A DNA stretch of 64,000 nt from Rhizobiaceae bacterium (lineage in GTDB: Bacteria; Pseudomonadota; Alphaproteobacteria; Rhizobiales; Rhizobiaceae), in the NCBI GenBank assembly GCA_026981655.1, contig JALSIJ010000046.1:1-64000 (forward strand), given 5' to 3'. Shown here piece after piece: positions 1 to 64,000 of this stretch (position 1 is its first letter; the number at the start of each line of letters is the position of its first letter). Below the pieces are notes generated by a model, which did no database searches, was not told the DNA's origin, and saw nothing but the letters and a program-made list of their open reading frames with translations. The position numbers and the translations under genes are program-made.

Positions 1-822
1 CTTCATGGTCCTGAATTTATAAAGCACAATATGCTTCTCATCCTTGCCAACCCTAACCTGCGAAAGTATTCCCGGACCAGGCGATGTAATTTTTACCACC
101 AGCCAAACCAACAATAAGAACCACCAAAAAAAGACTATAATGGTTCCGGCAAAAACCAGATCCATCGACCGATTAATAAAGGCGTAAAAGAAATTTCCAA
201 ACTGTTTGTCGCTCAATATCTGCTCGCTGTTTTCCCTCGTCCCTGCGAACACCAATATTGCCTGCGCAACACAATCTGCCCGGACTGTCGGCTTAAACGA
301 GGCCAGAACATCAAAAGCCGCCGGGCGTAATAATCCTGGAATCTTGTTTAAAACCCTCAATTTTCCCGCAAATGTTGCCCCATATACAGACGGTAATTTC
401 AGCTTGACGACAGCCAATCCATTAACTTTTTGCAGAAACTCATCAGCTTCACGCTTGCTTTGGACATAATGGGAGGAATTTGCAGAATTATCCGCAAGCA
501 GTGTTGATGTGTAGATCAGGGTTTTCACACCGGCTAAAATAGCTTGATCCACAACATTCTTTAAAAGTTCAACATTGACTTTCCTGAACTGCTCGAGGCT
601 GCCATCCTTGTTATTATTCAACACAGCCAGATGAACAAGCGTGTCATATCCCCTGGCCGCGCTGGAAAACTGGTCATAGGACGTGACTTCAGCATACGGG
701 TATTGCTTGCGTAATTGCTCAACATTACGCCCGACCAGCAATAATTGTTCACCCGCCTTTTTCAATTCAGGTATAATATTGCGTCCTACAAATCCGGAAG
801 CACCGGTAATGACAATGGCCAT
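1..822 (-). CDS. NAD-dependent epimerase fused to bacterial sugar transferase (3' end outside window)
   Basis: The first 274 residues are present and the frame is still open at base 1. Residues 1-205 form an extended-SDR epimerase: a Rossmann start with G7-A-S-G10-F-V-G13, and a catalytic Y119-V-Q-S-K123. From about residue 218 the protein becomes a bacterial sugar transferase (PF02397 type): R218-S-M-D, one hydrophobic helix at about 221-243, then SPGP (247-250) and KFRTM (269-273). Family knowledge says such transferases move a sugar phosphate onto undecaprenyl phosphate at the inner membrane. The epimerase half would supply or remodel the nucleotide sugar. It lies 147 bp downstream of the dehydratase gene on the same strand, so co-transcription is likely. 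The fold assignments are firm; the substrate is unknown. Confidence 0.85.
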   Translation of the reverse strand, partial: MAIVITGASGFVGRNIIPELKKAGEQLLLVGRNVEQLRKQYPYAEVTSYDQFSSAARGYDTLVHLAVLNNNKDGSLEQFRKVNVELLKNVVDQAILAGVKTLIYTSTLLADNSANSSHYVQSKREADEFLQKVNGLAVVKLKLPSVYGATFAGKLRVLNKIPGLLRPAAFDVLASFKPTVRADCVAQAILVFAGTRENSEQILSDKQFGNFFYAFINRSMDLVFAGTIIVFFWWFLLLVWLVVKITSPGPGILSQVRVGKDEKHIVLYKFRTMK

Positions 823-969
823 TATTTCCCTTACATTTACTGATAATTGTGCTGACTCAATCGAGTTCAATTGACCGAAGCAATCATGCTACAGATGCAA
901 TATCAATTCCTCAAACGATATTCATGGCCAATACACTCGACCTGTTTTGGATATGCCTCTAAATTGATT

Positions 970-2934
970 CTACCTTCGATCACTGCTCACATAGCCCTCA
1001 ACCAATTCTCCAAGCAATTGCTTAATAGCTTTTGTATCATGGTTTTTCATGATCTTTTTCAACTTGTTTAATTGAATATCAAGCTCTGACAAACGCAGGA
1101 AGGGTTCGTCATGTTGCGAAATTCTGGGATGATCCGTTGGTAATGTATTATCGCCGATAAGCAGTTCCTCATACAGTTTTTCACCTGGCCTCAAGCCGGT
1201 AAATACGATCTCAATATTCCCGTTAGGGTTATTTTCATCCCTCACCCGTTGCCCGGCCAATTGAACCATTGTTCGTGCCAGTTCCAGAATTTTTACCGGC
1301 TCTCCGATATCAAGTACAAATATCACACCATCCTTCGCCATAGCGCCCGCCTGAATTACCAACCCAACCGCCTCTCGAATAGACATGAAATATCTAATCA
1401 CATCGGGATGGGTAACGGTAATCGGCCCACCACTCTCGATCTGTTTCCTGAATTTTGGAACAACTGATCCTGACGAGTCGAGCACATTACCAAATCGAAC
1501 CATACAGAAAATTGTTTTCCCGTTGTTTTCCGCGGCCATTCCTTGAAGAACCATTTCGGCCAATCGCTTACTTGCGCCCATAATATTTGTCGGACGAACT
1601 GCTTTATCAGTTGAAATAAGAACAAACCTTTCTACTGAATGCTTCAATGCAGCCTGGGCAATCGTCCATGTTCCAATAGAATTGTTCTCAAGACCCGGCA
1701 CCGGATTGTCTTCAACAATCGGCACATGCTTATAGGCCGCAGCATGATAAATTATCTGAACACTATTATTCTTGATCGCATGATTTACCGCCAGCTCATT
1801 GGCGACAGATCCAATCAATCCAACAATTTCCGGCTTGTGCAACCCGTAGAGGCTTGAAGCCGGATCTTTGAAATCTTCAAAAATCCCATCCAGTTCAGCC
1901 ATAATATCATAAAGGGCAATCTCTGATAATTCGAACAAAACCAGCTTTTTGGGCGCAAGACGCACAAGTTGGCGAACAAGCTCAGATCCGATTGAGCCTC
2001 CCGCCCCGGTTACCATTATCACCCTGCCTTCCACACTGGCTTTTAACAACTCGCCCGAATGCAATACGGCAGAACGCCCAAGCAGGTCTTCAACCCGGAT
2101 GTTTTTGACACTTTCTATCGCAATTTTACCGGTTACGATGTCTTGCACCGATGGTAGCACCTTAAATACTACCGGCAGGGATTCAAATTGACGAACAATC
2201 TCAAAGCGTTTTTCCCGAGGAACAATCTGACTGTCAAGAAACACCTCAGTTACGCGTTTTTCAGTAATCAGGTTTTTCAAGGATGCGGGAGGGTAAATCT
2301 TGATATTATCAATTTTCTGGTAATGCAGCGTTTCGTCGTCGTCAACAATTCCAACGGGGTGAAAGTTCCGAATAGATCGTAGGCTATCGACCAACAACAG
2401 CGCAGCTTCACTGTAACCCCATATTAGCACGCGCTTCTTTTCGGTATTTTCAGGGTTTTCAAACTCCAAGTCTTTGATCCGCCGCGAAGTCCCCAGAAAC
2501 CACCACGCAGCCTCACGGCTGGCCCAAATAAACAAAAAGGAAATCGCCCAGAGGAGAACCACCACCGATCGGGGAATGCCGCGAATTGTAAGAATATCAA
2601 TGCCCAGCAGAAACACCAATAGTGACCAGATCAACACCATCAGGGACACTCCGGCCATAATTCTTTTAAGGCCGGATTGTCCGGCAAATCGCGTCACTCG
2701 CCTATAGACACCGGCAAATGTAAAACAGGCAACCCCAACTATCGGTGCCGAAATCACAGCTATCCATTCGCCAACCTGAGATGGAATAAAAGGAAAACCA
2801 AAGCGAAGATAGAATGACAACATCAAGGCAATGAAAATGATCGCAGAATCACTGACTAAAAGGATGACACGCTTCTGCAAACGCGGGAGACGAAGCAACC
2901 AGTCCTTTATTGGTTCGGTCAGTTTTAAAAACAT
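970..2934 (-). CDS. WbpM/CapD-type nucleotide-sugar 4,6-dehydratase, membrane anchored
   Basis: This 654-residue protein has the usual length and layout of the WbpM/FlaA1-long family. Four hydrophobic segments lie in residues 24-147. A first Rossmann-like domain begins at R168-V-L-I-W-G-Y, and the catalytic SDR domain starts at T309-G-A-G-G-S-I-G316. The active site reads S441-T-D-K444 with M452-x-x-x-K456, the SMK variant that replaces SYK in this family. The likely reaction is UDP-GlcNAc (or a related NDP-sugar) to the 4-keto-6-deoxy sugar at the cytoplasmic face of the inner membrane. This would feed the epimerase/sugar-transferase fusion just downstream for O-antigen, capsule or exopolysaccharide. 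The exact sugar cannot be read from sequence. Confidence 0.9.
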   Translation of the reverse strand: MFLKLTEPIKDWLLRLPRLQKRVILLVSDSAIIFIALMLSFYLRFGFPFIPSQVGEWIAVISAPIVGVACFTFAGVYRRVTRFAGQSGLKRIMAGVSLMVLIWSLLVFLLGIDILTIRGIPRSVVVLLWAISFLFIWASREAAWWFLGTSRRIKDLEFENPENTEKKRVLIWGYSEAALLLVDSLRSIRNFHPVGIVDDDETLHYQKIDNIKIYPPASLKNLITEKRVTEVFLDSQIVPREKRFEIVRQFESLPVVFKVLPSVQDIVTGKIAIESVKNIRVEDLLGRSAVLHSGELLKASVEGRVIMVTGAGGSIGSELVRQLVRLAPKKLVLFELSEIALYDIMAELDGIFEDFKDPASSLYGLHKPEIVGLIGSVANELAVNHAIKNNSVQIIYHAAAYKHVPIVEDNPVPGLENNSIGTWTIAQAALKHSVERFVLISTDKAVRPTNIMGASKRLAEMVLQGMAAENNGKTIFCMVRFGNVLDSSGSVVPKFRKQIESGGPITVTHPDVIRYFMSIREAVGLVIQAGAMAKDGVIFVLDIGEPVKILELARTMVQLAGQRVRDENNPNGNIEIVFTGLRPGEKLYEELLIGDNTLPTDHPRISQHDEPFLRLSELDIQLNKLKKIMKNHDTKAIKQLLGELVEGYVSSDRR

Positions 2935-3218
2935 TCACTGCTCTTGAAATGCAATTTACAGTTAAAATTTACAGTCAGAAATGACCACAGATAGCACTTT
3001 ATGGGCGAAATCATAATTCCTGCAAAACCAGTATACATCATTGCGGCAATTCGCAATTATTTTGGCTTTAATACACATAAAGAATAATCGGGTCGACTTA
3101 TTGCATCATTTGAATTTCTGCCAATTGATGCCTCTAATAAATTCGTTTATGAGACCGTAACTTAACTCACTCTTCCATGTACCGGTCGAGTGTTTCTCGA
3201 ATTGCGAAAGCCCGATCA

Positions 3219-3623
3219 ATGAACACCACACCAAAACCTATTTTGCTTGAAGTTGGCCCCGGCGAGATGATCGACAAAATCACCATTTTGAAGATCAAGT
3301 CAGAACGGATTTCTGATCCTGAGAAGCTGAAAAATATCAACCATGAACTCAGCGTATTGCTGGACGCCCATAAGCGCCACATCGACAATTCTGCCGAAAT
3401 GCAGGTTTTGGAAACCAAACTGAAATCCGTCAACGAGGCGCTTTGGGAAATTGAAGATGACATTCGCCAATGTGAGGCCGACAAAGATTTTGGTGATAAA
3501 TTCATTACCCTCGCGCGCGCCGTTTATCGCGAAAATGACATTCGCGCCCAATTGAAAAAAGAAATCAACCTGCTTGCCGGCTCATCAATTATCGAAGAGA
3601 AATCCTACACTTCTTTTGAATGA
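3219..3623 (+). CDS. DUF6165 family protein
   Basis: The protein has 134 residues if started at the second ATG. The N-terminal block with GEMIDKITILKIK is the hallmark of DUF6165, a small family often found in LPS or glycan clusters and without an assigned reaction. The rest is charged and largely helical. I prefer 3219 to the ATG at 3177 because the extra 14 residues lie outside the conserved part and lack a ribosome site, while a GCGAAAG stretch precedes 3219. The last 19 bases overlap, tail to tail, the glycosyltransferase gene on the other strand. A role in surface glycan synthesis is inferred from context only. Confidence 0.75.
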   Translation: MNTTPKPILLEVGPGEMIDKITILKIKSERISDPEKLKNINHELSVLLDAHKRHIDNSAEMQVLETKLKSVNEALWEIEDDIRQCEADKDFGDKFITLARAVYRENDIRAQLKKEINLLAGSSIIEEKSYTSFE

Positions 3624-4558
3624 ACAGCCATCAGCTCAATGGTTTTGGAAAAAACTGTATCAACGTCAAGCGCCGTCAGGTCATCCACTTCCAAAACCTC
3701 CATCTTCCGCCCGAGTATTCCAGTAGAATGGGCCGATGCATGCGGCCCAAATAATGCAAGGCCCGGAACATCAAGATTGACGGCAATATGTGTTGGCCCG
3801 GTGTCATTGCCAACCACAAACGCCGATTTTTGCAATATGCCCGCCAGATCAAACCAGTTCAAAAAACCTGCCCCTGTGAGGGTCTTACCCGGCAGGGCTG
3901 TACATAACTCTATCTCATCTGGTCCCGGAACTGCCACCACATCGTACCCCGCATCGAGCAGCTTTTCTGCCAGTTCGGCATAATAGGGCCAGCGCTTTTT
4001 TGGATGCTTGGCAGAGCAGCCCGGAATCAAAGTGACAAAAGGTACATTTACGTTCTCCGCCTGCAAAATACCGGAGACATCATTTGCCAACCAGGAAATG
4101 TCGGGGGTTTTGGTTTTGTTCAAACGCAAACCCGAATCAGCCAGCTGACCGGCCAGACGTTCCAGACTTGGAAGACATTTTGGATATTTCGTCTTTGCAT
4201 TTCTGGCATTGGCAATAAATGACCATTCCGGTTTGGCTAACAAATATTTCCGATAAAAGGCGGTCCGTGCAGAATTTTGCAAATCCACGACATATTCCGG
4301 GGCAATTTCTGCAAAGCCCTGTTTCAATGCATAAAGTTTGTCTATTCGCCAGTGCGGATAGCGGGCATCAACCATTACCTGATCAACAAATGAACATCGC
4401 TCAAAAATCTTTTTAAACCCAGGCTCTGTTAGGACCGTGATATGAGCATTCTCGAAATTTTCACGAATGTCCTCAATCGCTCCAAAGGATTGAATAACAT
4501 CTCCAAAAGCCCCATGCTTGATTATTAAAAGCCGTTGAATATCTGCAAAATCAATCAA
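3605..4558 (-). CDS. Glycosyltransferase family 9 (ADP-heptose:LPS heptosyltransferase-like)
   Basis: This 317-residue protein has the two-domain GT-B layout of family 9. The N-terminal domain opens with LLIIKHGAFGDVIQ, where the G-x-x-G-D loop binds the acceptor. The C-terminal donor domain has the PGCSAKHPKKRWP segment and the signature VGNDTGPTHIA near residue 250. Family members transfer heptose or related sugars to the LPS core in the cytoplasm. Donor and acceptor are unknown. The neighbours are a DUF6165 gene (overlapping, convergent) and polysaccharide genes, which fits envelope glycan assembly. It could equally be annotated as a generic GT9 protein. Confidence 0.85.
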   Translation of the reverse strand: MIDFADIQRLLIIKHGAFGDVIQSFGAIEDIRENFENAHITVLTEPGFKKIFERCSFVDQVMVDARYPHWRIDKLYALKQGFAEIAPEYVVDLQNSARTAFYRKYLLAKPEWSFIANARNAKTKYPKCLPSLERLAGQLADSGLRLNKTKTPDISWLANDVSGILQAENVNVPFVTLIPGCSAKHPKKRWPYYAELAEKLLDAGYDVVAVPGPDEIELCTALPGKTLTGAGFLNWFDLAGILQKSAFVVGNDTGPTHIAVNLDVPGLALFGPHASAHSTGILGRKMEVLEVDDLTALDVDTVFSKTIELMAVHSKEV

Positions 4559-4695
4559 ATCAGTACGCCTATAAACTTAAACAATATCAGGTATCTCGGG
4601 AAGCACCAATCGAGGCCTTGCTTCATAGATTGAAAGCCTACAAGATACTATGCGAATTTTGGTGGGCTTGGAAAGAGAAACCTCGAACCAAAACA

Positions 4696-4739
4696 GCAGC
4701 ACAAGTGCTGCCAGGCGAACAGCCTGCGCCATCGCAGGC
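4696..4739. repeat. Two adjacent short hairpins beside the tRNA
   Basis: GCAGCAC at 4696-4702 faces GTGCTGC at 4705-4711, and GCCTGCG at 4722-4728 faces CGCAGGC at 4733-4739 with a CCAT loop. On the minus strand they lie just downstream of the tRNA. They could end its transcript or form part of a dispersed palindromic repeat. There is no T-run, so I do not call them a simple terminator. Confidence 0.45.
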
Positions 4740-4774
4740 GTGAACGAAGTGAAACTGCCGTGAGATAGGGAAAA

Positions 4775-4850
<76 letters not shown>

Positions 4851-4970
4851 ATGCAGAAAATTAAAAATCAATCTTCATACGATGGCTGATATAGACCCGG
4901 CACTCATTTCTGTCCAGCACCCAATTACTCGTATCGCTCAAGGCCGATGAGGACCAGACGCCCAAGGTAT

Positions 4971-5462
4971 TTAGTAACCGATACCAAATCTACGAAAAAC
5001 AAATGCCATGAGCCAGGCCGGACCAACCATAAGAAACTGTATATCTTTAAAAAATGATGGTTTTTTGCCCTCAATTTTATGCCCATAAAATTGCGCAATC
5101 CAGGCAATTACAAACAAAATGAGTGCTGTTTTCCAAAGCGGAAATGAACTTACAAGTGCCTCATAAATCAAAATACCGCCAATGCAGAACAGCGAAAAAA
5201 CCAACATTCCAATCGCCAGCGGCACCGACAATATTACGTAATACACAACCATCAAAGCCAAACAGATTGTTGCCCAATTGACCATCGGCATTGATACCAT
5301 AAACGCAGGAACCGGAAGTGACCAGAGAAAAGCAACAACGGTCCAGAATATGGTTGGAACCGCAATCCAGTGTATCATTTTATTGGTTGGATTTTGATGA
5401 CTTTCGCCATATTCCGCCAACAGCAGGTCAATTGCCCTGTTCGATTGTGAAGTGTCACTCAT
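4971..5462 (-). CDS. Mpo1-like (DUF962) membrane protein
   Basis: The protein has 163 residues from the ATG at 5462, which follows a good GGGAG ribosome site. The open frame extends 46 codons further upstream, but that part looks non-coding. The N-terminal motif is YGESHQNPTNKMIHWIAVP, with the spaced His/Asn/His of the DUF962/Mpo1 family. Four hydrophobic segments follow, then YGHKIEGKKP near the end. In yeast, Mpo1 is an Fe(II)-dependent dioxygenase of 2-hydroxy fatty acids. Bacterial members are mostly uncharacterised, so a lipid-oxidation role here is inference. It is probably monocistronic. Confidence 0.8.
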   Translation of the reverse strand: MSDTSQSNRAIDLLLAEYGESHQNPTNKMIHWIAVPTIFWTVVAFLWSLPVPAFMVSMPMVNWATICLALMVVYYVILSVPLAIGMLVFSLFCIGGILIYEALVSSFPLWKTALILFVIAWIAQFYGHKIEGKKPSFFKDIQFLMVGPAWLMAFVFRRFGIGY

Positions 5463-5776
5463 GATAGTTCTCCCGGTTATTTCCAGTTTATCAATTCTCC
5501 AGAAGAATGAACAGCCAGCCAGATTTATCACAAAAAAACTACAACAAACAGTATTGAAATATAAATTGAACAACGGTCGACAAATAAAACAACAAAACAC
5601 ATATCTTGATGTTAATAATGTTAATTTGATCCAGCATTACTAATGTATATAAATAAAATACACAACAACAACATAGTTTACCCAATATTGTTCACATTTA
5701 TGACATCAATATTCCAGATTATCAAGATATTGATCCCTTGTCGCAAAAAGCGGCCTATTGAAAAATGGAGATCATC
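5463..5776. other. AT-rich intergenic region between divergent genes
   Basis: These 314 bp separate the Mpo1-like gene from the small exported protein gene. The stretch is AT-rich with no ORF, RNA or repeat I can support. It should hold both divergent promoters; I could not fix -35/-10 boxes with confidence. Confidence 0.5.
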
Positions 5777-6043
5777 ATGAATATTTCAATCAACACCATG
5801 TATAAAACCCTCATCGCATCAATGGCGGTCGCATTCGCTTTTGCAGCAACGCCCGCACTGGCCGACTGTAAGCAGGATATCGAAAATGTTAAAACGATAG
5901 CCCCGGGCGCCGAATTATCAGATGAAGATAAGGAAAAGGTGGAAGCTGCAACCAAAGCCGCTGCCGAAAAGCAAGCTGCTGGTGATGAAGACGGATGCGT
6001 GGCAGAGCTTATGGACGCAAAAACGATCCTGAAAATCCAATAA
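5777..6043 (+). CDS. Small exported protein of unknown function
   Basis: The protein has 88 residues. I start it at 5777 because GGAG lies six bases upstream; the ATG at 5765 has no such site. Residues 1-30 are a classic signal peptide ending in ATPALA. The mature part is about 58 residues, acidic and Ala/Lys/Glu-rich, with two Cys (in ADCKQD and DGCVAEL) that could form a disulfide in the periplasm. I recognise no family with certainty. It ends before a strong bidirectional terminator. Confidence 0.75.
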   Translation: MNISINTMYKTLIASMAVAFAFAATPALADCKQDIENVKTIAPGAELSDEDKEKVEAATKAAAEKQAAGDEDGCVAELMDAKTILKIQ

Positions 6044-6061
6044 GTATATTAAACTTACAAA

Positions 6062-6088
6062 TACGGGGCGGCTCATAGCCGCCCCGTA
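6062..6088. terminator. Bidirectional terminator hairpin
   Basis: An 11-bp perfect stem (TACGGGGCGGC / GCCGCCCCGTA) surrounds a TCATA loop between two convergent genes. On the minus strand it is followed by a T-rich stretch, so it fits best as the end of the dienelactone hydrolase transcript and may also block the plus-strand transcript. Confidence 0.8.
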
Positions 6089-6108
6089 CACAATCTGATC
6101 AACTCAAA

Positions 6109-6864
6109 TCAGGATGCGAGTTTTTCGGAAAAGTACTCAAATATCTCACCAAGAGCCTCTTCAGTCGGAGACCCCTCCCGGTTAGAAAAATGTACCGTGA
6201 GGATGGCGTGTTTGTTACCCTTAAGCGTGTTCAGTTTAACGCATTCTTTGCCCTCATTAAACGCCTTGTCCAGCGCATCAAATTTAGATTTTGTGCACAA
6301 AACATCACCCTTAAACCGATAGGCGAGCATCGGCCCATGCTCCTCTAACCGTTCTCGAACTTTTGCAATTTCTTCATCCGACATATGCAATGATGATTGC
6401 GAAAAAAGCGGCAATGAGGGCTGCGAGGCCACGCTTGCTAACACGGCATCATCCGCCATAAGGGAAATTGCAAAATTGCCCGTGAGGCACATGCCAATCA
6501 CCCCGACACCGGATACATTATATTTATCTCGGCAATCCTGACAAAGCGCCTTGAGCCACTCAACAATGGGGCTTGACTTGTTTTTAGCAAAGATAGAAAA
6601 CTCTCGTCGCATACAGAATATACGAGCAATATTTCCGGCAAATGATAATCGACCCAACGGCCCAAACAGGTGGGGCATAACAACCCTGAAACCTTTTTCA
6701 ACAAAACGGTCAGCCAGTCTGATAGTTTCCATGCCAATTCCAGGAAGTTCCTGAATGAGCACGATAACAGGCCCCTCGCCCTTTGTGTAAACATCAAATG
6801 TTGCGGGTTTTCCATCAATTGCATCGGATGAAAATTGCGACTTTTCAAACCCTCTTATCATCAT
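6109..6864 (-). CDS. Dienelactone hydrolase family protein
   Basis: This 251-residue alpha/beta hydrolase has the DLH nucleophile elbow G-M-C-L-T-G, with Cys in place of Ser, and the His region GNKHAILTVH near the C terminus. A GAGGAAAG ribosome site precedes the start; the following ATG is an alternative one codon in. Known members hydrolyse dienelactones in aromatic degradation, but many are general carboxylesterases of unknown substrate. There are no aromatic-pathway genes nearby, so the substrate is open. Confidence 0.8.
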   Translation of the reverse strand: MMIRGFEKSQFSSDAIDGKPATFDVYTKGEGPVIVLIQELPGIGMETIRLADRFVEKGFRVVMPHLFGPLGRLSFAGNIARIFCMRREFSIFAKNKSSPIVEWLKALCQDCRDKYNVSGVGVIGMCLTGNFAISLMADDAVLASVASQPSLPLFSQSSLHMSDEEIAKVRERLEEHGPMLAYRFKGDVLCTKSKFDALDKAFNEGKECVKLNTLKGNKHAILTVHFSNREGSPTEEALGEIFEYFSEKLAS

Positions 6865-6913
6865 TGCTTTCCTCTTTAGGGCGTTTCATCATTTGGTTGA
6901 ATCGCTCAAGTTT

Positions 6914-7006
6914 GTTTTCGCTCACGGCCATTCGGGCTTGCGCCCGGCCTCCGCTGGGGCGGTGCATAAGCACCGGGCCACAATTCGTGGCCTGACATGC
7001 TTCCAT
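6914..7006 (-). repeat. Dispersed repeat family D, copy 1
   Basis: About 93 bp, in reverse orientation, matches the element at 20081-20224 over most of its length. Shared blocks include GTGGCCCGGTGCTTATGCAC, GCGGAGGCCGGGC and GCCGTGAGCGAAAAC. The element is rich in palindromic GC steps and codes for nothing I can support. It lies between the hydrolase start and the DUF3365 gene. Confidence 0.75.
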
Positions 7007-7088
7007 GTTAAAGTAGCTTAGGCCGCTATCAACATTTGGCGAACGGCCATCAACCGCAGCAGACAGCAGCCCACCGGAATTATCGGCT

Positions 7089-7664
7089 CTATTGGCTTAA
7101 AACTTTCTGCAATGTAAATACGCCACGCATCTGCCCGGCTTTAAACCCACGTGCCTGATCATCAGGATAATGCTCTTTCAAAACAGCCACTGTTTCAGCA
7201 GATACAGATTTACCGCCGTGGCATTGCAGGCACAAGCCACCGGTTGGAATGGCCTTGACCATGCGAAAAATCCTCTTGCCATCTTCGTCTACGATCGCAG
7301 TTTTCACCAGGTCAACAGCCTTTTCACCACTTTGTTCACGAGCGAGAAAATCTTCAATCACAGCACGGGTAAAGTCATCTGGCGCATTTGCAGGGTTACG
7401 CAGCTTGTGGCTGGAGCGCGCAACAGTCCATCCCTTGTCAGCAGATATTTTGCTGGCGATTTCAGGGGCTGCAATATTACAAACCTTCACAGCCTTGGTC
7501 GGACCGCCAGATTTCATCGCACCAACAAGCTCTTTCTTCAGTGTACCGGCAAAAGCCTTAATGACGCCCTTACCTTCCATCGCCAGGCTTTTCATGTCTT
7601 CAGCCATAGCAGGGGCTGCAAAGATTGAGCAAACGGCAAACGCCGCAATCAATTTGGTTTTCAT
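7089..7664 (-). CDS. DUF3365 (Tll0287-like) c-type haem protein, periplasmic
   Basis: This 191-residue protein has a signal peptide (residues 1-21, ending PAMA). It carries the DUF3365 block SHKLRNPANAPDDF near residue 85 and one haem-attachment motif, CLQCH, near residue 148. The closest structural relative I know is cyanobacterial Tll0287, a haem protein with a PAS-like fold. In alphaproteobacteria such proteins occur alone or as sensor domains. Here it is a free periplasmic protein, so electron transfer or redox/ligand sensing are both possible. Its upstream region is invaded by the 7731-7998 element. Confidence 0.85.
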   Translation of the reverse strand: MKTKLIAAFAVCSIFAAPAMAEDMKSLAMEGKGVIKAFAGTLKKELVGAMKSGGPTKAVKVCNIAAPEIASKISADKGWTVARSSHKLRNPANAPDDFTRAVIEDFLAREQSGEKAVDLVKTAIVDEDGKRIFRMVKAIPTGGLCLQCHGGKSVSAETVAVLKEHYPDDQARGFKAGQMRGVFTLQKVLSQ

Positions 7665-7730
7665 ATTTTCACTCTCCTGTTGTTTTCATCAAGTTATTCT
7701 TGTTTTCCCCGACTTATCAAGGTTATTGGC

Positions 7731-7998
7731 TAGGGTCAGGACCCATTAATTTCATCCATTCTGCGCTCGGTAATTTGATTGCTGAATAGAAGAAATATCG
7801 CAGACAATATCAATATTTTCAAGATATTACGACGTATTCATCGATCAAATTACCCGAGCCCAAAGGGTTTGAAAGGAAGCACACGCCTGAAAGTAATAAA
7901 TACTCGAAAAGGTACCAACCTGTCCTTGCGCATTATTGCTTTCATTCGAATACTTCTTTTCAAACAGAATTGTATTAAATTAATGAGTCCTGACCCTA
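7731..7998. mobile_element. MITE-like element with 22-bp terminal inverted repeats
   Basis: TAGGGTCAGGACCCATTAATTT at 7731-7752 is the reverse complement of 7977-7998 with one mismatch in 22. The 268-bp unit has no convincing ORF and no transposase, as expected of a non-autonomous element. Inside it, CTCGGTAATTTGAT (7766-7779) faces ATCAAATTACCCGAG (7844-7858), giving a second inverted repeat with one extra base. Its right end lies inside the reading frame of phzF and supplies that gene's stop codon. Flanking target duplications are not obvious. Confidence 0.75.
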
Positions 7999-8888
7999 AT
8001 TATTCCGCGTGCAAATTCAACAACGTTACCACCGATCATAGCGTGAGCAATACTTCCCTCTCGTATTTCAAGCGACAGAGCAATCAAAGATGGGCGCCCC
8101 ATTTCATACCCTTGCTCAATGACAATTCTATGGCTCCCATCGGCAAGACTATCATTTTGTTGCACAATGCCCGCAAATGCAGCAACGGCTGAACCAGTTG
8201 CCGGGTCCTCACGAACCCCTGCCCCCGGCCAGAACATTCTGGCATGATATTGATGGGATGCATCATCGCATTCACGGCAATACACAAATGCATTATTATG
8301 GTGCCCTTCGCCAAATGCTTTGGCCCATATAGCCCCGTTTGGTTCAATTTTTCGAACCGCCTCGATTGAGGAAACCGGGATCAAGCTATAGGGAACACCG
8401 CCCGACCACTGTTGCGGTTTATGGCCATCAAATCCAATGTCGGAAACCGAAAGCCCCAAAGCATCGGCAATAATTTCAATCGGCCCACACTCCCCCACAC
8501 ATTCGGGCAATTGCGGCATTGTAAATTGAGAATATGAGGTGTCCTCACCAATGTTTACCCGGCATTGAACCGGACCGATCTCTTCTTCTAATGTAATGTT
8601 GATGTCAGCTTCACCGGCAAAATATTCACGCGCCAGCAAGGTGGCGGTGCCAACTGTCGGATGACCGGCAAATGGCAATTCATGCAAGGGCGTGAAAATC
8701 CGGATTTTCGCTGACTTGTTTTGCTGATCAACCGATGTCACAAACACGGTCTCGGAGAGATTAAACTCGCCGGCAATTTTTTGCATCAGAACATCATTGA
8801 GCCCCGCACCATCCAACACCACCGCCAGCGGGTTTCCAGCAAATTTCTGCCGGGTAAATACATCTAATATCACATAGCGACGTTGCAC
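7980..8888 (-). CDS. PhzF family isomerase-like protein
   Basis: At 302 residues it has normal PhzF length. The family motifs are present: DVFTRQKFAGNPLAVV at the N terminus, the catalytic Glu in NLSETVFV near residue 45, FTPLHELPFAGHPTVGTA, and EDPATGSA in the second half. PhzF proteins isomerise or epimerise small acids; outside phenazine clusters their substrates are usually unknown, and no other phenazine gene is visible. The last codons (RVRTH-stop) are read from the inverted repeat of the adjoining MITE-like element. It sits 11 bp after the antiporter gene, so the two are probably co-transcribed. Confidence 0.88.
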   Translation of the reverse strand: MQRRYVILDVFTRQKFAGNPLAVVLDGAGLNDVLMQKIAGEFNLSETVFVTSVDQQNKSAKIRIFTPLHELPFAGHPTVGTATLLAREYFAGEADINITLEEEIGPVQCRVNIGEDTSYSQFTMPQLPECVGECGPIEIIADALGLSVSDIGFDGHKPQQWSGGVPYSLIPVSSIEAVRKIEPNGAIWAKAFGEGHHNNAFVYCRECDDASHQYHARMFWPGAGVREDPATGSAVAAFAGIVQQNDSLADGSHRIVIEQGYEMGRPSLIALSLEIREGSIAHAMIGGNVVEFARGIIRVRTH

Positions 8889-8899
8889 AGATTATTTCC

Positions 8900-10153
8900 T
8901 TACAGCAATTTCGGATCTACAAATCGTTCAACCACAGCTTTGACAGTCAACCCCTGAATGACAATCGAAAACAGCACCACCGCATAGGTCGCAATCAATA
9001 TCAGCGACTTTTCCGGAATATCCGGCAATGACAACGCCAGGGCGACCGAGATGCCGCCACGCAACCCACCCCAGGTGAGTACAGGAATTGAGCCTTTATC
9101 AAAGGTTTGCCGGATCGACAAAAACATTATTGGCAATGAAACAGAAATATACCGGGCTGCCAATGCAAGAGGAATAGTGGCGGCTGCAACAAAGGCAAAG
9201 GAAGGCTCCATTTGCAAAATCAAGATCTCCAGCCCAATCAGCAAAAATAGCACCGAGTTCAACATCTCGTCAATCAACTGCCAAAAGCCAAATAAATGAC
9301 CGCGTGTAACCTCACTCATGCCATAGCGTGCGCCATGATTGCCAATGAACAGACCGGCGATCACAACCGCAATTGGGCCGGAAAGATGAAAACGCTGCGC
9401 CAGCGCATAGGTGCCGGCAACGACACCAAGGGTTACAAGTATTTCCAGCGAATATTCATCAATTGTGGCAATGGCCTTATAGGCCAGCCAACCGGTTGCA
9501 AGCCCCAATACTGCGCCTCCAATCGCTTCAACAAAGAACAATTCGGCCACATGCGCCACATCCAATTCCGCAGAACCAATTGCAATGGCAACCAGAATCG
9601 TAAACAGCACGACACCAACACCATCGTTGAATAGTGATTCGCCTGCAATTTTAGCTTCAATTGAGTGCGGTACATTTACTGATTTTAACAAGCTCAATAC
9701 GGCCACCGGATCGGTTGGCGAAATCAGTGATCCAAACACCAGCGCCCACAAAAATGGCACCTGAAGCCCCAACAATCCTGTTACCAGCCAGAAACCAGTG
9801 CCAATCAACGCGGTCGAAATCAATATACCGCCTGTGGCCATCAACCCGATTGCCCACTTTTGATTGCGCAGATAGGTAATATCGACATGTAAAGCACCAG
9901 CAAACAGCAGAAATGCCAACATGCCCTCCATTACAGTTGAGTAGAAATCAATTTGCCCAATGACCGCCTGCAAAGTATCAGTGATCCCAACCGATGGAAT
10001 GAAATACTCGAGCAATAGCAAAGATATAGATGCCACCAGCGCCATCAGCAAAAGGCCAATGGTATGCGGAAGCTTCAACAGATAGTTGTTAAACCAGCCA
10101 AAAAATGCCGAAAGCGCAAGCAGCATTGCGGCAATTTCAAAAATTGAGAGCAT
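8900..10153 (-). CDS. CPA1-type Na+/H+ (cation/proton) antiporter
   Basis: This 417-residue polytopic inner-membrane protein has 11-12 hydrophobic helices. CPA1/NhaP landmarks are clear: SPTDPVAVLSLL, then GESLFNDGVGVV with the ion-binding Asp pair region, and TWGGLRGGISVALALS. No long cytoplasmic C-terminal domain is present, so it is the short NhaP form. The role is sodium or potassium efflux in exchange for protons, for pH and salt homeostasis. PhzF follows at 11 bp. Confidence 0.9.
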   Translation of the reverse strand: MLSIFEIAAMLLALSAFFGWFNNYLLKLPHTIGLLLMALVASISLLLLEYFIPSVGITDTLQAVIGQIDFYSTVMEGMLAFLLFAGALHVDITYLRNQKWAIGLMATGGILISTALIGTGFWLVTGLLGLQVPFLWALVFGSLISPTDPVAVLSLLKSVNVPHSIEAKIAGESLFNDGVGVVLFTILVAIAIGSAELDVAHVAELFFVEAIGGAVLGLATGWLAYKAIATIDEYSLEILVTLGVVAGTYALAQRFHLSGPIAVVIAGLFIGNHGARYGMSEVTRGHLFGFWQLIDEMLNSVLFLLIGLEILILQMEPSFAFVAAATIPLALAARYISVSLPIMFLSIRQTFDKGSIPVLTWGGLRGGISVALALSLPDIPEKSLILIATYAVVLFSIVIQGLTVKAVVERFVDPKLL

Positions 10154-10223
10154 AAATCAATATTCCTGTTCATGGTTGGCCTGATAGTAACAACACATTT
10201 AATGCGCACCAAAGATGTAAGAC

Positions 10224-11336
10224 CTAAACCATATCCAGTGAAACCACCACCGGGCAGTGATCGCTGGCCTTGGGTCTGTCCCAGCCCGTGCGGGGGTATC
10301 GTTCTACTTCCTGGCCTTTGGGAAAGGGTGTGCGCCACGGTTGGCCAGAACGGATAATCTCAGGCTTCGCATTGGCATTCAGGCGGGCAAGCGATGGAGA
10401 TGCCAAAATATAATCCAACTGGCAAAGGTGACGTTCGTCCAGCCCGCGAGAATGAAACAATGTCCATTGATTATCATCGGGCCGCCGCTCCATCAGATTG
10501 ACGCAAAAATCTCCATCAAGCAGTGGGTCAACACCACTATGTTCAGATTTAACATTGTCAAATTCAAATCCCTTTTGTCGATCACCAGAGATGACCAAAC
10601 GCGAGGAATAATCATTCAAATCACCACAAATCAGCCACCGTTTATTGGCGGTTTTTCCTTTGCCAAACCGGCGCTCAATAATTTTACGTATCCCCGCCGC
10701 CTCAGCCTGGCGAACTGGCATGGTATAATCACGCCCAACAACATTGCGTTTGTAGGTTCCCATTGATTTAAAATGCGAAACATAAAGCGTTAAAGGGCGA
10801 CCACCAATCTTGAAATCAATCTCAAGACAGTCGCGCCTGAATATTTTTTCATGCTTTTTTTCACCCACTTCTTCCAAAGCTGAATTGTAAATATCCAAAT
10901 CTTCATAGGTAAGTTTTGCGTGGCTGGTTGCTTTGATAAATTCGATTTCTTCACCACTTGCGGTGCGTTCCTGCGCCATGACGGCCACATCAATGCCACG
11001 GGAATCATTACCCTCAATCAAAAATTTCTGGCGGTAGCCTTTGCCGGTCATCTTATAGAGATAGCCATATTCAAAGGCCTCCAAGGCATGCAAATTCTCC
11101 ACTTCCTGCAAGCAAATAATATCTGCAAAAGTATCGGCAATTGCCAGCGCCGTCATCTGACGTGTATCATCAGCATGGGCAATTACGCGGGAACGCTCCA
11201 GATCGCGGTACTGACTTTCGCTCTCCACTTTCATCATAGCAATGGTTCGATCACGGTAGCGTTCGTTCGTAAACCCTGAGAAATCAAACCGGGCCATAAG
11301 GTTTTCGACATTAAATGTGGCTATTCGCAAAGTCAT
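10224..11336 (-). CDS. Endonuclease/exonuclease/phosphatase (EEP) family protein
   Basis: This 370-residue protein carries all EEP core motifs in order: TFNVENL, CLQEVEN, the G-N-D-S-R-G-I-D-V segment, YVSHFKSMG, the catalytic ICGDLNDYSS, QLDYILAS and SDHCPVVVS. The fold supports a metal-dependent phosphodiesterase acting on nucleic acid, sphingomyelin or inositol phosphates; sequence alone does not choose. No signal peptide is visible, so it is probably cytoplasmic. Confidence 0.85.
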   Translation of the reverse strand: MTLRIATFNVENLMARFDFSGFTNERYRDRTIAMMKVESESQYRDLERSRVIAHADDTRQMTALAIADTFADIICLQEVENLHALEAFEYGYLYKMTGKGYRQKFLIEGNDSRGIDVAVMAQERTASGEEIEFIKATSHAKLTYEDLDIYNSALEEVGEKKHEKIFRRDCLEIDFKIGGRPLTLYVSHFKSMGTYKRNVVGRDYTMPVRQAEAAGIRKIIERRFGKGKTANKRWLICGDLNDYSSRLVISGDRQKGFEFDNVKSEHSGVDPLLDGDFCVNLMERRPDDNQWTLFHSRGLDERHLCQLDYILASPSLARLNANAKPEIIRSGQPWRTPFPKGQEVERYPRTGWDRPKASDHCPVVVSLDMV

Positions 11337-11561
11337 TAGGTCTAACTATTCCTTCCGGGAAAATACCCGATTTAGCAATTCTTGCTTTATGCGGATAAAG
11401 CAGACCCAAAGCAACAAAGGGCGAAGGATAATTAATCTGGCTCATGTTTCAGGTGTGTCCAATAGCACATACCAAGTGATTTGAAGCACTTAGATTACCG
11501 CGAATAGCAACCGGCATATGAAAATGAGGGGCTGGTTGTTGAATTATTAAGGAGAGAAAAT

Positions 11562-11855
11562 ATGAAACTTCTATCTGCAAGTAAACTAACATCGGCAAGC
11601 CTTGCTGCCACCTTGGCAACATTCTTTGTAATGTCATCATTTGTAACGGCTAATGCTCATTATCGTAACTATCGTCATCACCACCGTTCCGGCGCAGGCG
11701 TTGCAGCGGGCATAATTGCTGGCGCAATTATAGGAGGTGCGATTGTATCGGGCTCTCGTGCCACACGCCACAGGCATCGCCATTGCCACCGCAACAGCAG
11801 AGGCCGCATCTACAAATGCCATACACATCGCCACAATCGTCGCCATCACAGATAG
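11562..11855 (+). CDS. Exported basic glycine-zipper protein
   Basis: This 97-residue protein starts after AAGGAGAG. A signal peptide (about 1-32, ending TANA) is followed by a His/Arg-rich patch, then a glycine zipper ([18 protein letters not shown]) that can pack into a membrane helix. The His/Arg-rich tail contains two Cys (HCHRN and YKCHTH). The plan matches the next gene, so the two look like diverged paralogues. Function is unknown; envelope association is inferred from the export signal and zipper. Confidence 0.75.
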   Translation: MKLLSASKLTSASLAATLATFFVMSSFVTANAHYRNYRHHHRSGAGVAAGIIAGAIIGGAIVSGSRATRHRHRHCHRNSRGRIYKCHTHRHNRRHHR

Positions 11856-12008
11856 GCGCAGGTAGGCACTTTAAAATGAGCCCCGCAATTTATAGGGCTT
11901 AACCGCTCAATTACCTTCAAATTGTCAATTTTTGACGTTATGGCTTGCACTTAGCAGTAATCAGAGTAACAATTGGAAATTGAAGGGGATTTTGGAAAGG
12001 AACGAACA

Positions 12009-12353
12009 ATGAAAAAATTTCTATCCCTGTCCATGGCAGCTTTACTTGCCGGGACTATTGTAGTGCTTTCATTCAGCGATGCTGATGCAAGGCACAGAAG
12101 ATGGCACGGAGGAGGCGTTGCAGCAGGTGTAGCCGCCGGCATAATTGGCGGTGCGATTATTGGTGGTGCAATTGCGAATTCAAACCGTCGTTATGACCGT
12201 CGTTATGACCGCCGTTACCGTCCGCGTCCGGTTTATCGTGGAGATGCCCATGAAGAATGGTGCTTCAGACGTTATCGCTCTTACCGCGCCTACGACAACA
12301 CCTTCCAACCTTATCGTGGCGGACGCCGTTATTGCCGCTCACCTTACGGTTAA
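12009..12353 (+). CDS. BA14K family protein
   Basis: The protein has 114 residues from the ATG at 12009, after GGAAAGGAACGAAC; the frame opens 12 codons earlier. Order: signal peptide to about residue 27, basic patch, glycine zipper ([17 protein letters not shown]), [10 protein letters not shown] repeat, then the BA14K block with [18 protein letters not shown] and a final YCRSPYG. BA14K proteins are small surface immunoreactive proteins described in Brucella and relatives, some reported as lectin-like. The family is a useful marker for Hyphomicrobiales. Confidence 0.85.
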
Positions 12354-12370
12354 GCAAAGGTACAAATTAA

Positions 12371-12406
12371 AACAAAAGGCCGCCTCATATGAGGCGGCCT
12401 TTTGTT
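12371..12406. terminator. Perfect 36-bp palindrome, bidirectional terminator
   Basis: An 18-bp arm starting AACAAAAGGCCGCCTCAT is followed by its exact complement. It lies between the convergent BA14K and ilvC genes, and the T-rich 3' arm (CCTTTTGTT on either strand) makes it a good two-way Rho-independent terminator. Confidence 0.9.
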
Positions 12407-12419
12407 ATGTTTACCCGCG

Positions 12420-12456
12420 CAGGCCGTGCGCAGCACGAATAGCCGTGAGCGCAAAC
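12420..12456 (+). repeat. Dispersed repeat family D, partial copy
   Basis: The sequence GCAGGCCGTGCGCAGCACGAATAGCCGTGAGCGCAAAC is close to the end of the repeats at 6914-7006 and 20081-20224 (GGCCGGGC...GAATGGCCGTGAGCGAAAAC). It lies just past the ilvC terminator and abuts the ilvC stop codon. Confidence 0.5.
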
Positions 12457-12460
12457 CAAT

Positions 12461-13492
<1,032 letters not shown>

Positions 13493-13510
13493 TCAGTTGG
13501 TTAAGTTAAG

Positions 13511-14230
13511 TTAAGTTTTCTTCCCGTAGAGGGTAAAAAATTGGTGGGTCGCTATTCTAGCTTCCCTTTTGATTTGAGCCCCATTGAGCGAAACATCTTC
13601 GCCCAACAAAACCCGAATTTGAATATCCCGGACAACAAGCCCGAAAAAACGGCTGAATGCCTCGCCACCATTTTCAAAGTCCAGATACCCGGCATCGCGT
13701 CCCATGACAAGCACAGGCAGTAAGCGCCGCCGCATGGCAAAAGGGCCATTTTGCAAAACGATCGAACCAAGATCAGATGAAGCACTTCCCGCATGGGAAA
13801 TCGCCATCCGATTAAGCGCAATGGAAACGTCACTGGTAAGAACCAAAAGCCAGTCCCGGGCAAACCCCTCCAGCGCATCTCTCAAAGTCGCCTCATCCAG
13901 CGCATCGCCATCAATCGGGGAAATACGAACCTTTGACGCCTGCCACTGAACGGTTGCAGTTAACAGGCCTTGCCGGTCGCCAAACCATTTATACAGCGTT
14001 TCCTTCGAACAACTGGCACTTTTCGCCACCCGCTCCATCGTCAATGTTCCACTCTCACGAACCATCAAATCCAAAACAGCCGAAAGCACTTCCTGCTGCC
14101 GCTTGGAGAATTTGGTTTCGCTGGCTTCAACGAATTCACTAGGTTCAATGACCTTACTCACCTCGCTGGCCCTTGCCTTGCCGGCCTCAACGATCTCACT
14201 GGCCTCACCATTGATTTGTGCTTTCGACAT
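13511..14230 (-). CDS. TetR/AcrR family transcriptional regulator
   Basis: This 239-residue protein has an unusual Ala/Glu/Ser-rich N-terminal tail of about 40 residues with repeated SE-V-x-A units, then a TetR helix-turn-helix (LTMERVAKSASCSKETLYKWFGDRQGLLTA). The C-terminal ligand domain resembles the AefR-like group. A 17-bp palindrome 19 bp upstream suggests autoregulation. The gene ends 30 bp before ilvC on the same strand, so read-through into ilvC is possible. The ligand is unknown. Confidence 0.85.
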   Translation of the reverse strand: MSKAQINGEASEIVEAGKARASEVSKVIEPSEFVEASETKFSKRQQEVLSAVLDLMVRESGTLTMERVAKSASCSKETLYKWFGDRQGLLTATVQWQASKVRISPIDGDALDEATLRDALEGFARDWLLVLTSDVSIALNRMAISHAGSASSDLGSIVLQNGPFAMRRRLLPVLVMGRDAGYLDFENGGEAFSRFFGLVVRDIQIRVLLGEDVSLNGAQIKREARIATHQFFTLYGKKT

Positions 14231-14248
14231 CGTATAATTTCCCGCAAG

Positions 14249-14265
14249 AACCGTACGGTACGGTT
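14249..14265. promoter_or_regulatory. Palindromic operator of the TetR gene
   Basis: AACCGTAC-G-GTACGGTT is a perfect 17-bp palindrome with one central base. Reading the minus strand, TTGCGA, a 15-bp spacer and TATAGC lie just upstream, so the operator would cover the transcription start. The spacer is shorter than the usual 17, so the promoter call is tentative. Confidence 0.65.
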
Positions 14266-14331
14266 CGGCGGTACGCTATAGCAGCAGAATAATTATCGCA
14301 AGTAATTTTGTTTTATAGAATGGATTACTAA

Positions 14332-15072
14332 TTATTCGGCCAAAGCACCAAGATACCGCTTAACCGCTTCCGCCATACCAAATTCCAGCGCCTCGGCAGT
14401 TAGACCGTGGCCAATCGAGACTTCTGCCAGATTTGAAATGCGGCTGACCAGCGGCGGCAAATTAGCAACCGTCAAATCATGGCCTGCATTAATTGCGAGG
14501 CCCGCAGCAGTGGCGGCGTCAGCAGTTTGACCAAGCAATTCAAGCTCACGCGCCGCCCCATCCAGGTCATCATACATCGCCGCATAAGGCCCAGTATAAA
14601 GCTCAATACGGTCTGCTCCCGTATCCGCTGCCCATTTGACCTGTTCTGCATCCGCATCAGCAAATAATGCAACCCGCTTTCCAGATTGATTCAATCTCGC
14701 AACAATCGGCTTTAAATAATTGTGATGCTTGGCAAAGTTCCATCCATGATCAGATGTTGCTTGGCTTGGATCATCAGGTACAAGCGTCACCTGCTCCGGC
14801 TCGACAGCCTCGCAAAGCTGCAGAAAATCTTCGCTCGGATAGCCCTCGATGTTAAACTCAGCACCGGGAAATTCATCATCAATTAAGGCGCGAATCTCTG
14901 GTACATCACTACGCCGGATATGGCGCTCATCAGGCCGCGGATGAACCGTCAGCCCATGTGCACCAGCCGTAAGCGCAATGCGCCCCATCGCGACCACACT
15001 AGGCCAGGGTAAATCACGACGATTGCGCAATTGGGCGACTGCATTAAGGTTGACAGAGAGCATTGTTTTCAT
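14332..15072 (-). CDS. pdxJ: Pyridoxine 5'-phosphate synthase
   Basis: The protein has 246 residues from the ATG at 15072; the next ATG at 15063 is also possible, and the frame upstream to 15168 looks non-coding. Motifs: [21 protein letters not shown] at the start, [30 protein letters not shown], and [13 protein letters not shown] with the late His. PdxJ condenses 1-deoxyxylulose 5-phosphate with 3-amino-2-oxopropyl phosphate in DXP-dependent vitamin B6 synthesis. It depends on DXP, made just before the Dxr step whose gene is missing from its usual site in this window. Confidence 0.95.
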
Positions 15073-15167
15073 AATCGACCAATAACGAAGCAATTGAACT
15101 TTGACAAATAAAAGATCGTGATATGGTTCATAATGATGCTTGATAGGTTGAGAAAGGAAAAACGGCA

Positions 15168-16058
15168 TTGCAAAACAACCAGTTTAAGCCATTCAGCAAT
15201 TTTGCTACTCCCTTTACAATTGGTCTGCAATTGCTGGGCGAGAACAATGTTTTTCAACCGGACCAGAAATTTGAAAAATATCTGGCTGAAAAACAATCAC
15301 TGTTTGAAAGCAGTCCAGATGAAGTATTTCAGGCAGAGGCGGATACACTTGAAGCCCAAAATGAAGTGCTGGATTTCGTTTTAACGCGCATCTCAATGGG
15401 CAACAACCAGGGCAAAAGTCCAAAAACCATCCATTGCCCCATTAGCCACAACACCTATAACCGCACTGATTATTCAGACCGCCCGCTAATGCTGGCCTCC
15501 CTGCTGGTTCAGGATGATCTGGTAATTATGCGGCGCAAGGCCAACAACTGGCACCTGGTGGCTGCATCGCTGTGCTTTCCCTCATCCTGGAACCTTGCAG
15601 AGAAGTTCGGCAAGCCATTGGTCGAAATTCACCGCCCGGTGCCAGGCATAAACGACGGGCTGGACCCGATGATCAACCGTATTTTCAACAATCTTCAACC
15701 GGATACGCCCGTATGGCGTGAGAACTGGTCGTTTTATGGCGACGACGAATTGAGGCATGATTCAGTCGAGTCCAACCGACAGGCAAAAGGTGAGCATGCG
15801 ATTTTGGAAAACGACACATTTATCCGTCGAGAATATCAAACCCTGCACAAACTGCCAATTAGTGGCGGCATATTATTCACAATCAAGATACTGATCGAGC
15901 CTCTCGATATAATCGCACACCAGAGAAACCCAGCTAAAATTGCAACCCTGTTGCTTGGGCAAATTGAATCAATGAACAAAGCCCAATTGCAATATAAGAG
16001 GCTGGATAAAAATCTGACCTATTTACGAAATTACCTTCGCCCATTATCCGAAACTTAA
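15168..16058 (+). CDS. DUF3445 family protein (haem-dependent oxidative N-demethylase-like)
   Basis: This 296-residue protein starts with TTG, set by GAAAGGAAA ten bases upstream. Family features are [12 protein letters not shown], a W[13 protein letters not shown] core, [23 protein letters not shown] and a late [10 protein letters not shown]. Characterised relatives are haem-dependent oxidative N-demethylases acting on dimethylamine-type substrates; most are untested. It is divergent from pdxJ with 95 bp between starts. The substrate is unknown; family assignment is good. Confidence 0.8.
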
Positions 16059-16070
16059 ATTGCACACACA

Positions 16071-16173
16071 TAGAGCACTTCCCGAAAAGTGGTGGCCGGT
16101 TTTCGGATAAAAAGTGCGTAGAAACAAATAATTAGAGCGCTGGAACGAATCAGATAACCGCGAAAATGCTCTA
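16071..16173. repeat. Intergenic palindromic repeat, family A (copy 1)
   Basis: A 103-bp unit bounded by TAGAGCA (16071-16077) and TGCTCTA (16167-16173). Its core hairpin has CCGAAAA facing TTTTCGG around GTGGTGGCCGG. Similar CCGAAAA...CCGGTTTTCGG units are widespread between genes in Hyphomicrobiales. It sits between convergent genes and may double as a transcription end. Confidence 0.75.
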
Positions 16174-16190
16174 GTTCGGCTGATGGGCAA

Positions 16191-18074
16191 TCAAGCCAAC
16201 AGCATCGCATCCTGTTCAGCGCTGAACTCTCGCTCGACAATCTCCGCCATCCAATGGTCTATCTTTTTCTCAAGCACTTCCGGGCTCACAGGTTTCGCGA
16301 TATAATCATCCATTCCCGCATCAAGGCATTTTTGCCGATCGCCTTTTACAGCATGGGCGGTCACCGCAATTATAGGAGCGCCGACCATATATTCATTTTC
16401 GCGCTCCATCTTTCTAATTGCCCGGCAGGCTTCGTACCCATTCATTATAGGCATTGAAATATCCATAAGGACTAATTTTGGTCGATACAGTTTGTAATAT
16501 TCAACAGCCTGTGCCCCATCACTGGCAATTTCAAAACGCCAGTCTGTTGCCTGCAAAATTTGGGTAAACACAATCTGATTGACATCATTGTCCTCAGCCA
16601 CAAGAATATCAATCCGTTTGACTGCCGCATCTTCCGCCAAATACTCACCAATTTCACCAAATTCATCCTCAAACAAAATATTTGATGCCGTTTCCTTCAT
16701 CTTTTTTTGCCCCCTCAATGCCATTGACAATTGGTAGTGAAGTTGAGATGTACAAACTGGTTTTGCGAGAAAGGACGTAATGTTCAGGGCATCAAATGTT
16801 TGCTCTGCTCCCGCTTCATCCACCGAACTCAATATGATAATAGGCAAATCGGTCAATTGGGTATCCAGTCGGATTTCTTTTGCAACATCCGCGCCCGACA
16901 TAATAGGCATTTGATGATCCAATAAAACCAGATTGTAACCTTTGCCAAAATCTTCCGCAGACATAATCAGTGTCATTGCATCCAGACCATTGGCTGCCTC
17001 ATCGGCAACAATCCCCCATTGGGTCAGTTGCTCGACCAAAATTGATCGGTTTACAGAATTATCGTCCACGATCAGCACTTTGGAGCCTGCAATATCGAAA
17101 TTGGCCATTTGCTTTTTTTCGCCATCGCCATGAACCGGAAACTTGATGTCCACCCAAAATGTAGAGCCATCGCCCAATTTGCTATCAACCCCAATTCGAC
17201 CATTCATCAGTTTGACCAATGATGAGGAAATAGATAACCCCAGCCCTGCTCCATTGTGCAGACGGGTTGAGGAGGTGTCTGCCTGGGAAAATTTCTCAAA
17301 TATCGTATTACAGTTTTCAGCCGATATACCAATTCCGGTATCCTCAACAGATATGGTCAGTTCAAAATTGCTGTCATTATCGACAAAGGTCCCGGAAACA
17401 TCGACCAACACATAACCAGTTTCAGTAAACTTAACAGCGTTTCGCATCAGGTTTATCAAAATCTGCCCAAGCCGCACCTTGTCGCCAACAATTTGAACTG
17501 GAATGTCTGGCGATATTCGAACAATAAGCTCAACCGATTTCTGTTCAAACTGAGGTGCAAAAAACTGCGCCGTATCTTCCACAACATCAGCCAGATCAAA
17601 TGGAGCAGGATCGAGTATTAGCTGGTCTGATTCAATTTTAGAAAAATCAAGCAGGTCATTAACAATCATCAGCAGAGATGCGCTGGAGTTTTGAATTACC
17701 TCAGCAAACATTTTTTGTTTTTCGTTCAACTCTGAATTGACTATCAAATCAGCCATTCCCATTACACCATTTAATGGCGTTCTAATTTCATGGGACATAT
17801 TTGCAATAAACGCAGACTTGGCAATATCAGCTTTCTTGGCGCGCTTTTCCGCCTCAACCAAAACTGCATTCATGCTGATCAGCCGATCCCGCTGAACAAG
17901 AAAATAGATAATAATCGGGTAAGCACAAATAAATGTCAGAGCAACAGCGATACCGACATCGTTGTAAAACCGGTGCATTTCATTTTGTACGTAAAGGCCG
18001 AGCGTCGTTAATGAAATAACGACGATTTGGATGGCAAATACGATAGCTGTCGCGACAACCAACATCTTCTTCAT
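16191..18074 (-). CDS. Hybrid histidine kinase with two receiver domains
   Basis: The protein has 627 residues from the ATG at 18074; a TTG 16 codons earlier is less likely. Two N-terminal membrane helices enclose a short loop, so there is no real periplasmic sensor. Then come HisKA with FIANMSHEIRTPLNG, an HATPase with DTGIGIS and GAGLGLSIS, a first receiver (VLIVDDNSVN; phospho-Asp in LLDHQMP) and a second receiver (ILVAEDNDVN; Asp in LMDISMP; K in YIAKPVSP). It resembles BarA/ArcB-like phosphorelay kinases but lacks a C-terminal Hpt, so it must use a separate phosphotransfer protein. No partner regulator is adjacent. Confidence 0.9.
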   Translation of the reverse strand: MKKMLVVATAIVFAIQIVVISLTTLGLYVQNEMHRFYNDVGIAVALTFICAYPIIIYFLVQRDRLISMNAVLVEAEKRAKKADIAKSAFIANMSHEIRTPLNGVMGMADLIVNSELNEKQKMFAEVIQNSSASLLMIVNDLLDFSKIESDQLILDPAPFDLADVVEDTAQFFAPQFEQKSVELIVRISPDIPVQIVGDKVRLGQILINLMRNAVKFTETGYVLVDVSGTFVDNDSNFELTISVEDTGIGISAENCNTIFEKFSQADTSSTRLHNGAGLGLSISSSLVKLMNGRIGVDSKLGDGSTFWVDIKFPVHGDGEKKQMANFDIAGSKVLIVDDNSVNRSILVEQLTQWGIVADEAANGLDAMTLIMSAEDFGKGYNLVLLDHQMPIMSGADVAKEIRLDTQLTDLPIIILSSVDEAGAEQTFDALNITSFLAKPVCTSQLHYQLSMALRGQKKMKETASNILFEDEFGEIGEYLAEDAAVKRIDILVAEDNDVNQIVFTQILQATDWRFEIASDGAQAVEYYKLYRPKLVLMDISMPIMNGYEACRAIRKMERENEYMVGAPIIAVTAHAVKGDRQKCLDAGMDDYIAKPVSPEVLEKKIDHWMAEIVEREFSAEQDAMLLA

Positions 18075-18160
18075 AGCTAAGTTATCCGAAAATTCCTGCT
18101 GGCCAGAACAGTACCAACTCAACCTTAATTTTCAGTTATGCGCATGAACAAATGTCAAAC

Positions 18161-19285
18161 TTATTTAACAATAGTTATCTTGACCGCCGCACGGGTAATC
18201 GCTGTATAGAGCCAGCGTTGCGCATGCTCGCGAAATGCCCAACTTTCATCGAACAGATAAACACTATCCCATTGCGAGCCTTGGGACTTGTGAACAGTCA
18301 GGGCATAGCCATAGTCAAAATCATCATGGCGTCGTTTCAATTGCCACGGAATTTCTTCCAAAGGGTTTTCAAACCCGGCCTTCAAAACCTTGATCTTGGC
18401 ACTGACCTGGTCCATCCCGTCATCTTCTGATCGAATGAGCAGGCTCATCGCCGGTTTTGATGATTGCGGTGCCGACATCACCTGCCAGAGCGAACCATTC
18501 AGCAGCCCCTTGGCCGGGTCGTTTCTGAGCGCCACAAGCTTGTCGCCCGATGCCGGCAACGGCCCTTGAAAGCCTTTCAAATCGCGCAAACGCTGGTTGA
18601 ACAACCGCCGGGTTTTATTGGTCCCGACCAAAACCTGATCAGCTGCAAGCACTTCGCTTTGATCAACCTCGGCGCGGCGAATTTTCTTGCTCGAACCATA
18701 GGCACCAAAATCAATATCACGGCCTTCACGCACACTTTGCGCAAGATCAATAATCGGATTATCGCGCGCTTGCCGATGAATATTCTCAAGCAGAATATCA
18801 GGCTCATGATCCGTAAAAAAACCGCCACCGGATACGGGCGGCAATTGCCCCGGATCACCCAAAACCAGAACCGGTGTGCCAAAGGACAGCAAGTCTTTTC
18901 CCAAGGCCTCATCGACCATTGAGCATTCATCAATAATGATCAGTGACGCACGCGCCAGCGGGCTTTGCCGGTTCAAGGTGAACAATGGCGTCATCGAGGA
19001 TTTGCCCGTATCCTCATTTTCCACCATTTCCTCGCCGCGCGGGCGATAAATCAGCGAATGAATGGTACTGGCTTTTTTGGCACCCTTCGAACGCAACACC
19101 ATCGCCGCCTTGCCGGTGAACGCAGCAAACAGCACTTCGCCATCAATCCCTTCCGCCAAATGCTTAGCCAAAGTTGTCTTGCCGGTTCCTGCATAACCAA
19201 ACAGCCTGAAAACCTGCGGAAATCCCTGTTTCAGCCAACGCGAAACGGCCAGCAATGCATCATCTTGTTCGGGAGAAAAATTCAT
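18161..19285 (-). CDS. RecD-like ATP-dependent DNA helicase (short form)
   Basis: The protein has 374 residues from the ATG at 19285. Superfamily 1B motifs are in order: Walker A GYAGTGKTTLAKHL, motif II IIDECSMVDE, motif III VLVLGDPGQLPPV, and the C-terminal UvrD_C_2 block YALTVHKSQGSQWDSV with YTAITRA. There is no N-terminal HhH region as in RecD2 (about 720 residues), so this is the compact form found in many alphaproteobacteria. Role: unwinding DNA during repair, inferred from family. It is transcribed towards the histidine kinase. Confidence 0.88.
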   Translation of the reverse strand: MNFSPEQDDALLAVSRWLKQGFPQVFRLFGYAGTGKTTLAKHLAEGIDGEVLFAAFTGKAAMVLRSKGAKKASTIHSLIYRPRGEEMVENEDTGKSSMTPLFTLNRQSPLARASLIIIDECSMVDEALGKDLLSFGTPVLVLGDPGQLPPVSGGGFFTDHEPDILLENIHRQARDNPIIDLAQSVREGRDIDFGAYGSSKKIRRAEVDQSEVLAADQVLVGTNKTRRLFNQRLRDLKGFQGPLPASGDKLVALRNDPAKGLLNGSLWQVMSAPQSSKPAMSLLIRSEDDGMDQVSAKIKVLKAGFENPLEEIPWQLKRRHDDFDYGYALTVHKSQGSQWDSVYLFDESWAFREHAQRWLYTAITRAAVKITIVK

Positions 19286-19550
19286 GCAACTGCATAACGG
19301 ATTCGCTAGCCACACGGCAATGATTCATTTGTCACAAAATTATTTTAATTGGGATTCTTTATCGCGAATTGCAATCAACCCTCAACCTTTGATTGCCGCC
19401 GCATAAACCCCGTAGATTTGCAAAAATACAACACTCGATTCCAAATTCTCGCAACATGTGAATATTAGTAAAAACCAACCTCGCCTGCCCCATTTTGGTT
19501 GCATTGCTTAAATTATAATTTGCCATGGGGGATAGTTGAAAGGTTGTATC

Positions 19551-19985
19551 ATGTCGTCAATGATGTTCGTCAAATTCCTCACCATATTTGCCCTTGGAAC
19601 ACTCGCCGCCTGTCAGAGTTTTTCTGACCCCCAGCCCCAAATATTGGCCTCGGCAATGCCCGATACCCGTATGGAATCGCTTTCGAACATGAATGAAGAA
19701 TTTTACCTTAATGCCGCCATGGCGGGTGTTATTGGTGATGAGTGCCCATCTTTGGGGTTTGACAAAAAACTATATGTAAAACTCGAAAAAGCCCATATTA
19801 AAAAACACGGTGTAAAAAAGGTCTCGGAAGAACGAAAGGCTGTGAACAAAGAGCTTGGCAGCTATTTTGATAAGTTCCGCCAACGGCACGGGATAAACAA
19901 CAGCAAAAGCGAGCTTTGCATTGCTGGAATGCGAGAAATCGCCGAACAGACCCCGATGAGCCTGTTGCTTACAACGTCAGCTTGA
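19551..19985 (+). CDS. Putative lipoprotein of unknown function
   Basis: The protein has 144 residues from the ATG at 19551, with GAAAGG eight bases upstream. Residues 1-22 form a signal peptide ending LGTLAAC, a good lipobox with Cys at about 22. The mature chain has a conserved-looking DECPSLGFD and a late LCIAGM; these two Cys may pair. A lysine-rich helix lies between. I do not recognise the family confidently; it recalls small alphaproteobacterial periplasmic proteins of the DUF5333 kind. A perfect CTGTAT/ATACAG repeat follows the stop. Confidence 0.65.
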   Translation: MSSMMFVKFLTIFALGTLAACQSFSDPQPQILASAMPDTRMESLSNMNEEFYLNAAMAGVIGDECPSLGFDKKLYVKLEKAHIKKHGVKKVSEERKAVNKELGSYFDKFRQRHGINNSKSELCIAGMREIAEQTPMSLLLTTSA

Positions 19986-20012
19986 ATAGCTAGCCTGTAT
20001 AAATACAGCTTG

Positions 20013-20065
20013 TCTCCTAAAAGCATGCCCTCGGACTTGATCCGTTGGTGGGCACCGGCTTTAGA
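20013..20065. repeat. Intergenic palindromic repeat, family A (copy 2, extended hairpin)
   Basis: CTTGTCTCCTAAAA and TGGGCACCGGCTTTAG are shared with the copy at 41506-41612, but here an extra nested hairpin is inserted: TGCCC (20026-20030) pairs with GGGCA (20050-20054) and CGGA (20032-20035) with TCCG (20041-20044). Confidence 0.65.
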
Positions 20066-20080
20066 CTCTTTCATGTTTAC

Positions 20081-20224
20081 GTGGAAGCAGGCTGGCCACA
20101 AAGAGTGGCCCGGTGCTTATGCACCGCTCCCGCGGAGGCCGGGCACAGCTCAAGTTGCACGTTGAGCAACTCGAAGCGCAAAACTTGAGCCATTAGAATA
20201 GCCCGATTAGCCGTGAGCGAAAAC
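20081..20224 (+). repeat. Dispersed repeat family D, copy 2 with palindromic insert
   Basis: This matches 6914-7006 in inverse orientation. Compared with that copy it carries about 50 extra bases starting near 20145. The extra part is bounded by GCTCAAGTT (20148-20156) and AACTTGAGC (20182-20190), with a further GTTGC/GCAAC stem inside. The unit ends GCCGTGAGCGAAAAC like its relative. Confidence 0.75.
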
Positions 20225-20249
20225 ATTGAGATCAACTCAGGAATGTCCA

Positions 20250-20903
20250 TCAAACGTGGGTTTTGGCGTGCAGACGACCTTGCACGTCCAAATGCGGTGT
20301 TGCACCAAACTGAACCAGTCGCAAGCCATCTTTACCCATTGAAAACTTGTGAACCGATGTATGCATGATACTCAAAAATATTTGGCATTTTTGAGAGAAA
20401 TCCAGCCCCAGCGCCATTGAAACAAGCGTTGAAATAACGCCCGTAGAAGTTACCAGTACCGCGGGTTGTTGGCCTTCAGCCACATCGCGCAAGGCGGCCA
20501 TAATCCGCCCTCGAAATTCTTCATAGCTCTCAAGGTCAGAATGCACATCGCCCTTTTGCCAGACCTCAAGCAATTGGGGAAAGTGGGCTGTAAAAGAGGC
20601 CAGATCCGTTGGAATTTCTGTGCCGTGACTTTCTTTCAGACTATTTGCAAGGCCAAAATAGTCGAGCTCGTTCAATCGCGCGTCCTGATCATGTGGAATG
20701 TTATCCAACGCTAAAGACTGTGCAGTTTGTATCTGCCGCCGCATGGTTCCAGACAACAGCCGTTCATATTGATGATAGGGGCGAAGGTGTTCGCCCAGCC
20801 ATCCGGCCTGCTGAAAACCAAGATCGCTCAACTGGTCATAGCTCGCCTCGTCTGTTGCGCCAGATTGCGCCTGCCCGTGCCGAATTAAGGTAATTTCTGT
20901 CAT
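20250..20903 (-). CDS. Histidine phosphatase family protein
   Basis: The protein has 217 residues from the ATG at 20903; the frame opens nine codons earlier. The catalytic motif LIRHGQAQSGA stands at the N terminus, and the second arginine lies in RRQIQTAQSL. Its length fits phosphoglycerate-mutase-like phosphatases (alpha-ribazole phosphatase, SixA and others). The later His expected near the C terminus is not in the usual GH-x-G setting: the chain has VLVTSTGVIST at that place. That is unusual and may affect activity or specificity. Confidence 0.75.
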   Translation of the reverse strand: MTEITLIRHGQAQSGATDEASYDQLSDLGFQQAGWLGEHLRPYHQYERLLSGTMRRQIQTAQSLALDNIPHDQDARLNELDYFGLANSLKESHGTEIPTDLASFTAHFPQLLEVWQKGDVHSDLESYEEFRGRIMAALRDVAEGQQPAVLVTSTGVISTLVSMALGLDFSQKCQIFLSIMHTSVHKFSMGKDGLRLVQFGATPHLDVQGRLHAKTHV

Positions 20904-20949
20904 AAGTATTTTGCCGATTCTAAAATCCAAACACCAAAATACTCTATAA

Positions 20950-20971
20950 TGGGCCTCCCGTCATAGGCCCA
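20950..20971. terminator. Hairpin after ilvN
   Basis: TGGGCCT faces AGGCCCA around an 8-base loop, 25 bp past the ilvN stop on the minus strand. The following bases are T-rich but not a clean T-run, so this is a likely but not certain operon end. Confidence 0.55.
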
Positions 20972-20995
20972 CATGCAGAATAATTACAGCCACCT

Positions 20996-21568
20996 TCACA
21001 TACCTTTGGGGCCGCGGTTCATTGCAGCAATACCTGTGCGGCATACACCAACCAGACCCAGCGGTTTCATAATTGAGATAAACTGCTCAATTTTCGAAGA
21101 CCTACCGGTAATCTCAAAGACAAAATGCTCGATATTGGCATCGACCACCTGGGCACGAAATGCTTCTGCAAGGCGCAGCGCTTCCACCCTTTTCTCGCCA
21201 GTACCGGAAACTTTCACCATTGCCAGTTCCCGCTCAAGTGGCTTGTCATATCCGGTCTGCGCCGAATAAATGGTCAAATCCAGCACCTTGTGCACCGGCA
21301 CCATGCGTTCCAGCTGCGCCTTTATTTGTTCAAGCACATGCGGCGTTCCAGTTGTGACGATGGTAATGCGCGAAATATGACGCTCATGCTGGGTTTCCGA
21401 AACCGTAAGGCTGTCAATATTATAGCCACGGCCGGAAAACAGACCGATTACCCGCGCAAGAACGCCGGGTTCGTTATCAACCAAAACCGACAAGGTATGA
21501 GTTTCGGGCATTTCTGACTCTTTGACAATGAAATAAGCCGAGCCGGATGGTAATTTATCTGCGTTCAT
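20996..21568 (-). CDS. ilvN: Acetolactate synthase small (regulatory) subunit
   Basis: This 190-residue protein has an N-terminal ACT domain (TLSVLVDNEPGVLARVIGLF, then GYNIDSLTVS) that binds valine for feedback control. A C-terminal ALS_ss domain contains the ELAMVKV and FEITGRSSKIEQFI segments. It joins IlvB to form the holoenzyme. It starts 4 bp after the DMT transporter gene, so all three genes ilvB-transporter-ilvN form one tightly packed operon under the attenuator at 24342-24444. Confidence 0.96.
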   Translation of the reverse strand: MNADKLPSGSAYFIVKESEMPETHTLSVLVDNEPGVLARVIGLFSGRGYNIDSLTVSETQHERHISRITIVTTGTPHVLEQIKAQLERMVPVHKVLDLTIYSAQTGYDKPLERELAMVKVSGTGEKRVEALRLAEAFRAQVVDANIEHFVFEITGRSSKIEQFISIMKPLGLVGVCRTGIAAMNRGPKGM

Positions 21569-21572
21569 AATC

Positions 21573-22493
21573 TTAAACCCTTTCCAGAGCTTCCCTATGT
21601 TTTTTACTTTTTAAACTGTTCGAATTGACACGGGCAATCGCAACGCCCGCAAGGATTAAAATCATCGCCAAAATGGCGTTGCCGGACAATTGTTCGGACA
21701 AGAACAAATAACCCCACAGCACCCCAAATACCGGCACAAGCAGGTTAATCTGGCTCAAGAACGAGGCGCCTTGTCGAGCGACGATCGCAAAAATCATCAA
21801 GGTCCCCAATGCGGAAGGGAAAATTCCAAGCATGATAACTGCCGTAATGACCGCGAAAGACGGAACATTTATAACTGGAGGATCGTAAGCAATTGCAAAC
21901 GGCAGGACCAGCACAATTGACATTAACATCAAAGATGTGGCCATTGCCCGCCTTGGATAGCCGACCAATTGCTTTGTTATAATCGCATTCACACCATAAC
22001 AAATAGCCGCCGCCGCAATCGCATATTGCCTGATTGTATCATCGCCAAGCATGCTAAGCTGATCAACCCCTATCAACACCACTACGCCGGCAATTCCAAA
22101 AACAACGCCAAGCATTTTCCAAAAATTTAATTTCTCATCATCAGTAAATATATGCGCCAATAACAGGGTCGAAAGCGGCATTGTCGCCATCAGAATTGCG
22201 GTTAAACCAGCATCCACCCTCACCTGCCCCCAGGTGATCAACCACCAGGGAAGCGCATTGCCAAAGATTGCCGCCACCAAAATCCACATCCAGATACGCA
22301 AACCGCGTGGTAAGTGCTGACCGGCCATTTTCATGGCACCCCACAAAATCACCGCAGCAATGACCAGCCGAGCAACAACAATCGTTAAAGTAGGCAGCTC
22401 CGTAATACTGATTTTGATCAACAAAAAACTGGCCCCAAACATCGCAGAAAGGCTAACCAACAGTGCATAATCTGTAAGGCTGGGTTTGTTCAC
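21573..22493 (-). CDS. DMT/EamA family transporter inside the ilvBN operon
   Basis: This 306-residue protein has ten hydrophobic helices and two EamA repeats (first from about residue 8, second from about 155). Its GTG start shares bases with the ilvB stop (GTGA overlap), showing translational coupling; ilvN follows 4 bp after its stop. EamA proteins export amino acids, metabolites or nucleotide sugars, so export of a branched-chain amino acid or a related intermediate is a fair inference from position. Direction and substrate are not shown by the sequence. Confidence 0.88.
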
Positions 22494-24262
22494 ACCAATG
22501 CCTTGCCCTTCTCGTCAATGGCCGAGCCAACGGCCTCGTCGGTTGCCTCATCCGGTAAAAGCATTTCATTATGCGCTTTGCCCGACGGGATCATTGGGAA
22601 GCAATTGGCCAATTGAGCCACGCGGCAATCGAAAATCACCGGTAGTTTCGCATCAATCATTTCCATAATTGCATCATCAAGTTCAGCTGGTTTGCTACAC
22701 CTGATACCAATACCGCCATAGGCTTCTGCGAGTTTCACAAAGTCCGGCATCGCCTCAACATAGGTGTGCGACAGCCGGTTTCCGTGCAGCAATTGCTGCC
22801 ACTGGCGCACCATGCCCATATATTGATTGTTCAGAATGAAAATCTTGATCGGCGCATCATGCTGAATAGCCGATGACATTTCCTGAATGCACATCTGAAT
22901 GGATGCATCACCGGCAATATCGATCACCAGCGCATCTGGGTGGGCAATCTGCACCCCAAGTGCCGCCGGCAAACCGTAGCCCATAGTGCCAAGGCCACCA
23001 CTGGTCATCCAGTGATTAGGCTCTTCAAATTTAAGAAACTGTGCCGCCCACATCTGATGCTGGCCAACTTCGGTGGTGAAATAGGTTTCACGGTCTTTGG
23101 TCAATACATTAAGACGCTCCAGCGCATATTGCGGCATGATCACTTCTTGGGAGTTTTTATAGGCGAGTGAATCCCGCTCTTTCCACTTATCAATTTTTGA
23201 CCACCAGGATTTGATTGCAGCGGCGTCTGGCTTTTTCGAGTTTGCCCGCCACAATCGAACCATATCCTCCAAAACATGCGCGACATCGCCAACAATCGGC
23301 ACATCCACCCGCACAATCTTGTTAATCGACGAAGGGTCAATATCAATGTGTATCTTCTTTGAATTGGGCGAAAACGCATCAAGCCTGCCGGTAATACGGT
23401 CATCAAACCGGGCGCCAATACATAACATCACATCGCATTCATGCATCGCCATGTTGGATTCGTAAGTGCCATGCATGCCAAGCATTCCAAGCCAATTATC
23501 ACCGCTGGCCGGATAGGCACCCAGCCCCATCAAAGTTGAAGTTATCGGAAAGTTGGTCAATTCAACCAGCTGGCGCAACAATTGACTGGCCTGCTGTCCA
23601 GAATTGATAACACCACCACCGGAATAAATAATCGGCCTTTTTGCAGAAACCAAAAGCTGAACTGCATCCAGGATTTTATCGGCATCACCGACAACTTTTG
23701 GATTATAGGTTTTATGTTCGCCGGTGCTGGGCCCGCGATACGTGCCGGTTGCAAATTGCACATCCTTGGGAATATCAACAACAACTGGGCCAGGGCGGCC
23801 GGAACGCGCCACATAAAATGCCGTATGCAATACTTCGGCAAGATCATTCACATCTTTCACCAGCCAGTTGTGCTTGGTGCAAGGTCGGGTAATGCCGACC
23901 GTATCGCATTCTTGAAAAGCATCGGATCCGATCAAGGATGTTGGCACCTGACCGGTAATACAAACAAGCGGAATTGAATCCATCAATGCATCTTGCAAAC
24001 AGGTCACCGCATTGGTGGCTCCAGGGCCAGAAGTCACAAGCATCACACCGGTTTTTCCGGTTGAACGGGCATAGCCCTCTGCCGCATGCCCGGCACCCTG
24101 CTCATGGCGCACGAGCACATGATTGATCGCTTCCTGCTGGTGCAGTTCATCATAAATTGGAAGCACAGCACCGCCTGGATAACCAAAAATATCTTTGACA
24201 CCATTATCAACCATAGCCCGCAATACCATTTCCGCGCCGGTCATTTCCTCAGCTTTAGTCAT
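22490..24262 (-). CDS. ilvB: Acetolactate synthase large (catalytic) subunit
   Basis: This 590-residue ThDP enzyme has the three usual domains. The N-terminal domain has the catalytic Glu in [19 protein letters not shown] and [10 protein letters not shown]. The FAD-binding middle domain includes [16 protein letters not shown]. The C-terminal ThDP domain has [15 protein letters not shown] through [10 protein letters not shown]. It condenses two pyruvates, or pyruvate and 2-oxobutyrate, as the first common step to Val, Leu and Ile. It is expressed from a leader with attenuator and couples to the transporter by a stop/start overlap. Confidence 0.97.
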
Positions 24263-24341
24263 TTAATTGTTCCATCTCACTTATATTCAGCCGGTTATTT
24301 GTCGCATTAAACTCTCTGTATATATCCAAAATCTGGACATT

Positions 24342-24363
24342 AAAAAAGGCCCCCGGGGGAGCC
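24342..24363 (-). terminator. Attenuator terminator of the ilvB operon
   Basis: On the minus strand GGCTCC pairs with GGGGCC around CCCG and is followed by six T. It lies between the leader peptide (stop at 24400) and ilvB (start at 24262), the position and form of a Rho-independent attenuator. Just before it, GCGCGCA can pair with TGCGCGC in the end of the leader ORF, giving a possible alternative fold. Confidence 0.85.
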
Positions 24364-24399
24364 TGAATGCGCGCCATCACTCGCAAAGGTTATCCACCT

Positions 24400-24444
24400 T
24401 CACGCCAGCGCGCACACCACCACTACAAGAATTTCAATTTTCAT
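24400..24444 (-). CDS. Leader peptide of the ilvB operon
   Basis: A 14-codon ORF reads MKIEILVVVVCALA. Codons 3, 5, 6 and 7-10 are Ile, Ile, Leu and four consecutive Val, and Leu is at 13: eight branched-chain codons counting Leu13. A purine-rich AGAGAG lies upstream. Ribosome stalling on the Ile-Leu-Val run when charged tRNA is scarce would alter folding of the RNA and prevent the terminator at 24342-24363. This is the classical ilv leader design and needs no protein function of its own. Confidence 0.88.
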   Translation of the reverse strand: MKIEILVVVVCALA

Positions 24445-24543
24445 CACAAAGCTCTCTGTTACCAATAAAGCCTAGACCGCGTTACCAAATGCGTCAACAG
24501 GCAAGCAGAATTTTTACCCAATTTGTCGCAATCGGCATTAAGC

Positions 24544-25392
24544 TCACGCGCAGACCTGGTTTCTACCCTGATTTTTTGCCTCGTAAAGCCGCATATCCGC
24601 CGCTTTGATCAAGTCCCGGTCATCCTCCAGATCTTTGCTACTAACGGCTACACCGATACTGATCGTCGGTTGAATAACAACATTACCCACCGAAATTCTC
24701 AGCTTTCTCACCGCATCACAATAACGCTGAGCAAATGGACCAATTTGCGCATCACTGGCAAATGGAGCAATTACCGCAAACTCCTCACCACCAATACGGG
24801 CCACAACATCGTGCTCCCGCGAAAGGTCCATGAGCACGCGCGCAACCTCTTTCAACACAATATCACCGACATCGTGTCCGTGGGTATCGTTGATTTGTTT
24901 AAAGTGGTCCAAATCCAGAATAAGCAGTCCAAGCGGTTTGTCGATCCGTCTGAACTCTTTCAAAAACTCGCTTAAAACCTCGTGGAAATATCGTCGATTA
25001 TAAAGAGATGTGAGTGAATCTGTTGCGGCCTCAACAGCCAGCATGTCTGCGCGTTTTTCTTGTCTTTTGGTTGCATCTGCTTGAAATTTGATAATCGGCA
25101 TAACCACCAGCAACCCACCAACCATTGTGGCGGCAATAAAAAATGCCGAAAGAGTCAACTGATGAAAAGTCATAGACAACGTCTCAGAAACCGGCCCCGA
25201 GCTATCAGATACAATTTCATCCACCGAACGGCTCAACCGAAAATAAATATACAGTGCCGACCCCAACGAAAGGGTGACAGCAGCCGTATAAATTCCATAG
25301 GCAAGTTCAGGCAGGTTATTAAGCTTGATCCGCAATACATCCCCCAAGCAACAAAACTGTTTGTGTTTTCCCTCGCACCAGGGAAAAACCAT
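24544..25392 (-). CDS. Membrane-bound diguanylate cyclase (GGDEF)
   Basis: The frame gives 282 residues from 25392. A TTG at 25335 with GGGGGATG upstream may be the true start, because the first 19 residues look non-coding. Two membrane helices (about 30-52 and 80-100) flank a short periplasmic loop. The GGDEF domain carries SLTSLYNRRYF, LDLDHFKQINDTHGHDVGD and the active-site RIGGEEFAVI. The product is c-di-GMP. An RxxD inhibitory site is not obvious ahead of GGEEF. It is the only c-di-GMP gene here; signal and target are unknown. Confidence 0.88.
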   Translation of the reverse strand: MVFPWCEGKHKQFCCLGDVLRIKLNNLPELAYGIYTAAVTLSLGSALYIYFRLSRSVDEIVSDSSGPVSETLSMTFHQLTLSAFFIAATMVGGLLVVMPIIKFQADATKRQEKRADMLAVEAATDSLTSLYNRRYFHEVLSEFLKEFRRIDKPLGLLILDLDHFKQINDTHGHDVGDIVLKEVARVLMDLSREHDVVARIGGEEFAVIAPFASDAQIGPFAQRYCDAVRKLRISVGNVVIQPTISIGVAVSSKDLEDDRDLIKAADMRLYEAKNQGRNQVCA

Positions 25393-25437
25393 TCGCAGTA
25401 AAATAATTCAAAAAACTAAAAAGGCCCTAAATATTCG

Positions 25438-26328
25438 TCATATTATTTTATCGATTAGCTCCCAATCTTCGCCCAACTGGTTCCTAAACCACGTCGACTG
25501 CCTTTTGGCATATTGCCTCGTTGCCGCCTTGCACCTAATACGTGCTTCATCAAGTGTGACAATCTTTTGCAAATAATTGGTTAATTGCGGAACCCCAATG
25601 GCTTTTAAAACCGGGTGATCGGAAAAAACTTCCATTTTTCCCAATGCCTTAACCTCATCCAGCGCTCCATTGTCCAGCATCTGGTCAAATCTATTTTCTA
25701 TACGTCGGTGCAACACCGCGCGATCCGGCAGGACTAAATATTTCTTGATATTCCCCATCTTCAAAATGGGCGGTTGGTTTTGCGCCTGATACTCAACGAT
25801 CGAGCGCCCCGTTGCCTGCTTAACCTCCAACGCCCGCAAAATACGCTGTCGATCATTCGGCTTTAGTGCATTTGCAGCCAAAGGGTCCTTTTCCTGAAGT
25901 GTTGCGTAAAGCGATGTCACATCAACCTCACCAGACTTATCGCGCCAAAATTGGCGGATTTCGCCAGGAATTTCAGGAATTTCCGCCAACCCTTCTAACA
26001 GTGCCTTGAAATATAGGCCTGTTCCACCTACAAAAATCGGTGTTCGGCCAGCCATAAGCACCTCATCAAGAGCCAGTTTTGCATCCCTCACCCACTGTGC
26101 AACTGAATAGGATTTTTCCAGGCTCGCATGCCCATAAAGCAAATGCGGCACTTTCGCTAAATCCACGTCGTCTGGCCGTGCGGTAATGATCCGCAAAATT
26201 GGATAAACCTGCATGGAATCAGCATTGATAATGGTGCCATTGTATTTTTCGGCCTGCTCAATCGCAAATACAGACTTGCCGCTGGCCGTTGGCCCGGCTA
26301 TCAAAATGGCATCTGGTATTTCAGTCAA
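25438..26328 (-). CDS. miaA: tRNA dimethylallyltransferase
   Basis: The protein has 296 residues if started at the TTG at 26328, which has GGAGG nine bases upstream; the frame also has a TTG at 26349 without a ribosome site. Motifs: the P-loop LIAGPTASGKSVFA, INADSMQVYP with the catalytic Asp, VGGTGLYFKALLEGL, and the C-terminal RQYAKRQSTWFRNQ. It adds a dimethylallyl group to A37 of tRNAs reading UNN codons. The start lies only 14 bp from that of the divergent serB. Confidence 0.95.
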   Translation of the reverse strand: MTEIPDAILIAGPTASGKSVFAIEQAEKYNGTIINADSMQVYPILRIITARPDDVDLAKVPHLLYGHASLEKSYSVAQWVRDAKLALDEVLMAGRTPIFVGGTGLYFKALLEGLAEIPEIPGEIRQFWRDKSGEVDVTSLYATLQEKDPLAANALKPNDRQRILRALEVKQATGRSIVEYQAQNQPPILKMGNIKKYLVLPDRAVLHRRIENRFDQMLDNGALDEVKALGKMEVFSDHPVLKAIGVPQLTNYLQKIVTLDEARIRCKAATRQYAKRQSTWFRNQLGEDWELIDKII

Positions 26329-26342
26329 TTTTACGGGCCTCC

Positions 26343-27230
26343 ATGTCAAAAATAGCCACGCTTATCACCAATCCGGCAACTCCAATACTCACCACTGATC
26401 TGGTAGCGGCAATATCCAGCAGCATCAACAGCAAAAACACCTATTGGCTGGCGGACAATATCGCCTGCGATTGTGTTTTGGCAAATGAAGTAAACACCGA
26501 AAACATCGAAGCTACAATTCGCAAGATTATCGGCAACAACCCAATTGATGTGGTCATTCATAATGCTGAAACCCGGCGCTGCAAGGCGCTGATTGCCGAT
26601 ATGGATTCCACCATGATCGAGCAGGAATGCATCGATGAGCTGGCCGCAGAAGCAGGGCTAAAACAACAGGTATCAACAATTACAGCCCGCGCCATGAATG
26701 GCGAAATTGCCTTTGAGCCAGCCCTGATTGAACGCGTGGCCCTGCTAAAGGGACTTGCCAGTGAGGTAATCCTAAAAGTGCTGGATGAAAGGATTACGCT
26801 TACCCCCGGTGGCCGCGAACTTGTTGGCACCATGAAGCAAAATGGCGCATATACAGCGCTTGTATCCGGCGGGTTCACTCATTTCACTCGAGCCATATCC
26901 AAAATATTGGGGTTTGATGAAAACCGGGCAAACCAGCTTGTTGAAGAAGATGGAAAACTTTCGGGCCTCGTTACCAAACCAATTCTTGGTCGCGATGCAA
27001 AGGTTTGTGCCTTAATCGAAATAGCCGTAGCGCAAAATATCTCAGCCGCCGACTTTATCGCGGTCGGCGATGGCGCAAACGATCTCGGCATGCTGCAGGA
27101 GGCTGGAATAGGCGTTGCACTGCACGCAAAGCCTGCTGTTGCCCGGCAGGCAAGCGTAAAGATAGACCACGGAGATTTGACCGCCCTTCTCTATATTCAG
27201 GGCTACAGAAAATCGGAATTCAGCGCATGA
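26343..27230 (+). CDS. serB: Phosphoserine phosphatase
   Basis: The protein has 295 residues from the ATG at 26343. HAD motifs are in order: LIADMDSTMIEQECIDEL (motif I, nucleophile Asp in DMDST), VSGGFTHFTRAI (motif II), a Lys region near TKPILGRDAK, and VGDGANDLGML (motif III). The N-terminal 85 residues resemble the ACT-like region of alphaproteobacterial SerB. It performs the last step of serine synthesis. The GNAT gene overlaps its stop codon. Confidence 0.95.
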   Translation: MSKIATLITNPATPILTTDLVAAISSSINSKNTYWLADNIACDCVLANEVNTENIEATIRKIIGNNPIDVVIHNAETRRCKALIADMDSTMIEQECIDELAAEAGLKQQVSTITARAMNGEIAFEPALIERVALLKGLASEVILKVLDERITLTPGGRELVGTMKQNGAYTALVSGGFTHFTRAISKILGFDENRANQLVEEDGKLSGLVTKPILGRDAKVCALIEIAVAQNISAADFIAVGDGANDLGMLQEAGIGVALHAKPAVARQASVKIDHGDLTALLYIQGYRKSEFSA

Positions 27231-27787
27231 TACCGCTTGAAACTGATCGCTTGATATTGAGGAACTGGCAAACAAAAGATGCCGCCGCGATGCATCGGCT
27301 AAATAGCGACGAGGCCGTAATGAAATTTTTTCCGTTTCGCCGTAATCGGATAGAGTCTGACCTATTGTTAGAGACCGTCAAAAACAAAATTGACGAAAAA
27401 GGCTATAGTTTTGCAGCAGTAGAATTGAAACAAACAGGCCGGGTTGTGGGAATGGCAGGAATTTCAGACATCGCCAGCAACATGCCTTTTGCGCCTGCGC
27501 TGGAGATAGGCTGGCGATTTTTGCCTGAATACTGGGGCAAGGGATATGCCACAGAATCTGCTTTAAAGTGGCTCGAATTCTCTTTCACTGCTCTGGAAAA
27601 GGAGGAAGTTGTATCTTTCGCCGTTGCAGATAACATTGCATCAACCGCCGTCATGAAAAGGTTGGGTATGCACCATTTTCCCGAACTGGACTTCGACCAC
27701 CCATCCGTATCAGATGAATATCCCCAATTGAAACGACACGTATTATACGCGATCAGCAAAGATCAATTCAACGCACAAAACAATTGA
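27227..27787 (+). CDS. GNAT acetyltransferase (RimJ/RimL type)
   Basis: The protein has 186 residues. Its ATG overlaps the serB stop (ATGA), so the two are translationally coupled. The open frame runs back to 27005, but that stretch is the shadow of serB. The pattern is that of RimJ/RimL-like acetyltransferases: IPLETDRLILRNW, then GWRFLPEYWGKGYATESA with the acetyl-CoA loop, and a later FAVADNIASTAVMKRLGM. The substrate is unknown; a protein N terminus, amino acid or antibiotic are possible. Confidence 0.88.
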   Translation: MIPLETDRLILRNWQTKDAAAMHRLNSDEAVMKFFPFRRNRIESDLLLETVKNKIDEKGYSFAAVELKQTGRVVGMAGISDIASNMPFAPALEIGWRFLPEYWGKGYATESALKWLEFSFTALEKEEVVSFAVADNIASTAVMKRLGMHHFPELDFDHPSVSDEYPQLKRHVLYAISKDQFNAQNN

Positions 27788-27835
27788 ACTTCAACCAATT
27801 ACAACGACTTTCAGATTCAATATCTCAAGTAAAAT

Positions 27836-29371
27836 TTATTCAATTCGAATAACAGCAAACCGCAAATCACCATTTTTGGACGCAATTAGAAGCAGCGCAT
27901 TCTTACGGCCTTCTTTTTTCAGCGCTTCAATCCGCGCCTTCATATCTTCAGGTTGCTGCACGCTCTCCTGCCCAACTTCGGCAATAACATCGCCTGCCTT
28001 GACGCCTTTTTCAGCCGCAATCGATTTTGGATCGACTGCGGTCACAACAACGCCGGAAATATCCTTGCCTACCTCGTATTTTTTGCGCGCCGCATCATCC
28101 AGCACCCCAACCGTAATGCCGAGCACTGTAGGATTTGCGGGCTTTTCCTGTTCATCAGACTGAGTTGAGACCGATACTTTGGTGGGTTTTTCAGTATCTT
28201 CCAACCGACCAAGGGTAACCTGAATTGTTACCTCCTTGCCCTTTCGCAGAACGACCACGTCAACAGCCTTGCCAACCGGACTTTCGGCTACAATACGTGG
28301 CAAATCACGCATTTTGGGAATATCACGGTCGCCGAACTTCAAAATCACATCGCCCGGTAATACACCGGATTTTTCTGCCGGACCACCGCGCGTAACACCG
28401 GCAATCAACGCACCTTTGGCCTCGCTCATGCCGAGGCTTTCACCAATATCATCGGTAACCGGCTGAATTCTAACACCCAGCCAACCGCGGCGCGTTTCGC
28501 CAAATTCGCGCAATTGTGTAATCACATTGGTCGCAAGGTAGGATGGTGTAGAAAATCCAATACCAATCGACCCACCGGAAGGCGAAATGATCGCCGTGTT
28601 GATGCCGATAACTTCGCCATCCATATTAAACAGCGGGCCACCGGAGTTTCCCTTGTTGATCGAGGCGTCAGTCTGAATGAAATTATCGTAAGGGCCAGAG
28701 CGAATATCGCGATTGATCGCCGAAACAATTCCAAGCGTTACCGTACCACCAAGCCCGAACGGGTTGCCAATTGCCATAACCCAATCACCAATTCTGGCCT
28801 TGCGGGAATCTCCCATCCGTACAAATACCAGTGGTTTTGCGGGCTTAACTTTAAGCACAGCAATGTCGGTCTTTTTGTCGGTGCCGACGAGTTCTGCAAT
28901 CAGCTTCGTCCCATCAGTAAAGTTGACGGTAATCTCGTCAGCATCGGCAATCACATGATTGTTGGTTATGATAATGCCGGACGCATCAATCACAAATCCC
29001 GAACCTAAAGACTGAACCTTGCGGGCTCGTGATTTGGGCTTGGAACCATTTTTCTCCTGCTGTCGATTAAAGAAATCATCGAAGAAATCCTGAAATGGCG
29101 ACCCCTCTGGAACGCCAAGCCTTGGAGAGGAAGATCCTCCCCTGCTGTTTTTAAGCGTTTGAGATGTTGAAATATTGACCACCGCCGCAAGCAAAGGTTC
29201 GGCTAGGTCTGCCACCGATTTCGGACCCGCAGCATTTGCGGTATTCGTGCCCGATATTTTCCAGCCCGCATTCAGGCTAACTGGCACAATGGCGATTGCC
29301 AAGCCCAAAATTCCAAGACGGAATGCGGCGCTAATGTGAGAAAAAGACAATATCTGCGGCCATGAGAGCAT
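27836..29371 (-). CDS. Deg/HtrA family periplasmic serine protease
   Basis: The protein has 511 residues from the ATG at 29371, after AAAGGAA; the frame opens 32 codons earlier. An N-terminal signal or anchor helix is followed by a Gly/Ser-rich linker, then the protease domain: His in IITNNHVIADA, Asp in TDIAVLKVK, Ser in INKGNSGGPLFN. Two PDZ domains follow (GALIAGVTRGGPAEKSG and GVVVTAVDPKSIAAEKG). Family role: degradation and refolding of misfolded envelope proteins. It is next to hflC/hflK, a common grouping in these bacteria. Confidence 0.92.
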   Translation of the reverse strand: MLSWPQILSFSHISAAFRLGILGLAIAIVPVSLNAGWKISGTNTANAAGPKSVADLAEPLLAAVVNISTSQTLKNSRGGSSSPRLGVPEGSPFQDFFDDFFNRQQEKNGSKPKSRARKVQSLGSGFVIDASGIIITNNHVIADADEITVNFTDGTKLIAELVGTDKKTDIAVLKVKPAKPLVFVRMGDSRKARIGDWVMAIGNPFGLGGTVTLGIVSAINRDIRSGPYDNFIQTDASINKGNSGGPLFNMDGEVIGINTAIISPSGGSIGIGFSTPSYLATNVITQLREFGETRRGWLGVRIQPVTDDIGESLGMSEAKGALIAGVTRGGPAEKSGVLPGDVILKFGDRDIPKMRDLPRIVAESPVGKAVDVVVLRKGKEVTIQVTLGRLEDTEKPTKVSVSTQSDEQEKPANPTVLGITVGVLDDAARKKYEVGKDISGVVVTAVDPKSIAAEKGVKAGDVIAEVGQESVQQPEDMKARIEALKKEGRKNALLLIASKNGDLRFAVIRIE

Positions 29372-29502
29372 CTGGAATATTCCTTTGGGACTTGTTTTTA
29401 GAGCAATGGGTAAAACCTTAGCAGCTTGTCTGCAATAGATCGAGTTTCGCCGTTCATATAACAACAATTTGAATGCCCGCGATCAAAAAAGGCCAATCAT
29501 CA

Positions 29503-29688
29503 CTAACCTCTGATCAGCCACACTACGCCAACACCAACACACAAAACAACCACGCCCATTAAACGCAAGCTCTGTTCTGGTATCTTGGTCACATCAATGG
29601 CTCGTTTTTGAATAAATAAAGGGGCCACCGCGAACAGTAGCCCCTCAATTACCAGCAAAAGACCGATGGCGGTCAAAAAGTCATTCAT
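29503..29688 (-). CDS. DUF2065 small membrane protein
   Basis: This 61-residue protein has two hydrophobic helices (5-25 and 42-59) separated by a short basic segment with the family-typical PEQSLRLMGV. DUF2065 (YjeT-like) proteins commonly lie directly after hflC. The start overlaps the hflC stop by four bases, so translation is coupled. The function is unknown; association with the HflKC complex is inferred from conserved position. Confidence 0.88.
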   Translation of the reverse strand: MNDFLTAIGLLLVIEGLLFAVAPLFIQKRAIDVTKIPEQSLRLMGVVVLCVGVGVVWLIRG

Positions 29689-30587
29689 TGACCACTAGCA
29701 GCTTTCTTGCTGCCTTCGGCATCCTTGAAAAAGCGGAAAAACTCAGAGTTTGGTGAAAGCACCAAAGTTGTATTTGAGTCTTGCAATGCTTCACGATAAG
29801 CAGCCATCGAGCGGTAGAAATCAAAGAACTCCGGGTCACGGCCAAATGCTTCGGCAAATACTTTGTTTCGTATTGCTTCACCCTGCCCGCGTAAAATCTC
29901 AGCTTCTCGCTGGGCTTTCGCCTTGGTTTCAACAACACCACGATCAGCCGCAGCCTTGATCCGGCGTTCCGCCTCACGACCACGGGCACGCAGCCGTTCT
30001 GCTTCTGCCAATCGTTCAGCAGACATCCGCTCAAAAGTTTGGCCTGACACTTCATTGGTCAAATCAGTTCGCAATACGCGCACATCTTCAATTTCAATAC
30101 CGAACTTGGCCGCTTCCGGGCGTAACTGGTCACGCACCTCAAGCATCATGGCAAGTCGCTCTTCTGACAATGCCGCCTGGAAACCACGACGGCCGTATAC
30201 CGCACGCAGACCATCTTCGAAACGAATGCCAAGCTGACGTTCAGCAACCGCTAAACTACCCGAAACTGTTTCACGGAACTGACGTGCATCGCTGATCCGA
30301 AAAACCAAAAATGCATCAACAACATAGAATTTACCGCCGGAAACCTGCACACGCAGATCTTCCCGGTCCAGCCGGATAAGACGGTCTTCAACGATTTGCA
30401 CTGAATCAAGATCAAAAATCGACAATGGCATTTTAAAATAAAGACCCGGCTCACTTACAACCCGCTGAATTTTACCAAATCGAACGACGATTGCCTGGTC
30501 ACGTTCATTCAGCACAAAAATTGAGCCGGACAATATGACCAAAACAAGGGCAATGATGCCAGCAATTATTGGAAGTCTATTCATCAT
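29685..30587 (-). CDS. hflC: Protease modulator HflC
   Basis: This 300-residue protein has an N-terminal membrane helix (about 5-26) and then a SPFH/band-7 domain (VLNERDQAIVVRFGKIQRVV onward). A long charged coiled-coil segment is rich in Ala/Glu/Arg, including QTFERMSAERLAEAERLRA. It forms with HflK the periplasm-facing cage around FtsH that tunes membrane-protein degradation. It starts 7 bp after hflK. Confidence 0.95.
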   Translation of the reverse strand: MMNRLPIIAGIIALVLVILSGSIFVLNERDQAIVVRFGKIQRVVSEPGLYFKMPLSIFDLDSVQIVEDRLIRLDREDLRVQVSGGKFYVVDAFLVFRISDARQFRETVSGSLAVAERQLGIRFEDGLRAVYGRRGFQAALSEERLAMMLEVRDQLRPEAAKFGIEIEDVRVLRTDLTNEVSGQTFERMSAERLAEAERLRARGREAERRIKAAADRGVVETKAKAQREAEILRGQGEAIRNKVFAEAFGRDPEFFDFYRSMAAYREALQDSNTTLVLSPNSEFFRFFKDAEGSKKAASGQ

Positions 30588-30594
30588 GGAACTC

Positions 30595-31680
30595 CTATTT
30601 CTTTTTCGCTATTTCAGGCAATGGCAAATATGGAACAACACCTGTTCCACCAGCACCACTTTCCATGATCACTTTGTTTGAACTTTTCATAACAGCTTCC
30701 ATTGTTTCCAGGAAAAGCCGTTTGCGGGTAACTTCCGGTGCAACTTTATACTGATCGTAAATCAAGATAAAGCGCTGCGCTTCACCTTCAGCTTCCTGCA
30801 CAACCTGGGTTTTATAGCCAGCGGCATCCTCGAGAATCTGGGCTGCTTCACCGCGCGCGGCACCTAATACATTGTTTGAATATTTACGGCCATTTTCCCG
30901 GAACTTAACCTCGTCCTGTTCAGCACGCTGCACTTCCTCATACGCATCAGCAACCTGCGTCGGCGGTGCTGCATCCGCAATCGCCATACGGCTGATACTG
31001 ATACCGGCTCCATATTGATCAAGCGTTGACTGCACGATCTTTTGCACATCATTTGCAATGCCAGTACGATCATCACGAAAAATATCCTGTGCCGGCCGTT
31101 TGCCCACCACTTCCCTCATCGCACTTTCAGATACCTGGCGGACCATAGAATCAGGATCACGCACATTAAACAAGAACTTGCCCGGGTCAATGACAGCCCA
31201 GATAACGGAGAACGTAACATCAACAATGTTTTGATCGCCTGAAAGCATCAAGCTGGAAGACCGACCACCGCCAACAGATCCAATGCTGATTTGCCTGTCC
31301 GCGGTTTTTGCAATTTCAACAGATTCAAGTGGCCACCAATGAAAATGCAATCCAGCTCCGGAAAGCTCTTGCTTCGGTTTACCAAACAATAGTTCCGCAC
31401 CCAACTCATCCGGCTGCACCGTATAAACCGCCTGGGATAGCCAAAAACCAACCGCAGCGATTGCGATTATTCCGATCATCATCGGATTGCTACCGCCACC
31501 GCTAGGCAAAACCTGTTTCAGCTTGTCCTGGCCCTGGCGCAAAATTTCTTCCAGGTCGGGTGGGGTTCCACCACCACGCGGGCCTTGTGGTCCTTTCGGT
31601 CCCTGACCCCAAGGGCCATCGCCATTTCCATTTCCGCCGCCTTGCCAGCCGCCACCATTATTATTGTTGTTCCAGGGCAT
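30595..31680 (-). CDS. hflK: Protease modulator HflK
   Basis: This 361-residue protein starts with a Gly/Asn/Pro-rich cytoplasmic tail (residues 1-60). One membrane helix follows (about 66-86), then the SPFH domain (YTVQPDELGAELLFGKP) and a coiled-coil stretch ending with VMESGAGGTGVVPYLPL. It is the partner of HflC in the FtsH-regulating complex and first gene of the hflK-hflC-DUF2065 unit. Confidence 0.95.
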   Translation of the reverse strand: MPWNNNNNGGGWQGGGNGNGDGPWGQGPKGPQGPRGGGTPPDLEEILRQGQDKLKQVLPSGGGSNPMMIGIIAIAAVGFWLSQAVYTVQPDELGAELLFGKPKQELSGAGLHFHWWPLESVEIAKTADRQISIGSVGGGRSSSLMLSGDQNIVDVTFSVIWAVIDPGKFLFNVRDPDSMVRQVSESAMREVVGKRPAQDIFRDDRTGIANDVQKIVQSTLDQYGAGISISRMAIADAAPPTQVADAYEEVQRAEQDEVKFRENGRKYSNNVLGAARGEAAQILEDAAGYKTQVVQEAEGEAQRFILIYDQYKVAPEVTRKRLFLETMEAVMKSSNKVIMESGAGGTGVVPYLPLPEIAKKK

Positions 31681-31854
31681 ATATATCCTCTCAGCATGTT
31701 TGACGACGCAAATTGCTCGCGCCTGCGCATGATTCTGCCAGTTTCAAATGGTTATAGGTATGGAACGCCCATGTTTCAACGAGAAGTCGTCGATTCCATG
31801 AACTTTAATGCCGCATCGTTAAGATGCGTTACCAATATAGCATGAAAAAGGTGA

Positions 31855-32364
31855 TCAGCGGCGCTCATAAACAATAAATTCAGTTTCGCAGGAATCCCGT
31901 GGCCCGTCGGGTACAAATTCTCTACTGATGACTTCCCATATAGCCTCATCAATATCAGGAAACCTCGTATCCCCGCTGGGCTCTGCCTTGACTTTGGTGT
32001 AATAAATCCGGTCAGCCCGATTTAAAAACAGACGGTAAATTTCTCCGCCACCAATTACACAAATTTCACTCGCACCATTGCCCTGCTCCCACAATTGCGC
32101 GACTTGCAGTGCCTGATCGACGGATTCTACCGAACAAATACCTTCAGCCGAATAATCCGTATTCCTGGAAATAACGATATTGTGACGACCAGGCAAAGGC
32201 CGCCCGATGCTTTCAAAGGTTTTTCGGCCCATAATTATTGGATTGCCGATGGTGATCGCCTTAAAGCGTTTCAAATCACTTGAAAGCTTCCACGGCATAT
32301 CACCATCGCTGCCGATTACACCGTTTTCAGCAACAGCAACAATGATGGAAATTGGTAAGGTCAC
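31855..32364 (-). CDS. folA: Dihydrofolate reductase
   Basis: At 169 residues it is normal for chromosomal DHFR. Motifs: IIVAVAENGVIGSDGDMPWKL, with the substrate Asp in the DMPW region; GNPIIMGRKTFESIGRPLPGR binding NADPH; ICVIGGGEIYRLFL; and a late TRFPDID. It regenerates tetrahydrofolate consumed by ThyA, encoded just upstream on the same strand with one lipoprotein gene between. No trimethoprim-resistance change can be judged by eye. Confidence 0.96.
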   Translation of the reverse strand: MTLPISIIVAVAENGVIGSDGDMPWKLSSDLKRFKAITIGNPIIMGRKTFESIGRPLPGRHNIVISRNTDYSAEGICSVESVDQALQVAQLWEQGNGASEICVIGGGEIYRLFLNRADRIYYTKVKAEPSGDTRFPDIDEAIWEVISREFVPDGPRDSCETEFIVYERR

Positions 32365-32387
32365 AACTTTATTTACTCAATTATGGA

Positions 32388-32780
32388 CTATTGCGCCACA
32401 TCCGGCCGCTGGAACACGATACCGCAATTCTTGGAAATCGACGCCTGCTCAATTGCATCCATTTCACCTTTCAGGCGGGAAAGTTCAGCAGTTGCGGCAT
32501 TGTCGCCTTTAACAAAGAACACCGCCGGCCAGAACACTACCAGCGCAACACCGGTTGCCACCGCATCATTGGCCGCTTTTTTGTTCTGAACACCGGAAAG
32601 ATCCTGTACCCGATATGAAATTCTTTCGGCTTCAGCACTCAGCTGGCGACAGCTGAAACTTTGATAATGCACAGGCGATACATAACTTGCATCGACATTT
32701 TTGGCTTTTGTAGCACAACCGGCAGCTGTTACTAACACTGCCATCAGCACTGGTGCGGTAATTTTAGTTGAAATAGACAT
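32388..32780 (-). CDS. Small putative lipoprotein between thyA and folA
   Basis: The protein has 130 residues from the ATG at 32780; the frame opens 13 codons earlier. The signal peptide ends at VTAAGC, a weak lipobox with Cys at about 22. The mature part has YQSFSCRQLSAEAERIS, a hydrophobic Val/Ala/Phe segment that could enter the membrane, and a late NCGIVF. Related short proteins of unknown role occur in alphaproteobacteria and phages. It is probably transcribed with folA (23 bp gap). Confidence 0.65.
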   Translation of the reverse strand: MSISTKITAPVLMAVLVTAAGCATKAKNVDASYVSPVHYQSFSCRQLSAEAERISYRVQDLSGVQNKKAANDAVATGVALVVFWPAVFFVKGDNAATAELSRLKGEMDAIEQASISKNCGIVFQRPDVAQ

Positions 32781-32871
32781 ATTTATGATTCCCCATATTT
32801 TAATTCGAATATTTAGCAATTTAATTCAACTACGAGAAGTAGGCTGTACCAAAATTTACAACCTGTGGCAA

Positions 32872-33666
32872 TTATACAGCAATCGGCGCTTTGATACTGG
32901 CGTCAGCCTCATAACCTTGCAGCAAAAAATCTTCATATTTAAATGAGAAAATGTCACTCACAGCAGGGTTCATAACCATTTTCGGTAAGGGCTTTGGCGT
33001 GCGGCCGAGCTGCAATTTTGCCTGCTCAAAATGATTAGCATAAAGATGGGCATCGCCCAATGTCAAAATAAAATCACCCGGTTCAAGCCCGCAAACCTGC
33101 GCCAGCATCATGGTCAACAACGCATAGGAAGCGATGTTAAATGGCACGCCCAAAAATATATCTGCCGAACGCTGGTAAAGCTGGCAGGAAAGTTTTCCAT
33201 CCGCCACATAAAACTGAAACAGGCAATGGCACGGCGGCAGCGCCATATCATCCACCTGCGCCGGGTTCCACGCCGAGACAATCAATCGGCGTGAATTCGG
33301 ATTATTTTGGATCTGTTCAACAAGGTTGGAAATCTGGTCAATGCTCTTACCATCCGGTGCCGGCCATGAGCGCCATTGATAGCCATATACCGGGCCAAGG
33401 TCGCCATTTTCATCGGCCCACGCGTCCCAAATTCGCACCCCGTTTTCCTTAAGATAGCGGATATTGGTATCACCGCTTAAGAACCACAAAAGCTCGTGAA
33501 TTATGGATTTTAAGTGCAATTTCTTGGTGGTTAAAACGGGAAAACCTTCATCCAGCGCAAAGCGCATTTGATGGCCGAATACCGAACGGGTGCCGGTGCC
33601 GGTACGGTCACCCCGATCGCTGCCCTCATTGAGAACCCGTGATAATAAATCCAGATATTGCTGCAT
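32872..33666 (-). CDS. thyA: Thymidylate synthase
   Basis: At 264 residues it equals E. coli ThyA in length. Motifs: [31 protein letters not shown], the catalytic Cys in [34 protein letters not shown] for dUMP and folate, and the [10 protein letters not shown] segment. It methylates dUMP to dTMP using methylene-tetrahydrofolate. It is first of a probable thyA-lipoprotein-folA unit. Confidence 0.98.
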
Positions 33667-33735
33667 TGGCTGTCCCTGTCTGATTCGACAAGGGTAATTT
33701 TAACCGCAATTCAACGAGGCGCCAGCGCCAACTTT

Positions 33736-34194
33736 TTATTTCAACACGTTTGGCCAGTTCTTGTTGGCCTTGGCAATATTTCCCGGCCGATCCTTATTCC
33801 AGCGACTGCGCACACCGAGCGAATTATTGAGATAGAGTTTACCATCAACGATAGACCATGCCTCTGGCACGGTGGTCGCGGTCGAACCATAGCTCACAGC
33901 AAAGGCGCAATAACCGCCATATTGAGGCGCATATTTATCAGGCATGGCCAGAAATTTTTGCCGGTTGGCATCACTGGAGAAATGCCATTTTGCGCCATTC
34001 CAAAGGGCCGAAAATTCAACTTTGCCTTCAACCGGCTTATTTTTGGTGAAATAGGCAACCGGGTCATATCCGTTGATCGCAATACCGGTAGAAGAATTGG
34101 CGTATACTTTACGTTTTGCTGCAAACCCGAATGAGGGAAATGCGGCGCTGCCTGCTAATGCGGCAATTGCTGAAATAAAAGTTCTGCGTTCCAT
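33736..34194 (-). CDS. Exported YHS-domain protein
   Basis: The protein has 152 residues from the ATG at 34194, which has a strong AGGAGG eight bases upstream; the ATG at 34218 does not. A twin-arginine-like N terminus (MERRTFISAIAALAGSAAF) is followed by the YHS-type domain: INGYDPVAYFTKNKPVEGK and KYAPQYGGYCAFAVSYG. YHS domains are thought to bind metal. The Arg pair suggests Tat export but the motif is not complete, so Sec export is equally possible. Confidence 0.8.
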   Translation of the reverse strand: MERRTFISAIAALAGSAAFPSFGFAAKRKVYANSSTGIAINGYDPVAYFTKNKPVEGKVEFSALWNGAKWHFSSDANRQKFLAMPDKYAPQYGGYCAFAVSYGSTATTVPEAWSIVDGKLYLNNSLGVRSRWNKDRPGNIAKANKNWPNVLK

Positions 34195-34283
34195 GACCAA
34201 GCCTCCTGAAAAGTTCATCAGATGCCATAATACATGATTTTCCCACGCGCATTATCAAACCCAAACACAGCTGCGTGAAACGA

Positions 34284-34312
34284 AAAAGCCGCCCGATCAG
34301 ATCGGACGGCTT
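34284..34312 (-). terminator. Terminator of ald
   Basis: On the minus strand AAGCCG-CCGAT stems with ATCGG-CGGCTT, with one mismatch (C/A). They enclose CAG and are followed by TTTTT. The hairpin lies about 80 bp after the ald stop. Confidence 0.8.
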
Positions 34313-34390
34313 GTATCAGCTAAGTTGTTCGCCGCGCCTCCCGAGTTTGTCCAGGGGCAGGCTGGGTAAAGCCCATTGCGTTAAGTGAAA

Positions 34391-35506
34391 TTATGCAGCA
34401 ACCGCCTGTTTGGCATCGGTCATTTCATAGCCAAGCGCTTCGGCAACCGGCGCATTGGTAATGCGGCCGCGATGCACATTCAAACCATTGCGCAGATTTG
34501 GATCGTCAATCAAAGCCTGTAGGCCTTTATTGGCAAGCGCCAAACCGAATGGCAAAGTTGCATTGTTAAGTGCGTGGCTGGATGTCAGCGGCACAGCGCC
34601 CGGCATATTGGCAACGCAGTAATGCACAATACCATCCACCTCATAGGTCGGGTCAGCATGGGTGGTGGCTTTCGATGTTTCAAAGCAGCCGCCCTGATCA
34701 ATCGCCACATCGCACAACACGGCACCCGGCTTCATGCCGGAAAGCATTTCGCGGGTTACCAGTTTGGGGGCCGCCGCACCCGGTATTAGCACAGCACCAA
34801 TAACCGCGTCAGCAGAAAAGACTTCCTCATCGAGCGTCTCAACCGTTGAATAACGGGTATGAACCCGGCCATTAAACATCTCATCAAGCTCGCGCAAACG
34901 CGGAATTGAGCGATCAAGAATGGTCACATCCGCACCAAGACCGACCGCCATACGGGCCGCATGAGTGCCAACAACACCACCGCCAATGACGGTAATTTTT
35001 GCAGGCGCAACACCCGGCACCCCACCAAGCAGGATACCGCGTCCGCCATTGGCTTTTTGCAATGCCGTTGCCGCCGCTTGAATAGAAAGCCTGCCGGCAA
35101 CCTCACTCATCGGAGCCAACAATGGTAAACCACCCTTATTATCAGTCACGGTTTCATAGGCAATTGCAGTGCAGCCTGAAGCAACCAAACCCTTGGTCTG
35201 CTCCAAATCTGGAGCCAAATGCAAATAGGTGTAGAGAATTTGATCTTCACGCAATTGAACCCACTCAGAAGGCTGTGGCTCTTTAACTTTCACAATCATA
35301 TCAGAAGTTTCAAAAACCTCAGCTGCCGTGTCCAATATGGTTGCACCAACCGCCGCATAGGCATCATTGTCAGCACCAATTCCGGCACCCGCATTGGTTT
35401 CAACAAAAACATCGTGACCATTTGCAACATATTCACGAACAGCGCCGGGTGTCAGGCCAACCCGATATTCATGGTTTTTAATTTCCTTTGGCACACCAAT
35501 ACGCAT
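34391..35506 (-). CDS. ald: Alanine dehydrogenase
   Basis: This 371-residue protein has the full AlaDH pattern: [20 protein letters not shown] at the start (substrate Arg and Lys region), [18 protein letters not shown], the NAD-binding [17 protein letters not shown], and [13 protein letters not shown]. It interconverts alanine with pyruvate plus ammonia. The divergent Lrp/AsnC gene 204 bp away is the expected AldR-type regulator. Confidence 0.97.
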
Positions 35507-35710
35507 TTAATTTCTCCCAAAATTTGCGGGGATTTCCTTGTCCCGGCATCAAGATGCAAAAAAGAAAGCCCCACCCCAACAATTGGCGTGCGACAACCTG
35601 GCGAAATCATAATTAATTGCGCAAAAAATGTCCTTGCAAAACACACTTCCATTGAATGAATTTTCAGTATATTATTGCAGGTAACAACAATTCATTCGAG
35701 GATTATTGCA

Positions 35711-36196
35711 ATGTCTGAACTAGACGCGATTGATATCACCATACTAAGTGAGCTTCAACGCGATGCACGAATTGCCAATGTCACCTTGGCTGACCGCGCC
35801 GGGCTATCGCCCTCCGCCTGTTCAAGACGACTGGATTCGCTGGAAAAATCCGGCATTATTCGTGGCTATCACGCAAGGCTTTCATCTCGCGCGCTTGGTC
35901 ACCCGATTATTGTTATTGTCTATATGACCCTTGAGGGGCAATCGGTCGCCCACCTGACCGCATTTGAAGAAGCGGTAAAAAAGTGCCCAAATGTGCTGAT
36001 CTGCTATCTGATGTCCGGCACCAGCGATTATATTTTGCGCATTGCGGCGCGCGATTTGGCTGATTATGAACGCATCCATAAGGAATGGCTTTCCACCATG
36101 CCCGGCGTTGTACGCATGACCTCAAGCTTTGCCCTGCGCGAAGTGATCAATCGCCCAAGCATTGATATTGAAATCAACCGCCCGCCAAAAAAGTGA
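35711..36196 (+). CDS. Lrp/AsnC family regulator, probable regulator of ald
   Basis: The protein has 161 residues from the ATG at 35711, behind GAGG; the frame opens 12 codons earlier. The N-terminal winged helix begins LDAIDITILSELQRDARI with the recognition region GLSPSACSRRLDSLE. A C-terminal RAM/AsnC domain (YMTLEGQSVAHLTAFE, then LMSGTSDYILRIAARDL) binds the amino-acid effector. Position opposite ald suggests an alanine-responsive activator like AldR. It ends one base from the comEC stop on the other strand. Confidence 0.92.
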   Translation: MSELDAIDITILSELQRDARIANVTLADRAGLSPSACSRRLDSLEKSGIIRGYHARLSSRALGHPIIVIVYMTLEGQSVAHLTAFEEAVKKCPNVLICYLMSGTSDYILRIAARDLADYERIHKEWLSTMPGVVRMTSSFALREVINRPSIDIEINRPPKK

Positions 36197-36197
36197 A

Positions 36198-38486
36198 TTA
36201 ATTCTTCCGGTGGCGCGACCACGGGCGGGCGTATTTTTGCAACGCAGTTCTAACTTCAATCACCGGTTTTGCATTAGCCGTATCATGTTTTGAAATCGTA
36301 ATGGCCACAGCGCCGCGCGATTGCAGCATTGATTTATCAACAATCAATTGCGGTGCAGTGCACCATTTTGGAACCGAAAGCCTTGTGACGATAATATCTG
36401 CCCTGGCGCAGTCTTCGCGAAAAGCCAGAGAACGCTTGATAAAGCTAAGCACCACACCAGTCGAAATATTTGCAATACAGCCCAGTTCATCACACTTAAA
36501 CACCTGAGAATTTTTCTGATCATTTTGCGCGTTGGGCGCAAAGGCCTTTCGCCAAATATTGGTAATAAACTTTTCCTTGCGCGGATTAAGCAAATGAAAT
36601 TGCCCGTTTTTACCCACCACCGCGATGGATGAACCGGATTGAGAAATCAAAATATCCGGCGTGGCAGCATTGGAAAATGTGAGCGCAGACAGCATTACAA
36701 ACGGAATAGCCAAAAGCCGCAAAACCGACTTCAATTGCGTCGCGATAACCAGCGCAATAGTGCCAAATGTCAAACTTGAAAGCGGCATGAAACCCGTATT
36801 GCCAAATTGCCCAAGATCGCTCACCGCGATGGAAACCTTCACCACCTGATCAATCGCAAAGCCCATAAGTTCCAACGGATAGGCCTCCAGCCCAAAGGGC
36901 ATGAGCACCATCCCCACAAGCGCCATTGGCATTACACCAAGCGAGACCACGGGCATGGCCGCCAGATTTGCCAACAGGCCAAATGGTGCCACCCGGTGAA
37001 AATGATAGGCAGCAAAAAGCCCGGTCGCCAATCCCGCAACAATCGAAGTAACCGCCAATCCGCTGATCGACTTGGCTATGTTGGTTGCGACAGCCCAAAA
37101 TCTGTTTGGGGATGGCTGATAGGGCCTGCCCCGTCGGAAGCGCGACCATGATTCATAAACCGCGACCAGAGCAGCAACCGCTGCAAACGACATTTGAAAA
37201 CTGGGGCTGACGATGGATTCCGGTCGCCAAGCAAGCACCACAAGAGCAGCGAGCCCCACATTGCGCATAGTCAGCGCCCGCCGGTCGCTCATAACCGCCA
37301 GCAGCATAATGGCAATCATGATCCACGCCCGTTGGGTGGCAATACTTGCCCCTGAGATCAACAAATAGGCGCTGGCAACCAAAAGAGCCGCCATTGCTGC
37401 CCATTTACGGATTGGATAGTAAAGTGAAATTCCAGGTATCATCGCCAGTGACCCACGCACCAGCAAAATAATTGTGGCTGTCACCAGCGCCATATGCAGC
37501 CCGGATATTGCCAGAATATGTGCAAGGCCGGACTGGCGAAGCGCCTCAACCGTATCGTCACTGATACCGCTTCGATCTCCGACAATCAGAGCGGATGCGA
37601 GGCTTCCACTTTCGCCGGGCAACGCATCACGTATGCGCCCGCCAATCGCAGATCTGATTTTGGCAGTTGCAAGCGATAAGCGGGTGAAAACGGACAGCTC
37701 ACCCGAATATTCTACTCCTTTTGGGCCCCCGAGAAAAAATCCATTGGCACCATTTTTTTTGTACCAGGATTGAAAAGCAAAATCATATCCCCCCGGATAG
37801 GCCGGTCCCGATGGCGGCCGCAACCGGGCCAGGCCAGAAATTTGGCGACCTATTTCAATCCGGGCATGTTTCTTATGCGCGGTTACCCTGATTTTTTGCG
37901 GAACCGGGCCGCGATATTTTTCAAATCCCTTGACCTTAATCGTATAGCGCTGGCGGCCATTGGCGCGCAATTCGCGGTTAAGCACAATGCCGCTCAGCAT
38001 TACTTGAGCTGGCGAACTTATCATGATCGTATCGAGCACATCGCTGCGAATTTTACCCGCCGCCATTCCGGCAAATACAAAACTTGCGACAAGCGCGACA
38101 TTACCCGACATCGCGCCATAGCGTTTGATGGAGATTAGAACACTCACCATCAATGCCACAATTATGGCAATAAATAACGGTTCGCGCGGCAACGAAAAAT
38201 AAGCCAAAGCCCCCAAACCAAATGCAATCGGCAGCATCAGAAATTTGGTGCCGGTCTCGCTTTCATAGCGCAATGCCTGATAAATACGGTGCGAAAAATG
38301 ATAGGCATTATGCCGGATGAATGAAGGAAGCAGCACCCGTTTGAACGATGGGAAAAACTTCAAAATCGGTGAAAGTTCCGTGAGCAAAGTGGGACGAGAT
38401 GCCAATTCATCGATCTCAGGCGTTTCCCCGCCGCTCTTTTCGACCGAATTACCCTTTGTAGAACTGTTTGAATTCAACCCGCTCAA
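36198..38486 (-). CDS. comEC: ComEC/Rec2 family DNA-uptake channel protein
   Basis: This 762-residue polytopic protein has an N-terminal DUF4131/OB-like region, then the Competence domain with the hallmark LAHILAISGLHMALVTA and about ten helices. The last 170 residues are only weakly beta-lactamase-like: I see no HxHxDH motif, so the nuclease part seems degenerate or reduced, as in some relatives. ComEC transports single-stranded DNA across the inner membrane during transformation. It is divergent from gltX, 96 bp apart, as in other Hyphomicrobiales. Confidence 0.88.
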   Translation of the reverse strand: MSGLNSNSSTKGNSVEKSGGETPEIDELASRPTLLTELSPILKFFPSFKRVLLPSFIRHNAYHFSHRIYQALRYESETGTKFLMLPIAFGLGALAYFSLPREPLFIAIIVALMVSVLISIKRYGAMSGNVALVASFVFAGMAAGKIRSDVLDTIMISSPAQVMLSGIVLNRELRANGRQRYTIKVKGFEKYRGPVPQKIRVTAHKKHARIEIGRQISGLARLRPPSGPAYPGGYDFAFQSWYKKNGANGFFLGGPKGVEYSGELSVFTRLSLATAKIRSAIGGRIRDALPGESGSLASALIVGDRSGISDDTVEALRQSGLAHILAISGLHMALVTATIILLVRGSLAMIPGISLYYPIRKWAAMAALLVASAYLLISGASIATQRAWIMIAIMLLAVMSDRRALTMRNVGLAALVVLAWRPESIVSPSFQMSFAAVAALVAVYESWSRFRRGRPYQPSPNRFWAVATNIAKSISGLAVTSIVAGLATGLFAAYHFHRVAPFGLLANLAAMPVVSLGVMPMALVGMVLMPFGLEAYPLELMGFAIDQVVKVSIAVSDLGQFGNTGFMPLSSLTFGTIALVIATQLKSVLRLLAIPFVMLSALTFSNAATPDILISQSGSSIAVVGKNGQFHLLNPRKEKFITNIWRKAFAPNAQNDQKNSQVFKCDELGCIANISTGVVLSFIKRSLAFREDCARADIIVTRLSVPKWCTAPQLIVDKSMLQSRGAVAITISKHDTANAKPVIEVRTALQKYARPWSRHRKN

Positions 38487-38582
38487 AACACTAAACTCTA
38501 TTTGCCCGCTTGCCTCACCCTCTCACTATGCTACATCAGCGCCGAATAAGCACCCCCACAACCTTTTTGGAGCCTTACCGCA

Positions 38583-40046
38583 ATGACCAATGAAAACAGT
38601 ACCCCACCGGCACCAAAAAAGGTTATCACCCGTTTTGCCCCCTCACCCACCGGTTTTTTGCATATTGGTGGCGCAAGAACAGCTTTGTTTAACTGGCTTT
38701 ACGCCCGTGCCCACAACGGAAAAATGGTACTTCGCATCGAAGATACCGATCGTGCGCGTTCATCAGATGAAGCCATTGACGCGATAAAAGACGGGCTATC
38801 CTGGCTGGGGCTTGAATGGGATGGTGAGCCAATTTCCCAATTTGCCCGCGCCGCCCGCCATAAGGAAGTGGCCGAAGAACTGGTAGCCAAAGGTCAGGCC
38901 TATCGCTGCTATGCCACAAAGGAAGAGCTTGCCGAAATGCGTGAACAGGCGCAAAAGGAAAAGCGGCCGCCGCGCTATGATGGCCGCTGGCGCGACCGCG
39001 CTCCCTCTGAAGCTCCCGATGGCGCGCCTTACGTCATCCGTATAAAATCACCAAATGACGGCGATACAATTGTCGACGACAAGGTGCAGGGCATTGTGCG
39101 TTTTCCCAACAAAGACCTGGATGATTTTATTCTGCTGCGTTCCGACGGCACCCCAACCTATATGTTAGCCGTTGTGGTTGACGACCACGATATGGGCATC
39201 ACCCATATCATTCGTGGCGACGATCACCTGACCAATGCCGCGCGCCAAACCATCATTTCCAACGCAATGGACTGGAATATACCGGTGATGAGCCACATTC
39301 CGCTTATTCACGGGCCCGATGGTGCGAAACTGTCCAAACGCCACGGCGCATTGGGTGTCGAAGCTTACCGGGCCATGGGCTATCTGCCTGAGGCGCTGCG
39401 CAACTATCTGGTTCGGCTTGGCTGGGCCCACGGCGATGATGAATTTTTCACTGATGAACAAATGATTGAACTGTTCTCACTGGAAGCAATTGGAAAATCA
39501 GCCTCACGCTTTGATTTCACCAAGCTGGAAAACATGAACGGCCATTATATTCGTGCAGCAAGCGACAAACGGCTGGTGACTGCAATTGAAGACATTCTTG
39601 GTGAAATTGAGGGTGGAGGTTTTTATGCAAGCCGCATGAACGACGATATGAGCAGCAAGCTGACCACTGCCATGCCGGGTTTAAAAGAACGAGCAAAAAC
39701 GCTTCTGCAATTGATAGATGGCGCACGTTTTCTGTTTGAGGAAACCCCATTGCCGGTTGATGCAAAAGCCCAAAAAATTCTGGACAAGGACGAAGGAGCT
39801 GGAAGAGCAATTTTAAGCAAACTTTATCCGGTTCTTTCAGCGCTCAAGGACTGGGAGCTGGAAACCATTGAAACTGCTACCCGTGAATTTACCGAGCAGC
39901 AGGAATTGAAACTTGGCGCGGTCGCCCAACCCTTAAGAGCTGCCCTTACCGGACGTACAACATCGCCAGGTGTCTTTGATGTACTGGCTGTGCTGGGCAA
40001 ACCCGAATGCCTGAAGCGCATTGAACAACAAATGGCAAAAGCCTGA
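38583..40046 (+). CDS. gltX: Glutamyl-tRNA synthetase
   Basis: This 487-residue class I synthetase has the HIGH-type signature [17 protein letters not shown] and a KMSKS-type [10 protein letters not shown]. The tRNA-binding helical domain follows in the last third. It charges tRNA-Glu, and in alphaproteobacteria with GatCAB often also tRNA-Gln as glutamate; many members carry two gltX copies and only this one lies here. gltA follows in the same direction, 172 bp later. Confidence 0.96.
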
Positions 40047-40218
40047 TTTTCCGAGGTTTTTCCACATTTTTCATCATAGTTCTTTCGGATAACTTGTAGT
40101 CAAAGGCCAAATCGGATAGCAAGGAACCATACAAATCGAAACAATTCGTTATCACCGTACCGGCTCCCAATAGCGCGTATGGTTGTTAACGCACACCCAT
40201 AAATAAAAAGGATTTGAT

Positions 40219-41508
40219 ATGGCTAAAGACAAAGCTACCCTTACGATCGGCGACGAGAGTTATGATTTAAACGTGTACCCCGCCACGGTTGGCCCGGACG
40301 TTGTAGACATCAGCACATTATACAAAAACAGTCGTCGTTTCACCTATGATCCTGGCTTCACTTCCACAGCGGCCTGTGAGAGCAAGATTACATTTATCGA
40401 TGGTGACGAGGGTATTTTGCTTTATCGAGGCTACCCAATTGAACAATTGGCAGAAAAAGGCGATTTTCTGGAAACCTGCTACCTGTTGCTATACGGGGAT
40501 TTGCCCGACAAGGCCGAAAAGCAGGATTTCACCGATCGCGTGACCTATCACACCATGTTGCATGAACAGATGGCAAAGCTTTATTCAGGCTTTCGCCGGG
40601 ATGCACACCCAATGGCTATTATGGTTGGTGTGGTTGGCGCTTTGTCTGCGTTTTATCATGATTCGACCGACATTACTGACCCGCAACAACGGATGATCGC
40701 ATCCCTGCGGATGATCGCCAAGATGCCAACAATTGCGGCAATGGCCTATAAGTATCACATCGGTCAGCCGGTAATGTACCCGCGCAACGATCTCGATTAC
40801 GCCGCAAACTTTCTGCACATGTGCTTTGCTGTTCCAGCAGAAGATTATCAGCCAAATCCGGTATTGGCCCGCGCTATGGATCGGATTTTTACCCTCCACG
40901 CTGACCATGAGCAAAATGCTTCAACCTCTACGGTGCGGCTTGCCGGCTCGTCTGGAGCCAACCCGTTTGCCTGCATCGCGGCTGGTATTGCCTGCCTTTG
41001 GGGCCCGGCGCATGGAGGCGCCAATGAGGCGGCCCTTAATATGCTGCACGAAATCGGCACGCCTGACCGGATACCCGAATTTATTGCAAGGGCAAAAGAC
41101 AAAAACGACCCATTCCGCCTGATGGGCTTTGGCCACCGCGTTTACAAAAATTACGACCCGCGCGCCAAGATCATGCAGCAAACAACCCATGAGGTTTTGG
41201 CTGAACTTGGAATAACCGATGACCCAATTCTGGATATTGCTCTTGAGCTTGAAAGAATTGCCCTGACCGATGACTATTTCATCAAGCGCGGGCTTTATCC
41301 AAATATCGACTTCTATTCCGGCATCACATTGAAAGCACTTGGCTTCCCGACCAGCATGTTCACCGTATTGTTTTCAGTTGCAAGAACAGTTGGCTGGATC
41401 GCCCAATGGAAAGAAATGATTGAAGATCCACATCAACGTATTGGCCGCCCTCGCCAACTTTATACCGGCGAAACCACCAGGGATTATATACCGGTCAAAG
41501 ATCGTTAA
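40219..41508 (+). CDS. gltA: Citrate synthase (type II)
   Basis: This 429-residue protein starts after AAAAAGGATTTGAT. It has the N-terminal beta domain of type II enzymes. Active-site blocks are [15 protein letters not shown] (first His), [15 protein letters not shown] (second His) and the Asp in the region [14 protein letters not shown]. It forms citrate from oxaloacetate and acetyl-CoA, entering the TCA cycle. The NADH-sensitive hexameric form is suggested by length. A repeat unit begins at its stop. Confidence 0.97.
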
Positions 41509-41612
41509 AGCTTGCCTCCTAAAAATGGGCACCGGTTTTAGGAATAAAGACATGCGAAAACAGATAGGTGAAGCATATCGAGTGAATGCGAATGACTGCG
41601 GTATGCTTTAGA
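41506..41612. repeat. Intergenic palindromic repeat, family A (copy 3)
   Basis: A unit of about 107 bp starting at the gltA stop (TTAAAGC) and ending GCTTTAGA. Its core CCTAAAA...TTTTAGG stem corresponds to CCGAAAA...TTTTCGG in the copy at 16071-16173, a paired T-A to G-C change that keeps the stem. It lies between convergent gltA and lpxB. Confidence 0.7.
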
Positions 41613-41621
41613 TTTCTACAG

Positions 41622-42791
41622 CTATTTTTCCAGAAATTGAATTACAATATCAGCCGCCTTTTCACCGGGCGGCTGATCTGTTTGCATCTTTGATTTAATG
41701 TGTTTCATGCCTTCAATCTGGGCATTGCGTTCGGGAGAATCCCACAACAATCGCTCCACTTGCCGCGACAGACGGTCAGCTGTGACCTCGTGATTAAACT
41801 CTTCAGGAACCACCACATAATCGGCAATCAGGTTTGGCAAAGAGGCAGACCAGGTCGAGAAAAAATACCCGGCGAGCGGCCGCGCAATCGCATCAAGCCT
41901 GTATGACAGCACCATTGGAACACCTGCAAGCGCCAATTCAAGCGACACGGTGCCAGAGGCCGCAAGTGCTGCCCTTGCATCAATAAATGCCGCCTTTTTT
42001 TCCTCAGCACCGCAGACAATCTTTGGCTTAATCGGCCAATTTGCGGTTTTCTCGGTAATCACCTCAACAAGGTGGTTTACCGCCGGAATAACGACTCCAA
42101 ACTCGGCTCCCCTTGCACGCATCATTTCAACAGTTTCACCAAAAACGTCAATCAAACTATCAACTTCACCCCTTCTGGAACCGGGCAATACCAGCAATAA
42201 AGGTAATTGTCCCGCAGGCGTACTTTCCTTCGGAATTGGTTTCCCAATTGAAAACCCCTTCATCTCATCCACCAATTTATGCCCCACATAAGTGGCGTCA
42301 GGACCTCCAAGCTCTTTCAAAATTGACGGTTCAAAAGACAACAGCGCCAAAACATGATCAATATAGGCATTCATTTTACGGGCGCGGCCCTGCCGCCATG
42401 CCCATACAGACGGACAAACGTAATTTATAATGGGAACATTCGGTAATTTCTTACGCACGCGCCTTGCAACCGCATGGGTAAATTCCGGGCTGTCGATCAA
42501 TATTACCAGATCTGGCGGATCACTCACAATCGCATCAACGGTATTATAGACCCGCCGAATAATAGTTGGCAGCCGTTTAAGAACAGGTAAAATCCCCATT
42601 ACTGCAATTTCAGAAATATCGAACAGAGACTTAACGCCAAGCGCGCCCATCGCATGCCCGGCAAGGCCAACAGCCTCAATCTCAATCGACCGGGATTTCA
42701 ATTCCAAGGCTGCAACAAGGTCAGCCCCAAGCGCATCGCCCGATTCTTCACCAATTACAAAAAATATCTTTTTGGGGCTCGATTTATTCAA
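41622..42791 (-). CDS. lpxB: Lipid-A-disaccharide synthase
   Basis: This 389-residue GT19 protein has FFVIGEESGDALGADLVAAL at the N terminus, IDSPEFTHAVARRVRK, YVCPSVWAWRQGRARKM, LPGSRRGEVDSL and SLELALAGVPMVLSYR. It condenses UDP-diacylglucosamine with lipid X to give the tetraacyl disaccharide of lipid A. It is last in the lpxD-fabZ-lpxA-lpxI-lpxB run, 26 bp after lpxI. Confidence 0.97.
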   Translation of the reverse strand: MNKSSPKKIFFVIGEESGDALGADLVAALELKSRSIEIEAVGLAGHAMGALGVKSLFDISEIAVMGILPVLKRLPTIIRRVYNTVDAIVSDPPDLVILIDSPEFTHAVARRVRKKLPNVPIINYVCPSVWAWRQGRARKMNAYIDHVLALLSFEPSILKELGGPDATYVGHKLVDEMKGFSIGKPIPKESTPAGQLPLLLVLPGSRRGEVDSLIDVFGETVEMMRARGAEFGVVIPAVNHLVEVITEKTANWPIKPKIVCGAEEKKAAFIDARAALAASGTVSLELALAGVPMVLSYRLDAIARPLAGYFFSTWSASLPNLIADYVVVPEEFNHEVTADRLSRQVERLLWDSPERNAQIEGMKHIKSKMQTDQPPGEKAADIVIQFLEK

Positions 42792-42817
42792 ACATCCACC
42801 GATCTAGTCTGTGTATT

Positions 42818-43654
42818 TCAGGCACCATAGATGAATACGCCACTTTTGCTCGCCCGAGACAATGTTTCATCGCGCGAAATCATCAATGTCAAATTCGCTT
42901 CCACACCAATACCGGTTAACCCTGCTTCCACAACTTTTTCAATAGAATTTGGTCCAATGCTTGGCAAATCGGCACGCAAGTCCTGCCCCGGCTTGACGCA
43001 TTTGACCAACACGCCACCTTTCTTTTTGGGTAGTCGTCCGCCGGCGCGCAATTTAGCAACCCGTTCAAGCATGGCATCAGTTCCCTCGACACCCTCAAGC
43101 GCCACAATTCTCTTCTCAACAACAACAACCGCCTGCCCCACATCATATTGGCCCAGCGCCCGCGCAACATCAAAGCCCAGTTTTATGCGTTCCAGATCAC
43201 TAGCAGATGGTTTATTTTTGGTGTTTGCACCGCCTCTTACAAGAAGTTCCGGAACCAATTCATGAGCGCCACGCACAATGAACCCCTCCTCTTTAAATTT
43301 ATTTATCACCCCAACAAGAACAGCATTGTCACCGGACAACATCCAGCTCAAAGCCTGGGGGAGCGCAATAAATGCGCCCAGATCAAACTTCATCTCACTT
43401 AATGCAGGACGTCGGGCGACACCGCCAACAAGCGTCACATCACGAACATTCCTGGACCGAAGCAGCTTAAACATCCGGGAGACCTGGCCAAAATGAAAAT
43501 AGTCGTGGTCAAATCTTTCAATTATTGATTCCGCTTCGCCGGAAATTCCCAAAATATAGATTTTCTTACCAGAGCTTTGCAACTCATTTGCCAGTTCAAC
43601 AGGCAGAGTTCCATTGCCAGCAATGATCGCAATTGTATTTTCCATCACGGCCAT
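42818..43654 (-). CDS. lpxI: UDP-2,3-diacylglucosamine pyrophosphatase LpxI
   Basis: This 278-residue DUF1009 protein has TIAIIAGNGTLPVELANEL at the start, then VTLVGGVARRPALSEMKFDL, GDNAVLVGVINKFKEEGF and TDAMLERVAKLR. The late EANLTLMISRDETL is the catalytic C-terminal region. LpxI replaces LpxH in alphaproteobacteria and yields lipid X from UDP-diacyl-GlcN. An ATG three codons in is an alternative start. The gap to lpxA is 18 bp. Confidence 0.95.
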   Translation of the reverse strand: MAVMENTIAIIAGNGTLPVELANELQSSGKKIYILGISGEAESIIERFDHDYFHFGQVSRMFKLLRSRNVRDVTLVGGVARRPALSEMKFDLGAFIALPQALSWMLSGDNAVLVGVINKFKEEGFIVRGAHELVPELLVRGGANTKNKPSASDLERIKLGFDVARALGQYDVGQAVVVVEKRIVALEGVEGTDAMLERVAKLRAGGRLPKKKGGVLVKCVKPGQDLRADLPSIGPNSIEKVVEAGLTGIGVEANLTLMISRDETLSRASKSGVFIYGA

Positions 43655-43672
43655 ATATTTCGCCAGCTCATA

Positions 43673-44464
43673 CTATTTATTTGACGGCTTGGGTTTACAC
43701 AATTGTCGGTCTTTTGCAGCATCAATGAAATCAAGAATTTCAATAACCATCGCATCATCCGCAGTTTCACGGAGCTGCTTTACCACATCGCGAATAGGGA
43801 TATCACCGGCAAATATCAATTTATAGGCACTATTCGCAGCCTTGATACTTGCCCTTTCAATGCCACTTCTCTTCATGCCAATTACATTCAAGCCCACTAA
43901 ATTTGCACGGGCCCCGATCATCATACCAAAGGGAATAACATCGCCTTCAATGCCGGCAAGACCTCCAAGAAACGAATTTCTGCCAATGCGCGAAAACTGA
44001 TGAACAGCAGAGCCACCACCACAAATGACGTTATCATCAATATGGCAATGCCCCGCCAACATTACATTATTCGACAAAATAATATTATTGCGCAAATGGC
44101 AATCATGGGCGACATGCGAGTTAGCCAGTAAAACGCAATTATCACCGATGGACGTTTTTGAACCGCCTCCTTCTGTACCGGTATTTATGGTAACCCCTTC
44201 TCGGATAAGGCAATTATTGCCTATCACAAGCGAAGTTTCTTCACCGCCAAATTTCAAATCCTGCGGCTCTTGGCCAATTGAAGCGAAGGGAAATATTCTG
44301 GCATTATCACCAATTATAGTGTTCCCGGTAATGACCACATGGGACTGCAGACTAACATTATTACCAAGTTTAACCTGATGCCCGACACGGCAAAACGGCC
44401 CAACTTCAACGTCATCTCCCAATACCGCACCATCTTCAATTATGCTTGACGGATGAATTTTCAT
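43673..44464 (-). CDS. lpxA: UDP-N-acetylglucosamine acyltransferase
   Basis: The protein has 263 residues from the ATG at 44464; the frame extends ten codons into fabZ. A left-handed beta helix of hexapeptide repeats runs from SSIIEDGAVLGDDVEVGPFC to about residue 190. The catalytic His lies in NSHVAHDCHLRNN. A C-terminal helical domain follows (NAVGMKRSG-type: NVIGMKRSGIERASI). It adds the first acyl chain to UDP-GlcNAc. Confidence 0.97.
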   Translation of the reverse strand: MKIHPSSIIEDGAVLGDDVEVGPFCRVGHQVKLGNNVSLQSHVVITGNTIIGDNARIFPFASIGQEPQDLKFGGEETSLVIGNNCLIREGVTINTGTEGGGSKTSIGDNCVLLANSHVAHDCHLRNNIILSNNVMLAGHCHIDDNVICGGGSAVHQFSRIGRNSFLGGLAGIEGDVIPFGMMIGARANLVGLNVIGMKRSGIERASIKAANSAYKLIFAGDIPIRDVVKQLRETADDAMVIEILDFIDAAKDRQLCKPKPSNK

Positions 44465-44474
44465 TGCGCAGTTC

Positions 44475-44942
44475 TCATTTCTTTTCCGGTGCAATCATGG
44501 CGCCAATAATCGCTTCCGCAACTTTGACACCATCAACATAGGCAACGCCTGAATATTTAAATACCATGCGCCGCTGTTTAAGCTTGGTCATGTGGTATTC
44601 CAGCACATCACCAGGACGAACCGGCTTTCGAAACTTTGCCTGATCAATTGTCATGAACAATACTGAGCTGGCGCTTTCACCAGAGTGAGTTGCCGCACAA
44701 ATTGCACCCGCAGTCTGCGCCATGCCTTCAATGATCAAAACACCCGGCATTACAGGATTTCCAGGAAAATGCCCGGTAAAATGATGCTCGTTCATTGTTA
44801 CATTTTTGACGCCAATTGCGAATTCATCTAACCGGCGTTCTTTGATCTTATCAACCAACAAATACGGATATCGATGAGGTAGCAACTCCATCAATCTGAT
44901 GATATCCAAATCTGATGCATTTGTTTCGTCCACATCACTCAT
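44475..44942 (-). CDS. fabZ: 3-hydroxyacyl-ACP dehydratase FabZ
   Basis: This 155-residue hot-dog fold protein has [38 protein letters not shown] with catalytic His and, in the second block, the Glu, and [10 protein letters not shown]-like [13 protein letters not shown]. It dehydrates 3-hydroxyacyl-ACP, competing with LpxA for the same substrate, so co-expression balances phospholipid and lipid A. It overlaps the lpxD stop by four bases. Confidence 0.96.
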
Positions 44943-45994
44943 TTTGACTTCTTCCCTTTGGCCATTTTACGGGCACCCGCACGCGCTGCCGCCAATTCCT
45001 TTAACCAGTGTTTTATCGGGCGTGCCGGTACACCACCCCAAATCGCACCAGGTGGCACATCATCAGCAACAGCACTGTTACCCGCAATCTGCGCACCATC
45101 ACCCACTTTGGTGTGCCCAACCACGCCTGCCCGTGCACCCAATACTACGTAATTTCCCAATGTCGCACTACCAGCAAGGCCCACCTGTCCTACCAACACA
45201 CAATGGCAACCGGTAACAACATTGTGGCCAATTACAACCTGATTATCAATCTTCGTACCTTCGCCAATTACTGTATCCCGGATAGCCCCTCGATCAATCG
45301 TTGTATTTGCTCCGATTTCCACGTCATCCTGGATTATAACTCTACCGACCTGCGGAACCTTCAAATGGCCGCCAGCACCCATTGCAAAACCAAAACCATC
45401 CTGGCCGATACAAACGCCAGAATGTATGATGACATTATTCCCAACCAGCGAACAAATTACCGTCGCTCCGCTCATGACTGACGTATTGCGGCCAATCTGT
45501 ACCTTTGGTCCAATTGTTGCGTTTGCACCGATCAAGCTGCCAGAGCCTATCGATGCACCGGCACCCACAACAGCCCCAAATTCGATGGTGACACCGTCTT
45601 CAACATTTGCATCAGGATGTACAAATGCGCCATTAGATACTCCAACCTCACCGGTAATACCGGCGGGCCGCAGAGCACTTGCAAACATCATTGCCATCGC
45701 TTCTGCGAATGCGCGATAGGGTGCCGCTGATTGCAACACAACAATGCCATCAGGAACCCGGTCGACATATTTTTTTGAACAAATTACAGCTTTTGCTCTG
45801 GTATCCTGCAATGCGGTCACATATTTGGAGTTATCCAAAAAACAAAGGCTGTCAGATGGAGCATCTTCAATAGGGCCAATTGCCGAAATTGTGGTTTCTC
45901 CGGCAGATGGATTGACTAAAGTACACCCGGTTTTCTTTGCAATAAGAGCAAGTGAAACAGGCTCTGGCAAGTCGAAAAAAGAAAATTCCTGCAT
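44939..45994 (-). CDS. lpxD: UDP-3-O-acylglucosamine N-acyltransferase
   Basis: This 351-residue protein has an N-terminal uridine-binding domain (about 1-105), then hexapeptide repeats. [18 protein letters not shown] and the catalytic-His region [24 protein letters not shown] are clear. It adds the N-linked acyl chain in lipid A synthesis. A terminator hairpin separates it from bamA upstream, so it may have its own promoter in the 45995-46060 gap or depend on read-through. Confidence 0.97.
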
Positions 45995-46008
45995 AGTCTA
46001 ACGCGCCT

Positions 46009-46039
46009 AAAAAAAAGGTCGTCACCGACAGTGACGACC
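46009..46039 (-). terminator. Terminator between bamA and lpxD
   Basis: GGTCGTCAC pairs with GTGACGACC around CGACA; on the minus strand the stem is followed by an eight-base T-run. It sits within what is often one operon (bamA-lpxD) and would limit or separate lpxD expression. Confidence 0.85.
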
Positions 46040-46060
46040 CAAAATAACCCATGAATTGGG

Positions 46061-48415
46061 TTAGAATTTTGTACTGATACCAAACCGGAACATTTCAGTG
46101 CGGTCATAGGATTCTTTAAGCAGCGCATGGGATAAATCCACCCGCAATGGACCAAATGGTGAGTCCCAGATAATTGAAGCGCCCACAGAAGCCCTAAAGC
46201 TAATATCATTCAACGTTGACTGACTTCCCGCCGCATTTGCACCTGCAAAGCCGCCAGAATATTCGTTGCCATACAATGTTCCGCCTTCAGCAAAGAAAGC
46301 ACCGCGTAATCCAAAGGACCGTGAAAGCACGGGCAACGGAAACTGAACTTCAGCAGTTGCATTAATGTAGGTTGTTCCACCCAAAGGTTCACCCGTATCC
46401 AGATCACGTGGACCGAGACCATATCGGGAGAAACCGCGAATGGTTTCACCACCCTGGAAGAAGTTGTCAGCAATACGTAAATCCTGACCAATACCGATCA
46501 CATGACCGGCACCCACCGCAAGCACTCCAACAAGATCGCGTTCTTCAGAAAGGGTATAATACCCACTGGCACGAGCAATTGTCTTAATATATTGCGCATC
46601 ACCACCAAGACCCGCATATTCCTGACTCAGCGTTGCATAGATGCCCTGGTGAGGGTTTTTCAAGTTGTCGATCGAATTATACGTCAAAGTATAACTAAGC
46701 GCTGACGTCGTCCAATTGCCAACACTGACGACCTGCTGTGTCGCAAGAGACAATGATGTCAAAGCCAAACTGGTTTTGAATGCCTCGTCCTTATATTCAT
46801 AAGCAACCAGAATACTCAAATTATCAGTTAAAGGCGCTGCAGCGCGAATTTTTGCAGACGAAGTTTCTTTGTCATATCTGACATCGTCAGATGCATTGGT
46901 TGTCAGACGCGACAGATCGAACCCGGCTGCAATTCTGCGGCCAAGAAAGTAAGGTTCGGTGAATGACAATTCATATTTCTGATCATCAGCACCAAGTCCA
47001 CCGGCAACCCGAATGAACTGGCCGCGACCAAGAAAGTTTTTCTCCGAGAATGAAATTTCAGCAATCGCACCACTGTCAGAAGAATAACCACCACCAATCG
47101 AAAACTCGCCTGTAGGATTATCAACGACATCCACATAGACAACTATTCTGTCTGCGGCCGATCCTGGACCAGTGGTAATATTCACATTCTTAAAAAAGCC
47201 AAGACGATCCAACCGTTGTTTTGCCCGCTGAATTAGGATTTTATTATAGGCATCGCCCTCAGAGACATCGAATTCACGACGTATCACATAATCACGTGTG
47301 CGGGTATTGCCTCGAATTTGAATGCTTTCAATGTAGACCCTTGGGCCCTCATCAATGTAATACACCAGCGAAATCGTACGATCATTGAAGTTTCGATCAC
47401 CTCGAGGGCTAACCTCAGCAAAAGCATTGCCATCGCCGGCAATCTTACTGGTCAGTGACACCAGTGTTTTCTCAATGCTTCTTGCGCTGTAAACTTTGCC
47501 CGATTTCGATACCAGCTCACGATAAAGCGCATTTGTATCAACATTAGGCAACGCATTTTCGATGACCACATCGCCAAATGTATAACGATCACCCTCTTCA
47601 ACAGTTACGGTGATTGTGTATTTATTCGACCCCTGATCCAAATCAGCAACTGTCGAAATGATACGGAAATCGGCATATCCACGATTATAATAGAACCGGC
47701 GCAATTTCTCTTCATCAGCACGCATACGGTCAGGATCGTAGATATCATCCTTACGCAGCCAGCTGAGCAGATTTGATTCATTGATTGAAATTATATCAAT
47801 CAAACGACGATCACTATAGGCATTATTACCAACGAAGTTGATGTCGGCAATTTTAGTCCGATCACCTTCAACAATATCAAACACCACATTGGCGCGATTA
47901 TTTTCCAGGCTAACTACACGGCCGGCAATAGAAGCAGCATTACGACCGGTACGGCGATAAGCCTCACGAATACGCTGGACATCGCTTTGAAGTTTGTCAT
48001 CGGTAAAAATTGAACGGCCTGAAAGCTGCACAATACTTTTCAACCGGTCATCTTTCAGGCGTTTATTGCCGGAAAAGATAACTTCGTTAACTGTTGGGTT
48101 TTCAGACACTTTAACAATCAGAGTGCGGCCACTTTGAAAAACCTGCACATCAGAGAACAGGCCTGTAGAAAAGAGCTGCTTCAGCGATTCATCAATTTCA
48201 AAGCTGGAAAAAGAACGACCAGGCTTGATTGTCACATAAGAACGGATGGTTTCAACATCTACCCGCTGATTACCACTAACACTAATGCGACTGACAACAG
48301 CAGCTTCCGAAACGGTAGTGCTTGTTGCAATGATAGCACCACCGATGACAACCGGCGCCGCAAATAAAGAAACAGCAGTTATGATTGCGCGAACTGATTT
48401 ACCTATAGACTTCAT
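46061..48415 (-). CDS. bamA: Outer membrane protein assembly factor BamA
   Basis: This 784-residue protein has a signal segment (about 1-38, ending ATSTTVSEA), five POTRA domains (from VVSRISVSGNQRVDVETI to about residue 415) and a C-terminal 16-strand barrel. The barrel contains the conserved GLGPRDLDTGEPLGG near-loop-6 region (family motif VRGF, here IRGFSRYGLG), SPFGPLRVDL and a terminal Phe. It inserts beta-barrel proteins into the outer membrane. RseP is encoded 204 bp upstream. Confidence 0.97.
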   Translation of the reverse strand: MKSIGKSVRAIITAVSLFAAPVVIGGAIIATSTTVSEAAVVSRISVSGNQRVDVETIRSYVTIKPGRSFSSFEIDESLKQLFSTGLFSDVQVFQSGRTLIVKVSENPTVNEVIFSGNKRLKDDRLKSIVQLSGRSIFTDDKLQSDVQRIREAYRRTGRNAASIAGRVVSLENNRANVVFDIVEGDRTKIADINFVGNNAYSDRRLIDIISINESNLLSWLRKDDIYDPDRMRADEEKLRRFYYNRGYADFRIISTVADLDQGSNKYTITVTVEEGDRYTFGDVVIENALPNVDTNALYRELVSKSGKVYSARSIEKTLVSLTSKIAGDGNAFAEVSPRGDRNFNDRTISLVYYIDEGPRVYIESIQIRGNTRTRDYVIRREFDVSEGDAYNKILIQRAKQRLDRLGFFKNVNITTGPGSAADRIVVYVDVVDNPTGEFSIGGGYSSDSGAIAEISFSEKNFLGRGQFIRVAGGLGADDQKYELSFTEPYFLGRRIAAGFDLSRLTTNASDDVRYDKETSSAKIRAAAPLTDNLSILVAYEYKDEAFKTSLALTSLSLATQQVVSVGNWTTSALSYTLTYNSIDNLKNPHQGIYATLSQEYAGLGGDAQYIKTIARASGYYTLSEERDLVGVLAVGAGHVIGIGQDLRIADNFFQGGETIRGFSRYGLGPRDLDTGEPLGGTTYINATAEVQFPLPVLSRSFGLRGAFFAEGGTLYGNEYSGGFAGANAAGSQSTLNDISFRASVGASIIWDSPFGPLRVDLSHALLKESYDRTEMFRFGISTKF

Positions 48416-48619
48416 TCGATAACTCGTCCCTGATTACCGCTTTGCCTCTAGTCAAAATCCTGACTACAGACTCACCAGCTTCCCAACTTACTATTAACCG
48501 TTTTTACAGTCTTTTTCAAAACACGCAACCACCATCGTGCAAAGAAATTACCATTATTTTTATTTTATTGCCAATCTTAGCCACAAGATTAACGGGCCGT
48601 TAACAATCCGAGCGTGTCT

Positions 48620-49756
48620 CTACCCCGGAAACAACCTTAAAATATCATTCCTCGTGGCAAATAACATTAAACCGAGCATGCACAACATTCCGAATTTATA
48701 GCCCATTTCCTGCGCTTTTTCGCTCAAAGGCGAGCCTTTTAGAGCTTCTATCCCGTAGAAAAGCAGATGTCCGCCATCGAGCATCGGAATTGGAAACAGG
48801 TTTAATAACCCGATACTAACCGATAAAACTGCAGCCAATGTGATCAATCGATCGTAACCCAGTGTAGCAACTTGTGATGAGATTTGCGCGATACCGACAG
48901 GCCCACGCAGCTGTGACGCATCCTGTCTGCCGACAATGACCTGCCCCAAAAACTTCAATGTTCGGGTTGCAACCGACCATGTTTGTGTAACAGCAAGAGA
49001 AGTTGCGGAAAAAACACCATGTTCAATCTTACGAAAATTCGATTTATCAGAAGAACTGGAGATACCCAAAATTCCAACTGAATAGGCGTTGCCAAACCGG
49101 TCTTTTTGCTCGGTCATACGCGGTGTTGCCGTCAGCTCCTTCATGATGCCGTTGCGTTCGACTTCGATGCGCAGCGAATTTCCGGCACTCAAACTGATGG
49201 CATTTTGCAGATCGCTGAAAGAGGCAATTGCTTCACCGTCAACACTGATAATTTTGTCACCGGGCTTGAATCCGGCATCCATTGCAGCCGTTCCCTCTTT
49301 TACCGTACCGACCACCGGGTCAACGACAAAACTTCCATTATTGAAGAAAGTGACCGCAAATATTACAATTGCCAGAATAAAGTTCGCCACCGGACCGGCA
49401 ACCGCAACAAGTGCCCTTTGCCAGACCTTCTTGCTTTCATAGGCACTATCGCGCTCATCGGCATCCATTGCGGCCAGTTTTTCATGGTCCGGATCACTGG
49501 CAACGCCAGCATTACCAAAAAACTTCACATATCCGCCAAGCGGAATTGCACACAATTTCCATCGGGTCCCAAACTTGTCACTATACCCGATTATCTCAGG
49601 CCCAAAACCAACGGCAAAAGCTTCGATTTTGATGCCGTTCCATCGGCCAACCAGATAGTGGCCAAGCTCATGAAAAAACACGACAATTGTCAACACAAAC
49701 AGAAAAGGGACCACCGTCCCGATAACCCATGAGCCTAGTTGCAGAATACTATCCAT
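48620..49756 (-). CDS. rseP: RIP metalloprotease RseP
   Basis: This 378-residue S2P-type membrane protease has the zinc motif H29-E-L-G-H33 in the first helix, one PDZ domain (GTAAMDAGFKPGDKIISVDGEAI; E. coli has two) and the second metal site NLFPIPMLDGGHLLF. It cleaves anti-sigma factors and leftover signal peptides in the inner membrane. The single PDZ is typical of alphaproteobacterial forms. It starts 135 bp after cdsA with no dxr gene between them. Confidence 0.95.
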   Translation of the reverse strand: MDSILQLGSWVIGTVVPFLFVLTIVVFFHELGHYLVGRWNGIKIEAFAVGFGPEIIGYSDKFGTRWKLCAIPLGGYVKFFGNAGVASDPDHEKLAAMDADERDSAYESKKVWQRALVAVAGPVANFILAIVIFAVTFFNNGSFVVDPVVGTVKEGTAAMDAGFKPGDKIISVDGEAIASFSDLQNAISLSAGNSLRIEVERNGIMKELTATPRMTEQKDRFGNAYSVGILGISSSSDKSNFRKIEHGVFSATSLAVTQTWSVATRTLKFLGQVIVGRQDASQLRGPVGIAQISSQVATLGYDRLITLAAVLSVSIGLLNLFPIPMLDGGHLLFYGIEALKGSPLSEKAQEMGYKFGMLCMLGLMLFATRNDILRLFPG

Positions 49757-49890
49757 GATTTAGATAAACCTTTTGATTGAGAATCTGAATCATCCAAGAT
49801 CCAAGCGGCCAGTTTTAAGTGGTTTTCACCTGATAAATAGTCAATTTTGCGTCAATATCAAATTTATCTGTAGCCGCCAATTTTATTTGG

Positions 49891-50685
49891 CTAAATTACC
49901 CCTACAAGCATCAGCAGATAAAAAGCAACAGCAGCGACAATCAAACCATCTACCCGGTCCATAATACCGCCATGTCCGGGAATCAACTGCCCAGAGTCCT
50001 TTACGTTAAAATGTCGCTTGACCCAGGATTCAAAAAGATCGCCCAATTGCGAGAATATGGATGTAACTCCAGCGATCAACAGCGCAATTTCCGGTCGGTC
50101 AAAATCAAAAAACTGTAGCCAGATAACAGTGCCGACAATTGCCGTAATCAATCCGCCTAAAAATCCCGACCAGGTTTTCTTCGGCGAAATCGTCGGCGCC
50201 AGCTTTGGTCCGCCAATCGCCCGCCCGGCAAAATAAGCCCCAATATCGCTCCCCCAGACAATGATAAATATCCAGAAAATTACCATCAAACCATGCTGCG
50301 CATCGCGAACCTGACTAAGCGCAATTGCGGGCAACAACGCATATACAACGCCCCCGGCCGCCCAGAGTTTACCCTTTGCGACAAAGCCTAAAACGCCAAG
50401 CGCAAATGCGCCAACGGCACAAATTAACAATGCCTCGTCAAAGCGCCCAAACATTATGGCGCTTCCCCCAAGCAGAACAAATAACCAGCTGGATAACTTG
50501 AAGGCCGAGCCTTGGTTTACCTGGGTAATCGTCGACCATTCCCGGAAAATCAAAAGTGCGGCAATGCCCATCAGCACCCGAAAATAGGTTCCACCAGCCC
50601 AGGTAACAGCCAGAACAAGTGTGCCCAAAACAAGGGCAGAGACAAGCCGAAGCGGCAGATCACTATTGGCCTTGGCAGAGCTCAC
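49891..50685 (-). CDS. cdsA: Phosphatidate cytidylyltransferase
   Basis: This 264-residue polytopic membrane protein (about eight helices) has the CDS signature SWVKRHFNVKDSGQLIPGHGG plus DRVDGLI near the C terminus, and SPKKTWSGFLGG in the middle. It makes CDP-diacylglycerol from phosphatidate and CTP. The start overlaps the uppS stop by four bases. Confidence 0.96.
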   Translation of the reverse strand: MSSAKANSDLPLRLVSALVLGTLVLAVTWAGGTYFRVLMGIAALLIFREWSTITQVNQGSAFKLSSWLFVLLGGSAIMFGRFDEALLICAVGAFALGVLGFVAKGKLWAAGGVVYALLPAIALSQVRDAQHGLMVIFWIFIIVWGSDIGAYFAGRAIGGPKLAPTISPKKTWSGFLGGLITAIVGTVIWLQFFDFDRPEIALLIAGVTSIFSQLGDLFESWVKRHFNVKDSGQLIPGHGGIMDRVDGLIVAAVAFYLLMLVGVI

Positions 50686-51422
50686 GAAGCCGTGCCCTGT
50701 GCCAATCCACCATATCTGCGGTCTCGAGAATGGTAGATGGAGATCGCTTTGGAAAATTCCTCGCGATTAAAGTCCGGCCAATGGCAATCGAGGAATACAA
50801 ACTCGGAATAGGCAGCTTCCCAAAGCAGAAAATTTGACAATCGCATCTCGCCGGAAGTCCTAATAATCATATCAGGATCAGGAAATTTGGCCGTTTCCAA
50901 ATTTGCACCAATCATCTCACAGTCAATATTTGAGGGATCAATTTTTCCACACTTCACATCATTGGCAAGACTTCGAACCGCCTGCGTAATATCGTTTCGC
51001 GCGCCATAATTAAACGCAATGATCAGTTCCAACCCGCTATTGTTGGCGGTCAGTATTTCCGCCTCTTCCAGCAAAGGGCCAATATCGCTGGGCAAATCGC
51101 TGCGTTCTCCGATTATGTTGACCCTGATATTTTCCCGGTGAAGTTCAGCCAGGTCCTTGCGAATAAACAGTTTCAGCAACCCCATAAGGTCATTGATTTC
51201 GCTTTTTGGCCTGGACCAGTTTTCTGAAGAAAATGAAAATATAGTCAGATATTCGATGCCAAATTCAATAGAACTGCGAATGGCCTCGCGAACAGCTTCA
51301 ACGCCTTTTCGGTGGCCAGCCGCACGCATCAGCCCACGCTGAGCAGCCCACCGCCCGTTGCCATCCATAATAATGGCAACATGTTGCGGTATCTTTTGAA
51401 CCTCATAGGAAGAAGGCGGCAT
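50682..51422 (-). CDS. uppS: Undecaprenyl diphosphate synthase (cis-prenyltransferase)
   Basis: This 246-residue protein opens with HVAIIMDGNGRWAAQRGL (catalytic Asp in MDGNGRW), continues with GVEAVREAIRSSIEFG, FSSENWSRP and IAFNYGARNDI, and ends with DMIIRTSGEMRLSNFLLWE and FLDCHWPDF. It makes the C55 carrier lipid for peptidoglycan and O-antigen, and so serves the sugar transferase at 1-822. Confidence 0.97.
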   Translation of the reverse strand: MPPSSYEVQKIPQHVAIIMDGNGRWAAQRGLMRAAGHRKGVEAVREAIRSSIEFGIEYLTIFSFSSENWSRPKSEINDLMGLLKLFIRKDLAELHRENIRVNIIGERSDLPSDIGPLLEEAEILTANNSGLELIIAFNYGARNDITQAVRSLANDVKCGKIDPSNIDCEMIGANLETAKFPDPDMIIRTSGEMRLSNFLLWEAAYSEFVFLDCHWPDFNREEFSKAISIYHSRDRRYGGLAQGTAS

Positions 51423-51467
51423 TTACTGAAGGCTCCAGAAATGATCAGCAATACGTTCGTTCCGACA

Positions 51468-52031
51468 TCAAACCTGCATTATTTCAGTTTCTTTAGCGGC
51501 CAGCATCTTGTCGATCTCGGAAATGGTATCATCAGTCAGTTTTTGCACTTTATCTGATTCTACCCGTGCATCATCTTGCCCGATATCTTTGTCTTTTTCC
51601 AGCTTCTTTAAATTTTCCATGCCATCACGGCGCACGTGACGCGCAGCCACTTTGGCTGATTCAGCATATTGATGCGCAACTTTAACAAGTTCCTTGCGGC
51701 GTTCTTCGTTTAACTCTGGCATCGGGAGACGCAAATTTGTGCCATCAACAACCGGGTTAATGCCAATTTTGGATTCACGAATAGCTTTTTCGACCCCGGC
51801 AACCATAGACTTGTCCCACACCTGAACAACAATCATTCTGGGTTCAGGCACATTGACGGTCGAGACCTGATTAAGCGGCATGGATTGCCCATAGGCTTCC
51901 ACCATAATCGGGTCCAACAGATGCGCCGAAGCGCGGCCGGTGCGCAATCCACTCAAATCATTTTTGAAGGACGCAATTGCGCCACTCATCCGTTTGGTTA
52001 AATCGTCAATATCAAAATCTGTCGTCGCCAT
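51468..52031 (-). CDS. frr: Ribosome recycling factor
   Basis: This 187-residue protein has the standard L-shape family pattern: [25 protein letters not shown], then [22 protein letters not shown] and [18 protein letters not shown], with the coiled-coil tail. With EF-G it splits post-termination ribosomes. It lies between pyrH and uppS in the conserved order. Confidence 0.98.
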
Positions 52032-52066
52032 CGTAAATTTCCCTGTTTGGTTCGCGCGAAATTCAA

Positions 52067-52810
52067 TTATTCGCTAATCGTGGTTGAACGGCCCTCACCG
52101 CATAAAATTTTTGCAAGACCGCCTTTATCCGCAATAGAAAATATAACAACTGGAATATTATTGTCACGTGCAAGGCTAACCGCGGCAGCGTCCATAACTT
52201 CCAGACCTTTTTCAAGCACCTCTGAATGAGAAAGGGATTCATACCTTACTGCATTTTGATCTTTTTTGGGGTCCGCTGAATAAACACCATCCACTTGCGT
52301 GCCCTTGAATATCGCTTCCGCACCAAACTCAGCTGCTCGAAGGGCAGCCCCCGTATCAGTTGTAAAATACGGACTTCCCGTACCACCGGCAAATATTACA
52401 ATCCGGCCTTTGCTGCGATGCTCAATCATGCCACGCTGCGTAAACGGCTCGCAGGCAGCTGGAATTGCCAGACCGGAAAGCACAACAGCTTCTGCGCCCT
52501 GTATTTCCAGTTCCATTCGAAGCGCCAACGCATTCATAACCGTTGCCAGCATGCCCATATGGTCGCCGGTAACCCGATCGGCGCCCTTGGCTGCTAATGA
52601 CAATCCTCGGAAGATATTGCCGCCGCCAATAACCACTCCAATATCAATGCCAAGCGCTTTGGCTTCAATAATATCGGCTGCGACCCGCGCCAGCGTTTCA
52701 GGATCTATACCGAATCCCTGCTCTCCCATAAGTGCTTCGCCGGAGGCTTTGTACAGAATTCGCTTATATTTCAGTTGTTTTCCCATCAAACCCGCCATCG
52801 GAACATTCAA
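52067..52810 (-). CDS. pyrH: UMP kinase
   Basis: This 247-residue protein has [21 protein letters not shown] (phosphate-binding Lys), [47 protein letters not shown] and [14 protein letters not shown]. It phosphorylates UMP to UDP. ATGs at 52798 and 52786 are alternative starts; none has a strong ribosome site. A GC-rich hairpin lies just upstream, between tsf and pyrH. Confidence 0.97.
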
Positions 52811-52835
52811 ATATTACCTAAATTCGATACACGAA

Positions 52836-52861
52836 GGGCGCCGCGTTGTCACGCGACGCCC
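52836..52861 (-). terminator. GC-rich hairpin between tsf and pyrH
   Basis: A 10-bp stem with one G-U pair (GGGCGTCGCG / CGCGGCGCCC on the minus strand) surrounds TGACAA. There is no T-run, so partial termination, an RNA-processing site or RNA stabiliser are all possible. Confidence 0.5.
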
Positions 52862-52933
52862 CAATTTAAATTGGTATTTATCAGCACTTTGCCCGCCAAC
52901 CCGAATTGGGAAGCTTAAGTAAGTGTTGGTAAA

Positions 52934-53854
52934 TCAGGATTTACCAGACATTGCAGCAACTTCCGCCGCAAAATCTTCTTCTTTTTTCTCAATGCCATCA
53001 CCAAGTTGAAAACGAACAAAGCCTTTCAGCTCAATTTCCGCCCCAACTTCTTTTTCAGCATCTTTAAGAGCTTTTTCTACGGTATTTTCACCGTCAATTA
53101 CAAAGGTCTGGGAAAGAAGAACAACTTCTTCATAAAATTTACGCAAACGGCCTTCGACCATTTTCTCCACAATATTTTCCGGCTTGCCGGACTGGCGAGC
53201 TGATTCAGAAAAAATTGCGGTTTCGCGCGCCACAACATCCGCATCAACTTCATCCTTGGTTGCAGCCAGCGGGTTAGTTGCGGCCACATGCATGGCGACC
53301 TGACGGCCAATTACATCAAGTGCAGCAATGTCACCGGTTGATTCAAGCGCCACCAATACACCAATCTTGCCAAGGCCTTCGCCAGTGGCGTTATGGATAT
53401 AAGTGGATACAACACCACTTGAGACTTCCATTACCTTTGCACGGCGAAGCGCCATATTCTCACCAATTGTGGAAATTGCTTCGGTAATCGCTTCTTCAAT
53501 TTTTTTGCCACCAAGGTCAGCGGCCAGGATTGCTGCAACAGAACCATCAGTTCCAAGCGCCGCATTTGCAACACCATTAACAAGTGCCTGAAAATCATCA
53601 TTTCGAGCGACAAAATCTGTTTCGGAATTGAGTTCAACCACGGCAGACTTGGTGCCATTAGAAGCAACGCCAACAAGGCCTTCAGCCGCAGTACGATCAG
53701 ATTTTTTGCCAGCTTTAGCAATACCTTTTTTGCGCAACCAATCGATAGCAGCTTCAATATCGCCGTCAGTTTCTTTCAGTGCGGTTTTACAATCCATCAT
53801 GCCAGCGCCGGTTTTTCCGCGCAGCTCTTTTACCATTGATGCGGTAATTGTCAT
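52934..53854 (-). CDS. tsf: Translation elongation factor Ts
   Basis: This 306-residue protein opens [21 protein letters not shown] with the [13 protein letters not shown] motif of EF-Ts. Dimerisation-domain segments follow ([12 protein letters not shown] and a late [12 protein letters not shown]). It exchanges GDP for GTP on EF-Tu. It follows rpsB in the usual pair; the gap is 110 bp and contains a short GCCGG hairpin. Confidence 0.98.
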
Positions 53855-53964
53855 ATCGACCTCTCTATATTGCCAAAGCCGCCACCCCGGCGACTTCCAT
53901 GCAATTATCAGTTTGAATTTAGATACGAGCCGGCATCAACCGGCCCGTCTACCAGCAATAGCGA

Positions 53965-55053
53965 CTAGCCTTTGGCCAGTTCTGCTGCCTGTTTAAGCCA
54001 TTCATCACGGTCGATGCGGCCTTTAAAAGAAAGACGGTCATCAACTTTAACAATGTCTTCCGGCGTAAAGTTAGCAATTTGCTCGAACTTCGTAATGCCA
54101 AGTGCATTCAATTTTCCAAGCAGCACTGGACCAACACCTGAGATCTTGGTTAGATCATCACCATCACCTTCAGGTGCCGAGAATAATGGCGCACTATCAT
54201 CACTTGCGGCGGCAGCTTCTGGCGCGGCTTTAGGTGTAGTTTTCGGCTCTGCTTTTTCGGCTGGCGCAGCTTCCTTAGCAGGCGCAGCCTCAACAACAGG
54301 CGCAGTTTCAAGAACCTCAACAGGCGCTTCTTCCATTGCACCAAGATCAACACCGCTTGCACCCTGTTGGCGCTGAATACCATCGAGAGCTGCTTTGGCA
54401 ATCAAATCGCAATAAAGCGAAATCGCACGTGCAGCATCATCATTGCCAGGAATTGGGAAATCGACAACATCCGGGTTGCAATTAGAATCCAATATAGCAG
54501 CCACAGGAATTTTCAGGCGGCGGGCTTCCTGAATTGCAATCATTTCTTTGTTGGTATCAATCACAAAAATAAGGTCAGGCTTACCGCCCATATCTTTAAT
54601 GCCGCCCAAAGCGCGTTCAAGTTTGTCGCGTTCACGGGTGTGGTTGAGCAATTCTTTCTTGGTAAAACCTTCACCACCACCGCTTAGCATTTCTTCCAAC
54701 TTACGAAGACGCTTGATCGAATTGGAAATGGTTTTCCAGTTGGTCAGCATGCCGCCGAGCCAACGCGCATTTACATAATATTGCGCAGAACGCTTTGCAG
54801 CATCGGCAATAATGTCAGATGCCTGACGCTTGGTGCCAACAAACAGCACACGTCCGCCACCGGCAACCGTATCGCTGACCTGTTGCAATGCTCGGTGCAG
54901 CAATGGCACGGTTTGCGAAAGATCGAGAATATGAATGTTATTTCTTTTACCGAAAATATATTGATCCATTTTCGGGTTCCAGCGGTGGCATTGGTGTCCA
55001 AAATGAACACCGGCTTCCAAAAGCTGGCGCATGCTAAAGTCTGGCAAAGCCAT
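53965..55053 (-). CDS. rpsB: 30S ribosomal protein S2 with C-terminal helix-hairpin-helix extension
   Basis: At 362 residues it is well over the about 240 of E. coli S2. Residues 1-230 are the S2 core: [36 protein letters not shown] and [17 protein letters not shown]. Then come an Ala/Pro/Glu/Lys linker (about 240-290) and a folded tail at 299-362, starting [21 protein letters not shown]. The tail is a helix-hairpin-helix unit, ending [18 protein letters not shown]. Similar tails appear on some ribosomal proteins and Fe-S subunits of alphaproteobacteria. A role in RNA or protein contact is inference. Confidence 0.95.
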
Positions 55054-55125
55054 GGCTCGCGTCTCCTAATCGGTTAATCCTCCGCGGAAAATGAATGCCA
55101 ACCTCATGCCGACATCACCGATGAT

Positions 55126-55272
55126 GTGCACCAATGCCATGTGAAGTTCACCAGGGGCTTGGGGCGCACATGCTTCCGCGTGTGTGATGAGCGGGCATTA
55201 CATCAGATTATTGAATATGGCAAGCAGGATTTTGCCGATACGTGGCTGGCATTTCAAATGCGTCAGCTTTAA
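55126..55272 (+). pseudogene. Possible remnant or very small ORF between rpsB and tenA
   Basis: A reading frame open from 55078 ends at TAA 55270-55272 and yields a protein-like run with FTRGLGRTCFRVCDERALH and QDFADTWLAFQMRQL. No ATG heads it; GTG at 55126 or 55141 could. It has no clear ribosome site and I do not know the family. It may be the decayed end of a gene or a real protein of about 48 residues. Its stop shares two bases with the tenA stop on the other strand. Confidence 0.3.
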
Positions 55273-55943
55273 TCGGAAAGTTCCAACCCCATTTGCCAGA
55301 AATCTGCTTCCAACCGTGTTGCCTGGCGAAAAATCTCCAGTAATCGAGGGTAACGTGCATCACTCATATATGTCGTTGCCAATTCATCCAGCAATGCAAT
55401 CATGTTGTTGGCAACCGCTTGATATTCATCAGACGCATATTCACCAATCCAAACGGCGTAAGGATTGGAAACCTCAAGCGCACCTGGAATATCGGCCAAC
55501 CGCGCGCCAATCTCACCATAGCCAATCATGCAGGGCGCAAGAGCGGCAAACAAATCGAGTAAATCACCCGCCTGGCCAGCATCAAGCACAAACCGCGTAT
55601 AGGCAATTGTTGCCCGCGCCTCTGCCACCCCCTCAACCTGATCAGCTGAAAGCCCCCATTCCTTGCAAAGTCTTAAATGCAGGTTCATCTCCACATCCAA
55701 GATCGCCTTCAAGCCCTCATGACTTTGTCGCATCAATTTAAGCGATGGGGCTTTATAGATAGCCAGTGCATAGGCGCGTGCAAACTGGATCAAAAACAGA
55801 TAATCCTGCACCAGATAATGGCGAAATGAGTCACGCGACAACGAGCCGTCACCCATCTGCTCAACAAAATCATGACGGCAATAGGCATCCCACTCCGGCA
55901 ATGCATCACGTTTTAAGCGTTCAAACAAAGACAGATCGCTCAA
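55269..55943 (-). CDS. tenA: TenA family aminopyrimidine aminohydrolase (thiaminase II)
   Basis: This 224-residue all-helical protein has FRHYLVQDYLFLIQFARAYA, APCMIGYGEIGARL (the Cys-containing helix) and PYAVWIGEYASDEYQ with the late Glu expected in TenA. It salvages the pyrimidine half of degraded thiamin. The start overlaps the dnaE stop by four bases, so it is translationally coupled to the polymerase gene, an odd functional partnership. I see no TPP riboswitch in front. Confidence 0.88.
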   Translation of the reverse strand: MSDLSLFERLKRDALPEWDAYCRHDFVEQMGDGSLSRDSFRHYLVQDYLFLIQFARAYALAIYKAPSLKLMRQSHEGLKAILDVEMNLHLRLCKEWGLSADQVEGVAEARATIAYTRFVLDAGQAGDLLDLFAALAPCMIGYGEIGARLADIPGALEVSNPYAVWIGEYASDEYQAVANNMIALLDELATTYMSDARYPRLLEIFRQATRLEADFWQMGLELSD

Positions 55944-58900
55944 ACCAGTTCCACTTCCACAACACCGGGAATTGCTTTCATGGCGCTGGCAAGCGGTGGT
56001 GATATGGCTTTTTTGCCCTTCAATCGCACTTCAATTTCGCGCTCGCCATCACCTTCCAGCACAATAATGCTCACCTCACCAGAACCGGGTTTTTGCAAAT
56101 GCGCCGCGATATTGGCAATCGGCGCCTCATCGCGTACAAATACCCTGAGGCTTTTTTGAATTTTGCTCGCCTCATCTTCGAGCAATGATACGGATTTTAA
56201 TTGCAGCGAAATACCCTCATCACGGTTTTCCGCCGCCACATAGAGCATGATGGAATTACCGACCGTAAGCAGATCACGAAAACGCTCAAGCGTTTCAGAA
56301 AAAGCCACAGCCTCATATTGTCCAGAAGAATCAGACAATTGAATAATCCCCATTCGCGTACCTTTACGGGTTTTACGCTCCTGCTTTTGAATAACAGTTC
56401 CAGCCAACCGCCCCTGCGGCGAACCGGATTTCACGGCGCGTTCAAAATCGGTCCAATTCTGCACCCGCATTTTCGCCAGCATGCCCTGGTACTCATCCAG
56501 CGGATGGGCGCTGAAATAAAAGCCAATTGACTGAAATTCCCGGTTCAGTTTTTCCGCCGGTAGCCATGTTTCCGCCAATGGCAATTGAATATGCTCATTG
56601 CTGGCATCGCCGCCAAACATATCGCTCATGCCTATCGCTGCATTTTCGCTCATGCGGGCCGAGTGCCCCAATAGCCTGCTGATACCGGCGATCAGTTGTT
56701 CGCGCGACGCACCAAAGGTATCAAACGCGCCGGCTGCAATCAGGTTTTCCAGCGCGCGTTTATTTATTTGCCTTGGATCAATGCGGGAGAAAAAATTCGT
56801 AAAACTGGAAAACGGCCCTCCCGCCTCCCGAGCCGTAACAATGTGATCAACCGCCTGCGTACCAACCCCTTTAATTGCCGCAAGCGAATAATACACCACA
56901 TCATCTTTCACCGTGAATGGAGAGGACGAAGTGGTAACCGATGGCGGCGAAATCTTAATGTCAGCACGGCGAGCTTCGCGGAAGAAATCACTCAATTTGT
57001 CCGTATTGCCCATATCAAGTGTCATGGAGGCGGCCAAAAACTCAGTCGGGTAATTCGCCTTCAACCAGGCCGTATGATAAGAAACCAGCGCATAGGCGGC
57101 CGCGTGTGATTTGTTGAAACCATATTCGGCAAATTTCGCCAGCAGATCGAAGATCAGATTAGCCGTTTCTTTCGGCACCTCGCGTTCAACCGCCCCTTTA
57201 ACAAATGGCACCCTTTGCTTATCCATTTCAGCCCGGATTTTCTTACCCATCGCCCGGCGCAAAAGGTCGGCTTGTCCAAGCGAATAGCCCGCAAGAATTT
57301 GCGCAACCTGCATCACCTGTTCCTGATAGATGATCACACCATAGGTTTCTTCCAGTACCGGCCTGATCTTCTCATGCAGGTAATCTGGTTCTTCCTCACC
57401 ATGCTTGCGCGCATTATAGGTGGGAATATTATCCATTGGGCCGGGGCGATAAAGCGCCACCAGCGCAATAATATCTTCAAATCTATCCGGGCGCATACCA
57501 ATCAGGGCCTTGCGCATTCCCTGACTTTCCAATTGGAACACCCCGACGGTTTCGCCCTGCTGCAACATGGCAAAGGTTTTCTCGTCGTCCAGCGGAATGG
57601 TACTGAAATCAATATCTATACCGCGTTGGGCAATCAGCTTTTTCGCCGTTTCCAGCACGGTCAGCGTTTTGAGGCCCAAAAAGTCAAATTTGACCAGCCC
57701 TGCCTGCTCCACCCATTTCATATTATATTGGGTGACCGGCATATTGGAGCGCGGATCGCGGTAAAGCGGCACCAGATTATCCAGCGGCCGGTCGCCAATT
57801 ACGATACCGGCGGCATGGGTAGAGGCATGACGGTTAAGCCCCTCAAGCTTCAACCCGATGGAGATAAGTTTATCGACAATTTCTTCGTCCTTGCGCGCCG
57901 CCTTCAACCCGTCTTCGGTTTCAACTGCTTCAGCCAGTGATGTCGGGTTGGCCGGATTATTCGGCACCATTTTGCAAAGCCGGTCGACCTGCCCATATGG
58001 CATTTGCAACACACGCCCCACATCACGCAGAACCGCTCGCGCCTGCAGCGAACCAAAAGTTATGATCTGCGCAACCTGCTCACGACCATATTTTTCCTGC
58101 ACATAACGGATAACTTCCTCACGCCGGTCCTGACAAAAATCAATATCAAAATCGGGCATCGACACGCGCTCCGGATTGAGAAATCGCTCAAACAGCAGTG
58201 AAAATCGCATCGGGTCAAGATCGGTAATAGTGAGTGACCAGGCAACCAGTGACCCGGCCCCCGAACCACGGCCTGGCCCCACCGGAATGCCCTGCTCCTT
58301 GGCCCATTTGATGAAATCAGCTACGATCAAAAAATAACCCGGAAAGCCCATGCCTTCGATCGTATCAAGCTCAAACTTTAAACGCTCATCATAGTCTTTA
58401 CGGCTATAGCCTTCAGACAGGCCTTGCACCTCCAATCGCAAATCAAGCCCGGCTTCGCTTTGCGCTTTCAATTCCTGAAATTCCAGCGCCAGCGCCTCTT
58501 TCGGATTGTCCTTGTCGGCCCCCGTATAGGAGGGAAGAATTGGATCTCGCGTATTGACTTTATAGGAACAGCGTTTGGCGATCTCGATGGTGTTTTCTAT
58601 CGCCTCGGGAATATCGGCAAACAGCGACACCATTTCTTTTTGCGACTTGAAATAATGGTCGGGCGTCACCCTTGGCCGATCATCTTCCGAAACATAACGC
58701 CCCTTGGCGATACACATCAGTGCATCATGGGCCTCATAATCATCCGCCACAGCAAAGAACGGCTCATTGGTTGCAACAAGCGGCACATCATTGTCATAGG
58801 CATAAGAAACAAGTGCATCTTCAACCTTACGGCTTGAACGCGGGTGGCGCTGCAACTCGATATAAAACCGATCGCCAAAACCCGCCTTCAGTATCTCCAG

Positions 58901-59560
58901 CCGCGCTTCTGCTTTTTCGGAATTCCCTTGCATATACATCTGGTCTGCCGGGCCGGAATAACCACCAGATAAAAGGATAATTCCTGCATTCAACTCAACC
59001 AAAGCATCCACCGTTATGTGTGGACGAGCGCCATCCTCATTTCCCATATAAGCTTTTGAAACCAGCTTGATGAGATTTTCACCGCCAATCTCACTGGCCG
59101 CAAGCAATACAAGCGAAGGATAGCCCTCCACCGCTTCTTTTGAATTTCCAGCAAGAGCAGTTGCATCCTCTTCACTATCTTCAAAATCCACCTCCAGAAA
59201 ACAGCCAATAATCGGCTGTAATCCTTCCGACACGGTTTTTTGGGAAAACTCCAGCGCCGCAAATAGATTGTTCGTATCAGTAATTGCCAAGGCCGGTTGC
59301 CTGTCATCAACCGCAAGTTCAATCAGTTTGGGTAATTTTAACGCCCCCTCAAGCAGCGAATAGGCCGAATGGGTATGCAGATGCACGAAACTTGGTATCG
59401 AGCCTTTTTCCTCAACAGGCTTTCCGGCATACTCATCGCGTGCATGGCTTGTGGAGCGCTTCTTTCCAGCAATCCCATCGCGCACACCGCTTTCAGAATT
59501 TTGTGAAGACAGACCGCCCTTTCCCGCATCAGAAGATCCGGTGGCGCCAGCTTTCATCAT
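55940..59560 (-). CDS. dnaE: DNA polymerase III alpha subunit
   Basis: The protein has 1206 residues from the ATG at 59560; the frame also has a TTG at 59617. A low-complexity tail of about 55 residues precedes the PHP domain (FVHLHTHSAYSLLEGAL). The palm has GPGRGSGAGSLVAW, PDFDIDFCQDRREEVI with two catalytic Asp (near residue 470) and the third Asp in VKFDFLGLKTLTV. Then come KKIRAEMDKQRV, KSHAAAYALVSYHTAWLKANYP, an HhH/OB region and a C-terminal tail. It is the replicative DnaE1 rather than DnaE2. The start choice is moderate; the rest is certain. Confidence 0.95.
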   Translation of the reverse strand: MMKAGATGSSDAGKGGLSSQNSESGVRDGIAGKKRSTSHARDEYAGKPVEEKGSIPSFVHLHTHSAYSLLEGALKLPKLIELAVDDRQPALAITDTNNLFAALEFSQKTVSEGLQPIIGCFLEVDFEDSEEDATALAGNSKEAVEGYPSLVLLAASEIGGENLIKLVSKAYMGNEDGARPHITVDALVELNAGIILLSGGYSGPADQMYMQGNSEKAEARLEILKAGFGDRFYIELQRHPRSSRKVEDALVSYAYDNDVPLVATNEPFFAVADDYEAHDALMCIAKGRYVSEDDRPRVTPDHYFKSQKEMVSLFADIPEAIENTIEIAKRCSYKVNTRDPILPSYTGADKDNPKEALALEFQELKAQSEAGLDLRLEVQGLSEGYSRKDYDERLKFELDTIEGMGFPGYFLIVADFIKWAKEQGIPVGPGRGSGAGSLVAWSLTITDLDPMRFSLLFERFLNPERVSMPDFDIDFCQDRREEVIRYVQEKYGREQVAQIITFGSLQARAVLRDVGRVLQMPYGQVDRLCKMVPNNPANPTSLAEAVETEDGLKAARKDEEIVDKLISIGLKLEGLNRHASTHAAGIVIGDRPLDNLVPLYRDPRSNMPVTQYNMKWVEQAGLVKFDFLGLKTLTVLETAKKLIAQRGIDIDFSTIPLDDEKTFAMLQQGETVGVFQLESQGMRKALIGMRPDRFEDIIALVALYRPGPMDNIPTYNARKHGEEEPDYLHEKIRPVLEETYGVIIYQEQVMQVAQILAGYSLGQADLLRRAMGKKIRAEMDKQRVPFVKGAVEREVPKETANLIFDLLAKFAEYGFNKSHAAAYALVSYHTAWLKANYPTEFLAASMTLDMGNTDKLSDFFREARRADIKISPPSVTTSSSPFTVKDDVVYYSLAAIKGVGTQAVDHIVTAREAGGPFSSFTNFFSRIDPRQINKRALENLIAAGAFDTFGASREQLIAGISRLLGHSARMSENAAIGMSDMFGGDASNEHIQLPLAETWLPAEKLNREFQSIGFYFSAHPLDEYQGMLAKMRVQNWTDFERAVKSGSPQGRLAGTVIQKQERKTRKGTRMGIIQLSDSSGQYEAVAFSETLERFRDLLTVGNSIMLYVAAENRDEGISLQLKSVSLLEDEASKIQKSLRVFVRDEAPIANIAAHLQKPGSGEVSIIVLEGDGEREIEVRLKGKKAISPPLASAMKAIPGVVEVELV

Positions 59561-59617
59561 TTCCCGTTTTAATCGCTCACTCACGCCGCAAATTCCATCT
59601 GAACATCCACCAATCAA

Positions 59618-60018
59618 ATCTCAATGAAATGATTTTGCGGGCCAGTGACAGCAAAGTCCAACGAAGAAAGGCACAACCCACAGAAAGCAGCAAGGCAAGC
59701 CGAATTATAGCTTTAGGAAAACGCCTTCAAAATATCAGCCCAGGCGACCATTGAGGTCAAAAACAAACCAATGGTGAAAAATGACGCAACATCACGAGCA
59801 AGAACAGACATAACACACTCCCTACAATTTCTCTGTTTATTCACTATTTGTTCTTTTTATGTTCTCTGGTTCCAAAAGTCAACAGCCTAGTTAATTTATT
59901 TTTTCTCCCAGTTCCCCGTTCATGGTTGCGGGCACGGTGGCGGGAACAATCACCCCATTGCCCTTGGCGATAAAACCGCTACATAGGGAGCAAGATTTGA
60001 TCAAGTTTTGGATATGAA
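59618..60018. other. Intergenic region between dnaE and the M3 peptidase gene
   Basis: These 401 bp separate divergent genes. Apart from the small ORF at 59713-59811 the stretch is AT-rich, with no repeat or RNA I can support. It should carry the promoters of both directions. Confidence 0.5.
59713..59811 (-). CDS. Putative 32-residue membrane protein
   Basis: The ORF MSVLARDVASFFTIGLFL... has a GGGAG ribosome site eight bases before the ATG and one hydrophobic helix (about 9-28) with Asp near each end. It is on the same strand as dnaE and about 150 bp ahead of it. Codon structure and site support translation, but I know no homologue. Confidence 0.55.
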   Translation of the reverse strand: MSVLARDVASFFTIGLFLTSMVAWADILKAFS

Positions 60019-62082
60019 ATGACCGCTGATACCAATAATGCACATGAGGCAATTGAACACTGGAACGCACCTTTGGGCCTGCCCGATTATGCGAGTTTCG
60101 AAGGAAAAGATCTTGAAGCCATATTTGAAAAGGCCCTGCCGCTTCATCTGGATGAGATTGATAAAATTGCCAATAACCCGGACGCACCAAGTTTTGAAAA
60201 CACCATTATTGCACTGGAATTAGCCGGCAAAACACTCGACAAGGTAAGCGCAATATTCTGGAACCTGACCGGCTCTCACACCAATGATTTTCTACAATCG
60301 CTTGAGCGCAAAATGGCCCCTGAAATGGCCCGTCATTTTTCCAAAGTGATGCTGAATTCCAAATTATTTGAGCGCGTCGACACACTTTATCAGGCGCGCG
60401 AGAACCTCAATCTCGATGCGGAATCAACACGCGTTTTGGAAAAGGCCCGCAAATCGTTCATCCGTTTCGGGGCCAATATCTCGCCCGATGATCAAGGAAA
60501 GCTCGCCAAAATCAATGAACGCCTGGCCGGTCTTGGCACATCATTTGCCCAAAACATGTTGGCCGATGAACAGGATTACGCGCTTATATTGAACGAGCCC
60601 GCAGAACTCGCAGGCCTGCCCAATTTTCTCATCGCCGCCATGGCTTCCGCTGCCGAAGAGCGCGGCCACAAGGGCAAACATGCAGTGACCCTTTCACGCT
60701 CGATCATCGAACCTTTTCTCACATTTTCAGATCGCCGCGACCTGCGCGAAACCGCGTTTAAAGCCTGGGGCGCACGCGGTGCGCAAAATGGCAACCATGA
60801 CAATCGCCCGCTTATCAGCGAGATCGTCAAACTGCGCGCCGAAAAGGCCAGATTACTTGGCTACGAAAGCTTTGCCGCCTACAAACTTGATGACACGATG
60901 GCTAAAACACCTGAAAATGTCGCAACACTACTCAATTCCGTATGGGAAAAAGCCAGCACAAGAGCCAGCGAAGAAGAAGCGGACCTGGCGGATCTGATTG
61001 CCAACGAAGGCAAAAACCACGAGGTCGCGCCGTGGGATTGGCGTTATTATACCGAAAAAGCACGAACCAAAAAATTCAACTTCGATCAGGGTGAAGTCAA
61101 ACCCTATCTGCAGCTGGACAATATCATTAAGGCTGCATTCGAGACAGCCACAAGGCTGTTTGGTGTCAGCTTTAAAGAACAGACCGGCATCACTTCCTAT
61201 CACCCGGATGTGCGTATTTTCGAAGTACTGGACGCGGATAACAACCGGATCGCGGTGTTTCTGGCCGACTATTTTGCCCGATCGTCAAAACGCTCCGGCG
61301 CATGGATGAGCGCGTTGCAAAGCCAGCACAAACTCGGTGGTGGGCAAATGCCAATCATCATGAACAATATGAACTTTGCCAAGCCACCTGAGGGTGAACC
61401 CTGCCTGCTTTCAATGGATGACGCCCGCACGCTTTTTCACGAATTCGGCCACGCCCTGCACGGCATGTTGTCCGATGTGACCTATCCTTCAATTTCCGGC
61501 ACATCTGTTTCGCGCGATTTCGTCGAACTGCCATCACAGCTTTATGAGCACTGGCTAACCGTGCCGGAAACGCTGGAAAAATATGCCACCCATTATCAAA
61601 CAGGCGAACCTATTCCCGCAAGGCTGATTGAAAAACTGCTTGCCGCCCAAACCTTCAATTCAGGCTTTGCGACGGTTGAATTCACCTCGTCGGCGCTGGT
61701 TGATATGGCCTACCATAATCTAAACAGCGTTGATGCCGCCAACATCGACCCGGTTAAATTCCAGAAAGAGGTGCTGGACAAAATCAACATGCCCAAGGCG
61801 ATTGTCATGCGCCACGCCTCACCGCATTTCGCCCATGTGTTTTCCGGCGATGGATATTCCGCCGGCTACTATTCCTATATGTGGTCGGAAGTGCTGGACG
61901 CCGATGCCTTCCGCGCCTTTGAGGAAAAAGGCAACCCGTTTGATGCAGAAACCGCCGCCAAACTGAAAACACACATTTATTCATCCGGCGGCTCCCATGA
62001 CCCGGAAGATGCCTATATCGCCTTTCGCGGCAAACTCCCCTCACCTGAGGCGATGTTGGAAAAGAAGGGTTTGGCTGGATAA
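60019..62082 (+). CDS. M3 family metallopeptidase (oligopeptidase A / dipeptidyl carboxypeptidase type)
   Basis: This 687-residue protein has the zinc site LF-H474-E-F-G-H478-ALHG with the third ligand Glu downstream (in SRDFVELPSQLYEHW). It also has FEGDGYSAGYYSYMWSE-like SGDGYSAGYYSYMWSEVLDAD near the C terminus. There is no signal peptide, so it acts on peptides in the cytoplasm. Length fits OpdA/Dcp. The substrate specificity between the two is not settled by sequence. Confidence 0.93.
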   Translation: MTADTNNAHEAIEHWNAPLGLPDYASFEGKDLEAIFEKALPLHLDEIDKIANNPDAPSFENTIIALELAGKTLDKVSAIFWNLTGSHTNDFLQSLERKMAPEMARHFSKVMLNSKLFERVDTLYQARENLNLDAESTRVLEKARKSFIRFGANISPDDQGKLAKINERLAGLGTSFAQNMLADEQDYALILNEPAELAGLPNFLIAAMASAAEERGHKGKHAVTLSRSIIEPFLTFSDRRDLRETAFKAWGARGAQNGNHDNRPLISEIVKLRAEKARLLGYESFAAYKLDDTMAKTPENVATLLNSVWEKASTRASEEEADLADLIANEGKNHEVAPWDWRYYTEKARTKKFNFDQGEVKPYLQLDNIIKAAFETATRLFGVSFKEQTGITSYHPDVRIFEVLDADNNRIAVFLADYFARSSKRSGAWMSALQSQHKLGGGQMPIIMNNMNFAKPPEGEPCLLSMDDARTLFHEFGHALHGMLSDVTYPSISGTSVSRDFVELPSQLYEHWLTVPETLEKYATHYQTGEPIPARLIEKLLAAQTFNSGFATVEFTSSALVDMAYHNLNSVDAANIDPVKFQKEVLDKINMPKAIVMRHASPHFAHVFSGDGYSAGYYSYMWSEVLDADAFRAFEEKGNPFDAETAAKLKTHIYSSGGSHDPEDAYIAFRGKLPSPEAMLEKKGLAG

Positions 62083-62161
62083 CAGAATCGCCAAAACGGG
62101 AAATCGCGCTTATATTTCATTCAGACTAAAGAATAAAATATGATATTCCCGGAAAGAGTTT

Positions 62162-62779
62162 ATGTTTGGTCCTCTGGATTATTTTCTAATATTCGCATTG
62201 CTTGCGGCACTTATCGGATTACCAATCATGTCGATGCGGGCACTGATGGCATCCAAAAACGCAGGACTGAAACAGGATGGCAATTATAGTGTCCTAATCG
62301 CATCACGCACCACTTTGTGGATGTCATTGTTCATATTGATTGCGCCAATTGCCATCGCGATAAACATTCGCTCGAAAATCACCACTCAACCGGATTTCAA
62401 CATTTGGCCGGATGCAAAATGGCTAATATTAACGGCTGCCGCAGCAATTATCCTGAGCCTCCTGCTGATTGCCCGGATGTATCTTCGAACCATAAAATAT
62501 GATGACCAAACGGTGCAGGTAGGCCTTCGCACCTATAGTTGGAGCGATCTGGAATCCGCTGGTTTTTTAACCAGCCAAACGGAAGTTTTCATTATTCCTC
62601 AAGCAGCAATCAGAAAAGGCGGGAAATACGACAGTTCAAAATTGACCATAAAGTTCAAGTCTGGAGGCAAAATTGTCATACTGCCTGATATGGAGGGCCG
62701 AAAAGAATTTATCGCTGACCTTAAAAAAATATCCAAACAACAAGGCATAAAATTTACTAACGCAAAATCATCCAGATAG
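62162..62779 (+). CDS. Membrane protein of unknown function with PH-like tail
   Basis: This 205-residue protein has three hydrophobic segments (about 5-28, 50-70, 88-108). A soluble C-terminal part follows with alternating beta-like pattern (YDDQTVQVGLRTYSWSDLE and LTIKFKSGGKIVILPD) that recalls bacterial PH-like domains. No family is recognised with certainty and there is no partner next to it; the M3 peptidase ends 79 bp earlier on the same strand. Confidence 0.6.
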   Translation: MFGPLDYFLIFALLAALIGLPIMSMRALMASKNAGLKQDGNYSVLIASRTTLWMSLFILIAPIAIAINIRSKITTQPDFNIWPDAKWLILTAAAAIILSLLLIARMYLRTIKYDDQTVQVGLRTYSWSDLESAGFLTSQTEVFIIPQAAIRKGGKYDSSKLTIKFKSGGKIVILPDMEGRKEFIADLKKISKQQGIKFTNAKSSR

Positions 62780-63229
62780 GCGCATTGCGGGCCTGAGCTT
62801 ACACCAACAGAATCCGCCAATATCGATAAGACGTGCAATTTGACCTCTCTATCGCTTTGCTTATAACCGAATTATATGGATACATAGTTCCTGACCCCAG
62901 ATCATAGGTCCATAAACAGGTTCGAAATGGCACCAATACTGCAAAAACATGCGAGAAAAAGGACTCCGGACGGTTTTTTTGCATTTCCAAGCTCTTTGAG
63001 GCGGCAGATTTCAGCAATAATGGTGTCCTTCGGATATGATCAATTTGTCCAGCTACAGCGTTGCAAGTTCTTGAAAACCAAATTGTTTCTTGCAAACTTG
63101 CGCCTTGTAGCTGAATAAATTTATTCATACCATTTTGATCCTGTAAATGAGTCTATGACCTAGGCCACCAAAATAAAAGCTGCGCTATTTATACGAAACA
63201 GACCGCTTGGCAAATAAAAGGAAGTTAAT
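62780..63229. other. Gene-free region with possible MITE relics
   Basis: These 450 bp hold no ORF I can support. ATAGTTCCTGACCCCA (62884-62899) and AATGAGTCTATGACCTA (63146-63162) both resemble the terminal repeat of the element at 7731-7998 (AATGAGTCCTGACCCTA), with several mismatches and the same orientation. This may be a decayed relative. The Sel1 gene promoter should lie at the right end. Confidence 0.35.
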
Positions 63230-64000
63230 ATGAGAAAACATTTCACGATTGGCTTTTTTCTGGCTTTGTTGCTGCCCGGGCCAGCTTTCGCGACCCCATA
63301 TGAAGACGGTATCAAAGCTTATGATAATGGCAATTATACATCTGCCATGAAACTGTTGCAGCCGTTGGCTAAACTCGGTGATGCCGCGTCCGCGTATAAA
63401 ATCGGCGTCATGTACGATAAAGGCAAAGGGGTCATGCAAGACTTCAAAAAGGCCAAAAAATGGTATCTTCTGGCCGCCGACCAGGGCTTTGCCAAGGCCC
63501 AGAATAATCTGGGCTATTTATACCAGCATGGCGAAGGAGTGCAGCAGGACTACACGAAGGCAATGAAATGGTACAAACTGGCTGCAGCCCAAAACGATGC
63601 CGCTGCCCAATCTAACATAGGATTGATGTATTACTGGGGCAACGGCGTATCCCAGGACTTCAAAAAAGCAGTTAAATGGTATCAGTTTGGTATCAAGCAG
63701 GGTAATGCACGGGCCCAGACGAATCTGGGAATATGCTACCAGAACGGCCAGGGCGTGCAAAAAGATTATTCAAAAGCAGTTGAGTTATACCGCCTATCGG
63801 CCAAACAAGGTTTTGCTATCGGCCAATTCAATCTTGCCGTCATGTATAATGAGGGTTGGGGTGTGGAACAAAATTATGACAGCGCCCTAAAATGGTATCA
63901 ACTGGCTGCCGAACAGGGTAATGCCAAAGCCGGTTTTAACATTGCCCTGATGTATGAAAATGGCAACGGTGTGCCCAAAGACTATATACAAGCGCTAAAA
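63230..64000 (+). CDS. Exported Sel1-repeat protein (3' end outside window)
   Basis: The first 257 residues are present, with AAGGAAG before the ATG. A signal peptide (about 1-21, ending GPAFA) is followed by an N-terminal helical pair and at least six Sel1/TPR-like repeats of 36 residues with the core G-x-x-Y-x-x-G-x-G-V-x-x-D-x-x-K-A-x-K-W-Y. Sel1 repeats make a superhelix for protein contact, often in envelope or secretion. The repeats are very alike, which suggests recent expansion. Partner unknown; the gene runs past the window end. Confidence 0.9.
   Translation, partial: MRKHFTIGFFLALLLPGPAFATPYEDGIKAYDNGNYTSAMKLLQPLAKLGDAASAYKIGVMYDKGKGVMQDFKKAKKWYLLAADQGFAKAQNNLGYLYQHGEGVQQDYTKAMKWYKLAAAQNDAAAQSNIGLMYYWGNGVSQDFKKAVKWYQFGIKQGNARAQTNLGICYQNGQGVQKDYSKAVELYRLSAKQGFAIGQFNLAVMYNEGWGVEQNYDSALKWYQLAAEQGNAKAGFNIALMYENGNGVPKDYIQALK

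Follow-up and report, generated by a model that had tools for sequence, protein, structure and literature searches.

The ilvB leader peptide of Alphaproteobacteria is already part of the literature. It was met, as a previously described element, in the alphaproteobacterial screen of Corbino et al. 2005, and the passage of that report concerned with it gives the credit to Vitreschak et al. 2004 (PMC1273637). In Caulobacter crescentus, attenuation at the ilvBN leader is credited in a passage of a later paper to Tarleton et al. 1994 (PMC4117421). Corynebacterium, which belongs to a different phylum from the organism studied here, also has a branched-chain amino acid leader before ilvB; this attenuator or upstream ORF of ilvBNC (the ilvB-II motif) is likened to ours on the basis of partial descriptions. 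The trp attenuator of Sinorhizobium, rnTrpL/peTrpL, is described in a passage of PMC10117765 as acting in trans. Passages of two further papers (PMC2965389 and PMC8632094) hold nothing that bears on the leader described below, and the ilvB motif in the latter comes from Leptospira.

Here we describe an ilvB leader in a 64,000-nucleotide stretch of DNA from a member of the Rhizobiaceae (the window). By description it fits the alphaproteobacterial ilvB leader peptide, in its position before ilvB and in its conserved branched-chain amino acid codons. The example itself is ordinary. Its value lies in the apparently missing antiterminator and in a link to transporters.

The ilvB leader and operon in the window

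The features of the locus are collected in Table 1. The leader peptide MKIEILVVVVCALA is encoded by 14 sense codons, from the ATG at 24444-24442 to the TGA at 24402-24400. They include two Ile and two Leu codons and four Val codons in tandem (GTA GTG GTG GTG). The terminator consists of the stem-loop AGGCTCC-CCCG-GGGGCCT (24364-24347) and six T (24347-24342), the first of which also closes the stem. A first-pass annotation had noted the leader ORF, a GC hairpin and six T before ilvB, and this stands when the minus strand is read directly. The locus thus has a short ORF rich in branched-chain amino acid codons and an intrinsic terminator between that ORF and the operon. The P1 and P2 hairpins of the leader give it a branched shape. 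From the promoter-like boxes the transcript is expected to start near 24462. The same strand carries a diguanylate cyclase (GGDEF) gene (24544-25392), whose end lies some 50 nt ahead of the ilvB promoter.

Table 1. Positions of the leader and operon features in the window.
Feature	Position	Strand	Basis or detail
-35-like box TTGACG	24492..24497	(-)	read from sequence; 17-nt spacer to -10
-10-like box TAGGCT, weak match	24469..24474	(-)	read from sequence; absent from consensus-scan list
SD-like AGAGAG ahead of leader start	24452..24457	(-)	read from sequence
Leader ORF MKIEILVVVVCALA, 14 codons, with TGA	24400..24444	(-)	direct reading and relatives
Regulatory codons ATT CTT GTA GTG GTG GTG	24415..24432	(-)	
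P1 hairpin	24367..24415	(-)	arms 24415-24407 and 24375-24367; fold
P2, enclosed by P1	24404-24396 with 24390-24382	(-)	fold
Intrinsic terminator	24342..24364	(-)	stem 24364-24358 with 24353-24347; U tract 24347-24342
ilvB, acetolactate synthase large subunit, 590 aa	22490..24262	(-)	NF006581, 1182 bits
EamA-family transporter, 306 aa	21573..22493	(-)	Pfam PF00892
ilvN, acetolactate synthase small subunit, 190 aa	20996..21568	(-)	NF008864, 220 bits

The gene order ilvB-EamA-ilvN is tight. The ilvB gene opens with the ATG at 24262, the GTG start of the EamA gene overlaps the ilvB stop by 4 nt, and ilvN begins 4 nt past the EamA gene. The three genes would be read as one transcript.

Within the window alone the leader does not stand out. 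A terminator scan found three sites where 3.5 are expected by chance, and the stability of the 121-nt leader fold is modest (z -1.55; 13 of 200 shuffles fold as well). Rfam release 15 gave no match to the leader at the gathering score, a tRNA being the sole match in the window. Since terminator count and fold are at chance or only mildly stable, it is the comparison with relatives that decides the case.

Conservation of the leader, its hairpin and its operon

We looked for ilvB in the window's own genome and in 60 relatives, 61 genomes together, and counted 60 of them; G008 gave a weak match only. An Ile/Leu/Val-rich leader ORF with a terminator precedes ilvB in 50 of the 60, namely in 36/36 within the family and 14/24 in the other families of the order, although these counts may be biased by a choice of leader ORFs that favoured Ile/Leu/Val runs and by the later re-choice of proximal starts. 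Terminators were located by script. The remaining 10 genomes, set aside by our judgement of the scan output, have no such leader within about 800 nt upstream of ilvB. All three amino acids occur in 47 of the 50 leader runs, so the Ile/Leu/Val conservation on which the first-pass annotation depended is found in relatives. Comparison of sequences confirms that the conserved leader, of apparent attenuator type, is real.

The leader peptides of four species of the window's genus are MKIEILVVVVCALA, MKIEILVVVMCALA, MKFGILVVVRCALA and MQFDIIVVVRSALA. The first three Val are kept in all four, and the fourth is replaced by Met, Arg and Arg in the other three species. The earlier count of two Ile, two Leu and four Val is therefore right for the window, but its fourth Val is not conserved; four Val in tandem appear peculiar to the window's species among the four seen.

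The codons of the run are strongly biased. The Val codons of the family's runs are GTA 39, GTG 36, GTC 1 and GTT 0, as against GTA 56, GTG 472, GTC 737 and GTT 250 in 35 of the 36 ilvB genes (L056 is excluded because its ilvB reads in two frames). The Leu codon CTG accounts for 1 of 43 in the family leader runs versus 748 of 1511 in the ilvB genes. GUA and GUG are decoded by tRNA-Val(UAC), and both the UAC and the GAC forms of tRNA-Val were found in the genome among the 30 of 35 tRNA loci read. The bias towards GTA and GTG is what a sensor tuned to one tRNA-Val isoacceptor would look like.

The motif TTGAC lies upstream of the leader ORF in all 36 family leaders. In 29 of them it is separated from the start codon by 30-37 nt, which would put the transcript start at or near the leader start codon. 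These 29 resemble the Sinorhizobium trpL, which a passage of PMC10117765 describes as leaderless. The gap is 47-55 nt in the other seven, from the window's genus and three more genera, and these carry a purine-rich SD-like stretch (judged by eye).

P1 enclosing P2 between the run and the terminator is common to the 36 leaders that were aligned, the 14 more divergent of the 50 having been omitted by eye. Across these 36, 11 of the 16 pairs of P1/P2 change on both sides. The whole-structure covariation score is 0.288 against 0.178 for shuffled alignments and was reached by 0 of 500 shuffles; kinship alone can lift such scores above shuffles, and slid versions of the structure, which preserve kinship, score only 0.05-0.12. 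The model built from these leaders (R1), which are mainly of Rhizobiaceae type, matches the window's leader at 49.4 bits, although that sequence belongs to the training set. Of 249 genomes from the order, 134 match at E<=0.001, a number that takes in genomes of the training set. In a class-wide scan with only 15 candidates scored per genome, so that a missing match carries little weight, 11 of 289 genomes matched: the window's own, G314, G381 (36.3 bits, same order) and eight at 22-26 bits. A separate R1 search of the 10 leaderless ilvB loci gave nothing above 11.9 bits. One match near dnaA (L165, 28.9 bits) was taken as false, there being no branched-chain amino acid leader at that place.

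Some genomes hold a second R1-type leader. At L162 (G717:C22:33000-37500) and L163 (G683:C2:19600-24000) the start of a second ilvB-like gene follows ilvB-ilvN, and each ilvB has an R1-type leader of its own (37.6/35.9 and 37.0/28.3 bits), with about 2.7 kb between the two. Two more genomes carry second leaders at G032:C1049:7961-8050 (86.8 bits) and G151:C67:78421-78510 (90.7 bits), of which the former precedes a second ilvB gene (66% identical).

With the EamA protein as query (E<=1e-52), 25 of 198 family genomes gave a match. In at least 24 of the 198 the EamA gene is flanked by ilvB and ilvN, all three on one strand, a lower bound since the ilvB-ilvN interval was inspected only in the 25 matched genomes; some of the 24 loci have one further gene between, and the sole exception among the 25 is G202. 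By our count of the listing the arrangement is spread over 14 of 106 genera. A tandem EamA pair occurs in G002 and G064, which are among the 24, and in G001 from outside the sample. Judged by gene order, the EamA gene in the ilvB operon is uncommon yet recurrent. The first-pass annotation was thus correct in placing a transporter in the operon, and its view of this as unusual content has to be softened. No report of the association was found in the titles and abstracts of the open-licence PMC literature.

A related leader before Bcr/CflA-type transporters

Three strong R1 matches lie away from ilvB (96.1, 75.9 and 74.1 bits), and all three precede a gene for a Bcr/CflA-type MFS transporter with TIGR00710 above the cut-off. 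A pattern-based contig scan with the three MFS proteins gave 51 loci, 14 of which are close orthologues (65-100% identity) from Pelagibacterium, Devosia, Paramesorhizobium, Roseibium, Nisaea and an uncultured member of the Rhodospirillaceae. An R1 match lies directly upstream in 13 of these 14, twelve at 62.8-96.1 bits and one at 22.2; the upstream region of the fourteenth is cut off at a contig end. The other 37 loci have no significant R1 match. Val leaders of the ilvB type precede MFS genes at L164, L166, L168, L170-L174 and L176-L183, which are spread over several genera and no fewer than two orders.

Two or three adjacent Val codons are kept in 12 of the 13 MFS leader peptides, and an Ile or Leu touches the Val run in three of those 12. 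Only Val is apparently conserved in the MFS leaders, in contrast to Ile, Leu and Val in the ilvB leaders. In Pelagibacterium xiamenense (G598) the MFS leader scores 74 bits and the genome's own ilvB leader 46 bits, which argues against recent local duplication, although the training of R1 mainly on Rhizobiaceae-type leaders favours such an outcome. The association of leader and MFS gene was not found in the same literature, again at the level of titles and abstracts.

Look-alike leaders, recognized by eye, were seen before distant MFS relatives in Rhodobacteraceae and Afifellaceae (L185-L188), where R1 has no significant match. In two of them from Afifellaceae (L186 and L188, 50% identity) the P1 base may, by eye, pair into the terminator arm, and such a pairing would be a classical antiterminator.

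Antitermination, rival readings and known systems

The first-pass annotation called the locus a complete attenuator working by classical ilv/leu attenuation. The codon-biased leader and the terminator before ilvB agree with this; the classical competing structure was not found. Eleven of the 50 leaders were folded free, with a ribosome stalled at each run codon and with one at the stop codon, and the terminator probability was 0.92-0.99 throughout, so the mutually exclusive structures implied by that reading do not appear on folding and the description as complete is not supported. Equilibrium folding is not decisive here, because antiterminators act during transcription. For this reason a further test took nascent RNA that stops short of the 3' arm, with the terminator 5' arm pairing upstream. 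The median gain at the best stall was -3.7 kcal/mol over 50 leaders. Six leaders do better stalled than in either the free or the stop state by at least 2 kcal/mol, and none by 5. At -16.9 the leader L041 seems strong, yet its free and stop states reach the same level (-16.3). Among E. coli controls the same test gave trp -1.2, leu -2.2, his -4.0, thr -12.0 and phe -12.4 kcal/mol, and for the branched-chain leaders ilvL -13.4 and ivbL -14.5 (ivbL free -10.7). The trp leader of E. coli has a textbook antiterminator, and the weak trp, leu and his values mean that the energy test misses weak ones.

Complementarity between the leader and the terminator 5' arm was scored against shuffles. The ilvB leaders have a mean z of +1.05, with 8/50 negative and 0/50 at p<0.05, which leaves an antiterminator formed between P1/P2 and that arm unsupported. 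The trp leaders of the same family gave a mean z of -1.24 in the same test (20/22 negative, 5/22 at p<0.05), a difference with a Mann-Whitney p of 7.5e-10 when relatedness is ignored. The trp set comes from 30 of 60 matches, of which 22 had a script-found terminator (L229 and L250 doubtful) and eight were dropped; an earlier, stricter run had nine testable leaders with a mean z of -0.87, two of them at p<0.05. All seven E. coli leaders were negative, four at p<0.05. With dinucleotide shuffles the ilvB mean z is +0.55 (0/50), and the E. coli leaders are again 7/7 negative, 2/7 at p<0.05. The 13 MFS leaders are likewise not complementary to the terminator arm (mean z +0.62). Extension of the P1 base into the arm was below chance (0/50 at p<=0.05), as was pairing to either terminator arm, the 3' arm included (0/50 at p<0.05), both of these being scored without a positive control. 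No conserved antiterminator was found by these tests. It may be absent, though a weak one is possible.

In collecting the trp leaders we observed that the TrpE(G) match in the window's genus holds one in-frame TGA (G000:C244:8062-10197 and G003:C99:15537-17672). One stop is present also in G022 and G080, and the gene may be split.

The leader probably belongs to the alphaproteobacterial ilvB type of ribosome-mediated transcription attenuator and controls ilvB-EamA-ilvN, because the leader is conserved, the codons of the run are biased, P1/P2 covaries and the class has been described before. When amino acids are ample the leader ORF would be translated to its stop, the terminator would form and most transcripts would end near 24342. 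When charged tRNA-Val (chiefly the GUA/GUG isoacceptor), tRNA-Ile or tRNA-Leu is scarce, the ribosome would stall in the I-L-V-V run, P1/P2 would refold and RNA polymerase would read through into ilvB. What speaks against the attenuator reading is that no antiterminator competing with the terminator was found in the 11 folded or the 50 complementarity-tested leaders, and that 10 of the 60 genomes with ilvB have no such leader before it. A chance ORF followed by the plain terminator that closes the GGDEF gene upstream would suit the position of that gene and the chance-level count of regional terminators. It was rejected on conservation (50 of 60) and covariation, to which the codon bias adds, and is scarcely credible.

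One way to keep a classical attenuator is a weak or kinetic antiterminator, in which GGGC on the 5' strand of P1 would pair with GCUC of the terminator arm once a stalled ribosome opens P1. Most of the 36 aligned rows allow this four-pair helix (81.9% of cells), L020, L034 and L056 are able to extend it (by eye), and a helix as weak as that of E. coli trp could escape the energy test. Both-sided change is seen in only one of its four pairs, the GGGC position reads TGGC or TTGC in the window's own genus, and the stall gains and complementarity scores given above also tell against it; we consider it possible but doubtful. Alternatively, regulation may act on P1/P2 itself. On this view the ribosome or some other factor would bind or position this structured RNA, and the RNA would relieve termination without pairing to the terminator. 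P1/P2 covaries, is widespread in the order and recurs almost letter for letter ahead of an unrelated transporter gene in several genera, and the terminator arms are less complementary to the leader than shuffles are (a comparison without a positive control). Against this reading, recent transfer or shared codons may explain why P1 is nearly identical in both uses, and we know of no precedent for intrinsic terminators relieved without terminator pairing; we consider it unlikely. The leader might also be mainly the source of a trans-acting small RNA or peptide, by analogy with the Sinorhizobium rnTrpL/peTrpL precedent as described in part of PMC10117765, and its terminated RNA would be about 120 nt. 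Cis control already accounts for the position before ilvB and for the codons of the run, and a mainly trans-acting role is improbable.

For the attenuator reading the consequence is that either a weak antiterminator has been overlooked or a stalled ribosome can relieve intrinsic termination without one. The occurrence of the leader in both settings suggests that a ribosome-sensing leader passed from one kind of gene, biosynthetic or transporter, to the other. More speculatively, and against our own expectation, the ilvB leader could be a distinct, portable ribosome-sensing class, in which P1/P2 relieves a free-standing terminator without an antiterminator and which is tied to transporters by the EamA insertion and the Val-centred MFS leader. 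A Val-centred leader before an efflux-type transporter is a clue to the substrates of two uncharacterised transporter groups.

The comparison with known systems places the window's leader as follows. In the Caulobacter crescentus leader, by the description in PMC4117421, Ile and Val codons stand in tandem and the terminator is Rho-independent, as in the window; the passage there speaks of ilvBN and the figure legend of ilvIH, and neither names a transporter. The E. coli leaders ilvL (of ilvXGMEDA) and ivbL (of ilvBN) share with the window the runs of branched-chain amino acid codons, the terminator and the branched-chain amino acid operon. They differ in being longer (32 codons) and in their strong upstream pairing to the terminator arm at the best stall. 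The rhizobial trpE(G) attenuator (trpL/rnTrpL), from the same bacterial family, has a short leader and a terminator like the ilvB leaders; the trp leaders tend to terminator-arm complementarity, whereas the ilvB leaders do not. Because the alphaproteobacterial ilvB leader is already in print, the leader of the window is a further example of a described type.
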